From positions 1 through 64,000 of the forward strand of contig JAIVFJ010000270.1 in NCBI GenBank assembly GCA_025765615.1: a DNA stretch of 64,000 bases, in the 5' to 3' direction. The position numbers and the translations under genes were made by a program. Shown one piece after another: positions 1-64,000 of this stretch. Below the pieces are notes generated by a model. The model saw nothing but the letters and a program-made list of their open reading frames with translations. It had not been told where the DNA came from and made no database searches. This stretch comes from Zopfochytrium polystomum (lineage: Eukaryota > Chytridiomycota > Chytridiomycetes > Chytridiales > Chytridiaceae). Positions within the stretch are counted from its first letter, which is position 1; each line of letters starts with the position of its first letter.

Positions 1-1130
1 CTCAAGTTGCCTTCAGTGCCTCATTCGGGGGGCTCGCGTTGGCGATTCTGACCGGCGCAGCGGCCGATGCCGGTGACAACGAGCGGGCAGGGCGGCTCGT
101 GCAGGCCCACTACGTTTATTGGACCTGCATGATCGTGGTGACTACGGTGCTGGCGATCGCCGGCGGCACCCGCCTCTGCGCGCACATCGCAGTGGGAACG
201 GCTGCCGCCGCGAGGCGCGGGGACCTGGAGACAGTTCAGACGCTCAGAGTGTCGGCGGAGTGGGTCTCGGCGATGATGCACCTAAACACGGCCGCGTCGC
301 TGGCGTATGCGGGCACGGCTTTGGCCTACGGGATCGGTGAGTCCCCGCTGCCTAACTCGTCCTCGGAACGGCCAACTGACGAGGAGCTCCTTGTGCTCAG
401 CGCGTCCAACAATCCACTCAACAATGTGGCTGCAGTACACTTTTTGCGTGCTTTGGCTGTTCGCGCTCCCGATTGTCGGCTTCCTTGTCTTTGCCGCGAC
501 TCACGATGGGTACGCTCCCCAGGCACTGCATCCTTCACAGTATCTGCCCGGACTAATCTCCACCATCATACAAACAGTCACCAAAAAAGCGCCCACCTCG
601 ACCACGTTTCGCGATACCGCTCGGGCTGCACGTCCTCCTCCTCATCCTCGTGTGCGTCGCCTCCCCTTTCACGAACAGCATCGCAGTCAAAGCGCCCCCA
701 CCCAGACCACGACCCGGACACAGTCCAAGTACACTACATCCCATACGACGCCGCCAACCCCTCCGCGACAAATGCAGCCATATCGCACCCCGCTCCACGC
801 CGGCCGAGCTTCGCTCCTCTCGCATCACCAACAGCCGCGCACGCTCCCGCCGCCGCGCCCTTTGCACTTCCATCCGCCGCAATGACGCCCCCGCCGTACC
901 CGCCACTCCAAGTACTCCCTTACGCTGCGCCCGGCGGCGGTGCCGCGCACTACCACCCCAACGCACACCGCGCCCGGCCGCACCACCTGGCCCACACTTC
1001 GCCGTCGTGGGCCGCCTTTGCGGACGCCGGCAGCTTAACGCGGGTGCCCGCGTGGAGCGCGACCGGAGACTGGGCGGCGGCGGACAGTGGACGTAGCGTA
1101 GCCGCCGCGGCGCCGACGCGGTACTTTTAG
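1..1130 (+). CDS. multi-pass membrane protein, 5' end outside window
   Basis: The gene enters from the left edge already open, so its start is missing. I read three exons: 1-336, 401-509 and 578-1130. Intron 1 (337-400) has a GTGAGT donor, a CTGAC branch-like site and a CAG acceptor. Intron 2 (510-577) has GTACGC, ACTAAT and CAG. The reading frame stays open only when both are removed. The spliced product has hydrophobic segments in exon 1 (around MIVVTTVLAIAGG and AASLAYAGTALAYG) and one in exon 2 (CVLWLFALPIVGFLVFA). It then has a long Pro/Ala/Ser/His-rich tail of about 180 residues ending in TRYF. The pattern is that of a polytopic membrane protein with a disordered cytoplasmic tail. I do not recognise a family. 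Confidence 0.55.
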   Translation, partial: QVAFSASFGGLALAILTGAAADAGDNERAGRLVQAHYVYWTCMIVVTTVLAIAGGTRLCAHIAVGTAAAARRGDLETVQTLRVSAEWVSAMMHLNTAASLAYAGTALAYGIGESPLPNSSSERPTDEELLVLSASNNPLNNVAAVHFLRALAVRAPDCRLPCLCRDSRWVRSPGTASFTVSARTNLHHHTNSHQKSAHLDHVSRYRSGCTSSSSSSCASPPLSRTASQSKRPHPDHDPDTVQVHYIPYDAANPSATNAAISHPAPRRPSFAPLASPTAAHAPAAAPFALPSAAMTPPPYPPLQVLPYAAPGGGAAHYHPNAHRARPHHLAHTSPSWAAFADAGSLTRVPAWSATGDWAAADSGRSVAAAAPTRYF

Positions 1131-1704
1131 GGGAGTGGATGGCCTCTATCTTTGTTGGGGGGGGGGGGGGAGGGGAGTTTGAGGGGGGTTCCCTCGTGCG
1201 CGCTTGATTGAAGGCTCTTATCAGGAGGAAGCAAATTCTCTTCTTCATATTTACATCCGTTCCACTCCACCGATCGCACATCACGAACGAAAAATGATGG
1301 AGTCGTGTTCTTAATTTTTTAAAGTTGTAAGCAGATTCGTCTTCACACCACCCTCGTATGCTTGTGACGATTATTTTTGTGTTGGCTGCGTTTGAAATAT
1401 TGTTTATGAAGTGGCCGGCTCTTTCACGTCTGGAATTTTTGCAGACGTGATCTTGGGGGGCTACTGCCCTTGCTCCCACTTGGCTGCGTTTGTATTTTCC
1501 GAGTGCGCTTGAAACCGTCATTCCGATGGAACTGAATCGGACCTCCCGAAGTTGGCAGTCCAAAACGCGACACAACTCGAGTTTCGCAATTTGAGCGATC
1601 AATATTTTTACGTGTCTTAGGTTAGAAACTTGACAAAAGACGGGACGCGTTCAGAAATATTTCTTCGTTTCTTTATTTTTTTTAAACAGAAGTCGCCTCT
1701 ATTC
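1131..1704. other. intergenic, no gene seen
   Basis: This holds a run of 14 G (1157-1170) just after the upstream stop and AT-richer sequence beyond it. I see no coding exon or RNA gene. It separates two convergent genes, so it is probably 3' untranslated sequence for both. Confidence 0.4.
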
Positions 1705-3770
1705 TTACACTGTCTCCTTTACCATCGACTTCCTCTGGGTAGTTGCGCCGCCCGTGACCAGCGCTTTGTTGGACCGCACGGCCTCGGCAAACTTTTTCAG
1801 CATCGTAAAGAACGATCCCTCCAGCTTGGCGATTTCAACGATCCACGAGTGGCCCGCCGCGACGTCGCTCTGCAGCGTGCTAAAGTCGAATTTCGTGGCC
1901 TGGTTTGAAGAATTCGAGTGTGTTGGGTGATTATGATTTTTTTTTTTTTTTTATGTGGTTCCCATTGCGTGGTTAGACGACGAGGGAGACACAGAGAGAG
2001 AGTGCGTGTGTGCAGGTTGTCAGTGCTTAATTATCCAGTGGGATCTTTCATTTCACCTTTTCGATCGAGACGATCACTCTCCTTAACGGCCCCGACCAGC
2101 GCCCACGACAGCAGCACGCCGAGGAGGAGGGCAAACACGCAAAACAGCGCGACAAAGATGATAGTGCTCCTGATCGTGACGTTGACTGGGCCCAAAAAGT
2201 CGCTGGACGGGACCGCGAGGACGAGCAACAGCGCCAAGTTCGATGGCGCGTCGACGATCCACGCCGTGCTGCAGTAGACCGTGTCGCCAGCGAAGGGGAA
2301 CTCAAAGTTTTTTCCCTGTCCTGTCGGCGATGCCGCTGATCGCGGCAGTGCCGTTGACCGCGGGGTCAAGGGTCGAGTAGCGGCGCACGATCTCTGTAGC
2401 CGCGGCGGACACGAGCGCATTGGGGTTGCCGATGGCGGGGGTACTGGTTCGGCCATGCCTGCGAGATGTTTGCGGTGGTGGCGCCATACATCATGCCGCT
2501 GTCGCCGTGGACGAGCGCGAGGACTCCGTTCGGGGTCATCGGGATTTTTTGGAGGTATTCGTCCAGGGAGCGGACCGTCAGCAAGGAAAAGAATACCGCG
2601 GCCGGCGGGTCCGATGTGGGGGCCTTCAATGGCAGACGTCCCTTCCACACCGGAATGTTGAATGCAAGCATGAAGCTGTTGGGACCGATTGCTCGATCAG
2701 GTACCCAGAATCCATTCACAAGAGGCGGAAGACCGATCGAAATATGCGGCAGTATGGGAAACTGCACAGGAGCAAAGGAAATCTTTCCTGCGTCGTTGGC
2801 ACTCATTATTGGTGTTCCCTTGATCACAACGGAAGTGAAAGTTCAGATGAAAAATAGTGGCGAAGAGTAGGTGGAGGGATCGTGCTTCGCAAATCGCCCT
2901 TACCCATAAACTATTATTTAAAGAGTCGTCCTGTCTGTCTATTTCCATCGAGGACGGCGACACCGCCATAAATGCTTGAGACCCATTGGTTTTTGGAGCA
3001 AAGTACATGCCCGAGATCGCCACAAAAGGAAACAAGATGGATCGCTGAAAGAAGCGGCCAACTCTATCAATCACGAAGCACAACCGTTAGTTTCTTTCTA
3101 CTTTGTCGCGCTTGCTTACACTTTGGATTGATCCAACCAATTGTACGGGGGTCCGTTCGCGACAAAGCTAATTATTATTTTTTTTTAACTTCCATCAGTG
3201 TCCGTGATTGCAATTCTCACTCAAACTTACTCGATCATATCAAGGTCTGATGCTTGGAGAGCAGTCAGATCGATCGTGGTGCTTAGCATCGTGCGGACTG
3301 TCGAGTTGGCGGACTCCATGAACGACTGCGAAAATGAATATAGTTCTTCAGGATTCGACGAGGCTGCGAAGGGCGAAATTCCCAAACTCACCATTTGAAT
3401 TTCTTCAGCAATAGTTAGAGCGGTCGCTTTGGCCTGGGAGATGGTCATGTAGCCAACGACACCGCCGACCTGGCGAATTGAGAGATAAAGAGTTTCATGT
3501 TTTAGCGTAATCAATCAACGGCCCAACATGGACGCGCTTGTCGCGTTGTAGTCGTCTCTTTCAGCAAAGCGGGCGTTTTTCACGCGCTTACGGCACGAAT
3601 AGGGAAGACAACCAACATTTTGCACTTACAATTGCCGTGGTGCCAAAAATCACCGCCGCGATCACCAAGAACAGGGGAAGGCGAAACCATGACTGCTTGG
3701 GGCCTTGTGCCAATGGCGACGTTGGGGAGGAAGTCGCGCTCACGGGGGTCGTCGAACCTGTGAAGCTCAT
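1705..3770 (-). CDS. Cache-like sensor membrane protein, two frameshifts
   Basis: Minus-strand exons: 3770-3630, 3469-3231, 3063-2904, 2818 to about 2095, and about 1905-1705. Donors are GTAAGT or GTAAGG and phases agree through exon 4; the last donor is uncertain. Exon 1 encodes a short tail and a membrane anchor (FRLPLFLVIAAVIFGTTAI). Next comes an extracellular region of about 400 residues whose order (helical stretch, FFQRSILFPFVAISGMYF, then MTPNGVLALVHGDSGMMYG) resembles a double Cache fold. A second membrane helix (IIFVALFCVFALLLGVLLSW) and about 60 cytoplasmic residues (WIVEIAKLEGSFFTMLKKF) follow. Such layouts sense small ligands upstream of signalling domains, but no kinase or cyclase follows here. 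The frame shifts at a G5 run (2437-2441) and a T6 run (2308-2313), each by one extra base, so this is either a pseudogene or an assembly error. The family call is inferred from layout. Confidence 0.5.
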
Positions 3771-4779
3771 CGTGGCTTATGGTGAAGGGAAGGCGGGGAA
3801 TTATTTTGTCTGGATCAATCTGCAGACGCTATGAAAACTGCTAGAAATTTTTTGACAGCTGATTTCACGCATCGACGCGTCGCGACTTCCCCGTTCGACG
3901 TTTCTTCCTTTTTTTTTCCTCATTTATTTACTTCATTTTGTTGTAACCAAAGCGTGGCAACGTATTTCAGCTGCCCTCGTTGTGAGGATGAATGGTTGGC
4001 GGCATACTTTTATTTTGACAACTCAGTGAAAGCCGATGTGATCTCGAAACGGCGTGCGAAGTGGGCACGCCTGATGCCGCATCCTCAGTTCAGTGTCGCT
4101 GGATTCCTCGCCTCCGCTGCAGCTGCAGTGTTTTAAAGTAAGTTGGTCCTGTCCTTTCCTTTTATCTCCCCCAAACAATATATTTGCAGTGTCAACTTGT
4201 TCACTTTTGGCGACTTTTTGTTATTCAGCGATCGGTGGAAAGAGGGTCTTTCGTTCCCGTTGCCCCTTGGCACAAACGCACTTTCGTAGAGGGTGGAGAA
4301 TGGTAAGGAACAAGAGAAACTGGAAACAATCCTATTGAAAGCGATGGTGAAGGAAACTCTCCCAGCAAAGACAAAAGTGTAAGATCCACTGTTACGGGGG
4401 TGGGCATTCGCGCCGCGGCTAGGGCGGCCAGGGCAGCCAAGGGTTAGGGGGTTGGGGTCGGGTAAAGGAGGTTGCGGAGGATTGACCAGGTTTGGCGCTG
4501 AAGGCTGTTGAGGGCACACAGCGGGCCATTGGACGTGTGCGGCGGGCAGAGGCAGGTCAGGAGCGAATGCTGCTAAGAAAAAGTGGACGAGGCGACCGAG
4601 GGTGGGGAAGTCTCTGCAATACGATGTAAGATATTTATCAATTTTTAGTAGACCGGGCAATGGTTTTCACACTCGGTTTATTTCTTCGCACAGGGACGAC
4701 GCCCTTTTTATTGTATCGCGACGTTGTCCTTACTCTGGTCTTGTTCGCATCGCTGCGCACTCGCTCTCCTACTCTTTTG
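3771..4779. repeat. 5' flank of the sensor gene, left copy of a tandem duplication
   Basis: No gene is supported. The part from about 3885 to 4385 is clearly related to 5030-5515: both contain GACGCGTCGCG, CTTCATTTTGTTG, CGTGATGCCGCATCC-like text, TTGCAGTGTCAA, a CGACTTTTTG(T/G)TATT block and TGGTAAGGAACAAGAGA in the same order. It lies immediately upstream of the sensor gene's start, so the duplicated unit included the gene's promoter side. Confidence 0.55.
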
Positions 4780-4960
4780 CCACCGACTTCCTTTGGGTGC
4801 TTGCGCCGCCCGTGACCAGCGCTTTGTTGGACCGCACGGCCTCGGCAAACTTTTTAACATCGTGAAGAACGATCCCTCCAACTTGGCGATTTCGACGATC
4901 CACGAGTGACCCGCAGCGACCTCGCTCTGCAGCGTACTGAAGTCGAATTTCGTGGCCTTG
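4780..4960 (-). pseudogene. second copy of the sensor gene's last exon
   Basis: About 175 bases repeat the final exon at 1735-1905 with roughly 90% identity, including the block for WIVEIAKLEGSFF. One A is missing in the A-run following the Met codon (ATGTTAAAAAGTTTG against ATGCTGAAAAAGTTTG), so the copy is out of frame after that point. No other exon of the gene is present: the fragment is followed directly by a copy of the gene's upstream flank. It is therefore a tandem duplicate that lost its body. Confidence 0.65.
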
Positions 4961-5029
4961 AATTCACGTCCGTGGTTGTTTTACACAGCGTTGGGAAAAT
5001 ATTATCAGCCTTTTAGCTCTCTATTCGCT

Positions 5030-5515
5030 TCGACGCGTCGCGTTTTTCTTCTTTGCTCAAATATTTGGTGCCCATTCCGCACCTTTTTTTTCTTCTGCCT
5101 TTGTTTTCTTCATTTTGTTGGGACTCAAAACCGGTTCGATTCGAAACAGCACGCAAAGTGGATACACGTGATGCCGCATCCCTAGTTTCGGTACAACGGA
5201 ATTGCTCGTACGTCTCGCTAGCCTTCGGGCGTCCCTTCCTGCAGCTGTTGAATAATCATATGTACCCCTGCTCTCTTTTCTGTTTCTCTCGTTAGCAATA
5301 TCTGCAGTGTCAATTCATTTTCGGCGACTTTTTGGTATTGAGCAATCGTTGGTAGCAAAAAAAATCAAAATTTTAGAAGGTCTTTCGAAATGGTTGCCCC
5401 TTGACACAGACGTATTTTTCATCGAGAGTGGATACTGGTAAGGAACAAGAGAGACTTGAAACAATCCAGTTGACAGCGATGGGTGAAGGACACTCTCGCA
5501 CAGCAAAGGCAGAGG
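5030..5515. repeat. right copy of the duplicated 5' flank
   Basis: This is related to 3885-4385 by several shared blocks in the same order and orientation, with small indels. The rest of 4961-5701 holds a TG-rich stretch near 5535 and nothing that looks coding. Confidence 0.55.
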
Positions 5516-5701
5516 ACGCGAGGGTGTGAGTGGGTGTGTGTGTGTCTGTCGAAGGGGTTGTAGTGGTTTCCGATATCACGTGTAGGGCACAAAAGTGGAA
5601 GCATCAGCGACGGTTGAAGAGGCTATCTGAGTACTAAGGAACTAGGCCAAGTAGAAAAAAACCATAAAACACTTCGCACAACAACGGCCAAGGCGCTCTT
5701 T

Positions 5702-7260
5702 TCAGACTTTCTTTTCGTCACCGTCCTGGACGACGGCAACTTGTGGCGCCTTGCCATCGAACAGTGCGTCCATGTCCTCGAGCGTATACCCTTCGTCTCG
5801 GGGTAGAAAAAGTAGCAGATCGCGGCGATAAAGTAGTTGTAAGCCATAAACACAAAGAACGTCTTCCACCCGAGGTTGCTGAGCATCACGGGGAAGAGGT
5901 AGCTGAGGGCGACGGACGCAACGTTCTGCGTCTGCGACGCGATGCCGACGGCCTGAGCACGGACGGTCATTGGGAAGATCTCGCCGGTGTAGATCCACAC
6001 CGTCGCACCCCAGGACGGCTTGTAGAAGAAGATGAAGACGAAGAACATGGACACGAGCCCAATGCCGGTTCCCGTCTGGTAGAGCGAGCCGTTCGCCTCT
6101 GTTGTGATGCCGACGATCGAGACGATAAGCATGGCGGTGCCCATGCCGAGGGCACCGATGACGAGGATGGTGATGCGGCCGAGGCGGTCGACGAAGAAGG
6201 TCGAGTTGAGCGTGAAGAGGATGCCGCAGATTGAGTTGACCACGTTGATGACGTTGGTGGTGTTCTGGTTGTTAAAGATCTTGTTGTAAATCTTGGACGA
6301 GTACGAGTTGAGCGAGTTCTGCCCGGTCGTCTGCTGAGAAAAGTTGATGAAGAGCGCCATCGCGAGCCGCTTGAGCATGTTTGCCTTGGTAAACAGCATC
6401 TGGTACACGGCCCACGCGCCCGGGTTATTTGCACGCTCCGCCGAAATGTACTCGGTGATCTCCTCCAGCTCGCGGTCGAGGTCTTCGTCCGAGCGCAGTC
6501 CTGCGAGCACTGCGCGCGCCTCGTCGTTGCGGCCGTTGTAGATGAGCCAGCGAGGGGACTCGGGCCCCATCCAAACCGTGAAACGAAGAACGCCGGCGCG
6601 ACGACTTGGAGGATGAGCACCATGCGCCACTGCCAGTCGCCGAGTTCGGCGTGCCAGCCCATGAAGAGCGCCACCAGGTAAGAGAAGAAGGCGCCGACCG
6701 AGTACATCAGCTGCCACAGCGACATCATAGTCCCGCGGATCTCGACCGGCGCGATTTCGCCCATGTAGACGGGACCCGACGGAAGCATCAAGCCTTGGCC
6801 GAGACCAACACCAGTGCGCCCGAGCACGTGGATGGCAAAGGTGGGTGAAAAGGTCTGCAGGAACGTGAAACCGATGATGAGGATCGCGCCAATGAACATG
6901 GGCAGCCGGCGGCCGAACTTGTCCGAAAGAATCGGCGCGACGAAGAAGCCTGTGAACACGGCACCGCACGAGTAGCCGACACCGACGAGACCGACAGTGT
7001 CCGAGCTGACCGCGGGCTTGCCCTTTGAGTCGACCGTGTTGCCAAAGGCGGCGTTCCTATCAACCGATGCGGCGGAGGTGGGGGGGTGGGTCTCGTTAAT
7101 GAGCGCTTGCGGTTTGCGCGTATAATTGGGCTTACCAGGACGGCGACGTGTTGGTTGCGTTGAAGGTTGATGCATCGTAACCGTACATGAACATGCACAA
7201 GGAAATGGAGATGCAGACGAAGTAGGCATACATGAGCCGGTTTCTGGGAATGGCACCCAT
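5702..7260 (-). CDS. MFS sugar porter, two frameshifts
   Basis: This encodes a proton-linked or facilitative sugar transporter of the plasma membrane (sugar porter family). Start ATG is at 7260; exon 1 is 7260-7136, the intron 7135-7057 (GTAAGC...ATAG), and exon 2 runs to 5702. Family marks in order: MYGYDAS in helix 1, DKFGRRLPM, the GRTGVGLGQG loop, PVYMGEIAPVEIRG, PESPRWL, QQTTGQNSLNSYS, FFVDRLGR, and PETKG followed by YTLEDMDALF. The length (about 515 residues) is normal. The frame slips by one missing base near 6581-6583 (T run before the PESPRWL block) and again near 5789-5791 (between PETKG and YTLEDMD). Conservation resumes exactly in the new frame each time, so the protein is either recently inactivated or the assembly dropped bases. 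The substrate cannot be told. Confidence 0.85.
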
Positions 7261-8575
7261 TGTAGCTGCTCTCGAGGGCGGGGTATTAGAGTATTTCGAT
7301 AATGTGGTGTGTTGTCTGCAAGCAGGGAAGCAGGCTGCAGTCTATTGCGCGAAAGAGGCCGACGTGTAGCTATCTAGTGTCGGTGTTGTTAACGCTGTGT
7401 GTTGGCGCTGTGAGGAGAAGTGTCTTGTGTTGCACAATTTTATATGCGTTCGATCTGTTTTCGATCTTTCGTCGACCCTCCGGCGCAAGAAGCCGTGGAG
7501 TTCGCAGGATTTGTGTGTGAATCACGCGACCCGCGAGGAAAGACAACGCGGCGGCGTCGTCGGAGGGAGACTCGCCCCTCACTCGTCACCCCCAACCCAG
7601 CGCAAAAAACACGAGGCCGTATTGATTGCAGTGCGGATTCGATGCGGGCCGAACTGAGCCGAAGTTGAGCTGAGAGCCAAGCTTGAGGGAAATTCCGCTG
7701 TCTTTTCATTTCAAGTGTGTTTCTCTGTTTTTTTTTTTTGTTTTCTTTTGTTTAATTTTGGTTTTTTTTTTTTTTGTAAAGAATCAAATGCAATATGGTC
7801 GGTCAGGTGGGAAACCAGAAGAAGGACACGCGGCAGTGGAGGGAGCGTTGGAGGGATCGGTGGAGGGCGGGCGCTCCCGCGCGGGCGGGCAGATCGCAGA
7901 GGAATGCGAGAGCCAGAGACAGAAAGAAGGAGAGAGAAGCGAGAGGGAGACAAGGCCGGAACCCACACCCAAGCAGCGAGCGCGAGACAACAACTAGCAT
8001 GTCAGATGCGGTAGCGATTTGCATGTATGTAGCAAATACGCAGAGTGTGATCGATTGGACTCAATTGCGTATGAAGATCTGACGAAAAAAATTTCTTGTG
8101 GAGAGGGCAATTACATAAAACCCATCAGAAAATCTTCAAAGGCGTGGAGGGGGTCGAGCTTCCAAATCAGGTGGGGAGAGCAAGTGGGAGGATGTTTACG
8201 AACTGGAAAGAAGGGTAGTCGCCCCCCGATGCATCCCCGCAAGCGTAAAATTGCTGGATTTTCTCCACATATACTTTCGTGTACATCATTCTTGGCGGCC
8301 GTTGGTGGTGGTCACATAGTTGTGGATATCGCCAGATGCGCAACGCTCGACTGTGCCGACTGCAAATACTCACGCTGTCGCCCGCCGCTTTCTGCTATCA
8401 AACCTCTGGTAACACAATTTTGATCCGACCCGCCTTTGGGACACTTTGGGTGAAAACGATGGGCCACAACCTTTGGACAGAAAACAGAAATTACGATAAA
8501 CAGAAAGTACCATTTGAAAACGTTGCGAAGCAATCAGAACGACCGCAGAGCTAAAACTTCTGCACACGTGCACGA
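7261..8575. other. intergenic region, low-complexity T runs
   Basis: This is the upstream region of the sugar porter and the 3' side of the oxidoreductase. It contains T-rich runs at about 7728-7777 and GA-rich sequence around 7850-7960. I see no conserved protein, tRNA or splice pattern. Short open stretches on the minus strand around 8312-8533 look non-coding. Confidence 0.4.
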
Positions 8576-9736
8576 TCACGCCAGAAAAGGATAGTCAGTG
8601 TATCCCTTTGCTCCACCAACGTAAAAAGTGTCTGAGCGCGGGGCGTTCAACGCCGCACCCTTGGCAAAACGCTCTGGCAAGTCCGGGTTGGCCAGAAACA
8701 AGCTTCCGAACGTCACAGCGTCGATCTTGCCAACTGCAATCTGCTCGTTTGCTTCCTCCACCGTGTAGCCCGCGTTGCCGATCAGCACGTTCTTAAAGTG
8801 CTTCCGGAAGATGCCGATCGCGTCAATGGCTTGTTGCTTGCCGAGAAAGTCGGCCCGGCACACTTCCACAAACGCCAAGTCGTGTTCCTGGCAAATCTTG
8901 GCGGCGGCTTCGCAGAGCGCCGCCGGGTCGCTGTCCATCATGGAGTTGTAGCTGTTGATGGGAGAGAACTTGATACCCACGCGGTCAGCACCGACAGCGT
9001 CTACGACGGCTTTGACGACTTCTCGCAAGAAGCGCGTGCGATTCTCGAGGGACCCGCCGTAAGCGTCCACACGCTTGTTGGACCCATCCCTTGTGAGCAA
9101 GTAATGAGTAACACCTCTCCCAGTAAATATGGACGATGCAAACCCACACACACGGCACACTCACCTCAAAAACTCGTCAATCAGGTATCCGTTCGCGGCG
9201 TGAATCTGGACACCATCAAAGCCAGCTATCTCGACGGCGTTCTTCGCAGCGGTACCGAACAGCTGCACGAGCGCCGGTATCTCTTCAACGCCCAGCTCCC
9301 TTGGCACCACGTTCGGCACCTTCCCCTTGTGCGTGTGGACGTCACTCTTGATCGCCACCGCCGACGGCGCGACCGTCCCTGCGCCGTCATTGTGGTCCGG
9401 GTGGACCGCGCGGCCGCCGTGCCAGATCTGCATCACCATCTTCCCACCCTTTGCGTGCACCGCGTCGGTGATCTTCTTCCACGCCGCGAACTGCTCGGCC
9501 GTGTAGAGCCCGGGCTCGCCGCCGAACGCGGACGTCAGAGGAGCAATCATGGCGCCCTCGGTGAGAATGAAGCCGGCGGACGCCCGCTGCGCGTAGTACT
9601 CGAGCATCAGGTCGTTCGGAACATGGGTCAGTCCGGCGCGGATACGGGTCAGGGCGGCCATCAGAGTTCGATTGCGCAGGCGGAGGGAGCCGACCTGGAT
9701 GGGGCTGAGGACAGTCGGCGTAGTGCTGGTGGTCAT
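8576..9736 (-). CDS. NADH:flavin oxidoreductase, Old Yellow Enzyme type
   Basis: A flavin (FMN)-dependent enoate reductase of the OYE/NemA family, cytosolic, reducing activated C=C bonds with NAD(P)H. Exon 1 is 9736-9165, the intron 9164-9090 (GTGAGT...ACAAG), exon 2 9089-8576; the phases fit and the product is about 357 residues. Visible motifs: LSPIQVGSLRLRNR at the start, the first barrel strand MAALTRIRA, QIWHGGRAVHP, FDGVQIHAANGYLIDEFLR with the substrate-binding His and Asn of the H-x-x-N pair, DGSNKRVDAYGGSLENRTRF directly after the intron, and FVEVCRADF. The C-terminal barrel (VLIGNAGYTVEEAN, DAVTFGSLFLANPDLPERF) is complete. There are no frameshifts. The physiological substrate is unknown. 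Confidence 0.92.
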
Positions 9737-10552
9737 CTTTTAGGGGGCAAAGCTGCACTGCACGTGGTTGCCAGGGGGAAGCGGTCTTGAGTTGCTTCCT
9801 GGACAATTAAGTACAACTGGCCGCACGTCTAAAAAACCGATTTGAAATCAGCGAATTGCAATTTGTCTAGATTTCTAATCAGTCTGGACCTGTATTTATG
9901 AATATTTATGTTCACACCATGTGTGCTTCCACGATAGAGAGAGCAGAGCTTGAACTCTTGCTTTTCACGCACAAATCCGTAAATAATGGAAAGGGGAATC
10001 CGTATTCGAACCGTCCCCACCAAGTGGGCTCCGCCGACGCCGACGCCAAAGGAGCTCGGGGCGGGAAGCGGGGGGGAAAGTATCAACTAAGAGACCAATA
10101 TGTGTTAGTTGTTCGTCGGCGTCTGACCGGTCGGCCGGCTTGGGCGAGCGCGGCTCAACGGCTCACGTAGGCACTCATATCGGCGCACTGAATCTACCGC
10201 TCGGTACTGAGCAAGGCTGCCTGCCGAGCCCTCACGTTCTACTCTGGAGGACCAATTGTACCTGTGCTGTGTGGAAGCTTGCGCTGCATACCTTCTGGGG
10301 TTGTATCTCCTCTTGGAGGGTCCTGTCGATGCGTCTTGTGTCCCTTTCGGTGACATGTCAAACTCCGACGTTTGCACTGCTTGGTCCCGTGAGCTGCGAA
10401 AAGATTTCCGGACCGCGGAAAACTCCGCTGTTCATTAATAATACGGATTTGCATAAATACGCAAGTGCAACGTCGGGCACGAGACCGCCTCCGAGTCTGA
10501 CGAGTTCCAAACAAGACCTTCCAAACCCCTTCGCTCCTCTCCAAAACATTCA
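9737..10552. promoter_or_regulatory. divergent intergenic region between oxidoreductase and hydrolase
   Basis: The two flanking genes are transcribed away from each other, so both promoters should lie in these 816 bases. I see no clear TATA box or conserved site. Open stretches on both strands here look like chance. Confidence 0.35.
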
Positions 10553-11878
10553 ATGCCGTCGCCTTCGCCTTCGGCGTCGTCGTGGCTGTCCTTTCTTGGC
10601 GGCATCGTCGGCAGTAGCAGCAGCAGCAGCAGCAGCATTAGCCACAGTCGCCTCTCTCTCGTCCTCGCCGCCGTCCTCGCCGTCGCCCTCACCACCGCCT
10701 TCAGGTACCGCCGCAGCGCCCCAGTCGCCACCACCCTCGCCCTAACCTACTTCCCCGTCATCACCGCGCTCACGCGCGCCCGCCGCGCCGCCCTGTCCGC
10801 CTCCCACTCCCCCAACCTCCACCCGAACCACTCCCACGCTCTCGAATCCCTCGTCGCCTTCTTACGCTGGCTGCCAAATGGAGAAACTGGCACAATCCAA
10901 CACCTCCGAGCGGGCACAGACACCCTATCCGCACTCGAGCTGTCTCAAGCAAAGGCCATGCTCCAATCCGACGCCGCCGTAGAGGTCGTGGCCAGGGAGG
11001 GGAAGGTCCGCGGACTGTGGATCGAGAACGGCGTGACGAAACCAGCAAACGGGCAGCCTTTCACCCCGGCGGGAATCGCAAACAAGGCCGTCCTCCTCTT
11101 CGCCCACGGCGGCGGCATGAACTTTGGCACAGCAAAGTCGTATGCGCTCCACCACGCCCACCTCGTTACCGCATTCAATAAGCAAGCAGAACACCGCCGC
11201 AGGAGCCTCGCGGTCTTCTCCGTCGAGTACCCTCTCGCGCCGGAGCACACCCACCCGGCACAGATCGACGCCGTCGCGGAGGCGTACGACTGGCTGAAGG
11301 ACGTCCTCGGCGTGGAAGACCTCTTTGTCGGCGGCGACTCGGCCGGCGGCCTCCTCGTACTGCAGCTGGTGGCCCGGCTGCAGAACAACGGGAAGCCCAC
11401 GCCGAAAAAGGTCATCCTCATCAGCCCGTGGGTCGACCCTGCCTCCACGGTGCCCATTCCGCGCTCCCGCTTCGTTTTCGACTACATCGAGCCGCCCCTC
11501 TCCCGCCTCTGTCTGCAAAACTACTTCCCGCGCGGCATCGACTCCCGCGCCGCCCGCGTCGACGGCCCCGACGCCCCGCTCGCCGCCGTCGAGCCGGGCC
11601 TGTCCGACCCCGAAAAATACCCGCCGCCCATGGCCAAGCGCACCTTGATCGTCTACGGCGACGCAGAGACCCTCGCAGAGCCCATCGAGCGGTTCATCGA
11701 CGCCGCCCGCGCCGCCACCACCGGAAAGGATGGCGCCGACCCGGACCGACTGAGGGTTGTGGTGGGCGAGGGCATGCCGCACGAGTACCCCGTGCTGGGC
11801 TTGAACCTTCCAGGCATCGCGGGGAGGTTGGCGAGGGAGGCGGTCGAGACGGAGGCCGAGTTTTTGACTCGCGTGTAG
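10553..11878 (+). CDS. alpha/beta hydrolase, hormone-sensitive-lipase type
   Basis: An intronless gene of 441 codons for an esterase/lipase-like enzyme. The N-terminus has a Ser-rich stretch and a hydrophobic helix (LSLVLAAVLAVALTTAF), suggesting membrane anchoring. The catalytic core is complete: oxyanion-hole motif HGGG at residue 185, SVEYPLAPEHTHPA typical of the HSL group, the nucleophile Ser263 in GGDSAGG, Asp370 in YGDAE and His410 in GMPHEYP. It hydrolyses ester bonds of small or lipid esters by family analogy; the actual substrate is unknown. The ATG at 10553 is used because it precedes the membrane helix and the whole frame is open. A long minus-strand open frame over 10925-11782 is a shadow of the GC-rich codon bias. 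Confidence 0.9.
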   Translation: MPSPSPSASSWLSFLGGIVGSSSSSSSSISHSRLSLVLAAVLAVALTTAFRYRRSAPVATTLALTYFPVITALTRARRAALSASHSPNLHPNHSHALESLVAFLRWLPNGETGTIQHLRAGTDTLSALELSQAKAMLQSDAAVEVVAREGKVRGLWIENGVTKPANGQPFTPAGIANKAVLLFAHGGGMNFGTAKSYALHHAHLVTAFNKQAEHRRRSLAVFSVEYPLAPEHTHPAQIDAVAEAYDWLKDVLGVEDLFVGGDSAGGLLVLQLVARLQNNGKPTPKKVILISPWVDPASTVPIPRSRFVFDYIEPPLSRLCLQNYFPRGIDSRAARVDGPDAPLAAVEPGLSDPEKYPPPMAKRTLIVYGDAETLAEPIERFIDAARAATTGKDGADPDRLRVVVGEGMPHEYPVLGLNLPGIAGRLAREAVETEAEFLTRV

Positions 11879-12867
11879 GAGATGTGTACGTGCTGAACCC
11901 TAAACAATCGTGATGTCAGTGCCTCTTCACACCCCTGTTTGCACCAGTTTGAGCGGCTTCCTTTCAGAGGCGAAATAAGGCTTGCAACCATTGAATAAAG
12001 AGAAAAAAGCAGAATATTCCAAAACTTACTCAGCACGCGGTTTTCAACCAGCCAAAACCCTCACTTTTCACTATATTCGCTTCAACCCCGGAAGGTTAGG
12101 AATCTACAACTTGAAAGTGAAAAAGTCCATGCATATGAAGGAAAGAAGAAAGCCCAAGAGGTCAGAAAGGCACATATGTAAAGGTCAGAGGAAGGGGCCA
12201 AGATATGGAAAGAAAGCCGAAACACAGAAAGGGAAAACTTGCAGCAGACAACAGCTCACGACCCTAGTTATACAACACAACTAAAAACAAAAGAAACAAA
12301 TGATGAGGCAGTAGAACCTGAATATTCAGCCATCTCCCACTGAGGCACCGCTATCTGTGTTAGAATCAAACCCATTCCGACTCATCAGGCTCCTCTGTCA
12401 CTCCCCGGGACATAACTCTGACTTTTCACTCGTGTTTTTGCTCCAACCTGAAGGCGAGGAATCTGCAACTTGAAAGTTAAAGGACTCATACAAGTGGACT
12501 GAAGAGTGAGACTTGGACAACTAAGGATGTGCCAACAAAGAAAAAGCTGAAAAGACAAGATACGAGATGCAAATGCAACAGCCTAGTCTCCCGCCTGAAG
12601 AGGGCGGGAAGAAAGCGGGCTGGCCACGGCTCATCCGAAGGGCAAGCAAGAAAGAATTCGGGGAAGGAGCAGAGTAACCATAACTCTAAACCCAACTAGG
12701 CCATGGATATCCCGCTAGCCCTTGTTTCTTTTTGGCCCGCAGGCTTTGGACTTCGTACCCCCGCGAGGCGGAGGACAGGCCGAGACATATCTCTGCTGCC
12801 CACTTAGGGAAAGTGAAGACCACAGGTGTCCAGAATTCTAATTTTTTTTTTTTTTTTTGTCGATAGG
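11879..12867. repeat. non-coding region with a diverged direct repeat
   Basis: The stretch at about 12060-12130 and that at about 12421-12491 share, in order, CTTTTCACT, a C(T/C)CCAACC-like block, GGAATCT(A/G)CAACTTGAAAGT and a following AAAG/ACTCAT. They lie some 360 bases apart in the same orientation. The interval is purine-rich and holds no gene I can support. Confidence 0.35.
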
Positions 12868-13456
12868 CGAGTTGATGACGCTCCAGGAGCGGTTCGCCTG
12901 GTAATCCACGACGTCTGGCTGTACCTCCTCGCCGCCGGTTGGCAGCGCATCGGGCAGGAGTAGCACCTCATGCCGCGTGCCGGCAGGGTCGGCGACGAGC
13001 TCGGCTCGCCGATCATCGCAGCCCTGCTCGCGCGAGACGTTGTGCGCCTCTGCTTTCTGCAGGAGCGCCGGCACGCGCCGCTTGCAAAGCGGCTCGGTAC
13101 GGTGTTTGGGCGTCTGGACGCCTCGTAGGCGATCGGGCCGCTCCCCGGCCCCACCGTCCGTACAGCTGGCTGGCGGGAGCGAGCGGACGCCCTTGCGCGC
13201 GTGTCCGAGGCGGTGGCGCACCGCCAGAACGCTCTGGGGCTCTGCCGCGCGCTTCTTGATTGCGTGTCAAACTTTTACGAGGGTTAGGGTTATCCACGGC
13301 GAGGTGTTCGCGAGCGCCATGCTCGAGATCGGAGATCCGTAGGTCAATGCCCTCGCGAGGGTGCCCCCCATCAGCAACGTTGATCTATGGAGTGACAACA
13401 CCAACATGGAGAATATGCAGCGCCAGATGGGGCTTCAGCTCTACACCCGTCGATAA
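12868..13456 (+). pseudogene. decayed DUF4037 domain gene
   Basis: The plus strand reads as a broken DUF4037 protein (found in bacteria and fungi; function unknown, nucleotidyltransferase-linked). Recognisable pieces in order: HDVWLYLLAAGWQRIGQE, RAGRVGDELGSPIIAALLARD, VRLCFLQERRHAPLAKRLG, AGWRERADALARV, AHRQNALGLC, then in another frame VIHGEVFASAMLEIGDP and VDLWSDNTNM. It is interrupted by TAG at 12961-12963, another TAG near 13126, a frameshift near 13280 and a TAG near 13342. The upstream half of the domain is missing: a run of T (12842-12858) precedes the first recognisable residues. The relic is clearly dead. Confidence 0.7.
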
Positions 13457-13646
13457 AATGTTAAGCACTCGTTCATCTCACAGTTTTCGTACTCATGATT
13501 TCAGAAACTTTACTTCTACAAAAGTGCAACAAGTCGTTCTGGACCTGACAACTCGGTTTTGAGATTTTCCAAGTATGATTCTTTCGCATATTACATATAT
13601 TTTCCTTTTGGACCAACATTTTCCACGCAAATCACACCTGTTGCAA

Positions 13647-14000
13647 TCAGCTACTCCACTTCATCACTTGCATGTACCACCAGTGCTGTGCGCTGAATTC
13701 CTTCATTGTGAACGCCTTCTTGCGCAGCTGCTTGTTGAATACTCGCTCTTTGTCAGGGAGGTGAACCAGCCATTGCTCAAGCAGTCCGCTTCATGCCCAC
13801 CATTCGAGAACTTCTACATTGACGGAATCCTTGAAGAAAGTTGGGTTCCAGTTAACGCCCAATCCACTTTCCAACCACCACTGCAGGCCCCCAGTGGCAG
13901 AGGAATCGATGGCGTTTCTGATCGACTTCCACATTGTTGAACTCGCTGGCTCCATCCATTGCGCTCGAATCAGACTGGCTGTCGCCAATAAATAAAACAA
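13647..14000 (-). pseudogene. ankyrin-like repeat fragment
   Basis: The minus strand encodes GGLQWWLESGLGVNW, VNVEVLEWWA and SGLLEQWL, the same EVLxWWxxSGL repeat signature as the larger gene at 51749-53100. A TGA stop (13791-13793) sits inside the repeat where the frame otherwise continues to a final stop at 13647. The fragment has no start or upstream domain and appears to be a relic. Confidence 0.5.
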
Positions 14001-14154
14001 TAAAGAAGAGAGAGGAGGAGTGAGTCACCAAACAATGGGGCTGAGCCATCAAACAAGGAAGACAGCTCAGAAAATCATGGAGCATTTCTTGGCAGCAGCT
14101 GCCAAGAAGGATGGAGGAGATGGGGAGAGCTGATTGGTGCAAAGAGGAAGACAG

Positions 14155-14622
14155 TCACTCACAGCCACAAAAAAAGAGAGACACACACACATGTGTTCCC
14201 TGCATCTCACTCAGTAGATCATGTACTGTCTCTGCGGATATGTTGACTGAAGCCATGATAGTGGGATACATAGAAGCAAAGTCCATCAATAGTACGCCAG
14301 AGTACTATCCCCGCTTGGGCTGCAATACCCTTGCTCCTGACACTACCTTGGATGCGTATCTGTTGCTGGACCAATCGATCACCTGTCCATGAGAGAGAGC
14401 ATATGACGCAATCAGAGTAGCTGCCATCGTACCTGTGATATAGCGAGTGGAATCAGTCAACAGGCACTTGCAGTATGTGCTGAGCGTCACAATCTCATCC
14501 AGGAAGCCTGGCGCTTTCCCCAGTGCCAAGTGAAGGTATGTGTCGTGCATGTTGTAGAAGATCATCTCGGATATGTCCTCCTCTGTATCAGGCCGTATAT
14601 CCACGGCTAAGAGACAGTCCAA
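14155..14622 (-). pseudogene. B-family DNA polymerase fragment (Exo III to motif A)
   Basis: The minus-strand product shows, in the right order and spacing, an Exo III-like YNMHDTYLHL, a connecting helix block LIASYALSHGQVIDW, GARVLQPKRG and the polymerase motif A LLMDFASMYPTIM followed by NIS.ET. A TAG (14305-14307) lies between PKRG and the YSGV that follows in the same frame. Neither the upstream exonuclease motifs nor the palm motif C is seen nearby. The NIS.ET after motif A is more like viral or phage polymerases than host Pol delta, so a viral or mobile-element source is plausible but not shown. Confidence 0.6.
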
Positions 14623-15999
14623 ATCTCAGTGGTTCAGTTTGGAGGGACAATAATAACCCATGAAAATAATAAGAAATGGGGTCCAGCCAATCACTTTTGT
14701 GAAACGTTGTTTGGTCCAGTCAAATTGATAATCCTCACAAGTTATCAGTTAAAAAAAGCGGGGTATACTCTTTTTATTTGAGGTCGCAGGCTCAACAGCC
14801 TGTCGTCCTCACAAGAGATTTGAATTAAAATCGCAGTGGCGGCCTTGGAAGGTAACGCAAAAATGACAGGAAAGTGTTATAATTGAGCTCATCAAAATGG
14901 TACAGAAATGATCAATCAACTGGCACTGAAATGATGAGCTCAGTCCAATCTTCTCTTGTTGTTGAAAATTCATAAATACCTCAGATTCCAAGAGCGGCTT
15001 CTCACTCACAAAATCAGTAAATGGCACAACTTACATTGGTAGAACCACAGAGAAGAAGCTTTCTCTTGGAACAATCCTTCAGAGATTTTGGAGGAGGATA
15101 GCTGCTGGAAGCTCAAGCAAAAGCAGAGATCCATGTGAATTGATCCAACTGGGATGCCACCCCCACCCCTCAAACCTTGTGCAAGACAAAGGCAAAAGCA
15201 ATGCAGCTTGTAACTGCACTCCAGATGAAAGTAACATGCAATGATGACTTTTTGTGAATGGGGAGGATGTGCTGATGCAAATGTGGGCACAGCGAATTAG
15301 GCATATCGTCAGATCTTGAATAGACAAGGAATTGTCTGGTGGAACAAATTTTTTTGTTTTATTGAAAAAACAACTGGCTTTTGGCGGCGACAAATTGCAA
15401 CTTGGGGGGTCTGAGAGAGAGATAGAGATTGAGAGAGAGAGGCTGGGTTGTTTCCTTGAGACACCCTTGATGGATCAAGAGAGATAGAGAGAGAAAGAGA
15501 GCAGAGAGGAAGAGAGGGTCTCTGTGTGTGGGGTGTGGGGAGGGGGTGTGGGCATGTGTGATTGTACAGTGTCTCATCCTTTCGTCGAGTTGTCAGATGC
15601 CTCTGATGAGAAGGTCCGTTTCCCTGCCTGAAAGAGAGAGGGAGAGGGAGGAGAGAGGAAGAGAGAGAGGAGAGAGAGTGAGAGAGAGAGAGAGGAGAGA
15701 CAGGGATAATGAGAGACAGAGCATTGGCTTCCTTCCTTTTCGGATGTTTTCCATCGAGTTTTGATTGGGCACCAAAGACAAAAAATTAGAGAGTTTTTCT
15801 GATTGTAATTAGGAAGACAGTTTAGCTGAAACTCGTTGTTTTTCAGTCAGTTGATATGCAAATTTTGGACAATCTCTCCCTGACCAGACCACTCATTCGT
15901 TTTCATTTTCTTCAAACACACTGTCTTTCATAAAACAAGATTGCCCACAGCAACAAATACAGAGAAACAGAACATCAAAGAGACAGAGCCATTTTCTGA
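14623..15999. repeat. non-coding region with GA-rich low complexity
   Basis: From about 15412 to 15720 the plus strand is mostly GA dinucleotides with imperfections. The remainder is of mixed composition without a supported gene. A possible Exo-domain remnant upstream of the polymerase fragment (around 14650-14760, minus strand, QFDWTKQRF) is too weak to call. Confidence 0.4.
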
Positions 16000-18900
16000 T
16001 CAAACTTTTATGACAGAACAAAAGCCTTCACCAAGAATGAAAGCAGTTTGACTTGAGAGGAGCTGAAAGTAACCACGTAACTCAGGCGGAAGCCAGCAAC
16101 TGACTTTTGCGGCATCAAAGGTGAACCAAACACCATTTTTTATCCCAGATTTACTCTGTAGCGGCTCTCCTGTCCAAATCCATGCACTACAATTGTGTGA
16201 CTGGCTTGGGGGAGCGACATCATCACTGAATGCAGAAAAACCCTCCAGCTCATGCAACTTCTGGCCAGTCGAAGCATTCCAAATCGTGACCGTCTTGTCC
16301 TGACTTCTAGACACAACAGATTGCCCATCAGGACTGAATGCTGCAGATGTGACAACTTTAGAGTGTACCTCCAGCTTATGCAGCTCCTGGCCAGTGGAAG
16401 CATTCCAAATCCTGACTGTCTTGTCCAGACCTGCAGACACAACAAACTGCCCATCAGAGCTGAATGCTGCAGACCTGACACTATTGGAGTGTCCCTCCAG
16501 CTTATGCAGCTCCTGGCCAGTGGAAGCATTCCAAATCCTGACTGTCTTGTCAGAACTTGCAGACACAACAAACTGCCCATCAGGACTGAATGCTGCAGAG
16601 TTGACACCTTCAGAGTGTCCCTCCAGCTTGTGCAGCTCCTGGCCAGTGGAAGCATTCCAAATCCTGACTGTCTCGTCAGAACTTCCAGACACAACAAACT
16701 GCCCATCAGGACTGAATGCTGCAGAGTTGACACTATCAGAATGTCCCTGCAGCTCATGCAGCTCGTGGGCAGTGGAAGCATTCCAAATCCTGACTGTCCA
16801 GTCCCAACTTCCAGACACGACAAACTGCCCATCAGGACTGAATGCTGCAGAGTAGACAGCATAAGAGTGTCCCTCCAGCTTATGCAGCTCCTGTCCGGTG
16901 GAAGCATTCCAAATCCTGATTGTCTTGTCAGAACTTCCAGACACAACAAACTGCCCATCAGGACTGAATGCTGCAGAGTTGACACCTTCAGAGTGTCCCT
17001 CCATCTTATGGAGCTCCTGGCCAGTGGAAGTATTCCAAATCCTGACTGTTTCATCAGAACTTCCAGACACAACAAACTGCCCATCAGGACTGAATGCTAC
17101 AGAGTCGACACCACCAGAGTGTCCCTCCAGCTTATGCAGCTCCTGGCCAGTGGAAGCATTCCAAATCCTGACTGTGTTGTCCCAACTTCCAGACACAACA
17201 AACTGCCCATCAGGACTGAATGCTGCAGAGTTGACACTATCAGAATGTCCCTCCAGCTTATGCAGCTCGTGGGCAGTGGAAGCATTCCAAATCCTGATTG
17301 TCTTGTCAGAACTTCCAGACACAACAAACTGCCCATCAGGACTGAATTCTGCAGAGTAGACAGCATCAGAGTGTCCCTCCAGCTTATGCAGCTCCTGGCC
17401 AGTGGAAGCACTCCAAATCCTGACTGTGTTGTCCCAACTTCCAGACACAACAAACTGCCCATCAGGACTGAATGCTGCAGAGTTGACACTATCAGAATGT
17501 CCCTCCAGCTCATGCAGCTCGTGGGCAGTGGAAGCATTCCAAATCGCGACTGTCCAGTCCCAACTTCCAGACACGATAAACTGCCCATCAGGACTGAGTG
17601 CTGCAGAGTAGACAGCATAATAGTGTCCGTCCAGCTTATGCAGCTCCTGCCCGGTGGAAGCATTCCAAATCCTGACTGTCTTGTCAGAACTTCCAGACAC
17701 AACAAACTGCCCATCAGGACTGAATTCTGCAGAGTTGATACTATCAGAGTGTCCCTCCAGCTTATGCAGCTCCTGGCCAGTGGAAGCATTCCAAATCCTG
17801 ACTGTGTTGTCCCAACTTCCAGACACAACAAACTGTCCATCAGGACTGAATGCTGCAGAGTTGACAATAGCAGAGTGTCCCTCCAGCTTATGGAGCTCGT
17901 GGGCAGTGGAAGCATTCCAAATCCTGACTGTCCAGTCCCAACTTCCAGACACGACAAACTGCCCATCAGGACTGAATGCTGCAGAGTAGACAGCATAAGA
18001 GTGTCCCTCCAGCTTATGCAGCTCCTGCCCAGTGGAAGCATTCCAAATCCTGATTGTCTTGTCAGAACTTCCAGACACAACAAACTGCCCATCAGGACTG
18101 AATGCTACAGAGTCGACACCACCAGAGTGTCCCTCCAGCTTATGCAGCTCCTGGCCAGTGGAAGCACTCCAAATCCTGACTGTCTTGTCCCAACTTCCAG
18201 ACACAACAAACTGCCCATCAGGACTGAATGCTGCAGAGTTGACAATACCAGAGTGTCCCTCCATCTTATGGAGCTCCTGGCCAGTGGAAGTATTCCAAAT
18301 CCTGACTGTTTCATCAGAACTTCCAGACACAACAAACTGCCCATCAGGACTGAATGCTACAGAGTCGACACCACCGGAGTGCCCTTCCAGCTTATGCAGC
18401 TCCTGGCCAGTGGAAGCATCCCAAATCCTGACTGTCTTGTCATCACTTCCTGACACAACAAACTGCCCATCAGCACTGAATGCTGCAGAGTAGACACCGT
18501 TTGAGTGTCCCTCCAGAATATTTAAACAAGGAGGCCACGATTTTGGTTGCCCTTTTACAACTTTAGGGCATGACACACTTTCAGGTACATTCTGAACAAA
18601 TGTTTTAAAAAATTCAGAGTCACTTGGGGAGAAGGGTACAGCTGTGAAGTAAACTTGCAACCCAGATGCCTTGAGTGGAATGAGAAACCTTCGCACAACC
18701 CTTTTTACGTCTTTCATTAGGGTGTGCAATTGTTTCTTTTCTGGAATAGTGAACAGAGTCTGGAGCTTGGTCATGGCTGGAATCACCAAATTAAGTGAAT
18801 CAATCAAACTGCATGCTTCAAGGTAATGATGTCCGTGTTGCACAAGAAGTGCTTCTAATTCAGCCAACAGTGTCTCGTCAATCTGAAGTAATTTGCTGAT

Positions 18901-21900
18901 GGAAGTCACAGACACAGGGGCAGCACCCTTGACTGAACCTTCCTTCAACTCAGCACTCAGTTGGGCCTCATGTTTTGCCCAGTTCTTCCTCTTGAAGGAG
19001 CTGGAAATGGACTTGGTATCTTTGACCTTTGTGCCTTGTATGGGGGAGGTTGCATCTGTAGGTTTCTTCAAGTTCTCCTCCTTGTCATAGGTCTGGCTTG
19101 TAGTTTCCACTGAGGAATCAAAGCAATGCTCCCAGAAGTACTTCACTGCATATCTGACATGCTCTGGGACTCCCTTCTCCATTTTCTCATCAAAATCAGG
19201 GATCTCAGAGTGGAAATCAGAGAATGGCAGGTCACACATATTAAATTTCAGATTTTTGTTCATTGCACTGATGCACACGCTTGCAAGTTCAGAGTGGTTA
19301 CTTTTCAGGTCAATCTGAACAGACAGCTTGCATCTTTCTGGAGTTGTCAGGTAGTCCTTGACAGACTTGTGGAAAATCCTAATCTTCTTGGTGGAACCAT
19401 CAAGCACAAGGATGGGACCAAGCAGGCGGATGCACCTCATCACACTTTCAGGTTCCTCCATGTCCAGCAGAGATACGACTGCAGCAGCAGTCAGAGGTTC
19501 ATAGGCAAGAACAATGGTGGACAACACAGCAGGAAGAAGAGTTTCCAAATTGCTCGCTCTGATAGATTGGAGGATGCCATTGAATATTCTGTCATACATC
19601 GAGTCAATGCTGCCATCCATCTTGTCACCGTCAGGAAGGTTTTCAATTTGCTTAAGAGTGATTTCTTCAGTCTCTAATTTCCGCAAATAAGTGCAAGCAG
19701 TCACAAGCCAGACAAATATTCCAGCAGACTTTGACACCAGAATCTCAGATCCCTCATCAACAACAGATTGCTCAGCATTTGAAGACCTGAGGAAATCTCT
19801 TGTGAACTCAATCTGGTCCTGAGTGTTCTCCCCTGCCGTTGGCTCAATCTCCTCAAATGGAATCTTCTCAAAGGCTTTCACAATATCTACTTCAGGGCGC
19901 CCAGTCACCAGCATCTTCACGTTATCAGGGAGCAGCCTGTTCAGCTCTTGAAATACTGAAAGAATCTCATTCCTCTTCCCAATAACACTGCATTCATCAA
20001 GGGCATCGACAACCAGTACCACCAGTGTATCCAGCTTTCTGGCAGCAATGACCCTCTCCAATGGCCGAACAAGCAAAACTTTCATCATCTCATATACGGA
20101 TTTGGACAGAATATCTGGATTGTCTTGCTTGACTTGAAGCAGGATCTCTCCAAATTGATAACTGAACTTTGCAAGACCAAACACCAAAGTCAGGACCAGG
20201 TTGCTTGCACTGCTGTGACGATCGTCATCATGCTTGCAGAAGAACAGGCCACCCAGCATGCCCTGGGCTTGCAACTCCCTGGAGATGATGGCAGCCATTA
20301 CAGACTTGCCAACACCAGCAACACCTTTCAACCACATCACCCTGTTGGGGTTGGCTGCTGCAGGATTATCTGGAGACAAGAACTGAAAAACTTTCTTCAA
20401 CAGCCACTGCCTTGATCCAGGAAGGACGTCCTTCAGGAGAGCCTCCCTCTCAATATCCATCACGTCAGAGAGCGGAGTCAACCATTTCTCCAATTCGGCC
20501 AAGCTGGATCTGGAAAGTGAAATATCTGGACTGGGGATTGGAGTCTTCAAATCAGCCTTGCGGCGGCTGTACACTTCTCTGGCTTCAGTCACAATTCTGT
20601 GAAGGTTCATAGGATGATCAATGTCAGGTGAAGAAATATAAATTGGGAGGAGTGTTTACACTTACTTCATCACATCGCTCTCTGGATTAACCTTTGGCCC
20701 ATTGAGGTCTAGAATCATCTTGACTGTTTGAGACACAGATTGGAGGCCAGGACTCAGAGGGTGAGCGTGAGGGAGATCAGGAAACTTTGTGACATCAACG
20801 CTGCTGAAGTCCACCAAGACCTGTGCCGTCTTGCCATTCTCCAGGGTTGCTCCTTGCCTGCTTGAAAGAAGAACAGGCAGGATATCATGGCCTCTTTCTT
20901 TCTTCATCTGGAGTGCAAGCTCCCACTAGAGTTGTGTGTTAGTGGAGTAGAGGATGAGGGAACAAGGATCTCACTTCCAGCAAGCAGTTGTCTGGCTTCT
21001 TGTCAGCCTCCCGCATTCTCTCCATACTTGCATCAGAACACAGCAGAACGATAACTGAGGAGTGAAACAGTCCAGACATGAAGTTGATTCCCCATTCTTC
21101 ACCAAAGGAAAGGCACTCGGCATCCAAAAAAGGATGTCTTCCATTCAGCCTGGACTCCTCAGTGAGGACAGATCCAGTATAAGCTTTCAAGAGGGAAGAC
21201 ATCATTTTGTCAAAAAGTTTTCCAGCAAAGACTGTCTCAGAAGCCTGCCGGTAGCTGGCAGTGACATTAGAGGGAGGGACAGCAAGAAGCAAAATGAACC
21301 TGATACCTAATGAAAAATGGGTGCTTTTGAACTTTGGCTTTGCATTGCCATTCATCTGGAATCAGCTCAATCCATTTCTCTGCAAGCGAACAAAAGAATT
21401 AGGGAAACGAGATTGAGGCAACCAACTGAATTACAATTCTCACCTTTCTTATTTCCAAGACTCTTGTCATAACTGTCATCTGCAGCAGCAGCAGCAGCGA
21501 AGCTGCCACCAGATGCTGCAGAGGGAGCAGCCACCACTCCCATATTGGTTGTGACAGCAGCAGCAGCAGCAGAAGCGGTTCCAGTGGCGCTGGAGTTCAC
21601 TGCACCAACCACCTGCACAATTGTGAGAACAAATAGAAGTTGCAACAAAGAAAGAAGTGCAGCCAATACACAAAGGTTCTTACTTTCCACTTGAAATTCT
21701 GAGAAAGCAGACTGGGTAGATCATCGTCCTCATCAAGGACAATTGCATCGTTTGTGGCAGAGTCCACATACACCAACTGAATGGCAAAACAGATCTGGAA
21801 TTTGGCACAAACAAGCTGATGCAGCCCACGAAAGTCAGTGGTCACCGGAATGCGGACCTTCCTTCCAAGGCCATCATGCACAAAGGTCACAGTCCATGCA

Positions 21901-21917
21901 GTTGCTCGGCTGGCCAT
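16000..21917 (-). CDS. PB1-TIR-NACHT-WD40 NLR-like protein
   Basis: A six-exon STAND/NLR-type gene of about 1870 residues. Exons: 21917-21684, 21612-21444, 21379-21307, 21254-20975, 20925-20666, 20596-16000; all donors and acceptors are canonical and phases agree. Domains: a PB1-like N-terminus (about residues 8-77, ending in the acidic DEDDDLPSLL); an Ala-rich linker; a TIR domain from FFISYRQ (about 154) through FLDAECLSFGEEW and SSVIVLLCSDAS to NCLLEWELAL, where Glu252 fits the NADase glutamate position; a NACHT domain with Walker A GVAGVGKS (430-437) and Walker B LVVLVVDALDEC (about 530-541); helical NACHT-associated sequence; and 18 WD40 repeats (about 1033-1790). PB1 suggests oligomeric coupling, TIR an effector, NACHT a nucleotide switch and WD40 ligand sensing (family knowledge). 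No frameshift occurs in 5.6 kb of coding sequence. Confidence 0.88.
16249..18516 (-). repeat. 18 tandem 126-bp WD40-coding repeats
   Basis: Eighteen consecutive 42-residue units read LEGHSxxVxSAAFSPDGQFVVSGSxDxTVRIWNASTGQELHK with few changes, so the DNA itself is a near-perfect tandem array. Differences cluster at the two residues after GHS, the one after the next Val, the S/W before D and the K/E/W/N after it, and GQ versus AH near the end. Types recur in blocks (a YAV-type unit with WDWT and AH is followed by an xxVN unit at repeats 5-6, 8-9 and 14-15), indicating block duplication or gene conversion. Confidence 0.9.
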
Positions 21918-23067
21918 TATTCTCTGAAAGCGTACTCTGTGATAAGTGGTTCTGCAAAGAGGACATGAGTGTTAGATTTGGGAGGGTAAACTAATGCTTA
22001 GTGGGGAGAGTGTAGGGGAGGCTCAGGAATTTGGGAGTAGAGCGCTTATTAAGTGGATTCATTGGTCAACTTGTCCTGTGATTAGTGCAAAAAGATGGTC
22101 AAGAAAATGTCGATGGAGACTAGATACTCAGTGGAGACTGTTGAGGCGTTGGATGGTTACAAATACGTGACAACAAAGAAGTGGTCGGAAATTTCATCAG
22201 TCAATATCAGTCAATCGCCCCCCCCTTCCCAGGTATTGCTTACCACGGTTAATCGTGGATCATACAGTTGCGAAATCTCGACACTTTTGAGGAGAGGGGG
22301 ATTATAGGGAGTGCTGGGATGAGGGGGTGTGAAGCGGTGCGGTCCACTGCTCAGTTACTTCTTATCTAAACAGCAATGGAGGTGACTCACTCGTCATTCG
22401 TGTCCCAGAACATCTATTCGATCGAGCAATGGGGTCTTTTGTCCGATCCAGCATCGCCAACCTGGCGGGCCGAGTCTGTGATGGGGAAGGTCATGATTCG
22501 GGAAGGATGCGATCCAGCGTAGCCCGATCCATCTGAGCCTCCATGTGTCCAGACCGTCGGTGGTGGTGGCGGCTATCCTCCAAAGGGTGGGGGAAAGGGG
22601 GGGAAGGCACGGTGGGCAAGGGCTGTGCGTGCGTTGCCCGATGCCTGGCTCCTCTCACCTTGTCAGACGAAAATTTCTCTTTTTTTTTCCTTTCCTTTTT
22701 TTTCCAGGTTGGTGAGTTTTCCATTGCGTTGCGATCCACACTTGAGCGAACAGCTTTATTTATCAAATCAAGAGCACGCACGTACATGTACATGTTTGTG
22801 CGGGAAGCTTGTTTTGTTTCCTTTCGTTCGTACACATTTTATTGTAGTACTGCACATGACAAACATAATTCTGATGAGGGGGGGAGTCTTTTTTTTTTTA
22901 ATTTTTTTATTGTTCCAGCCGCAGAGGGGCTGGCGGGAAGGGGAGAGGGGTCGTGGAAGGAACAGGAACTTGCATACTGGGCCTTACGAAAAAAAAAAAA
23001 AAAAAAGAAGTCGATTTCAATTAAAGCGTTACCCTGTGCCCGGTGCACCAACACTATTCACCTTACT
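21918..23067. other. intergenic, upstream of the NLR-like gene
   Basis: This includes the promoter side of the NLR-like gene. I see T-rich and A-rich runs (22680-22710, 22890-22910, 22988-23006) and no supported gene. The short plus-strand open stretch at 22095-22307 lacks coding character. Confidence 0.4.
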
Positions 23068-24418
23068 TCACTCCTCCTTGACGCGATATCCCTTCCTCGT
23101 GGCGTCCCTCAGCGCCGCAAAGTTCTCCTTACTTCCGAAACACTCCTCCGGCCCCCTCGGCGTCCTTGGGTTTATCCAGCAGCGCGGCTGGCGTGTCAAA
23201 CTCGGCGACGCGCCCGCCGTCCAGCACGAACACGCGGTCAAAGCCCGCCACACTGTGGAGCCGGTGCACGACGGAGACGACCGTGGCGTGTGCAAAGTGC
23301 GTGCGGATCGCCGCCTGCAGCTGCGCGTCGGCTGCCGCGTCGACGGAGGCCGTCGCTTCGTCGAGGAAGAGGAGTTTGGACTTTTTGAGGCTGTGGGGTG
23401 GGCGGGGTTTCGGGTTGGAAGTGTTGTGAACGTCAGACAGACCTGAAATGAAATAACCCAACGACAAGGGGACGGCGGACAGAGTTTTCAGAACCACCCG
23501 CCCAGCTCCCCTCTTACATTGCCCGACACAAGCACATCAGCTGCCTCTGCCCGACCGACAGGTTGCTCCCGCCCTCCTCGACCATCGCATCCAGCTTCCC
23601 CGGCATCTCCACCACGGCGTCCTTCAACCCTGCGGCGTCGAGCGCGGCCCAGATCTCAGCGTCCGCGCAGCGCTCCTCGATGTCGAGGTTGAAGCGGACC
23701 GTGCCGGCGAACAGGATGGGCTCCTGCGTGATGATCTGCAGCCGCGAGCGCAGCGTCGCGAGGCCCAACTCGGTCGTCGGGCGGCCGTCGATGGAGATGA
23801 CGCCTGAGGTCGGCTCCGTCAGGCGGAAGACTGCCGAGAGGAGTGTCGACTTGCCCGAGCCCGTGCGGCCGACGACGCCAATCTGTGATAAAGTAATAGT
23901 AAGGGTAAGGAGACGAGGATCACGAGGGATGTGAGGGTCCGTGGGGAAGAAAGGGTGTGCAATGTGTGTGCGTGGAAGGGGACGTGGTGGGTCGGGCAGG
24001 GGGGGTTCTGTCACCTTTTCGCCAGCTCGTACATTGATGGAAATATTCTTGAGGACGGCGTGGTCGGGGCGACTTGGGTACCGCACCTCAAGGCCCGACA
24101 GGACCATTCACCTGCAGAGGGCCATGACTGGTCTGGGTCCGTTGGAAGCGCTCTCGCAGCCCCGTTTGGGTTCTCGGTGCAGTAATACTCGAGGCGTTCC
24201 ACCGAGTTCATCTTTTGTTCATTTCCAGGTGGTTATCGGGGAAGAGCGGCAGGTGTGCGACAGCCGTTTGGTTAGAAGAAAAGAATTTTAACCAACACCT
24301 CCCCCACCTCCGATTCCAGCATGGCGTAATTTTGAACCAGTCCGCCGACAATATCGATAATGCTCAGCGCGGTGGTCAACGTCAAACCGATGGACGACGA
24401 GCTGACTTCGATTCCCAA
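23068..24418 (-). pseudogene. ABC transporter subfamily C, 3' fragment with NBD2
   Basis: The C-terminal part of an MRP-type (ABCC) exporter. Exons in order: about 24418-24308 (last membrane helix, IGLTLTTALSIIDIVGGLVQ), 24211-24015 (MNSVERLEYY linker and first NBD strands), 23882-23518, and 23390-23068. NBD2 is recognisable: Walker A GRTGSGKS, Q-loop QEPILFAGTV, signature LSVGQRQL, Walker B KLLFLDEATASVD and switch His in VVHRLHSV. Frames slip near 24107 and near a C5 run at about 23157. Everything upstream of the last helix, including NBD1 and most membrane helices, is absent: the sequence changes near 24405-24420 into a repeat also found at 25370. The remnant cannot make a working transporter. 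Confidence 0.75.
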
Positions 24419-24660
24419 CGTACCCGCTTGGGTGTGTTGCTTAGTGGTCAAAGCCTGGTGGAGATCAATCCTTCGTCCGGGGATCGCTTTTTTCTGGCTT
24501 TTACAGATTTACCTTTAGTGACTGGGCTCCTTGGGGTTCTGTCAACAGATTGCTGTTCCTTAAAAGAGCCTGTGCAGAGAAGGAACATCGCGATCTGCAT
24601 GCACGCAAGTCGTCATTGGACGCTGGTGATTCGGTGAAATGCTCAGACAGTGGGCGCGTC
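24405..24660. repeat. tRNA-derived SINE-like repeat, copy 1
   Basis: This is related to 25370-25625 over about 250 bases: TTCGATTCCC.ACGTACC, TTGGGTGTGTTGCTTAGTGG, AAAGCCTGGTGGAGATC, CCTTCGTCCGGGG, a GTTCTGTC block, GAAGGAA, TCGCGA, GTCGTC and GGACG/CATTGGTGA follow in the same order. The TTGCTTAGTGG text resembles a tRNA A box; in copy 2 AGTTCAACCCT resembles a B box. The repeat replaces the upstream part of the ABCC gene. Confidence 0.5.
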
Positions 24661-24904
24661 CTGATGGAGGTAACTTGACGTTGGTTCAATTCCTAGTTAT
24701 TATGAGTATTATGAGTTGTAGGCGTTAATGGCGGAAATCGGAGATCAATCCTTCGCCCGGGGATGAGCGTCACTATTTCTGCCTCTCTGCTCCGCGAAAG
24801 CCACAGTGGCGAAAGAAGTATTGGCAACAAGTTTTTCGTCCTCGCTTGACCCTAACCTTTGAAACTTGAGATAAAAATTTTTTTTGACAGAGTTTTAGCC
24901 AGTC

Positions 24905-25035
24905 CCGGGTCGTCTAATGGCAAGACGCCACCTCAGAACGCGTGGGTTCGAATCCCACCGAAGCCCTCGGGCTTTGTTGCGGAGTGGTTAACGCGATCGT
25001 CCTCCGGACGATTATTCAATTGGTGGGTTAGGGGT
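24905..25035 (+). other. tRNA-like relics
   Basis: Two degenerate tRNA-like modules in tandem. The first has a D-arm-like GTCTAATGGCAAGAC and a perfect T arm (GTGGG, TTCGAAT, CCCAC) but no matching acceptor stem. The second has an AGTGGTTAACGC D-arm-like part and a hairpin ATCGT..ACGAT. Neither folds as a complete tRNA by eye, so they are probably relics or SINE heads. Confidence 0.4.
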
Positions 25036-25325
25036 CCCTGTCCGGGGACGCGTCTTTTATACATCTGTATCGATTGGAGGGTGGGGTGGTTTGTGCACCG
25101 TGATAAATATCTTCTGCGCTGTCGTTTCAAGTACGGGGGCAGGCCTTTGGGTCCGGGACGCAATCATAGACGAAGAGGAAGAAAAAGAAGTAATTCTTTG
25201 CTGGATGCGGGGTGCCTTCAGAAGGACATGCCATCGCTGACAGATTGCCAAGACCGCGCACGTCGTGCAGCCTGACTAAATGACTGCGCTTTAATCCGTC
25301 AAATTAAAACTTTGTTTGGAATAAA

Positions 25326-25625
25326 CCTGCCCTGGGTAGTCTAATGGTAGGACGCCGCCAATACTCGGGTTCGATTCCCGACGTACCAGTTTGGGTGTGT
25401 TGCTTAGTGGCTAAAGCCTGGTGGAGATCGGAGTTCAACCCTTCGTCCGGGGGCGGTTTCTGATCTCAATTTTGGCGCTTTTACTGCCGCGGGGTATCTC
25501 CTGGAGTTCTGTCCATCGCTTTCTATTTTATGAAACAAACCCCTTGCAAAGAAGGAATGTCGCGAGTCGTCGCTGGACATTGGTGAGATGCGCAGACGTT
25601 AGACGCGGCCCGGCTTTCGGTTGTC
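25326..25625 (+). repeat. tRNA-derived SINE-like repeat, copy 2
   Basis: The head (25326-25388) carries GTCTAATGGTAGGAC and a good T arm (TCGGG, TTCGATT, CCCGA) with CTGG/CCAG termini, but the anticodon arm is too short for a functional tRNA. It runs straight into the body shared with copy 1. A third short fragment of the body (GATCAATCCTTCGCCCGGGGAT) lies near 24742. Confidence 0.5.
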
Positions 25626-26066
25626 GTAAGTTCCATTTTGTTTTTATTTCGGCCACAAACAAGACAGCTGGTCCGCCGTCATAAATATATATATACACAA
25701 AGTCAAGCTCCCATCCACAATTCACAGAGCAACAAAGACTGCGTGGGGTTGCTCGTGGCTACCGTTTTTGAAGTGCTGGACATTGCTCCGAACCATGCCT
25801 GCGTCAGACAGGAGCATCACGATGAGAAGGTTGATTCCGTATCTTTTGGATGGACCGAATAAAATTGCATCCAACTAAGCGGGTGCAAATAGATGCAGAA
25901 CTGCTGATCCTCCATTGTTAAACAGAAAGATTTTTGACCAGACAGAAGTGGGAATACGGACGCTATGAGTCTTTCATTTCAAAACTAGTTCGCTGATCAA
26001 ACGCTTGTACAGCATATGTTATGTGCGTGAAAGAGAGAGGGAGAGAGAGAGGCAGAAGCGCAGCAA
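25626..26066. other. no gene seen
   Basis: A short TA repeat near 25684-25695 and a GA run near 26032-26050 are the only noticeable features. It lies between the SINE-like copy and the 3' end of the broken phosphoesterase gene. Confidence 0.35.
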
Positions 26067-26705
26067 TCACATCGCATTGCTGCTCTTCATAACGACGGAC
26101 GGTCTGAACTCGGACATGTCGTCAAAGACGCAGAAAGCAGGAGGACCAATCTCAAACGCGTCGTCAAAGGGAGGAACCTGTCCACAGTCGCCTCCACCTT
26201 TCGCTTCTGATCCTCAGAAAGGTTCAGCACGACGTACGTGAGCGACAGATGGAACTCGTACGTCGCGTGCCCAGCCCCGCGCAGCGCCAGCAGATCCGCA
26301 AGGCCATCGCGCAGCCGCCGCAGACCACTGTCCGTCCTTTCGTCAGCAGCTGCGAGCCGCAGAGCGATGCCGTCCCGCTTGCGGGCCCGCGACGGCCATC
26401 CGCACCGGCATCGTCACGTTCATGTCAAAGCCACTTAGTCTGCCCGCAAACTGCGCCGTCACCTCCGACAGCGGTAACTCCCACCTCGTGTCCGACGGTC
26501 AGAGCACGCCGTCGCCGTTCCCACCTGACGAAGGCCCGCGCTCTTGGTCCAGGACGCCAGAGAACAACGTCATGTGCCAGCTGTCCGGCTGCAGTATAGC
26601 GATCGGCCGGCGACCAGGGATGTCGGCGTCCCCGGTCAAGGCGTCCGCGACTTCCGTCAGCGCGGCGTGCAGCGTCGTGAGGGGAGCGCGCAGCGGGCCT
26701 AAGAC
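26067..26705 (-). pseudogene. DUF1868-type 2H phosphoesterase, 5' end lost
   Basis: The minus strand carries the two H-x-[TS] signatures of a 2H phosphoesterase in DUF1868 context: DSWHMTLFSGV near the start and YEFHLSLTYVVLNLSEDQ later, then a C-terminal IGPPAFCVFDDM. Members are predicted RNA/nucleotide 2',3'-cyclic phosphodiesterase-like enzymes. A TGA near 26500 and several frame changes interrupt it. The N-terminal quarter is missing: at about 26705 the GC-rich gene gives way abruptly to AT-rich sequence that belongs to a helicase on the same strand. The junction looks like an insertion or rearrangement breakpoint. Confidence 0.6.
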
Positions 26706-28375
26706 CCTCCTCCTCCTGATATCATTGATTGAAACGTTTGTTGTGGCACAAATTTGTGTATGTTTTTTGGTAAATCGTCACTAAGGACCACATCTTTATC
26801 CATTAGATAACCCAATCCAAATGTTGATTCAAATGACTCATTAATGTTACCAACATTGTCAAAAAACTCTCATATTACATTTATTATCACACTTTTTCCA
26901 CAACCACTTTCTCCATATAAATATAACATTACATCCCATTCATCTTTTATTCCAAACATCCTTCCAATCATGACGTATATGAATTCAATCACTTCATCAC
27001 TAAATTGGTATTTTAATATTTTGTCCAAGTTTTCTGTAGTCATGTCTAGATCAAAGTTTGCATCAAAATATTTCTTTACTACTTTATTTCCTAAATATCT
27101 TTTACATTTTTCTATTTCATCATCACTATTTTCTATCATTTCCACAAATTCACACGTATCAACATTATATATTCCATTTTTGAATCCGTACCATTTGTTG
27201 TCTCGTATCAAGTATGGAAATTTATTGTCAGAATATTTGATCATGTATTCACACAAATCTTTGTAGTTTCCTGGACGACTTCTCCATAGATCTATGTCTA
27301 TGAATATGTCGTTTAAAAACTTTCCTGGACTCTCATAATGCAGGACAAATGCATATTCTCTCATCTTTTTGTAAACAACTCCAGTTGATTCAATCCTTCT
27401 TAAATGTTCCGCTTGTGCACGTTCTTGTACATAGCTTGTAAGCATTTGATAGACTGTTTCTTTTGATCTCCGTTTTTTCTTCTTCTTTCCATTTCTTGTC
27501 CACAATCCTTTTAACACTTGATGAAAAGTCTTCATATTTTATCTCTCTATATTCCATTCCCTCTTTTTCACAGGAAGTGTCATGACATTTTCTTCTCAAG
27601 TGTGATTTTGTTAATGTGAAGTACTGATGTTGACTGTTGTGATCATATGGTTTTGATATTCCTTTAATAAAAGCATCGTTTGATTTTGGTTGGTATAATT
27701 ATAATATTCTTGTTTTCATCCAAAAACATTTTTTCAATATCATCTTCTGCTATATCAAACTTTTCTCCAAGCAGATCTTTAATATGACCCTCTTCTTCAT
27801 TGGCCAAGTATATTTTATTACTTTCATTTACAAGTGTTCCAGCCTCAGAAATAGCATCTGTGTCTTTTTTAACATTATTATTATTTGGTGAAAGACTCTT
27901 TAATTTATTTATTTCTTCAATTGACAATTTTCGTAATGGTTTATTCTTTATAATTTTGTAACCTTGTCCTTCAAAACAGCATTTCTCATTTGCCAGAATA
28001 TCTATGTGATATTTTACGTTTACATAACTTGGAAAGTCACATACTGGATGTTGAAAGTAAATATGGTGTCCACCTGAAAATGTTTGTGTCATAAATGTAT
28101 CTTCTTCTGACAGCGGTTTTATGTTTTGTTCATACCACTTTTTTGCACTATATTCATCATCTTTGTTATCAAGGTCAACACAAGTATATTGGTTTTGTTT
28201 CCGGTTAAAATTGCTATATTTGGTTGATTATCATAGATTGGTGTTGTAATTTTTGTCCAATTATTGGGAAATCCAGTGGGCCTTTTTGTATTATTATTTT
28301 TTTCTCAATGTTCACTCCAAAATATACCCAATTATTTTTTTCTGCTATGTCTATGATTTCTTTTGTTTCTTCCAT
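26705..28375 (-). pseudogene. primase-helicase (AEP plus D5/SF3), truncated and frameshifted
   Basis: From the ATG at 28375 the pieces follow the order of a viral primase-helicase. First comes an archaeo-eukaryotic primase-like part (PNIAILTG, then a DLDN block, then TFSGGHHIYF and a VKYHIDILANE strand). A Cys/His segment with a KEGMEYREIKYEDF block follows. Last is a D5_N-like region leading to the SF3 helicase Walker A GESGCGKS and the later DLPKNIH and FQSMISGG motifs. Frames change near 28290, 28200, 27620 and 27480, and a TGA stops the frame just after Walker A. The gene ends at the island border before the arginine finger. Such enzymes prime and unwind viral DNA; this copy cannot. Confidence 0.7.
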
Positions 28376-28479
28376 GTTTCTCATATTGTTTTTCTCCTTT
28401 ACTTTATGTATGAGAAATAAAATTCACTTTTTACGCGCTTTTATTTAAAACAATTTCTTCTCGCTATTATGTAATAAAT

Positions 28480-28755
28480 ATGGACTCATATCCTCTTAAA
28501 GAACACGTAAAAACACTTTCAAAAACAGATTTTATACGACTTTATCTTGCTATCAATGAAGAATTCGCCCATTTAAAATCTGAAATCCAAATACTGTCCA
28601 TCATCTCCTCTATGCCATAAAACGCCCTGATAAAATTCGGGAGATGTCCTCTCGCTATCATAACCGCAAAAAGCAACAACAACAATATCCTGATCAACAA
28701 CTACCAAACTTCTCGACTGTATTTAAAGCATTCGATTTTTATACACCTTCGTAAT
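28480..28755 (+). pseudogene. small island gene, unknown, one frameshift
   Basis: From the ATG at 28480 the plus strand encodes MDSYPLKEHVKTLSKTDF and a predicted helical stretch. After one frame change near 28600 it continues with RPDKIREMSSRYHNRKKQQQ and ends at 28755. It is the only plus-strand gene in the island, divergent from the primase-helicase. I recognise no family. AT content matches the island. Confidence 0.4.
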
Positions 28756-28890
28756 TGTTTATAAAAAGCATGTGTTTTTTTCAACCATAACTGTACATGA
28801 GACTTCCTCATCAACAACTACCACATCTTCTCGACTGTATTTAACAGTTTTATTCTTAGATACCATTATGGTCGTAATTGTTTATAGAAT
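28690..28890. repeat. direct repeat behind the small island gene
   Basis: 28695-28762 and 28812-28886 both contain CAACAACTACCA(A/C)A(C/T)(C/T)TTCTCGACTG-type text followed by TATTTAA, a variable T-rich segment and TCGTAATTGTTTATA. They are about 75 bases each, about 75-80% identical. The rest of 28756-29028 has no gene. Confidence 0.55.
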
Positions 28891-29028
28891 TCTCATATAT
28901 ATTTCCGACCATAAATATCGGTTAGAACTTTAACTAACATAATCAATCACATTTCGTCGTTTGACTTGCAATCCATTGTACATTTTGTTCTGCACACACT
29001 TACACTCCACACGCCGCACTCACCCAAC

Positions 29029-30182
29029 TTAAACTCGAGGTCTATTAAATGGAGCTTCTCGGTTGACTGATTCAGGCTCTTTAACATTCTTATGATAGTA
29101 TTGAATCATAATTTCATTAAAGCTTTTATATAGTAATCTGAATCTAAGTCTAGTTCAGAATCATTTGTGTGTATAGCTTTTTGCACGTCGATTAAAGTAT
29201 AATTCTGGTAAAGTGTCACATAACACAAACACTTTTGAATGCACTTTAATAGTGACATCACCTTTACGTGGAAGAGTTAAAGGAATACTTTTATCACTTA
29301 TCAAGTTCAAATATCTCTGAATAGTACCACTAGCCATATGATATGGAGACATTGTCATGTACGCAAATTTCTTCTTTTTGAGATAAAACAAGTGATCGTT
29401 AGGACGAGGGTAGTTTCTATCAGCTTTAATGATTTCATCACCTAGTAGTTCATATGAACTGAATTCAAATGCTTTAATCATTAGATCTACAAGTTTCTTA
29501 CCACCAGGTCCACTCAAATAAAACAATACTTTGAACAGTGTGGTAGAGAGCATGACTCATAGATTTTTTCAAGTATTCACGAATGTTCTGTCAGGAACAA
29601 TTTCCTTTAAAAATTTTTTCAAATCTAGTTGTATTAATATTTTCATCATAATCGTAACTTAATCTTTTTGAACAGTAATCATCTTTACTGAAAGGTTTGA
29701 AACATTTTTCTTCAAGATGATATGTTCCATTTTTAAAAGGAATGAACTCAGAGTTTGAATCCAATCGTTCTCCAAAATCCTCCTTGAACCATGCTATTTT
29801 GTGCATTACCTATAATATCTCGTTTGACAAGAGGTTTTAGTTCATTTAATCTGTCATTTATTTTTTTAACAATTTCAGGACCATCATTGTATTTGTCTTT
29901 TAAATGGATATAAACAGTTGGAAAAATATTATTCAAGAAAATAGTCACTTTTAATTTATTGACATCTTTTTTCCACATACCATCAGAATTGTCGTAGTAC
30001 CACCATTGATGTGTGTACGATGTTCTTTTTTTGGTGGAAGTATATACAAATTTCCCTTTGAAACATTTATGCATGTCATAATAACTATCGATATTGTTTA
30101 ATAAAAGTTCTTCACTTATGTCTTCTTTTATGATATACTTTTTTTTTCTTTTTCTTCTGTGCCCCCTCGCCCATCCCGACAT
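29029..30182 (-). pseudogene. second D5-type helicase gene, frameshifted
   Basis: This differs from the primase-helicase 1 kb away. Starting at the ATG at 30182 it has a basic N-terminus, a block with FVYTSTKKR and WWYYDNSDGMWKKD, then in a new frame the D5_N-like ERLDSNSEFIPFKNGTYHL and FSKDDYCSKRLSYDY. In a third frame it has a degenerate phosphate-loop region FYLSGPGG (the GKS is lost), GDVTIKVHSKVFVLCDTLPE and a C-terminal MIQYYHKNVKEPESV. Stops and frame changes occur near 29790, 29570 and 29160. A helicase of the viral primase-associated group without a primase domain, clearly inactive because the Walker A lysine and serine are missing. Confidence 0.65.
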
Positions 30183-30192
30183 ACCACCCGAA

Positions 30193-30263
30193 GTCACGTG
30201 ACCTCGTTCTAAAAACCGGCATAAAAAAAGCCCACAACACTGCTGGCTGCAGCGCTATGGGCT
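30193..30263 (-). terminator. hairpin-T-run / CACGTGAC intergenic element, copy 1
   Basis: Read on the minus strand: arm AGCCCATAGCGCTG, a 7-nt loop, arm CAGTGTTGTGGGCT, then seven T, then a spacer and GAACGAGGTCACGTGAC. The arms give 14 pairs if G-U is allowed on the minus-strand RNA (three G-U pairs), but the plus-strand RNA would have three A-C mismatches. So the structure is meant for minus-strand transcripts. The helicase gene at 30182 starts 10 bases after the CACGTGAC end, and the upstream gene ends at 30327. Confidence 0.7.
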
Positions 30264-30326
30264 TTCTCTTAGTTTTCTTTACTTTACTCACTCAGTTCCA
30301 TCGCCATCTCCATATTTCCTCTTTGG

Positions 30327-30671
30327 TCATGGCTCCTGGATATATCCTTGAATTTTCATATATATATATTCCTCTGTATTCCCACTTGTGTTTCCCGTCT
30401 TTTTGTCATATGTCACTTGATACGTCTCATTTTCCGATCCTAGTGTCTCCTTTCCCGGATCTCCTAGTTTCTTCTTTAATACCTCCTCTGATAACCTTTT
30501 CATCAATCTCCACACTGGATCATCATCATCATCAAGTACCGTCTGGAAATGGTTTATTATTTTCCCTAGTGGCACTTCCATCGGATCTACCCATCCTATT
30601 GGACTCGAGAACCTTTCATCAATTTCAATTTCACTCTGTCCCTTGTTCTTTCCCTTCTTAATGCTGTTCAT
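30327..30671 (-). CDS. island protein of unknown function
   Basis: A 115-codon open frame from the ATG at 30671, sitting between two copies of the hairpin element. The product is charged and predicted helical (GWVDPMEVPLGKIINHF, VWRLMKRLSEEVLKKK) and ends YMKIQGYIQEP. An in-frame extension to 30746 without ATG is possible. It has no cysteine motif and I recognise no family. It is intact, unlike the helicases beside it. Confidence 0.5.
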   Translation of the reverse strand: MNSIKKGKNKGQSEIEIDERFSSPIGWVDPMEVPLGKIINHFQTVLDDDDDPVWRLMKRLSEEVLKKKLGDPGKETLGSENETYQVTYDKKTGNTSGNTEEYIYMKIQGYIQEP

Positions 30672-30762
30672 CTTTCTTTTCTCTTTTCGCTGCTCTCTGT
30701 GCTCTCCTCCTAAGTGCGATAAAAATTCAATTTTTTCCCCCGCCAAGACTTTCCTGGTCTAT

Positions 30763-30834
30763 GTCACGTGACCTCGTTCTAATAATTGTCATAAAAAAAA
30801 GCCCACAACACTGCTGGCTGCAGCGCTATGGGCT
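30763..30834 (-). terminator. hairpin-T-run / CACGTGAC intergenic element, copy 2
   Basis: The same 14-bp stem and loop as copy 1, followed by eight T and the same GAACGAGGTCACGTGAC. The spacer differs (ATGACAATTATTA). It lies between the unknown gene starting at 30671 and the Cys-motif gene ending at 30872. Confidence 0.7.
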
Positions 30835-30871
30835 CTTTTTTCTCTTTCCATTCTCTCATTCGCACTTTTTC

Positions 30872-31499
30872 CTAGATAAAAAGAAATGTCTCGCTGAACC
30901 AGTCTTGCCACTCTCTCACTCGCTTCTTCCACTCCTTCTCCTCATCTCCGTCCTCTCGTTTTGGACCCCACCCCAATCCTGACCACGCCATCAATTTGTA
31001 CTCCCTCTCATACTCCTCCTCTCCTTCCATTCTTATCACATCCATCCTTTTATTATACTCGCGACATTCCACCATCAATCTCTTACTTCTCTTACATTTC
31101 TCACATTTCACTATCAAACTTATCATTATTCCTCCCTTTTTTTCCCATGTTTCACACATTTCCCTCCTTTTCATCACTTCTTCATTCACCTCCACTCTTC
31201 CCCTTTCCAGTTTTTATTCCCGTCTCCCTTTCCCACTTCAACGTCTCATCTATACTCCCTTTCACTTCTCCCACATATCTCATTATCATCCCACTATCTC
31301 CATTGGAAACTTCATCACCTCCTTCTCCTCTTTCTTCATCACCTCCTTCACCACCTTCTTCAATCACCTCCGTCACCACCTTCTTCTCCTCTCCCTTCCC
31401 TTCTTTTCTGTGTTTACTACACTTTTCCTTTCCATCCCTCGACTTTACTCCACACACAGTCCCTTTCTTGGCTCCTTTCACGTATTCGTAGTCACACAT
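30872..31499 (-). pseudogene. Cys-rich short motif protein, one frameshift
   Basis: Starts at the ATG at 31499 with MCDYEYVKGAKKGTVCG and then CSKHRKEG, the C-x-Y-x3-KG-x2-KG-x2-C ... C-x2-H pattern that recurs as a small zinc-binding module in many large DNA viruses (family knowledge). A Glu/Gly-rich linker and the block VGEVKGSIDETLKWERET follow. A one-base frame change near 31185 leads to a second Cys pair (VKCEKCKRSKRL) and a Trp-rich basic C-terminus ending at 30872. The KGSIDE block is shared with the next gene. Confidence 0.5.
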
Positions 31500-31577
31500 T
31501 TCCGATGCTTTTCTACTAAGCCCTCACAAAATTCAGTTTTTCCTCCGCCAAGACCCCGCGCCCATTCCTGACACACT

Positions 31578-31649
31578 GTCACGTGACCTCGTCCTAAAAA
31601 CCGCCATTAAAAAAAGCCCACAACACTGCTGGCTGCAATGCTATGGGCT
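31578..31649 (-). terminator. hairpin-T-run / CACGTGAC intergenic element, copy 3
   Basis: Here the left arm is AGCCCATAGCATTG: relative to the other copies one G-U pair becomes A-U and one C-G becomes U-G, so both changes keep the stem. Seven T and the CACGTGAC block follow. It lies 79 bases upstream of the Cys-motif gene start and just below the 3' end of the next gene at 31669. Confidence 0.7.
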
Positions 31650-31668
31650 TTCTCTTACAAACACCAGG

Positions 31669-32011
31669 TTACCATGTATGTGCACTGTGTTCATATTCAT
31701 CTCCATCATATCTTGTCACTATTTCCATTCTTTTCACTGTATAACTCGGATCCAATGCTCCATCCCACCTTGACAATACTTTCCCCCTTATCGTAAATGT
31801 TATTCGACTCATCTTTCCATTCACTTTTATATTCTTCCCCTTCCTTTTCTTCATGCTTATTCCCAGTCCCAGCTTTACTTTCTTTCGTCCCAAATATCTG
31901 TTTAGTTTCTTTTTCCAATTTTATTATTTCATCAATGCTTCCTTTTATGTCTCCTGGTTTTATATACTCAAATATCATGTCCACAATTTCTTTTGGCATT
32001 CTCTGTATCAT
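31669..32011 (-). pseudogene. F-box-like island protein with KGSIDE block, one frameshift
   Basis: From the ATG at 32011 the product begins MIQRMPKEIVDMIFEYI, which looks like an F-box-type N-terminus. It continues with GDIKGSIDEIIKLEKET, a paralogue of the block in the neighbouring gene. After a frame change near 31890 the sequence NGKMSRITFTIRGKVLSRWD and DPSYTVKRMEIVTRYDGD continues to the stop at 31669. F-box proteins recruit ubiquitin-ligase substrates and are common in large DNA viruses. The F-box call is tentative. Confidence 0.4.
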
Positions 32012-32070
32012 TCTCTTTTGTCTCAAAGTCCTCTTCTCTCAAAGTCCTCTCCAAATTCACTTTTTCTCAA

Positions 32071-32140
32071 GTCACGTGACCTCGTTCTAAAACCGCCATA
32101 AAAAAAGCCCACAACACTGCTGGCTGCAGCGCTATGGGCT
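32071..32140 (-). terminator. hairpin-T-run / CACGTGAC intergenic element, copy 4
   Basis: Same arms as copies 1 and 2, a T7 run and CACGTGAC, 60 bases upstream of the F-box-like gene start. An upstream minus-strand open frame (to 32351) reads into the hairpin without a stop, so its true end is probably lost by a frame change. Confidence 0.7.
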
Positions 32141-32351
32141 CGATCTCAACACATATCACTTCGATTCTTCCAATCATAACCGTATTTCCATTTTCTTCGT
32201 TGTGCGATGTCTCGATCATTCCAACGAATCCCGTGTATGCTATCTTGAACTGATCGAGTCTTGCGAACAAATACCCCTGCGCCCATTTCCTAACCTCACG
32301 CCTTTTAACACCCTGACCAAGAGGTAAAACAGTTGAACGATGGAGGACCAA
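32141..32351 (-). pseudogene. possible island gene remnant at right border
   Basis: A minus-strand open frame encodes REVRKWAQGYLFARLDQF and GNTVMIGRIEVICVEIEP and runs into hairpin copy 4. It looks protein-like but has no recognised family and no proper stop. The AT-rich island sequence fades out just upstream (32360-32500), where there is no gene. Confidence 0.3.
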
Positions 32352-32512
32352 CTCCCGCCAAACTCATTCCAACATATATAATTAGTCTAATGTTATATCA
32401 TAAAATATAGAAATGAAACCATAAAGTAGAAGAAAAACGCTGTCAATATAATGAAATGAAGCAATTTGTATATTCTGTTCATCATTTCAACAACAGTGTG
32501 AAGAACAAGACT

Positions 32513-33157
32513 TTACGATCTATTCTTCAACCAATTCAAAACTTCAGCTCGTGACATGTTTTGAATATTGTCATAAACTGTTTTAAGCTCGACGTGAAAG
32601 GAAAGATCAATACGAGGAAATCCGTCAGAGTCTTGATAATTAGGTGAAAAATGTGTTTCTGGAGAATCGTCACTCGAAACACCAAAGAATTGGAAAGCTG
32701 GATCGGGATTGTAATATCGTTCGATTTCTCCAACAGTCACATGCGAGTAACAATTTCCAAAGACGACCGGGATCGCATCAGTGTGAGCAGTATTCCAAAC
32801 TATATTGAACGCGATTAGAGAGAAAATATCATTATATGAATATGAATATGTGTGTAAAAGAAATTCTTACGATGACGATCAATACTAGTTATGAAGCGGG
32901 CAACATCCTCTGGTAAGATCCACGTTGATTCGAGTATACAACTTTTCCATCTTGATCACCGTGTCCGATCAAAACGATCATTCGAATTTCGTTCGCGTTG
33001 ACTTTACTCAAAGCGCACCAGTCGTATGCATTATAAACATATTCAACTTGAGCATCTTGAACGCGTAGGCCATAAACGTTTGTGAGAAGGTTTTAGCCGA
33101 ATCGTACGAGAACTGCTGGTTGTTGACAGATGGCAGCAAAACTACGAGATCCTTCAT
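32513..33157 (-). pseudogene. caspase-fold peptidase-like gene, frameshifted
   Basis: Starts at the ATG at 33157 (MKDLVVLLPSVNN). After a frame change near 33085 it reads ALSKVNANEIRMIVLIGHGDQDGK, a caspase-like strand and His in GHG. After another it reads ILPEDVARFITSIDRH, then a GTAAGA...CTAAT...ATAG intron (about 32810-32870). Exon 2 has AIPVVFGNCYSHV with a Cys where caspase-fold enzymes carry the nucleophile, and ends at 32513. The His-then-Cys order and spacing fit a C14/CHAT-like cysteine peptidase, but this is an inference from two motifs. The intron and composition mark it as host sequence next to the viral island. Confidence 0.45.
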
Positions 33158-33506
33158 GTTTGTTCTTGTCAAAGCTCTGCGCGTGTGTCTCATTATATGG
33201 TTGGTTGAGTGTCTCGTTAAAAGGTATGGTATGGTTAATCAAGTGTGTTGATTGATCCTGTGTCTGATTCTTTGTTTTGATCCCATTGTGGCTGGTTCTT
33301 TGTCTCAATTAAAGAAACCAGCTTTCCCTGTCCCTTTTCCTTTCAACAAGCTTCACCAAATGGAGACAAATTTTTCTTCTCTGCAGTGGCCTGTCCATAC
33401 CCCTTTCAACAGCAAATGGAGGCAAAAAAAAATCGTTTCTCTCCCCTTCCAACAGACAGCAAGTGGAGAGTAATTTTACTTTTCCTTTTTTTATATTCTT
33501 TTATCA
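33158..33506. other. no gene seen, between caspase-like gene and MULE
   Basis: This is a mixed-composition spacer with runs of CTTTCCC-type text. It ends at the target-site duplication of the MULE and holds no supported feature. Confidence 0.35.
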
Positions 33507-35710
33507 AATATATAAGGGGACCGCCTACCTGTAGACCCCCCCCTTCCTATTGCGCTGGAGGCCGTTGAACCACTGTCGTTTGTCTTCGCTTTTTTTTCTT
33601 CAACGCTTTTCTCATTTTATTCTTTCTGCTCATCGCCGTTGCGTCGTCTGGCACCGCTGGAGCCCACCGCACAACCACCTGGCACGTTCGTCGATCATGC
33701 CCAGAACCGCGGCACTGCCACATTTCTGCTGTCGCCCCACAACTTCAACAAGCTCAAACTGACTTGGAATGCAAGTAGTCGCTTTTGCTGCAATCCGCAT
33801 TTGCTGCGAGTTTTTCAGCCTTCCACGAGCAGCTGCGATCTTTGGGTCCAAAATTGTCTGCTGGATCGGCCCGTTCGCGATCACCTTGACTGTTCTAGCA
33901 AACGCTGCTTCTTTGCCACGGGCATGCTGACAGCACTTACCATGGCAGCAGTTAGCTGTGTATCCAGTGATGATACTGGAATCAGAGAAGCTGGTTCTTC
34001 AGTAGCTTTAACGATCTGCCAATGTGAATGGACATCTTCTTTTCAATTGCAAGATTGCTTGACAGCTTCGTGGAGATCTCGTGTGAACAGGGGAGCCCAT
34101 TTGAAGCACGGAAACGACCTGTGCAAGTGGAGTCCAATGGCAGTTGTGTGGCCGTGTCCAGCTGTTGAGCAATGAAGTCCAGCGCATAGCGCGAAATCGT
34201 TGTCCAACCCAGGTTGAAGGTAGGGATGTCGAAGGCGTAACGGCTGCTTAGATATAGATAGCAAACTCTTGTATCGCTCACTTTCTTGCTGATGCATCAG
34301 ATAGCGTTCAATGCATATAAAAGCTCCGAGAAGGTCATTTTTCGATTCTTCAAGGTACTTCTTGATGACAGCGTGAATGCCCTCAACACGAGAAGTGGTT
34401 GTGTTGCTGAGATGCAGCTTCAGATCCGTCCAGGCGTCAACAAAGCGTTCCTTGTGCTCGTACCATTTTTCTACATAACCAACAGCAGTTGGCCAGCACT
34501 CAGAATAGGTCGCTCTGAGTCGAGTTGTTGACTCCATAAATTGCTCCTCAGTTTTTGAATAGCACAGCGCATTCCAGTCTCGCATGAACATCTCATATGC
34601 TTGCCGGCACCACCGCCTGTGAAAATGGGTTTAACGTTGGCAACGACATTCTTGTTGATATGCCATCGGCAGAGAAGATTGCTTGCATCAGGAAAGACTT
34701 CCGACAAGGCGTTCATGAGTGCAAGCTCCCGATCTGTCAAAACAACGCTCGGCTGTTGTCCATTCAACAACTCCGAAAGCTGTTGCAAGGCCCACTTATA
34801 ATCATCAGTCTCTTCACGTGAAAGAAAAGCGAATGCAACATTGAGTGTAGAACCGTTCTCTGAAACTGTGACAATATTGAGGAGGGGCAGCTGAAACTTG
34901 TTTGTCTTGTATGTGCAGTCCATCAGAAGTACAGAAGGTCGTGCACAGAAGCTTTTGATAGCGCCGGCAGCCGCAAAGAAGAGATGTTGAACACGCCCTG
35001 TTGTAGGATCACGCTGATATGAATTATGATAGCCAGAAGCCTGCAGTCGGTCAAGTAGCGCTTCCATTGATGTCCGACCTCCAAGCTCGTCCATCTTAAA
35101 CTTCTGCCGCATGTTCACAACATCTTTCGGGACAATGAGTACGTCTGGAAACCTCGATTGAAGCGAGTTCATAATGTGACGATTCCCTGCACCATCAGCT
35201 ACGAGTGATCGGAAGAGTTTCTGGGCGTCGGGTGGAAGCCTTCTCGCTGCAGCCAGCGATCGGAAGCTGTCAGGAGAGCATGAATGCGATCCGTTTGTAA
35301 TAACAAGCCTCCAAAGACCGCGATTCGTGCCAGATCCGATGAGCCTACCTGTCAACTTGAAAGTGCATTCAATGCAGTGGGTGCTGGTATTTGCGCGACG
35401 TTTGATGTTCTCTTCCGGTCGGTGAGGCTCTTTTCGAAACTTGCCGCCTTGAACACACGCAATCTGAACTCGCTGATAATTGCTGCTAGTTTTCTTTACT
35501 ACGTAGCTGTGCCGAGTTGCGAACTGCACCACAAAGTCGAATAGGGAATTCTTCGACTGGAAGGTTTGGTCGACTGGCGGTGCTGTCCGAAAATCATCCA
35601 TTGTGGTGTGAAAGGGAAGACAATCAAAAGCGAAGACAAACGACAGGGTTCAACGGCCTCCAGCGCAATCGGAAGGGGGGGGTCTACAGGTAGGCGGTCC
35701 CAATATATAA
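33507..35710. mobile_element. MULE transposon with TIRs and 9-bp target duplication
   Basis: The element runs 33516-35701. Its terminal inverted repeats (33516 to about 33593 and about 35626 to 35701) are nearly perfect over about 76 bases, beginning GGGACCGCCTACCTGTAGAC. Both are flanked by the same nine bases, AATATATAA (33507-33515 and 35702-35710). A 9-bp duplication is characteristic of Mutator-like elements. It carries one transposase gene on the minus strand. The intact ends and duplication point to a recent insertion. Confidence 0.9.
33982..35601 (-). pseudogene. MULE transposase, two frameshifts
   Basis: From the ATG at 35601: a FAR1-like N-terminal DNA-binding region with a Cys/His pattern (CIECTFKLTGR, SHSC), then the DDE core: VLLMDCTYKTNKFQLPLL (first Asp), VVLTDRELALMNALSEVFP (second Asp) and LLCRWHINKNV (C-x-W-H). 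After a one-base frame loss near 34590 it continues FMRDWNALC and SRVEGIHAVIKKYL with the catalytic Glu. After a second change near 34220 a SWIM-like end GLPCSHEIS follows. The catalytic residues are all present, so the gene was active recently. The frame breaks may be real or assembly indels. Confidence 0.8.
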
Positions 35711-35863
35711 ACCCCACGCCCCGCCAGTTCAACGGCCAGTCTCTCCTCTCGCTCTCCTCTCACTCTTCCACGCTGGTCTCGCTCTCTCGGTCTGGTCTCA
35801 CTCCTCCCTGAAACAGTCCCCTGGCCCCTCCGTCCCTTCCCTTCCCTACCCCAACCATCCATT

Positions 35864-36982
35864 ATGTGGCCAATGCTCGCCGCCTTACTCTTCGGCCTCC
35901 TTGCCAAACCCACGGCTGCGGCACCAACTGCATTATCTGCACACGCCACGTACCAGATCGGTGAAACATTCCACCATGGTTACGACCATTTCACGGTCCG
36001 TCTCTTTTTGCACCAGGAAGCTGCGTGCCAGACCCCTTCTGCTGACGCTTTCGCTGTCTTCCTAATAGATAACGAGCAGGGATGACTTCGGTGCATCCGT
36101 AAACACAGTTTACCATGCCACTAGCAAGGCTGGCGTCGACTACTTCGTGAAGTGTGCTCATGGCTACAGCTATGCGGATCCCAATCACTACCTGGCACCA
36201 ATGATCGTCAAGGCCACTGAGCTCGCAGGCCATCTCGTAGGCTTGACGGACAAGGGCTGCATGCTGATGAGCAAAGTCGAGGGAATACCGCTGCAGGCAT
36301 ATTTAAAGAAAACAAGCTGTTGCAACCCTAGTGCCTTGAAAGGCAAGCAAAGTGCTATCAGAACCGCTATCGACGAGTGGATCTCCGCCAAAATGTCCTC
36401 GGCGGGATTCAGTCTGGCGGTCAGTATTCCAGTTTTTTGAGGTCATCGAAACAAGAGGTTGACGACACTCCTGTTCCGCGTTTCCCACCCTCTCACCAAG
36501 CAGGATATTCACGGTAGGTGACACAGATGAGGCTTTGACGATGCTTGTTGCTAAACTGATCGGAACGTATTCCAGGCGATAATGTTTTCGTCAATCCAAA
36601 CACTGGTGTAGTAACTGCAGTCATAGATTGGGTGAGTCTCGCTTCCCCCACCTCATGAGCACCTTTTTCTCATCCATATGAACAACTGTCAGGACGGAGG
36701 ATTGTTGTTCCTCAAAGTGGCCGTTCAAGCACCTGGCACTTGCACTGCTAACAGTCCCTTCAAGTTCGAAAGGGCCGACGCAACGAATTCAACGAAGAAA
36801 TGTGGAAGGTCCAATGCGATTATGTTGGTTTGACCCGCCGCAATGTCATGTGCGCTGCCGGTGGCAAGAAGGCCAAAACAAATTCGAAACCGGCGAAACC
36901 AACCCCTAGCTCCGTAGGCGTCAAAAAAAACAAGTCGAAACAGGCTGCACAGCCTGCCCAAAAGCCGAAGCAGAGGTGCTAG
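35864..36982 (+). CDS. secreted kinase-like protein 1
   Basis: Five exons: 35864-35995 (signal peptide MWPMLAALLFGLLAKPTAAA), 36069-36419, a 10-nt exon ending before GTAGGT near 36513, one from about 36576 to 36630, and one from about 36694 to 36982; all boundaries are canonical. The mature part has a small N-lobe-like FGASVNTVYHATSK...YFVK (glycine loop and candidate Lys), hinge-like MLMSKVEG, and the exon junctions assemble DIHGDNVFVN followed by VIDWD, matching the HxDN catalytic and DFG-position Asp of kinase/phosphotransferase-fold proteins. A one-base loss near 36788 (AATTC) is needed to reach the Lys-rich C-terminus ending KPKQRC. The combination of a signal peptide and a kinase fold suggests a secreted effector-like protein; the function is unknown. 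Confidence 0.6.
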
Positions 36983-37351
36983 CGTGGAGCTTGGTGACGA
37001 GACGCTTTCTAAACTCTCTTTTTACCAGTCCGAAAAGAAGGGTTTGACTGTTCGCCCTGGGGAAGCCGGCAAAAGTGGACAAGCTTAGCCACCCAAGATG
37101 ACGACCCAAAAAATGAATAAAAATGGCCGCAGCTTATGTTCTGCGTTTCTTTCGTGGTTCCGGTGTCTTTCGTTTCTGCATGGCTGCAGAGGGCGTCGTT
37201 GATGGCGGGTGAGGGGAAGTCGGAATGGTACAAACTGTCATCTTTATTTCCTGTCACCTGTGAGGCCGCCTAAACCAAAAACCGTTTCTGATTGTCGTCA
37301 GGAAGACGAATGACTCTCGTCTTGCAGGGTCTGTCCCTGTGTTGTGCATTT
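36983..37351. other. intergenic, no gene seen
   Basis: This spacer separates the convergent kinase-like gene and the minus-strand gene ending at 37352. It contains an AAT(A)AAA-like signal near 37123 and nothing else I can support. Confidence 0.35.
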
Positions 37352-37591
37352 TCAACGGCTCTCGACACCCGCGATACGCCCAGCCGAGAACTCTACTAGA
37401 CTGACAAGCGTGCGGTCCGCGGCTTTGAACTTGAAGGTTTTGTGTTTGAATAGGTCGACTTTAAACAGGCGATCGGCGTGGTCTCCAATTTCTGACGGGA
37501 CGTAGCAACGAAAATTGAAGGCCGCGCCCAGCACTCCCCTAAAAAAAAAATATGGGCGACAGATAAATGGCGCGACGGCTTTCGCAACGAA

Positions 37592-37633
<42 letters not shown>

Positions 37634-38237
37634 ATTAACACACCTAAGGCTCTCCCACGGGAGCGGATCCATTGCTGCAATCGGCGAAGCCCGCGATATA
37701 GCGACCCAGTTTGCGAGGACGATCGCTGTTTTTGTCGTCGTCGAGGCCAAAGGCCGACGCAAAGTCAGTCTCGGAGAACGGCCGACGGTCACCATCGACC
37801 GGCAGGCCGACGAGAAAGCGGAGTGCAGCGCGCTGGGGAGCGGACCAGGTGAAGCCCGACCAACCCATGAAATTGACGAAAACGTCCTCGTCGACGCCGT
37901 ACGACTGCAGGGGGAACCGCGCGCAAGGGGTGAACTCGTTGCTGTTGTCGTCGTCCGCGCCGAGGAGCGAGACGGCAAAGAGGACGCGCAGAACAGTGGC
38001 GTGCGGGTTGGGTTCAGCATATCTCCCTCCGTAGAGGTGGCTCACGAATGGAATGATGCGGTAGCGCGAGGCGTAGACAATATCGAGCTGGTCGTCGTCC
38101 GATTGCGACTTTGGGAAGTGTTTGAGGTGCTTACAGAGGTGTCCGATCGTGGCGGCGGGGGCTCCACTGCCATCGCCAACGACAGTTGTTGGTCCGCAGA
38201 TCGCCGTCATTTCCAGTCTGTCGTTTGGAGCCGCCAT
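37352..38237 (-). CDS. unknown protein, at least two exons
   Basis: Exon 1 starts at the ATG at 38237 (MAAPNDRLEMTAICG) and is open to about 37650: an acidic protein with IVYASRYRIIPFVSHLYGG, ATVLRVLFAVSLLG and DEDVFVNFMGWSGFTW. After a region containing an AC repeat (37594-37631) and a T10-TAG acceptor, a second exon (about 37530-37352) encodes AAFNFRCYVPSEIGDHADRLF and VSLVEFSAGRIAGVESR. The donor cannot be fixed, because the phase does not match the obvious GTGTGT site. I recognise no family. Confidence 0.45.
37594..37631 (+). repeat. (AC)n microsatellite
   Basis: A pure AC dinucleotide run inside the presumed intron of the unknown minus-strand gene. Confidence 0.9.
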
Positions 38238-39190
38238 CTTGTGCCTTGCCTCTTTTTTTGTCGATTCTGCACAACGACCACAACGAAAACGAAGGGATGG
38301 CCCTCTTCCTATTCTAAAACAATGTAACCTTTCCCCTTGGCCTGCTGATGATGGAGGTGACAGCGACTCCTCGTTGAGTTCCCAGCCTTCAGCGATTTAT
38401 GCAGGAGTCAAGGAAAACGCACCATCGCATCCGCAAGTCTTATCACAAACTGCACCTCATTTTCGACTGCGCCTCTCAATTCATTGAACGCAAATTTGCG
38501 CAGATGACGACGCAAGCGGTGCAAAGGCGGACCGCGGCGGCGGCGGCGGCGCGAAGGCCGCGCGCGGGTCGGCTGACGGAGGCAGCAAGGGACGATCTGC
38601 TGCCGGCCGCAAGACAGCGGCGAAGAGTGGGTTGGCTGCCGGAGGCGCCCGGACGCGTACAAAGACGAGAGGAGGCAGCGTCCCCTGGGCCGGGTTGCAG
38701 GCAGGTATCGGTGAGGGCAGTGTGGTTGGAGAGTAGTCGGGCCATGACGGCGAAGCCGAAACTGGCACGCGGCGCTGACGGGGGCAAACACTCGGGTCGA
38801 TGGGTGCAAAATATGCGAAACTGACGACGATGGGCGCAGCCAAAGCAAGCAACATCACAGTCGCAGAAGGAGATGCCAGCAAGCATTGCCGCCAGTGCGC
38901 GCTCGTCAAAGTGCGGCTTCCCTTCTTGCGGTCCGACCGAGATCCGATCCTTCCTATTTCGTATAGTTTCCAGTCTCTCGCTCTCTCACTATCTCACTCT
39001 CTCCGCCTGTCTCTCAGTCTGTCTGTCTATTTCTGTCTCTCTCCCTCCCTCTCGCTCTGTCGCTCTCTCTCACTCTCTCTCTCTCTTTGCTCAGTGCCTT
39101 ACCGGCTACGCCATAGACAAAATTTTCAAACACGCACACCACCGTCTGTCTGTCCCGCCCAACGAAACCATTGTAAGCTAATACAAAGAA
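38238..39190. other. no confident gene; low-complexity sequence
   Basis: The plus strand around 38515-38700 reads as a Gly/Ala/Lys/Arg-rich stretch. The minus strand there reads as a Pro/Ala-rich stretch behind a possible signal peptide (VMLLALAAPIVVSFAYF near 38850). Neither shows splice signals or conserved blocks. From 38970 to 39100 the sequence is a CT-rich pyrimidine tract, perhaps the promoter of the gene at 39191. Confidence 0.35.
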
Positions 39191-40655
39191 ATGCCTCCGC
39201 CGCCCGCATCCTCCACTCCTTCTTGTCCTCGTCGCAGCCGCCGCCGTGGCACCTCCGCCGCCGCCGCCGCCGGCGTCGCACTGCTCCGGCTCTTGCTCCT
39301 CCTCGCCGCCGTTCTCGCCCTTCTCCTCCCGCCGATTGCTTTGCCCCAGTCCGCCCTCGCCGCGCCGTCATCATCATCGGGATCGAGTAGCAGAGGCGGC
39401 GCGCAACGAAGCTCGGGCGGAGACGTAAGTGCTGGAGAGTTATGGAAAAGGCGCACCCGCTCACGACGTTTGTCCCTTTTTTTTTTGGCTCCTGGCTAAC
39501 CTGATATGACCCGCTCTTGCGTTCCCGCCCACTCAATCAATTCATCAAGCTCGGCGACAACACCGGCAAGCGCAAATTCTCCAACATCTCGGGGAGCTCG
39601 TCCGGAGGCAAGGTCGGTCAGAAGCAGAGGACTCGTTTCTTTGTCATTTTTGTTTCCTCCGTGATACCAGTTTTTAACCTCTGCGTGGCTTTGCGGGACG
39701 AAAAGGTGGGCAAACGAGGAAGGCTTTCAGGTTCCAGCGATTCTGGCGGGTCAACGAGCGACTCCTCCTCCGGGTCGTGGCGGACTGGATCCGGAGAGTC
39801 TTCTGATGGGACCAGTGCACCGTCTAAAGTGAGTTGCGGGGGAATCGCGTGCAGGTTTCCTTGTTAGATAATCTCGACACGCCTAATCTCGATACGAAAA
39901 AAAAAAAGACGGGAACAATCGAAAACGTTGGCGGCGTAACCGTTGCTGTAAGCTTGTACTCACTCTCTGTTCTAGTTCAAGTCGTGAAAGTGAGCCAAAC
40001 TCTTTTTCCTGAAAGATTGGCAACAAAGTAAGTTACCAAGGCGAGTCGGCGACCGTTTACCACGCGAAGCACGGATCCAATGATGTCATTTACAAGCAAG
40101 ACTCGTATAATAGTCGTTACGAAGGGAACGGGGTCGCAGCGACAAAAGCAGGTTTGCTCGAAGCCAAATCCAAATTCTGCTGAACAAATTGACCTGGAAC
40201 AACCTCACACTCATCACTTTAACAGCGGGTCCCAAAAATGAAGGCGACACGATGCTATCCGCCTGTCCATCTGGAGGGACAGATCTGCGGGAAATCAAAA
40301 TATTCGACGCCAGCTTCCGGGGGAAAAAAAATGATGGTTCGTCATTTTTTCATGGCGATCTGCAGCGATCACTCATATCATTTGCAAACCAGTTGATTTG
40401 ACGGAGCCATCGGCGCTAAAAACATTGATAAACAACCACCTTCTCGGTCTCTCTGTCGACTCGCCACAACTCTCCTGTCTCAAGTGCGCCGAAATCGCAA
40501 TGGCGTTGGGCACAGTGGGGCTCAATAAAGAGCGACACACCAGCTTTCTGCTTAAGCATTTCAAGTCAAACAACAAGCCAACCTGGGCCGTTGACGGCGA
40601 GGAGACAGATGACGAGTATCAGAAAACAGATTTTGGGGAGGAACTCGGCGAGTAG
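39191..40655 (+). pseudogene. secreted Ser-rich protein with kinase-like N-lobe 2
   Basis: Exon 1 (39191-39424) encodes an Arg/Pro-rich start and a strong hydrophobic signal (LLRLLLLLAAVLALLLPPIA); GTAAGT follows in phase 0. Later exons give a Ser/Gly-rich linker (GSSDSGGSTSDSSSGSW), and one starting near 40012 after a GAAAG acceptor encodes IGNKVSYQGESATVYHAKHG...VIYKQ, resembling the glycine-loop and Lys region of the protein at 35864. That frame stops at about 40182. Further blocks (GDTMLSACPSGGTDLREIKIF; SALKTLINNHLLGLS to the stop at 40655) are open but in other frames and no complete splice model holds. It is either a damaged paralogue or a poorly assembled one. Confidence 0.4.
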
Positions 40656-40897
40656 TGCCAGATGCACACTGATACCAGTGGAAGTCGACGCCGTTATTAT
40701 CTATGGTCCATTTTACGCCTTTCGTTCGTGTTGTTTTTTATTTGTCATCGATTTGCGAAAATACAGTGCGTAGAGCAATAATATTCCCATCAATTCATGT
40801 CCTATTTCATTCGTTGTGAAATCGACCCGGTATGGAAACTACGACTAAACTTGCTGCTTCCTGACTAAACTGAGTACGTTGTTATATTTTGATCCAA

Positions 40898-41160
40898 TTA
40901 ATTACTTTCAAGAAAAAGTTTGCTTATTTTGGATACCACAAATTCACGCCTTGCCCCGCGGATATGCGATCGCCTCACGAACATCGCCGCAACCAAAATC
41001 AGCCCCCAAAACACGGCATGCAAGCGAAACACATCCGCGTACGCAGCCGTGAAAGAGTCCAACCGCCCCCCCCCCGCCACCGGGACAGCCCCCTCCGCCG
41101 CGGCAGCCCCCAACGCCTCCCTTAACGCGACGACCTCCGATCTCGGGATCGGCGACAGCG
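40898..41160 (-). pseudogene. C-terminal fragment of an MFS-like transporter
   Basis: The minus strand encodes SEVVALREAL, a G10 run where the frame changes (about 41065-41075), then FTAAYADVFRLHAVFWGLILVAAMFVRR, a final membrane helix with the look of drug-efflux (DHA-type) MFS proteins. Nothing upstream continues the transporter. It is a short relic; the family call rests on one helix. Confidence 0.3.
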
Positions 41161-41418
41161 CGCGGCAAAGTCAGAGTTGGAGTCGAAATCAGACGTCATA
41201 TCGGAGTTATTCCGGTATTGGGTTGACGATGAATGGAGAAAATTGCAGGGCCCTATCGAATCAAGAACCTGAGAGATGTTCCGCCTTTTAACGGCTGCCC
41301 TGACGCAGAGCGAACAGACCTTACTGCCAACAGAAGGAGAGAAGAGATGCGGATGTTTTCCTTCCGATCTTCCGAGCTGTGAGCATGAATGAGGACGGGC
41401 CTGTCTTCCCCTCCGCAG

Positions 41419-41900
41419 TCATGAAGTCAACTTCTTAATGATCTCGCTCAGCACCTTCCCCCAATGAAGCGACAGAGCGTTCAGTCCCGACGCACCAATC
41501 GGACTTTTCTCGGGCCACTCTTCGGTATATTTTTGGGAATTTCGTGGGGTCGTCCATTTTCGTGGGGCCGCTTTTGTCTTCTCGCCATAGGCCTCCTCCG
41601 TTCTTGAAGTCAACTTCTTAATGATCTCACTCAGCACTGTCCACCCAACAAGGCGACATAGCGCTTACTTCCGTCTCCGCGTGCCCGAGCCTTCTTTGCA
41701 TGAAATCCCTGGGTGTGAGCACAAATCGAATCAAAAATAGACTCGGGGTAAACAAAGGGTGTAATTAAGGCGCGGTTCAAATCCGCGAGGTCCCCACGAT
41801 TCTCGTCGGGTACCTCCGTGTGAGGATCTTGCCAACAATGTCTTGCCCTTCGATTATCTCCGTTAGTCCATGCGAACAGTATGAATCTAAGTGAAGGCAC
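41419..41900 (-). pseudogene. unknown gene remnant with a repeated VLSEIIKKLTS segment
   Basis: A minus-strand frame (41900-41631) encodes ITPFVYPESIFDSICAHTQ and ends near YVALLGG. The next one repeats the DNA of GAAGTCAACTTCTTAATGATCTC twice (41425-41447 and 41606-41628, 181 bases apart), giving VLSEIIKKLTS at both ends of a 65-residue stretch. It looks like a partial internal duplication of a gene's 3' end. No family recognised. Confidence 0.35.
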
Positions 41901-41986
41901 GAACCGATAAGAAGTACTAATCAGGAGTACAATTGAGCCAATAGTCTGACATCCCTATCCCGTCTGCGTCACTGTGGTTCGTGGTG

Positions 41987-43178
41987 ATGCTGTCCATCGC
42001 CTCTGCTTTTACCCCGCTGCGACAACCGACTCAGCGCATCCACTTGCGGCTCCGCAAGGCTCAGGTTTAAGCTCAGACGGGTCGTCTTTATCACTACAGC
42101 CGCCCTCGGACGGCTCCCCAACATCACTTCCTTCAGATGTGCCAGACGCTTTGACGGGAGCGCAAAGCTCGATCGACCCGAGCAAGCCGAAGCCATTCGG
42201 CTCCTCTTTGCCGTCACTCCCGATCACACCTGCCTCTGGCCCTGACAAGGTTCCAGTAGCGCAGGCGCCCGCAACGCTCGAAGCCGCTGACGCAAAATCC
42301 GAAGGTAAGGGGTCTCCGATTTCATAGAAATATGCATTCAGCTTCTACTGAAATATATTATCCAAGTCAGTGAGTCTTGGCGAAAATATAGGCCAAGGCG
42401 CCGACGGAATAGTTCACATAGCAACACGAGGAGATGGAACGATCGTCGCTCACAAGAAGAGGAAACTACTCGAAATGTACTGATACCGATATCGCGGCAA
42501 CGACGGCAGGTAGCATCGTAGAATGGTTTTTGGAAAGTCTCACAGGTTTTTTTCAGCGGGTCAGTTTATAGAAGTAAGCGATGACAGGAAAAGGATGCTC
42601 CAAAACCTTGTCGGAGAAAAGGGACTTCAACAATTTCTTGAACAAGAAAAAGCAAAATTGAAGACGAAGCAAGGAACCCCATTTCTTCTGAAAGGCGAGA
42701 CGCAAAACCCCCCCATGTCCAAGCGATGAAATCGCGACGCAGCTCCTCCAACAAGAAAGCGAAATGGGATGGACTCACAGAGACACTCGAGCAGCCAAAC
42801 TTCAAGTGCATTCCGCCGAGGCTGTCCCGAATGTGGACCAACGGTGCGGATAAATCCTAGGGTCTCCAAACCTCATAAACTTTTACCTTCCATTCACCTC
42901 ACGACGCAGCGATGAAAACGGTAAATTTGTCGAAAAAGGAGCAGGAAGGGTATTGCGGGGAACACTGGAGGAAATTTGTCAGAAATACGGATTCCAGTGT
43001 CGGAAAGACGCTATCTATCGACGAACTGCGCAAGTGCAACACCGGAAACAGCGAGCTCGGATGGGTCACCCAAGGCAATCTTCCATTTGGTTACCGTTTC
43101 ATCGATGTTGAACTCAATCTCCTCTCCACGGCAGGACACTTCGACCTGTCGATTCAAACTCCGCCATGTCAAGAATAA
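41987..43178 (+). pseudogene. secreted protein with kinase-like glycine loop 3
   Basis: From the ATG at 41987 there is a short signal-like start (MLSIASAFTP). A one-base change in the C4 run joins it to a Ser/Pro-rich linker. A GTAAGG intron (about 42305-42380) then leads to SLGENIGQGADGIVHIATRGDGTIVAHKK, a clear kinase glycine loop with the downstream Lys. A further exon (from about 42557) encodes QFIEVSDDRKRMLQNLVGEKG. After a C7 frame change it reads WDGLTETLEQPNFKCIPPRL, and the last part (about 42910-43178) includes LGWVTQGNLPFGYRF, which has some resemblance to a parvulin signature. No catalytic-loop motif is seen. Several frame changes; the gene model is uncertain. Confidence 0.4.
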
Positions 43179-43353
43179 ACACATGATCGTAACACGATCG
43201 CATTTCTTCCCAACCCTTATCCGGCGCGCTCTTCCCCAACGGAATCGATCACCTCGCTTCGTCGCCCACCCGATCCAGTCCCTTGCCTTCTCGTTATCTC
43301 ACCACATCCGCATCCGATCGCACCCAACCTCTTCCACCTTCACCATCATCGAA

Positions 43354-43910
43354 ATGAGCGAACCTACAACAGCACGGTCCAAAAAGCCGCAAATCGACGA
43401 CGTCGAAGATACCCGCACGCCGCCGCCAAAGGAACCGCCAGCGATCGTGCAGCCGCCATGGGTTCGGGTGCACGCGGAAGCTGTCGAGCGAGAGGAGGCG
43501 ACGTACAAGGATCCCGCGACCGGGTGAGTTGGGCGTTTTTTTGTCTCGACCCCCACAACTACCGACTGAACGATGCTGTCCCCCCTCAGGTACACCGTGT
43601 TCACCTCGAAGTTGCATCTGGATCGAGGCTACTGTTGTGGGAACGCTTGCCGGTAAGGTTTTGGCTGGCGACAGCTTCCGGTAAAAACAATTGACTAAAA
43701 CAAGCGATTGACGGCAGGCACTGCCCGTACGACAAGGCGAACGTCGGCAAGCCTAAGTCCGAAATCAGCGCGCAGGCGCGGCGGGTGCGGCGAGCGCGTC
43801 GAGCGGCGCGTGGCGGTTGCCGCAGAGGCGAGCGAGAGCGGGAGCGGCTCGGATGTCGCGGGAACTGGCAACGACCCATGAGGATGCGGCGTTCGGGGTT
43901 TGGGGTTTGA
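43354..43910 (+). CDS. DUF5522-type protein with CCGxxCRHCPY motif
   Basis: Three exons fit perfectly: 43354-43523, 43590-43652 and 43718-43910; introns have GTGAGT...TCAG and GTAAGG...ACTAAA...GCAG. The product (about 141 residues) has an acidic/Pro-rich N-terminus, then [32 protein letters not shown], the hallmark of DUF5522 with four conserved Cys and one His likely binding a metal. An Arg-rich tail follows. Family function is unknown. The tail exon and its downstream flank were copied to 49700-49960. Confidence 0.85.
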
Positions 43911-45129
43911 ACCTTATGATCACGTGTTTTGGTGTGGGGGATCTTCGCGGTGGCACCAAAACAAAACAGAGACCTCATCGGGTGGGGCCGTCAACCCTGC
44001 TTTCGCTGAAGATGTCACCTCTGAAGTACTGACTTTTGATCGCATTCGCAGCTGTTGAAAATCTGAGGGAGCTGCACACGCGAATGAGATGAAGATTCTC
44101 CCACATACGTTGCGGAAGGATGACGAGAAAGGGACACCAGGGGCGTCACAAACCTGCACACGGGAACGGGACAAAAATTCTCCCACACTGTGTGTGACTT
44201 GAAAATATCAGCATAAAAAGAGAGGGAAGATCATCGACAAACACGTGAGAGGAAATGGAGCCGAGATAAAGGTCCAAAAGTCTAAAAGTCAACAGCAGCA
44301 GCCTTGGCGATGTGAGGGTCTGGGGCTGAAAACCCTTGAGGAGACTGTCAAATGCTGAGATGAGTGCGAACGTCGGACGGTCAGACCACTGTTGTTGTTA
44401 ATAGTGCCAAAGGTGATCGGCCTTTCCGTTCCAGAACGATCCAACTGGTCAGACGCATTCAAAAGCAGTTGTGTTCCCATGTAGTTACGGTAATGAATGG
44501 AATGCTGTTGCATCGCATGGTATCGTTGAAGCGATCCATTCACGAGTCCCTCACCAAATCAGTAGTTTTTAATATGATGGGACTGAAAATCACTACTTAC
44601 GTTTAGATCATTCCCTTGCGCGGAGTCCTCGACGTCGCCCATTGAGCATAGCTTCCATTGTTGCGGCTGGGCAAGCCAACCTGATTGGAGCGCAAACCTT
44701 TGGCCAAAGCTAGAGCAGCGCAATCCATCTTCTTCTACAGTGCGATGTCAGAGGCATCAAAGCGTTGGTGTATTCTCAGTAAACTTGCTGCTGTCGATTG
44801 GATCCATTTTGGCCTATGATGCTGCATGCGGTACTACACGAACTGCCTCGAATTCTCCTCCTACTTCTGAGCAATGCAAGTTCCCAGTCCTATCAGCATC
44901 AGGAAGGGGCCCACCGAGTGCTCAAGAACCGATCACGGTTTCAGGCGAAAAAGCAGCTGGGTTGGATAAATCTGGAGCCACACTGGCGCACTCGGCTGTC
45001 CATCCTCATCGGGCATGCCGTCCATCGTCTGCTGCTTCCTCATTGGCTTAAAATGGTTATTGACGGCTGCAACCGGCACGTCAATCGCCCGAAGAGCCAA
45101 TATATGCCTCGTTCCTGAGCGGGCGACAA
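43911..45129. other. no gene supported
   Basis: 43920-44035 is the downstream flank that is duplicated near 49850-49960. Plus-strand open stretches at 44798-45118 and minus-strand ones at 44620-44730 (MDCAALALAKGLRSNQVGLP) are short, lack splice signals and match nothing I know. Confidence 0.35.
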
Positions 45130-45480
45130 TCAATCATCCTTCTCCTCCCACCCTGCGATGACGGAACATCGAAGAATGGGATACAAGGAGCTCTCATAGC
45201 GTTCAAAGTAAACCCCGATCTCGCGTAATTCGTGAGCGACTTGTGGCTTTGCAACAACGCCTTCTCCTTCCTTAGAAACTTCGACCCTCTCCCATCGCTT
45301 CAGCATATTTCGGATCTGCTTCTCTTCCGCGACAACCTCCATACCCTGCTCTAGGGATGCAGGACGATCCTGGTGATCCTCCTCACGCGCACGAATCGAT
45401 GTTTTCCACCCCCTCTTCCACGCCCAGTTCAGCAAGGGCGATGCAATAATCAGCCAGATCTTGCGACGAGGGAGGGGGCT
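45130..45480 (-). CDS. possible 3' part of an unknown helical protein
   Basis: The minus strand is open from about 45435 to a stop at 45130 and encodes KQIRNMLKRWERVEVSKEG and VAHELREIGVYFERYESSLY, a charged helical sequence with reasonable coding character. A related-looking frame upstream (LADYCIALAELGVEEG) is shifted. There is no clear start and no recognised domain. Confidence 0.3.
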   Translation of the reverse strand, partial: SPLPRRKIWLIIASPLLNWAWKRGWKTSIRAREEDHQDRPASLEQGMEVVAEEKQIRNMLKRWERVEVSKEGEGVVAKPQVAHELREIGVYFERYESSLYPILRCSVIAGWEEKDD

Positions 45481-46544
45481 AGTACGCAGCGCGCAGCCTC
45501 GCTCGCTAAGCTTGCCTTGCTTCTCATTGGCTCACTCACACCCACGCTCTATAAAAGCTCGACCAAAGAAAAAATTTTTGATTTTTCCCGCCTGCACCTG
45601 TCTGTCTGCCTGCCTTTCCTCGCCCTGTCTGTGCCTGCCTCATTCCCGCGAACGAACCCGCATCGCGCGCTCCTCCTCCTTGCCCTTGCCGTGAAGGCCG
45701 CGTCCCACCTACGCCTCGCCGGCGTCTCACAGACCCCCCCATCAGACACACCGCTGACCGTCTGGTCTCGCACGGTGTACAAGCCTGTCTCAGCATATTC
45801 CATCTCTCCCGTCTCCCAGAAAGACACACAACTAGCTCAAATCCGATTCTCTCTGTTGGCAGCGCAAAATTAAAGGTTAGTGAATCTCCGTTTTTATTTC
45901 CCTCGCCTGCGATGGTCCCATCAGCGTAAGTCTAGGCCTTTTTTCACATCATTCCTTTGCCGGAGGGCACATCCAAAGCAACGACGGGGAGCGCCGCGTC
46001 GCGGCGCTACCCCCTCGCCTCTTGGATGAGGATGAAATGGAATCGGCCGCCGGCCGCAAAAGACGGCATCCATCGTCCTTGTGTGTCGTTCAGCGCCTTG
46101 TGTCCCAGTGGCTCAGCCATTGATACGCATGGCGCAGAACGCCGATGTTGCGCGGCGGTTGAGGGAAGGAAGGTTACCGAGTTGAGCAAGCGGCTTTGCC
46201 GGTTGTTGAGTGGAGCGGTGATTTCTCCTTTATTCTCGTGTTTCTCTTCTTCAACACGTTGGTCGTGGTTGTAGGCGGTACATTGCTTGGCGTCGAGCGC
46301 TGGCGGAGCGAGGGTTGGGTGGCGATCGCACCCGGCCTTACCTTTTTTCCTGATGCACCGTTGCTAACTCCCGCCTTTCCCTAACCCATCCGCTTCAACG
46401 ACAGAAGTTGATTGTTTGCCCATCCAATCAATCAATCAATCCTTCTGTCTTTCATTGGTTGGTTCCTTTTTTTTTTTTTTTTTTTTTTTCCTTTTTTTTT
46501 TCTCACTTCTTGTTGACGAACGTTCGATTTTCGCCCATGCTGAC
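45481..46544. promoter_or_regulatory. promoter side of the SANT gene
   Basis: A TATAAAAG box at about 45550 is preceded by ATTGGCTCA (an inverted CCAAT) near 45525 and followed by pyrimidine-rich sequence, so transcription rightward is likely from here. Closer to the start codon, a T24-type run (46467-46490) and a second T run form the 5' leader. An open stretch at 45373-45873 may be part of the leader; I do not call it a gene. Confidence 0.4.
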
Positions 46545-49064
46545 ATGTCATCTTCGGCCACCAAAACGTCCGAAAGGTCGAACAGCACCAAAATGGCGGA
46601 AGCGCAGCACGCCGAAGGCGCGAAACTCGTGTGCGACGATTCGATCGGCCCCGGCGACGAAAGCACGGCTTTGGACTCGCAAAAGTTGACGCCCACGAAA
46701 GCCACGGTCAGCCGCCATACCGGTCCACGGCCGCCTACCTCCGCGGTCGCCGACCCTGCCGCATTCTACAGCAAGTCGCTGGCAGACCTCACCACCGTGA
46801 CGCAGATTCCCAGAAAAAGGAGCATCGCGGCCGACAAGATCTCCGACGTGCCTTCCAGTCGCGAATCAGAGTCACCAGTGGTTGCGCCACCGGCTACCCC
46901 AGCGCATACCGAGCCGGCCAACCATTCGTCTGCCCTCACCGAAGACGCAGCCGCCGCTGCGGAGGCCAGTTCTCCTGTCGCAGCGAAGAAGGAGCCCCGG
47001 AACCGCCGCTTCCGCCGTGACAGCTTGCAGCTTGACAATCCGTTTGGGGAGCTGGTCTCTGAGATACTTCCCACGAACGCGCGGTACGCGACGAGACGGC
47101 GCACGGCCGAGGCAGCTGCTGTCTCCACCGGAGGACTGTCGACACCTCCGGAAGCATCCTCCGCCCCAGCGATCCCGGTCGCCGCGAGAAAAACTCTGCC
47201 GGCCAAAACCCAGAAAGGGAAAACGGTGCCAAAAGCGGGAAAGCAGCAAAAGACGGAGAAACCTGCAGAGGCGGAGACGGTGAAACCTCCGACGCCGGAA
47301 AAACCGCCGAGGCGCCGACGCATTCGTGGTCCCAGTGTCGCGAGCGCTGCTGAATCAGAAAAGGCGGCTGACATTTCGACGACGACAGAAACAGCAGCGA
47401 CGGATATCAAAGCTGAGCCACTCGTGGAGCCGATGGCTCAGGAAAAAGAAACTGCATCGGCAGAGCCAGACAACGGGCATATTGAAAGCGCGGCGACCAA
47501 GGGTGCTCCAGTTACGGATGCTACCTGTGAACCGAAAGAACACGCAGCCACAGCGATCGGTACCTCAGATTCCACAGCCCTAGTTCCGACCGACAACCAC
47601 AAAAAAGCCGATGAGACACCGGAAACCGGATCGCCAAATGCCGCCGAAAAGTCTCCAGCGCTGAAAGCTTCTAACGGACCTGGGACAGGAAGCGAAAATA
47701 CCGAGAAATCGCCAGTCGGGAACGAGAACACTCCGGAGCCCACAAGGGCAGAAAGCAAGATCAGCCCTCAACTGAAGGCCACTGCAGCCGCTGCAACCGT
47801 CAAGCTCACTGGCGGCCCAGGCACCTCACCAGTCGGCATTCCCCTCCTTGCGAGAACGACTCGTAGACGCCGCGGCGCAGACCAGCAGCTTGTTGCCCGC
47901 CTCGATTCCACCCCGCCCCGCGCGTCTTCCACCGCAGCCCCAAGGGCGCCTCGCACCTTCCCCGGCCGCATCACGCGAAACCGCGTACACGATGGCGAGT
48001 CGATCCTCGCGCTGGCCTTCGCGCGGACTGCGCAGAAGCCGTACTCGATCACCAAAATGGCGTGCCCCATACCAGATATCGTGACCGACATCGCCGAGCT
48101 GCCCGCTTTGGAAGTCCGCTGTAAAAGTCGATTTGAGGTGCGGGATTGGGTATTCGCGCCGCGTGGAAGAGTCTGTCCGACTGGAAAGAAAGCGGTGATG
48201 CCGGCAAGTGGCGTGATCGATCCCGAGTTCAGCACGCTCAGAACGAATGCCCCGACACTGCAGGACGGCGGCGAAAAGTATTCAGACCTGGGGCACCCAA
48301 CACCGCCAAGCGAGACGTGCGATTTGCCAGCTGCGTCCATCCCCATGGAGTTGGAGGCGTCTAACGACTCGATCCCTTCTGCCTCATCGATCGATCACCC
48401 ATTCGCAAAGCGACCCATCGACGAAGCCCAATCCTCCGCTCCCTACCCACCTGCCAAACGACTCCGCTGGCGTTGGCTCGACCCCAACCCTCCCCTCGCC
48501 CCACCGCATCCCGACCTCCACCGCTTCACCCACCCCCTCGACGAGACCCACACCTCCCACAGCCACCACTTCCCCATCGAACACACACTCCTCCCCGCCC
48601 CGGCCTGGCTCCCCCGAGAGCTCGACGACCTCGCAGCCGGCTTGGCCGCGGTCGGCAAGAGCTTCACGCGGATCGCGCGGGACTTTGTGAGGACGCGGCC
48701 GACGGCGGATTGCGTGGAGGCGTACTATATGCGGAAGCACGATATACGGAGGGCGGCGGGGTGGCTGCGGGTGAGGAGGAAAGGGCCGGTCGCGATGGCG
48801 GTCAGTAGGGCGGCGGTTGCGGCAGCGGCGGCAGCGGCGACTGGTGGGGTTGCTGAGGGCAAGGATGGGGGCATGGGTGTGGAGACAAGGAGAACGAAGT
48901 TGCTGAAGACTGTGCAGACTGGAGGGAGCGACAATGCCGCGATGGCACGCGATGTTGGGGCAGGGGTAAAGGTCGAGGAGGCAACGAGGGTGGAGGCAGT
49001 CCGCGGAACGGGTGTGGGCCGTGGGAGGCGTGGAAGGGGTGGGAAAGGTATCGGTATGAAGTGA
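46545..49064 (+). CDS. ELM2/SANT-type chromatin protein (MIER/MTA-like)
   Basis: A single-exon gene of 839 residues from the ATG at 46545 (MSSSATKTSERSNSTKM). The first 500 residues are disordered, rich in Ala, Pro, Glu, Thr and basic clusters (PEKPPRRRRIRG). Residues about 445-620 form a more ordered block (RITRNRVHDGESILALAFARTAQ, PYSITKMACPIPDIVTDIAEL, RFEVRDWVFAPRGR) placed where an ELM2-like region would be. A SANT domain follows at about 688-740 (LPRELDDLAAGLAAVGKSFTRIARDFVRTR.TADCVEAYYMRKH), very close in pattern to MIER/MTA/RERE corepressors, which recruit histone deacetylases. A Gly/Arg-rich tail ends the protein. It is intact; the 3' half is duplicated at 50047-51212. Confidence 0.75.
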   Translation: MSSSATKTSERSNSTKMAEAQHAEGAKLVCDDSIGPGDESTALDSQKLTPTKATVSRHTGPRPPTSAVADPAAFYSKSLADLTTVTQIPRKRSIAADKISDVPSSRESESPVVAPPATPAHTEPANHSSALTEDAAAAAEASSPVAAKKEPRNRRFRRDSLQLDNPFGELVSEILPTNARYATRRRTAEAAAVSTGGLSTPPEASSAPAIPVAARKTLPAKTQKGKTVPKAGKQQKTEKPAEAETVKPPTPEKPPRRRRIRGPSVASAAESEKAADISTTTETAATDIKAEPLVEPMAQEKETASAEPDNGHIESAATKGAPVTDATCEPKEHAATAIGTSDSTALVPTDNHKKADETPETGSPNAAEKSPALKASNGPGTGSENTEKSPVGNENTPEPTRAESKISPQLKATAAAATVKLTGGPGTSPVGIPLLARTTRRRRGADQQLVARLDSTPPRASSTAAPRAPRTFPGRITRNRVHDGESILALAFARTAQKPYSITKMACPIPDIVTDIAELPALEVRCKSRFEVRDWVFAPRGRVCPTGKKAVMPASGVIDPEFSTLRTNAPTLQDGGEKYSDLGHPTPPSETCDLPAASIPMELEASNDSIPSASSIDHPFAKRPIDEAQSSAPYPPAKRLRWRWLDPNPPLAPPHPDLHRFTHPLDETHTSHSHHFPIEHTLLPAPAWLPRELDDLAAGLAAVGKSFTRIARDFVRTRPTADCVEAYYMRKHDIRRAAGWLRVRRKGPVAMAVSRAAVAAAAAAATGGVAEGKDGGMGVETRRTKLLKTVQTGGSDNAAMARDVGAGVKVEEATRVEAVRGTGVGRGRRGRGGKGIGMK

Positions 49065-49699
49065 TTTCAAGAAGGATTACGTGATGAAATGGCATGCGGG
49101 AAGCGGACTTCTTTGAGCGTTGCCAAGTATATATTTACATATATCTGTTGTTTGTTCCTGGAGTTCTGTGATCAACTGTAATTGGAGGAGGGAAAAAGTG
49201 CGTTCCGCTTCGCCATTCACACCAGTTGCCACTTGACAAGGTCTCTCCCCGCTGCATCCCCTCGAAGACCGCAAGGCAGCGGCCTGTCCAAATGGCGTCA
49301 AGAGCTGTACCTCGCTTTGAGGAGCGGCATGAGAAGGAGTGACGGCGACAGCTCAGGCTGTATGCCGCCGAATTGCCGTAGCCGCCAGCTCGCCCAGGTA
49401 CAATCCGAGCTGACGCTGCCATTCCTTCTCGTTCCGTTCGTCAAACCGAGGGGCTCCTCTCGTCGCCATTGCGGACAGGTCGCTTCCGTGTGTGTGTCCT
49501 CCAAGGAGTGCAGCTGGAAGTGACACCGTGTCGATGGTTGGCTGTTGAAGGTCTGTGGACAACGAGAAGTCGGAAACGCGAGTGTGAGAATCAGAGATTC
49601 CATGCGCCACGCCCCCGGAAAAGGGACAAGCGCGGAAAACACCAGACACAAACACAGACACACAAAAGCGAAAACGCAAGGGCGGCACCCACGGAAGCA
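49065..49699. other. intergenic between the SANT gene and the duplicated block
   Basis: A minus-strand stretch encodes FDERNEKEWQRQLGLYLGEL (about 49455-49370) and might be part of a small gene, but its start, splice sites and family are not seen. Otherwise this holds nothing I can support. Confidence 0.3.
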
Positions 49700-49960
49700 C
49701 TGCCTGAAGGACAAGGCGAACGTCCGCAAGAAATCAGTGCGCAGGCGCGGATGGTGCAGCGATAGGCTGCGGAGCAGAGCGCGAGCGGGAGCGGGTCGGA
49801 TGTAGCGGGATCTGGCCGTGAAGGTGTGGAGTTAGGGGTTTGAACGTTATGATCACGTGTTTTGACGAGGGGGATCTTCGCGGTGGCACCAAAATCGAGA
49901 CCTTATCGGGAGACCACCGTTAAGCCTGCTTTCTTTCGCTGAGGATGTTTCGTCGAAAGT
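49700..49960 (+). repeat. duplicated tail of the DUF5522 gene and its flank
   Basis: This copies 43730-44025: GACAAGGCGAACGTC, GAAATCAG.GCGCAGGCGCGG, GAGCGGGAGCGG, TTATGATCACGTGTTTTG and GGGGGATCTTCGCGGTGGCACCAAAA occur in the same order with deletions. The coding frame of the exon is not preserved. It abuts the truncated SANT copy. Confidence 0.75.
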
Positions 49961-50046
49961 TCGGACTCCTAGACTTGGTGATATGGGGTACTGTGGGGTG
50001 CGACTGCCAAGTAATGCGCCAAGTGCCAGTCGTCAGACCCATATTA

Positions 50047-51212
50047 GACCAGCTGCTGGTTGCCGGCCTCGATTCCACCCCGCCTCGGGCGTCTGCCGCA
50101 GCCGCACCGCGACCGCCTCACACCTTCCCTGGCCGCATTACGCGAACGCGTGTCCACGAAGGCGAGTCGATCCTCGCGTTGGCCTTTGCGCGGACTGCGC
50201 AGAGGCTTTACTCGATCACCAAGATGGCCTGTCCCATACCAGATATCGTGACGGATGTGGCCTGGCTGCTTGCTTTGGAACACCGATGTAAAAGCAGGTT
50301 TGACATGCCCGATTGGGTTTTCGCGCCGCGCGGAAGAGTCTATTCCACTGGCAAGAACACTGTGATTCCGGCGAACGGCGTAGTCGATCCCGAGTTCAGC
50401 ACGCTCAGAACGAATGCTCCGACGCTGCAGGACGGCGGCGAAAAGTACTCAGACCTGGGGCACCCGACTCCGCCAAGTGAGTCGTGCGATGTGCCACTTC
50501 CACCGGTCGCCACGCCGATGGAATTGTCGACTGAAGTGATTCCCTCTGCCTCACCGACCCACCACGAATCGCAAAGCGATCCATCGAAGCCGTTCAATCC
50601 TCCGCTCCCTACCCGCCAGCCAAACGTCTCCGCTGGCGCTGGCTCGACCCAAACCCTTCTCTCGCCCCACAGCACCCCGACCTCCACCGCTTCACCCAAC
50701 CCCTCGACGAGACCCACACCTCCCACAGCCCCATCGAACACACACTCCTCCCGGCCCCCGCCTGGCTCCCCCGCGAGCTGGACGACCTCGCAGCCGGCCT
50801 GGCCGCGGTCGGCAAGAGCTTCACGCGGATATCGCGGGACTTTGTGAGGACGCGGCCGACGGCGGATTGCGTGGAGGCGTACTATATGCGCAAGCACGAG
50901 ATGCGGAGGGCGGCGGGGTGGTTGCGGGTGAGGAGGAAAGGGCCGGTCGCGATGGCGGTCAGTAGGGCGGCGGTTGCGGCAGCGGCGGCAGCGGCGACTG
51001 GTGGGGTTGCTGAGGGCAAGGATGGGGGCACGGGTGTGGAGACGAGGAGAACGAAGTTGCTGAAGTCTGTGCAGACTGGAGGCAGCGACAATGCCGCGAT
51101 GGCACGTGATGTTGGGGCAGGGGTAAAGGTCGAGGAGGTGACGAGGGTGGAGGCAGTCCGCGGAACGGGTGCAGGCCGTGGAAGGGGTGGGAAAGGTATC
51201 GGTATGAAATGA
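50047..51212 (+). pseudogene. truncated second copy of the SANT gene
   Basis: Homologous to 47880-49064: the ELM2-like block (SILALAFARTAQ, YSITKMACPIPDIVTDV), the SANT domain and the Gly/Arg-rich tail are all present. The disordered N-terminal two-thirds is missing and replaced by unrelated sequence with an upstream ATG at 49945. A small indel near 50570 shifts the frame until the SANT domain continues in the other frame from about 50575 to 51212. The last 400 bases are nearly identical to copy 1 while the first part is visibly more diverged. Confidence 0.8.
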
Positions 51213-51748
51213 TGGATTGCAGAAGGTTATTTCTTTTCTGTTTCGAGTCAAAATTATGTTGTCATCGTGGATTCAAGGTGCATGAAACCAACTTTCGGCA
51301 GCCTCGACCCTATCGACATTATTCGGGAGGGTATTTTTTGGCATGAACCAGCAGAACCCTGCGTGATGGAGCCAAGCACTAAAACATCATGAAACTATCT
51401 GACTCCTGAGGACCATTCACTTTATGACGTAAGGGCAAGTTGGACATCGGACCAAACTCCGAGTCAATGAAATGATTTTACCCAAGAAGTGAACAGGAGG
51501 GGTCACTCAACCGCTAATTCATTGGACCTCAATAAACATACAAGCCTGATTGTGAACAATATGGTGCAGTGACTCTGGATGCCCCGCTACCTCAATTGAG
51601 TAACTGTACCCAACTTGAATAACCTCCCCTGTTTGCATCATCGTCATTTGAACCATCGCTGTCTGACTTTGATCTGATACTCTCGGAACTGTTTGAGTCG
51701 TCCGCGGAAAAGCCAACACCCGTGTCTGACTCCTCGTAACTTGTTTCA
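51213..51748. other. no gene seen
   Basis: AT-richer sequence between the SANT copy and the ankyrin-like relic. Minus-strand open stretches here continue a Ser/Asp-rich text (SDSDGSNDD) that could be the disordered end of the neighbouring relic in another frame. Confidence 0.3.
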
Positions 51749-53100
51749 TCACCCTTGTGGCCGCTCTGCGATAAAGACGTTGGCTGACTTTTGGTCAAGA
51801 ATGAATGAATCCATTTTTTTCAAATCCCGGAGAACATCCTTGTGATTCGGGCTGTTTTTTGAGGTGGTACTCTGCTCGTTGATGCTCAACTCCCTCCAGC
51901 ACTGCACAATTGAAACATGCCCGGAGGCAAGGGCTGCCGCAACAGTTCCAGCATCGTAGCGAAGCTCAAGGCCGCTCCGGTTCCACCATTCCAGCACCTC
52001 CAACTGTCGATTTTCACACGCAAGGCGTAACGCCGCTGAAGAGTACATTAGCTCCAACCCACTATCTTTCCACCACTGAAGAACTTCAGTCCTGCCCATC
52101 GAGGATGCGTGGTTCACGGCTGCAACAGTGTACTCCAGGTCGTGCCCACTGTCCTTCCACCATTGCAAAACACCCACGTGCCCGTTTGCACACGCCCTGT
52201 CCATTGCATCCTCTGAATAATAAACGGACAAGTCGTCCTTGCCCTCTTTCAACCACGCCAAAGCAGCCAAGTGACCATTTTCGCTCGCAAAGTCCATGGA
52301 CTCATTCGAGAACTTGAGATCCAGCCCACTGTCCTTCCCCCACTGCAAACGGCCACATGTCCGTTTCCGCTTGCTCGGTTTATGCAATCGTACGAGTAGC
52401 AGAGAGTAACTCCGCATTCCTTCAGCAGTTGCAGCACCACGCGTGTCCGCTCTCGATCGCTTTGTCCACGTTGATCGCGACGCGCCGAAGGGTTTCCGCC
52501 GAAAGATTGTCTTTCCACCACTTCACGACTTCCAGGTGCCCGTTCGTTGCGTCTGCGGTGATGGCCCGATGGACATGAGACCCGAACGCAGGCCGGCCGA
52601 TGATTGTTTCCCACCACTTCAATACGGGAATGTGGTCCGTGTCTACTGGTGCTAACGAGCGACCGCACCGAATGCTTCACCCGCAGTCCACTGTCTTTCC
52701 ATCACTGCAACACCGCGACGCTCCCGTCGCGGCTCGCCACGTCCATCGCGTTTTGGGGAAATCGCGGCTCGCGTCCTGTACAACTGCGGAAGAGAGTCTA
52801 GCAACTCCACGGCGCCAAATTCGCTCGCTTTGAAGAAGCAGTTGGCAATGTTCCGATACAGGCGCTTGAACACGAAGGTGCTTGAATGGTCTTCAGACGG
52901 AAGAGTGTTGACACGTCGAACTGCTCGTCTGCCGGAAGGTAGCCGCAGATATGGGTCGCGTTCTCGATCGTTCTCGTCGTTGGCCGTGGTGATCGATCTA
53001 CTTCGGCGTGACTAGGCAGATTTGGTGCCACCCACCACCGTCTGCACGGCTGTTTCAAAAGAACGTGCAGCAGCTCAACAAATTGGTTTCGGCGGAAAGC
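51749..53100 (-). pseudogene. ankyrin-like WW-repeat gene, frameshifts and a nonsense codon
   Basis: The product starts near 53040 with VDRSPRPTTRTIENATHICGYL (an F-box-like position), continues YRNIANCFFKASEFGAVELLDSLPQLY, then about eight repeats of roughly 33 residues with the signature GHVxVLQWWKDSGLxLxYxxxAxxxA. The last four repeats (51900-52330) are in one clean frame. Upstream the frame changes near 52865, 52760, 52640, 52480 and 52340, and a TGA replaces a Trp codon near 52705 (LQ-stop-WKDSGL). A nonsense change plus many shifts argues for real decay. Such repeats are probably protein-binding. Confidence 0.6.
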
Positions 53101-53555
53101 TTTCTTGCACACACATATGTCCGTGCGGTGGAAGCCTCCGCCGCACACTGCTGAGGCAACGAACCCTAACTATCAGCGTGGTGGCCAAAAGAGCCAAGGG
53201 GAAGAAACGGGTGCCGGCCGGCATCAACCGCGAGTCGACAGTGTGCATACCTTTTTCGGGTGTGATGTCATTTGGGCCGCTTGATGCATTGTGGCCGTCT
53301 GCACAAGACAGCAGGCGGGAAACTGGGCGTTCTTCTGTGCGACGGAGGGCGGTGACGGAAAAAGGCAAAACGCACGCGCCGCCTCCAATGCGAGGACGAC
53401 AGAAGAGCGCAGAGATACGCTTTAACATTTGTTGTGGTCGCGCCACTGGCGCGCCACGAGGGCATTGAAAAATCGTGCATCATGAGAACTGGGCCGCATC
53501 GCACGCGCCGTCTCCGATTGGAGGATGGCGCGCAACAGAGAGAGAGGGAGAGGGA

Positions 53556-53627
<72 letters not shown>

Positions 53628-53797
53628 GAGAAAAGACAGAGGGAGACCGAGAGAGCCAACCGTGCCACCCGCCCGCACAAAAACCCACTGGCACCGCTCC
53701 CAACCTTTCTTTATCAAACCCCACACAACACACTCACACACAGGCACAAGCAGTCGCCACCAAAGCGGGCATACCGAACCTCGTCAAGTCTCTTTCC
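53101..53797 (+). repeat. promoter side of the phosphate permease with a (GA)n tract
   Basis: An almost pure AG dinucleotide tract runs from about 53536 to 53632, about 165-260 bases upstream of the permease start codon. The remaining sequence has no supported gene. Confidence 0.7.
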
Positions 53798-55883
53798 ATG
53801 CCGCGTCGTCAAGGTGGTCTCGCCGCCGCCGGCCACTTCTCTCCGCGACGGGTCGTCTCGCAGCAGCCGCCGGAGGAGGAAGCGCATGCAATCCACCTCT
53901 CAAAGTTGGGCTCGCGCGTTTCGCAGCGAAGGACCGCTCCACCCATCGAGTTCGCCCAGGACGGGCAAATCGGTACCGTCGAGCAGAAGCGCGCGAGGGC
54001 TTTTGCGCTCCTCGACGACGCTGATCTGGGTACGTTTCGAAGAAGGGCGATCTGTTCCATTTGAGTCTACTCGTCGTTACACTAATGCGACTATCCTGCC
54101 GTCTCCCCAAACTCCACGCATCTTCCCAAGGTTGGTTTCATTTTCGTGCCGTAATCGTATCGGGGACAGGTTTCTTCACCGATGCGTACGACATCTTCGT
54201 CATCACGCAGTGTTTACCAATAATGTGAGTCAAGGGCCACAATGAAACAACAATTCTGAAACTCAATCTTCTAATGACTTGCCACAGCTACTTCCTCTAC
54301 TACGGCTCTCATATAAGCGGTAGGTCGATCTGTACGTTCGCTCGATTTGTCTAACAGTTTTCTTTGTTTATTTGGGTTCCACCTCGATCAACCAAGGCGA
54401 CGACAAAGTGGACAGGAACGTTGACGCGCTGCTAAAAGCTTCCACCAGTTGGGGCAACCTGGTTGGGCAGCTTCTCTTTGGCTACCTTGGTGACAGGCTC
54501 GGCCGCAAACGCATGTACGGAAAGGAGCTCATCATCATGATCTTCTGCACCATTTGCACGGGCTTTGCTGCCCCCGGAATGTCGCCAGGTCTCTCTATCC
54601 TGCTCGTGCTTGGCATTTCGCGTTTCTTCCTCGGCATCGGCATCGGCGGCGACTACCCAATGTCGGCCATCATCACCTCGGAGTTTGCCAACGTACGGTT
54701 CCGAGGGATGCTGATTGCGGCCGTATTCGCGATGCAGGGGATGGGAATCCTGGTCAGTGGATTCGTCTTTGTGATAACGCTGTCGTACATGCGTCAGTAT
54801 ATCGAGAGTGATATTCTTATCTTGGATTGGGTATGGCGAATCGCGTTGTGGACGGGCGTAATCCCAGGTTTCATTGCCCTCTACTTCCGCCTTACGATTC
54901 CCGAAACTCCACGCTTTACCGTTGACGTCCTTGGCGACGCCGAAAAGGCTGAGCAGGACGTGATTAAAGTTTTGGCTCTGAACGAGGTCCGAGACGTGAC
55001 ATCAGCCTGGGTTCGAGAAACCGCGACGCCTACAGCCCGCATCGCTGTGAAGAGCGACAATTTCTTTGAGTTTATCAGTCAGAGGCGGAATTTGTGCACC
55101 CTCGTCGGAACTGCCTACTCCTGGTTTGCATTGGATATCGTGTGGTATGGGTTGGTGTTGAACGAAAAGAGTGTCATCCACGGAATTTTTCTCAGTGGCA
55201 CGTACGGGGACACACACGCGGACATTACTATGGCAGTCGGACTGAACGGAACGCTGTGCAACGGCACCACGAAAGACATCCTTTCGGATTGCAGAGATTC
55301 CGTCGTGGACTATCTAGTCGCTGTCGCCAAAGGTCAGGTCCTCGTAACAGGCTTAGTGACATTCTTGGGCTTCTTGGCCGCCATTTTCCTCATCGAAACG
55401 CTTGGCCGCAAGACGATCCAACTCTTTGGCTTCACCGCTTTGACGACAATCATGTTTCTTCTGGGAGCCTTCTGGGGTACGTTTTCTGACGCGGTGGCTC
55501 TTAGCCTCTACATTCTCGCCCTATTTTTCTTCAACTTCGGTCCCAACACGACAACTTTCGTCATTCCAAGCGAAGTATTTCCCACCCGCTGGCGAGCAAC
55601 TTGTCACGGCATCTCGGCCGCGTGCGGCAAAGTCGGGGCAATTATCGGAATTCAGGCGGTTGGAGTGTTCATTAATCCAGGGCTTGGAAGCCAAGACAAC
55701 CAAGACGACACGACCAAACAATCAGCGGGCAACCCTAATGTGTTTTTCGTGTTCGGCGCTGTGGCGATGACGGGCATCCTTGCCACTTTTCTAGTTCCCG
55801 AGACGATGGACAAGACGTTGGAGGAGCTTTCACAGCATGACGACGTGTTTATCGACACAGGCGAGGTCGTCTACAATGCATGA
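53798..55883 (+). CDS. PHO84: PHO84-type high-affinity phosphate:H+ symporter
   Basis: A plasma-membrane inorganic phosphate importer of the MFS phosphate:H+ symporter family. Exons 53798-54029, 54131-54224, 54288-54319 and 54397-55883 join in phase to 614 residues; introns have GTACGT, GTGAGT and GTAGGT donors and AAG/CAG acceptors. Family marks: WFHFRAVIVSGTGFFTDAYDIFVI (helix 1), GNLVGQLLFGYLGDRLGRKRMYG, the signature GIGIGGDYPMSAIITSEFA, the central loop after PETPRFTVDV, a second half with ETLGRK and FGPNTTTFVIPSEVFPTRWRATCHG, and the end VPETMDKTLEELS. The N-terminal 75 residues are basic and unusual but in frame. There are no frameshifts. Confidence 0.93.
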
Positions 55884-57524
55884 TAGATCCGTCGACGTAT
55901 TTTGTGTTTCAACCTTGATTCCTGCTTCTGTTGTCAGTTTAACAGTAGTTCCCCGGATATGTTCCATCAAGCCTGTTCCTTAATTCTTTTTCTCAGTCCG
56001 CATCCACTCCTTTACATTTTTTTTCCTCAAAACATTTTGACTGATCCAACCACTTCTCAGCGACAGTTGGCCAGCGAATTTCTTTTTTCTTTCTCTTCCG
56101 ATCTCATGTAGTTCTATCTCGTTTCCAGCGCAATCACCTTTATGTCCGGCTCCACTGTCCCTTTCTTTTTCCCACTTAGCCTATTTACTCCATGAAACTT
56201 TCACTGGTCTGATTAGTACTAATTATCTGATCGGATAATGCTGGATTTCAGCACTGCGAGGGCTTTTATGTTTTCTCTTCCTGCCTCATACGTTTCCTTC
56301 TTTCAATTATCCAACGATCTCCTCGTTTTTCTGATTTAGGTCGTTCCCTCAATAAAACCTCGTTTCTTTTAGTCTAAGCACGCTGAAGATTTCGCCAGAA
56401 TTACGCGAAGCACTATGACGTTTCATTTCGCGGCAGCTCTGGCGAAAGTACGTTTTACGCGGAGGAAGAGTTCGCGTTATTGCTCCGTCTTTCACCAATC
56501 CAGAACTGAAAAATGTGCCGCTATTCCCGGACGAGGACGATGACATAAACGCGGTGGACAAGTTCGAATCGCGGCGTCGGCGGTCGTGTCGGGCGACTTC
56601 TTGGGAAGCGCGGGCGACGTTGGGCAGGGAATGACGACTTTGTCCGCGCCTGCTGGCGGCGCTGATCGTGCAGGGCGTGGGGGTTGTCGGAGGAGTGAGG
56701 GCGGTGGCGGGGTGGATGGCGCGGCGGCGGCGGAGGAGGTGGCGGTGAGGGAGGGGAGGTGGAAAGGGAGGTGGAGGAGAACGAAGAGCAGGCGGGCTTC
56801 GCGCCGCTGTGGGAGTCCGCGGGCACGGGCGGGTTCGTGACCGCCGGCGTCGCGTCGATGGTGTTGGCGTACGTGCACGGGATCATCGGCGAGCCGTGCG
56901 GGCTGGCGTAAGCGTGAGTGTCGGCCGATCCCGAGTGAGGCGTCAGGGAGGCTGGAGAAGGAGCGAGGTTGTTGTGCGTTAGGGTCTCCGTGATCCCGGC
57001 CGTCTCTGGTGGCCCACCTTGTGCCCGGGACCTGCCTTTTTTGGGGGAGATTTTCGTGGCTGGAAGACGGGCACGCAGGTAGACAGGCAGACAGGCAGAG
57101 AGACAGGCAAGAAGACAGACGCATTGCAGCCTCGGCCGGCTCCGGAATCACTGCGCAAAAATAAGGGAACAAGCAAGTCAACGAACTGTGGGTTGGGGAT
57201 GGCACTCGGTGGCACCACACACACTCACTCTCTCTCTCTGTCTCTGTCCCCTCTCGCTGTCTCTCTCTGTCCCATCCATCACCTCAAGCCCTCAAGCCGC
57301 TTCCGTCACAGCGACCGCCCTCGGTGACAGCCAGCCGCGGCAAGCCTCGTTCGCGGAACCTCAGTCAACAAGGTGCACATACACCGCCACATCCGGCCAT
57401 ACTCACTCACTCACCCACTCACTCACTCACAAACACACATAAATAGCGACACTTCAATTCTGCCGCATCGCTCTCTTTCGCTTCGCTCTCTCTCCCATCG
57501 TCTTCGCTCATCACCGTCGAACTG
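55884..57524. other. mostly non-coding, one possible terminal exon
   Basis: The region 56780-56911 on the plus strand encodes GFAPLWESAGTGGFVTAGVA and VLAYVHGIIGEPCGLA with a stop at 56909. It looks like the end of a small membrane protein, and 56490-56570 (NPELKNVPLFPDEDDD) may be an earlier exon. I could not build a gene. CT-rich tracts at 57215-57280 and ACTC repeats at 57400-57430 precede the next gene and may be promoter sequence. Confidence 0.35.
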
Positions 57525-58782
57525 ATGGCCCGCATCGCCGCAACCGCCTCCGTGGCCGTGCTAGCCGCCGCCGTGACCGCCGTCGCGGTCCCCGTCGCAA
57601 CAGATCCAAAGCAACGCCCGTCCATCCCCATCGAGTTCGGCGTCGGCCGCACCGACGACAAGTACTACATCGCCCGCGTGTCGTTCGACAACCAGTCGTT
57701 CCCTCCTCTCCTCGTCGACTTTGCGTCCGCAGACACCTTCATCGCCGGTGCGGACTGCCGCTATACCACCTCCAACGCCTCCTGCACCGCATCGCCCGCC
57801 GATGCCTTCACCACCACAGCCGCCACCCGCCTCTGGGACCCGTCCACCAACGTCTTTGGCACCATCGTCGGCGAGGGCGGCGTCCTCGGCCGCATGGCGA
57901 ACCTCTCCACCGTCCTCGGCGACAGCCTCTCCCTCCCCGCCTTCCCCACCCCGATCATCTACTCCGCCGCCCTCAACGAGTTCCAGGACTACTCCTTCGC
58001 CGGCCTCCTCAGCTTCGCCATGCAAAACGTCAGCGGGTTTATTGGCTCTACGGCGCACTCCCGCTCTTCGAAGCCCTCGTCGAATCCGCCGCCGTCGACG
58101 CCCCAGTCTTCTCCGCGACCTTCCCGCGCTTGAACGCCGGACTCTGCCTCCGCCGGCCGCCTGGCCCTCGGCTGGTACGACGATGAGGAACCCGTCGCGT
58201 TCACAAACGTGACCCCGATCATCAACTTGAACTACGACTCGTTCCCCGAAACTTACCAGAACTGGAACGTGCCACTGACCGGCATCCGCGTCAATGGCGT
58301 CGACGTCCCGCTGATCAACGGCTCCATCGCCCCGCCAACGGTCCTGGGTCTCGTCGACTCGGGCGACCAGTTCGTCGGCTTCCGCTCCGCACAGATCGAC
58401 GCCATGGCCCCGCTGATGCCCGGCTTCCGCGACCTCGGCGCGTACGCCCAGGTCGAGTGGCCCTGCGACCAACCGCAGCTATCGAGGTCTCCGTCGGCGA
58501 CCAGTGGCTCGCCATCGACCCCCTTGACCTCCTCGTCCCCGGCAAGCACCGGGTCGTCAACGGCACCGTCTACTGCCAGGGCGGCATGAACGCCTGGACC
58601 GCTGGTTCGGCGACGCCATCCTCGGCGTGCCGTTCCGCAGGAGCGTGCTGTCGGTCTTTGACTACGGATCCACCGACCTCGCGTCCCCCGCACCGCGCGT
58701 CGGCTTCGCCCCGCGCGTCGACAGGGACAGGGCGATCGCGGACCATGCGGGGAAGTTCAGGAAGAGAGTCGGGTTGGAATAA
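57525..58782 (+). CDS. secreted pepsin-like protein, frameshifted
   Basis: Signal peptide (ARIAATASVAVLAAAVTAVAV) followed by a pepsin-fold (A1 family) sequence: YYIARVSFDNQSFPPLLVDFASADTFIAG where peptidases have D-T/S-G, CRYTTSNASC, FGTIVGEGGVLG, NEFQDYSFAGLLSFA, later LGWYDDEEPV, PLTGIRVNGV and VLGLVDSGDQFVGF at the second active site, then a GVPFRRSVLSVFDYGS end. The first catalytic motif is D-F-A rather than D-T-G, so activity is doubtful even if the frame were whole. Frame changes are needed near 58035, 58135, 58475 and 58605, all in C- or G-rich text, and conservation resumes each time. The stop is at 58782. Confidence 0.65.
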
Positions 58783-59597
58783 AGACACCCCTAAAGAAAA
58801 AGAGTAGTGTATGCTGGGGTTTGCTTTTTGTGTTGTCCCAGAGGTGGGGTTAAGCCCCTTTTTTTCCATGGAGCATTTTTTTAGAATTTCTCCTTCCCAT
58901 TTCTTGTTCTCCTTGCTCTCTCGGAGTAGCGTGAAGTCTTTTTTTTTTTTTTTAAGCTTGCTGTCAACCAGTCAACCGGTCAACCGAACCTCAAAATCTT
59001 GAAAAAAAGACCACCGGCCCCCTTGATTTAAGAGAAAGATTGTTTGAATACCGTCGCGTTCCAAGACCTCTCGATGGAGGTCCTCTCCTCTCTCAGGGTC
59101 GAATCTTCGGCCGCGGTCCCCTTGTCTTCGTCGAGTTTTCGTCGTTCGCTGAAGTGGGCGATCAAAACCGACCACCCCCAATCCCCGACCAAGCATTCAC
59201 CGCGAAGCGGGAATTCTGCTCTACTGTTGCTTCAAAGTCCTTAACAATGACGAAAATTTCCGAAACTGCTGCTGGTGAAAATGGGTGCTAGCGTTATTCA
59301 GTTGTACCAAATAAATACGCTCAGAAAAGGCAAGGAACTGCACACAACCCCAAACGGGCAGAAGATTGGAGGAAGATTGAGCTTGCTTGAATCGAAGCTC
59401 TCCAAGATGTTGGGGGCTCTAATGGTCTGAGGACGTCCAACCTTCCGTATTGCTGCTGCTGCAGGGTTGCGAACAAAATGCCGTCCGAAGGTTTTCTTTT
59501 TTCATGATGGGATGAATCTGCGATGCGAAAGCCCACAATCATGAACGACTTTTTGGGTCCCCCCAGCTCACAAAAGATAAGACGCGTCGTTTGACCA
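58783..59597. other. no gene seen
   Basis: Contains a T16 run (58938-58953) and mixed sequence. Short open stretches on both strands around 59040-59290 lack support. Confidence 0.35.
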
Positions 59598-60129
59598 CTA
59601 AGCCGACCCGGCACTCGCTCGCAACGCCTCCTTTATTACCCTCAACGCCTCCACAATGTTTTCAAAGTCCTTCTCTCCTCCCTCGGCCGACCCACGATAC
59701 GGCAGCGGCCTCAAATTGCCCCCGACCCCCGCCAAGGGAGTCGACGTTACCGACGCCAAAGCAGACAATACCCCCGCGTCGGCCAAGTACCAAAAGATGC
59801 GTCGCGAACCCACTTGGAGTTCCTGTAAATGCCTTCAGTGGGTATGGATGACGTTGAAAACACGGTGAGACTACAACGTTCACGATCTTCATGTAGTCGC
59901 CGTAGCGGAGGATCACGTCTTCTTTTGCGGTTTCCACGTTGTTGCCGTCGGCGGCTGATGACTCGATTACTAAAGCGCCCAACTCTAGCATCTTGGCAAT
60001 ACGCTGGTTGAGAGAGATAGGGGGGAGGAGGGGAAGGGCCGTGGTGGCTTTAATCAAATTGGTCGATCAGGCTGCACCCATCCATACCTTCTCGATGCCC
60101 TGGACTTGAATTAGGAGCGTATCTGTCAT
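59598..60129 (-). CDS. MED11: Mediator subunit 11-like small protein
   Basis: Exons 60129-60088, 60003-59884 and 59822-59598 join in phase 0 throughout (donors GTATGG and GTGAAC, acceptors CAACCAG and TTACAG) to 128 residues. The order MTDTLLIQVQGIEKRIAKML, ELGALVIESSA, a variable linker, ILRYGDYMKI followed by ELQVGSRRIFWYLADAGV fits Med11: an N-terminal helix with I-E-K, a V-I-E-x-L turn, and a second long helix pair. Med11 is an essential head-module subunit of the RNA polymerase II Mediator complex. The C-terminal 50 residues are extra. The call rests on pattern and could be another small coiled-coil protein. Confidence 0.5.
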
Positions 60130-61196
60130 GGCGTGTCACGCTGGGCGGGGCAATGACAAAACAATTAAAACAATTCTTTCATACACCATGAGATTTAAGC
60201 TGACTTTGAGCGGGGTGACAATTGGCTTCGCTGAGGTCGAAGGGGGTACATATCCACTCACTTTTGGATAAAGCCTGTTTCGTCAATAGGAATGTCGGCC
60301 TTGGTAGCTGAGGTTTGGGGCGATAATTTTGGTGGTCGTTATGGATAAGATGGATGGATGGATGGATGGTGAAGATGTTGTTTAAATTGGGTTTACCCGG
60401 GCGTGCCGCCCCTCGGAGGAGGTTGGAGGGTGTTTAGCGGACGTGCGTTTTGTGTGCATGCATATAATGTACGTGTATGCTGACGCGGCAGAAGGCCAGG
60501 TCCCGGAGGATTCCTTTTGAGTGGCCCGAAAGGTTCAACCTCCCTTTTCTCGCTTTTTTCAATGACTGAAGTGGTGTTCAATCGGTTTTCAGGGTTTTTG
60601 GGCAGCCTCCGGGGTCTGGCTGAAGGCTGGCGGGTTCCTCGCAGGAATCAGAAAAGGAGAAAGCCTCACCATCAACCGCACCAGCAGCAGCAGCAGCAGC
60701 AGCGTCTTCATCGAGCAAGCCTCACGTCGTGTTCGGGTAAGAGTCGGGTGGGAGAAGGGGAGAGCAGACAGTGAGAGATCAGGGAGGTTGGATCGTGATC
60801 TCGGCTCCTCACATTTCCCTCTTGCTGACCAACCGTCCGCCCGCCTGAAAAAAAAGAGGGAAAAAAACGGAAATCACTTCGAACGACAAGCACAATGACA
60901 TTCGGAACGGGTAAAGTCAACGAGGGTCGACATCTTGACCCCTCGTTGCTCATGTGCTTGTTATTTGCAGGTTTCGGCGGCCGCATCTCCGACCTGGCTA
61001 CGATGAGGGATGGTTAGGGCTCACGGGCACTACGAGGTTCAGTGTAGGCGTTCTACAGTTTGCCGGGACGCTGTTTCCAATACGCTTCCCTTGGCTCAGT
61101 TTTGCGAACAAGCGCCGTCTCTCCATGGTTTTCCGTGGTTCCGAGTTTTGAGAGTTTGCGTGGGCTCTCTTTAAATGGCTTTCGAAGGGAGGAAAG
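60130..61196. other. mostly non-coding, one possible small gene
   Basis: A GGAT tetranucleotide run lies at 60349-60372. On the plus strand 60640-60738 encodes an Ala-rich segment (from CAG repeats) ending SKPHVVFG before a GTAAGAG donor, and a TTTGCAG acceptor at about 60970 would continue GFGGRISDLATMRDG. This could be the end of a small gene but has no clear start. Confidence 0.3.
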
Positions 61197-61270
61197 TGCT
61201 CTGTACAGGGATCGAACCTGTGACTTTAGCGTTATTAGCACTACACTCTAACCAACTGAGTTAACAGAGC
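61197..61270 (-). tRNA. trnI(aau): tRNA-Ile (anticodon AAU)
   Basis: A complete 74-nt cloverleaf on the minus strand: acceptor stem GCTCTGT/ACAGAGC with discriminator A, D arm ACTC-AGTTGGTTA-GAGT, anticodon arm TAGTG-CTAATAA-CGCTA with AAT at positions 34-36, variable loop AAGTC, and T arm ACAGG-TTCGATC-CCTGT. All stems pair perfectly and no intron is present. A and B boxes for RNA polymerase III are intact. Confidence 0.96.
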
Positions 61271-63137
61271 TCGATCCTCATCTCAATCTATTCATTATAT
61301 GATACATTCTGTCTCAAGGCCTCATCGACGGCTACGTGTCGAACTCAGACGAGAAGCCGTAGTCGTAGTACACGTCGACAGCATCTCTGTTGCGATACTT
61401 TTTTTTGAGAGAGGCCATGGAGCTGGGAGATTGTGCTGGGTGGTTGCGGTGGGGTGATGCCCCCCAGTTTTCATGGGAGCTGAAATAGGTGAAGCAACGA
61501 TAACGGAAGCAGACAAATTCAGTGACGCACACCGTGCAGCAGGGCGCCTCTTTGGGGGATATTGGGGGCCATTGGGGATGCCGCCGACCTTTGGTCGGCG
61601 GTGCTTCGACTCCGACGCGACAAAGGCTCCGACGCTCAGACGGGGGCGTCGAAAAAAGAGGAAGCTTCCGACAAAGAGTGATCTCTCCGTATGTTCACTC
61701 ATCTCTGAACTCGCGTAAAAGCTAAAGTGGGGTATAGGCAGGGCGTAAAGTGCAGAATTTTTGCCTTCAGCTGCCAAAAATTTTCGACTCTTTTTATTCA
61801 TCGAACGCGCTTGCCATTGGCGGCAACTCCTGTACACTGTTGAAGACTGTGTGTTTCACCTTGCGGCCGGCAGTGCTGCATCTGGGAACACGATGACATC
61901 CTTGGGTCGTGGCGAAGATGCGTGTCGGCACACAAAAAAAAAAAAAAAGTTGCCAGAACCGAACGAGCACTCTTTGCCATTGTAATTGTCGTGTGTGGTC
62001 GCCATTTTATCGTCCGAAGCGTTGAGTGTTTCCTTGGTTTGTGCCAGCTATCAGTATCCAGCCCAAGCAAGATGATACAACCCTTCCACCACCCGGTTAC
62101 GTCGCGCCTGATATTGGGTGCGCATCTATCGTTCGCATCTGGCCCATCGCTGCATTGTCTTGGAACTCTTGATTCGTCCAGCCTGAAATTCAAGCCTCTA
62201 TTTGGAGAAAAGCGGCCACCCGCAACAAACAAGGCATTTGACGATTGCAAGAAGAGAAATAAGGGATGCGAGCACAGACCGTGAGTCTGCCAAGAAGAAA
62301 GCTCGTACAAACTGCCAAACGATCACGGATTTCTTCAGGCAGCACGAATGAATTGTGAAGAGGGCTTGTCGTGTGGTGCGAAGAAAGAGAGCAACAAACC
62401 AAAGATCTTGCGTCTCGCTCTCTCAAACAGACTGACTCTCTCGCTCGCTTCCTTACGCCCAATTCCAGCATGCTTCAATAATGAATGGAAGAAACGTAGG
62501 AAGTTTGTTGGAGTCGCCATGAATTGTATCATTCCTAACAATTGCGGCTTTGTCGTACGAAGTGATTTGGATGAGGCTACGGCGGGCTGCTTCTTGCTCG
62601 CCATTGTTGGTGGAGTGGCGATGGATATGAAGAAGGGGAGAGAGGACAAGAGGCAGACTGAGAGACAAACCACCTAGCCCCCAATTATTAGAAAGATTTT
62701 CCATGTGCGGCAACCTTCCAAAAATGGGAAACTGCAAAACATGACAAACTGGTTTGCAACGAAAGCCTTTCCAACAAAAGCGCCCCTTGCGAGGAGCTTT
62801 CAGCAAAAGAAACGTTTTGATGGGTCCAAAAAGGCAGTTTGCAGCGGTGGCGGAAAAATTGTGCAACGTTTTGTTTGTCTGTTCCCAACAAAAAAGAGGG
62901 GGGTTTGACAACCCCTAATATTTCCGAATTTTTCCGCAGCAGATCCGCCGCCTCGGGACGGTTTGTTTTGACGGAGGACACAAATGAACACACGAACAAC
63001 AATCGAAGGCCAGCCTATAAATAAAAACGCGCCTATCCCTCGCGCACTCTCATAGTCAAACAAACACACACACACACACACACACTCACACTCACACTCA
63101 CACACACTCACACATACACACACTCTCTTTCTCCCAA
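61271..63137. other. no gene supported; (AC)n tract upstream of the dehydrogenase
   Basis: On the minus strand 61460-61330 encodes MASLKKKYRNRDAVDVYYDY and a stop, which could be a small exon, but no gene could be built. An A15 run occurs at 61933-61947 and an (AC)n tract at about 63064-63122 ends 15 bases before the dehydrogenase start codon. CTATAAATA at about 63014 is a good TATA box for that gene. Confidence 0.4.
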
Positions 63138-63882
63138 ATGTCAACTCCGACTGTAGTTTTCATCACCGGCGCCAACAGCGGCATCGGCTTCGACACCGCC
63201 GCTCTTCTCGCCTCGGCGCCCGACGCCCGCTACCACGTCCTGCTGGGCGTCCGCTCCGTCGAAAAGGGCCAAAAGGCCGTCCAAGACATCCGCGCGCGCG
63301 GCTCAACCGCTCCGCTCACCCTTATTCGCATCGACGTCTCGGACCCAGCATCTGTCCGCGCCGCCGCCGATCAAGTGGCCGCCGAGATCGGCCGCGTCGA
63401 CGTCCTCGTCAACAACGCCGGCATCGTCGTCACATCCGGCGACCTCGCGACCCAGCTGCGCGACACCTTCGCCACCAACTCGACCGGCCCCGCGATCGTC
63501 ACCGACGCCTTTGTCCCGCTCCTCAAAAAGTCGGCGGACCCCCGTCTCCTCTACGTGTCCAGCGCGCTCGGCTCAATCGGCGACGCCGCGTCGTGGAGTT
63601 ACGGCGTGTTCGCCCCCCGCGTACCGCATGAGCAAGGCGGCCCTCAACATGCTGGCCGCGTACCACCACCGCGAGTTTGCAGAGTGGGGCTGCAAGGTGT
63701 GGACAATGTGCCCTGGCTACGTCGTCACCAACCTGACGGGCGAGGCGGACCGCGCAAACAGGGTTGCGCGCGGTGCCCTCAGCTCAGAGACGAGTGCTGC
63801 GACCATCGAGTCAGTCGTTCAAGGCAAGAGGGTTGCCGACGTGGGCAAGTTTATCCACAAGGACGGGGTGTACGAGTGGTGA
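63138..63882 (+). CDS. short-chain dehydrogenase/reductase, one frameshift
   Basis: A Rossmann-fold NAD(P)-dependent oxidoreductase (classical SDR) of about 247 residues. Visible motifs: cofactor loop TGANSGIG, LLGVRSVEKGQKA, the IDVSDPASV acidic turn, NNAG at the usual spacing, catalytic Ser in LLYVSSALGSIG and the Y-R-M-S-K catalytic pair, then MCPGYVVTNLTG. The frame shifts by one extra base in the C6 run at 63613-63618; with five C the sequence reads VFAPAYRMSK as the family demands. The end (VADVGKFIHKDGVYEW) is normal. A pure (GT)n tract (63890-63927) follows the stop. Substrate unknown. Confidence 0.85.
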
Positions 63883-63888
63883 TGCTCT

Positions 63889-63889
<1 letters not shown>

Positions 63890-63927
<38 letters not shown>
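63890..63927 (+). repeat. (GT)n microsatellite
   Basis: A pure GT dinucleotide run 8 bases after the dehydrogenase stop codon. Confidence 0.9.
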
Positions 63928-63929
<2 letters not shown>

Positions 63930-64000
63930 TTGAAGCCGTTGGTCTCAACATGATTTCGGTTTGGTTGCGGACTTGGCACAGCCCCTCCTTTATTTTTCTT

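Follow-up and report, generated by a model that had tools for sequence, protein, structure and literature searches.

We analysed a window of 64,000 nucleotides from the chytrid Zopfochytrium polystomum (Chytridiomycota, Chytridiales). On the minus strand, between positions 21917 and 16000, six exons are separated by GT-AG introns. They join in phase to encode 1870 amino acids and a stop codon. From N- to C-terminus, the product has a PB1 domain, an Ala-rich linker, a TIR domain with Glu252, a NACHT domain with Walker A and B motifs, and 18 WD40 repeats. Exon 1 (21684–21917; residues 1–78) contains the start codon and PB1, including a basic pair (R19-K20), D52 and an acidic DEDDD cluster. The linker is encoded by exon 2 (21444–21612), which is weakly conserved and detected in only some paralogs. 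Three exons share the TIR domain. The short exon 3 (21307–21379) carries HPFFI, the first TIR strand. Exon 4 (20975–21254) encodes the first part of the domain and ends with the codon for Glu252, the candidate catalytic residue. The second part lies in exon 5 (20666–20925). Exon 6 (16000–20596) encodes the NACHT, a helical/winged-helix region, the WD40 array, a C-terminal tail and the stop.

The initial annotation had proposed this anatomy, and both the exon join and the domain matches bear it out. For the TIR, the Pfam profile TIR_2 scored 33.7 and 36.1 bits (cut-off 28). The NACHT profile itself gave 25.2 bits, slightly below its cut-off of 26.7, and NPHP3_N gave 89.4 bits, far above its cut-off of 24.8. 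We took the NPHP3_N match as the NACHT. Its core lies at 19897–20418 (93.3 bits in place) and both motifs are intact: Walker A, GVAGVGKS, at 20302–20325 and Walker B, LVVLVVDALDE, at 19993–20025. Compared with PDB, the NACHT part gave weak FtsY-type P-loop matches only (best E 0.036). Pfam recognised 18 WD40 stretches and, together with the repeat alignment, these define an array of 18 repeats of 42 residues at 16249–18516. A Walker A/B ATPase followed by repeats that form a superstructure is typical of fungal NLR/STAND proteins. No HET domain matched at E ≤ 1 among the Pfam families listed; TIR_2 was found instead.

Other features lie in or near the gene. Antisense to the WD40 array, a frame of 750 amino acids is open on the plus strand (16201–18453), probably as a by-product of the 126-base repeat. 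A MULE-type transposase domain (PF10551, 99 bits) is encoded at 34471–35649 on the minus strand. From 28001 to 32000, GC content falls to 0.31–0.41, with strong GC and AT skew (to −0.52 and −0.31). Matches to sugar/MFS transporters and to an ABC transporter ATPase (5626–7056, minus; 54324–55880, plus; 23517–24107, minus) are seemingly unrelated neighbours.

A family of TIR-NACHT receptors in the genome

We searched the 80.16-Mb assembly with NPHP3_N and obtained 150 scored matches from 231 candidates. For comparison, we used at least 92 places of the matching TIR type (one per gene, picked by hand) and 85 TIR_2 places. At least 79 of the 150 NACHT places have the matching TIR type within 3.5 kb upstream. 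The remainder have another TIR_2 match (38), fall in the PB1 list (6) or have neither (27). Four of the last group (L001, L003, L004 and L006) carry the matching TIR type on direct comparison; hence, 79 is a lower bound, although near-identical pairs on two contigs or places (L018/L019 and L020/L021), whether alleles or copies, may inflate it. The receptor belongs to a family with roughly 80 members or more, near-identical copies counted, and the idea that the gene is unique in the genome was rejected. It had been supposed that TIR-bearing STAND proteins are rare in fungi. That does not apply to Z. polystomum, where they are the main type of NACHT place.

Further TIR genes were seen alongside the family. 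The 38 NACHT places with another TIR_2 match are TIR_2-NACHT places of other kinds, and many have open frames of around 405 amino acids (e.g. on C18, C57 and C436). P0001 seems to combine one TIR-NACHT of each type. At 46 of the 85 TIR_2 places, the 3.5 kb downstream contain no NACHT place from the 150 scored, and stand-alone TIR genes may be common in this genome. Four of five such loci inspected (L041, L042, L045, L047 and L063) share a second TIR type, MISYxW...W(I/L)DV...(C)KxEIK(F/Y)A; L063 has another.

The gene structure recurs across the paralogs, which keep the order of the exons and their separate frames. At 29 of 36 loci with TIR exon 4, the TIR is preceded by a PB1 exon, a share biased upward since most of these loci were chosen by similarity to the N-terminus. 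This set leaves out the window gene's place and repeats of one place. There was a single miss (L030) and, at six loci, the upstream sequence was too short. Splice dinucleotides were compared at eight of the ten boundaries, exon 2's own two being left out, and all were kept but one. The exon 1 donor is GT in 27/27 paralogs. For exon 3, the acceptor is AG in 34/35 and the donor is kept in 35/35. Corresponding counts are 34/34 and 35/35 for exon 4, 35/35 and 31/31 for exon 5, and 36/36 for the exon 6 acceptor. Pooled pN/pS among paralogs was 0.48 for PB1 (34 sequences), 0.33 for TIR exon 4 (37), 0.39 for exon 5 (39) and 0.29 for the NACHT (41). These ratios indicate purifying selection across the paralogs' PB1, TIR exons and NACHT. 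The closest paralog, L069, differs from the window gene by 3.2, 3.4 and 5.2% at the three codon positions and by 5.3% in introns. As the codon positions diverge almost alike, recent purifying selection on this particular copy is only weakly seen. Upstream of the WD40 array, the two genes differ by two indels, both intronic.

In the predicted receptor, PB1 scores below the Pfam cut-off of 23.6 bits (18.3 bits within the 339-residue N-terminus, 21.3 bits for exon 1 alone). The PB1-like N-terminus first described is nevertheless supported by the paralogs. Of 23 exon-1 translations, a set that includes the window gene's own, 17 match PF00564 at E ≤ 0.01 (best 2.2e-6). When a profile of the 23 was compared with PDB, the first six of eight matches at E ≤ 10 were PB1 domains, among them AtNBR1 (9e-5) and MEKK3 (0.034–0.098). 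We also searched the genome with PF00564, independently of the gene. This gave 35 matches, each above the curated cut-off; the window gene's exon 1 is not among them. Nineteen end between 255 and 753 bases upstream of the matching TIR type on the same strand.

At the binding face of PB1, residues 19 and 20 are both basic in 18/23 copies, counted by eye, and residue 20 is basic in 23/23. The acidic, OPCA-type motif is present, with D52 in 23/23 copies and D65 in at least 90%. Conversely, the canonical lysine of strand beta-1 (residue 11) occurs in 0/23 copies, and the window gene has T there. The alignment with AtNBR1 is gap-free to residue 27 and places R19-K20 on the double-arginine finger, R19-R20; further along, D52 aligns with D60 of the acidic motif. 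In AtNBR1, according to the available text of PMC6978347, binding is abolished when the arginine pair is missing, and the lysine, K11, has an assisting role. Hence, with the basic pair and D52 retained and the lysine missing, self-polymerisation of the receptor through PB1 is plausible. AtNBR1 and p62 have a similar basic pair and acidic motif. However, they are autophagy receptors, and the chytrid domain differs in having no beta-1 lysine.

Within the TIR, Glu252 lies in the motif LLEWELAL and is kept in 36/36 loci that cover the position, near-identical copies included. We take it to be the known catalytic Glu of NADase TIRs, going by the TIR_2 consensus and plant TIRs. A TIR alignment, containing pieces of Cladochytrium replicatum P0006 and Zopfochytrium P0001, had 11/11 members matching TIR_2 at E ≤ 0.01. 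Its profile matched no PDB chain at E ≤ 1 and so did not connect, by sequence, to any TIR of solved structure. The residue proposed at the outset stays a candidate, and its conservation is the one pointer to a putative NAD-cleaving activity.

Some paralogs have lost the TIR. Five of the six NACHT places in the PB1 list were inspected: L074 (on C12) has the TIR exons, with their frame broken, and four lack these exons wholly or mostly. In L070, exon 2 is in frame with the last codons of exon 5. The resulting gene is open as far as the C-terminus seen in the window gene, and a short linker joins its PB1 to NACHT and WD40. A similar junction occurs in L073, where a stop precedes the WD40 part. 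L071 and L072 have in common a second in-frame junction, at which exons 3 and 4 and approximately the first third of exon 5 are gone; L071 also has a later frame break. In a NACHT tree of 41 sequences, L070 to L073, the window gene and L069 form a group of six (100/99). Three changes of TIR state are needed on this tree, and two junction types were seen. PB1 in the four TIR-less copies has a pooled pN/pS of 0.27, a value based on few changes. The TIR can be dropped with PB1 kept.

Variable positions of the WD40 array

Each of the 18 repeats is exactly 42 residues long. Their mutual identity is 81% for amino acids and 89% for nucleotides, and a single base separates repeats 9 and 11. Variability is greatest at five positions: 6, 7, 9, 25 and 27. 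In the HNWD genes of Podospora, codons 7, 9, 25 and 27 are reported to be under strong positive selection, and 8 and 26 under purifying selection, in the accessible part of PMC1805685. The five chytrid positions contain all four of those selected positively. Taking these four as preset from Podospora, we obtained pN 0.44 and pS 0.27 (pN/pS 1.60), against pN 0.066 and pS 0.117 at other positions. Random sets of four positions gave p = 7e-5 for the variability at 7, 9, 25 and 27. The ratio for all five positions, 1.66, is circular, as they were chosen by variability, and is superseded by that for the preset four. Positions 8 and 26 had pN 0.024 and pS 0.159 in the window gene's 18 repeats, read at fixed steps.

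The same five positions lead again among 40 repeats pooled from the window gene, L069, L070, L072 and L073. Taken by itself, L070 has position 27 outside its six most variable. For the other loci, repeats were selected with a pattern in which positions 8 and 26 are constrained, either loosely or completely. Hence, for those two positions, only the window gene's 18 repeats count. Some repeats were missed by the pattern, which found nine in L070, where there are 14 WD matches, and none in L071.

These features resemble those of HET-E, HET-D and HET-R, the HET-NACHT-WD40 proteins of Podospora anserina. Both have a NACHT and WD40 repeats that share high identity within the array, and in both variability is concentrated at 7, 9, 25 and 27 while 8 and 26 are held, as far as the accessible part of the Podospora study goes. 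The chytrid gene differs in its TIR in place of HET, its added PB1, its five introns and its host. In the Podospora model, as given in the same source, the variable positions are on the upper face of the propeller, so shared geometry may account for part of the match. A role in self/non-self recognition or antiviral defence had been suggested from the outset. It is the self/non-self part that gains support, from the HNWD-like pattern of variable WD40 positions.

Relatives in chytrids and plants

A protein search with residues 150–600 returned at least 35 proteins, including TIR-NACHT proteins whose repeats are WD40 or ankyrin. Among the matches listed, chytrid relatives from Entophlyctis, Nowakowskiella, Cladochytrium, Phlyctochytrium, Chytridium, Rhizophlyctis and Irineochytrium were 31 to 41% identical. 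With residues 1–340, at least one match was obtained; we take it that words from the Ala-rich stretch swamped the candidates. PB1 was not supported in the N-termini of five other chytrid proteins (probabilities of 0.6 to 23% against the PB1 profile). Closest in layout is P0013 of Rhizophlyctis rosea, a TIR-NACHT-WD40 protein with a weak N-terminal PB1 match (19.2 bits, E 0.0012, below the cut-off). Its N-terminus reached a probability of 10.6% against the chytrid PB1 profile. Separately, P0007 of Phlyctochytrium bullatum has a weak SAM match (15 bits, cut-off 23) before its TIR-NACHT-WD40 part. SAM, another small domain of the assembly type, may here occupy the place of PB1.

NLRs with a TIR have been stated to occur in Chytridiomycota (PMC9815663, citing Daskalov and others 2020), the sole paper saying so in the literature searched; its available text does not mention PB1. 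Most chytrid relatives among P0002 to P0020 are built in the same way, with the TIR before the NACHT. As annotated, P0005, P0008, P0010 and P0015 start at or near the NACHT. The words chytrid and PB1 do not occur in the accessible portions of PMC10197012 and PMC12881547.

The novelty first claimed for the PB1-TIR-NACHT-WD40 arrangement needs qualifying. No fungal protein that combines the four domains was found in the literature searched, which lacked most subscription papers. However, a plant protein, AsTIR19 of Arachis stenosperma, is described as PB1-TIR-NB-ARC in the part of PMC9786959 available. That paper, to the same extent, is the sole case of PB1 as an integrated NLR domain in the literature searched. 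AsTIR19 is similar in having an N-terminal PB1, then a TIR, then a STAND ATPase. It differs in being a plant protein with NB-ARC and, from the text available, no repeat domain. The two PB1-TIR arrangements are probably convergent.

Proposed function and alternatives

Our preferred reading, with a probability of about 0.7, is a STAND receptor of the NLR type in which WD40 senses, NACHT switches, TIR executes and PB1 assembles or pairs. The WD40 array would bind a protein ligand via a few variable residues of its upper face. Upon binding, the NACHT ATPase would exchange nucleotide and oligomerise. TIR domains gathered in this way would consume NAD+ through Glu252, and the output might be cell death or a nucleotide signal. 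Receptors would be linked to each other, or to a partner, by front-to-back contacts between acidic and basic residues of the N-terminal PB1. A TRPM-type SLOG domain, a possible reader of TIR products, gave no match, and neither did the controls.

Could the PB1 exon belong to a separate gene, with the six-exon model a chance join? The public Z. polystomum protein P0010, named as partial, starts inside the NACHT exon, and residues 1–80 match no database protein (14 candidates, none at E ≤ 10). P0010 is 100% identical to L004 over 476 and 165 residues, and L004 has TIR exons 3, 4 and 5 upstream; hence, P0010 lacks its own N-terminus. Against a chance join, the exon 1 donor kept in all 27 paralogs compared, their similar order and spacing, the 19 genomic PB1 matches that precede TIR exons, and the in-frame fusion in L070 make a separate gene extremely unlikely, and we reject it. 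The PB1 might instead be an integrated bait, copying a host PB1 protein under attack, and so a sensor and not an assembly module. Such a reading has been proposed for AsTIR19 (PMC9786959, in the part available), and none of the other three stretches compared reaches the pN/pS of PB1. However, PB1 recurs family-wide and not in single members, and it is kept where the TIR is gone, with a low pN/pS that is based on few changes. We consider the bait unlikely.

It is similarly doubtful that the TIR is a scaffold, recruiting other TIR proteins without being an enzyme. Stand-alone partners may exist among the 46 TIR_2 places that have no scored NACHT downstream, but a scaffold sits poorly with an invariant LLEWEL motif and its Glu252. 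A further concern is that many copies, perhaps the window gene too, are relics, and that the WD40 array is partly a product of assembly. Frames are broken in L035, L074 and L071, L073 stops before its WD40 part and, by the accessible text of PMC12222747, Illumina assemblies failed to recover such arrays in Podospora. Conversely, the window gene reads through 1870 codons without interruption, the indels that separate it from L069 before the array avoid its exons, and the L070 frame extends unbroken to the same C-terminus. We regard the relic explanation as very unlikely.

The preferred reading, a receptor that senses through WD40 and acts through its TIR, leaves room for a wider arrangement. 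TIR-less PB1-NACHT-WD40 proteins could be sensors or dampers that plug, via PB1, into TIR-bearing executors. This PB1-wired network is quite unlikely on present evidence. If true, many WD40 specificities would feed one TIR output, in a manner that resembles the sensor and helper NLRs of plants and would have been separately invented in a chytrid. The natural TIR-less variants offer a direct test of the role of PB1. Where a 2014 survey (PMC4986451, in its available text) found NLRs in none of the chytrids it covered, Z. polystomum has a large repertoire of TIR-NLRs with an extra domain of the assembly type. Finally, the variable WD40 positions shared with allorecognition receptors of ascomycetes suggest that this way of making specificity is much older than Ascomycota, or arose again outside them.
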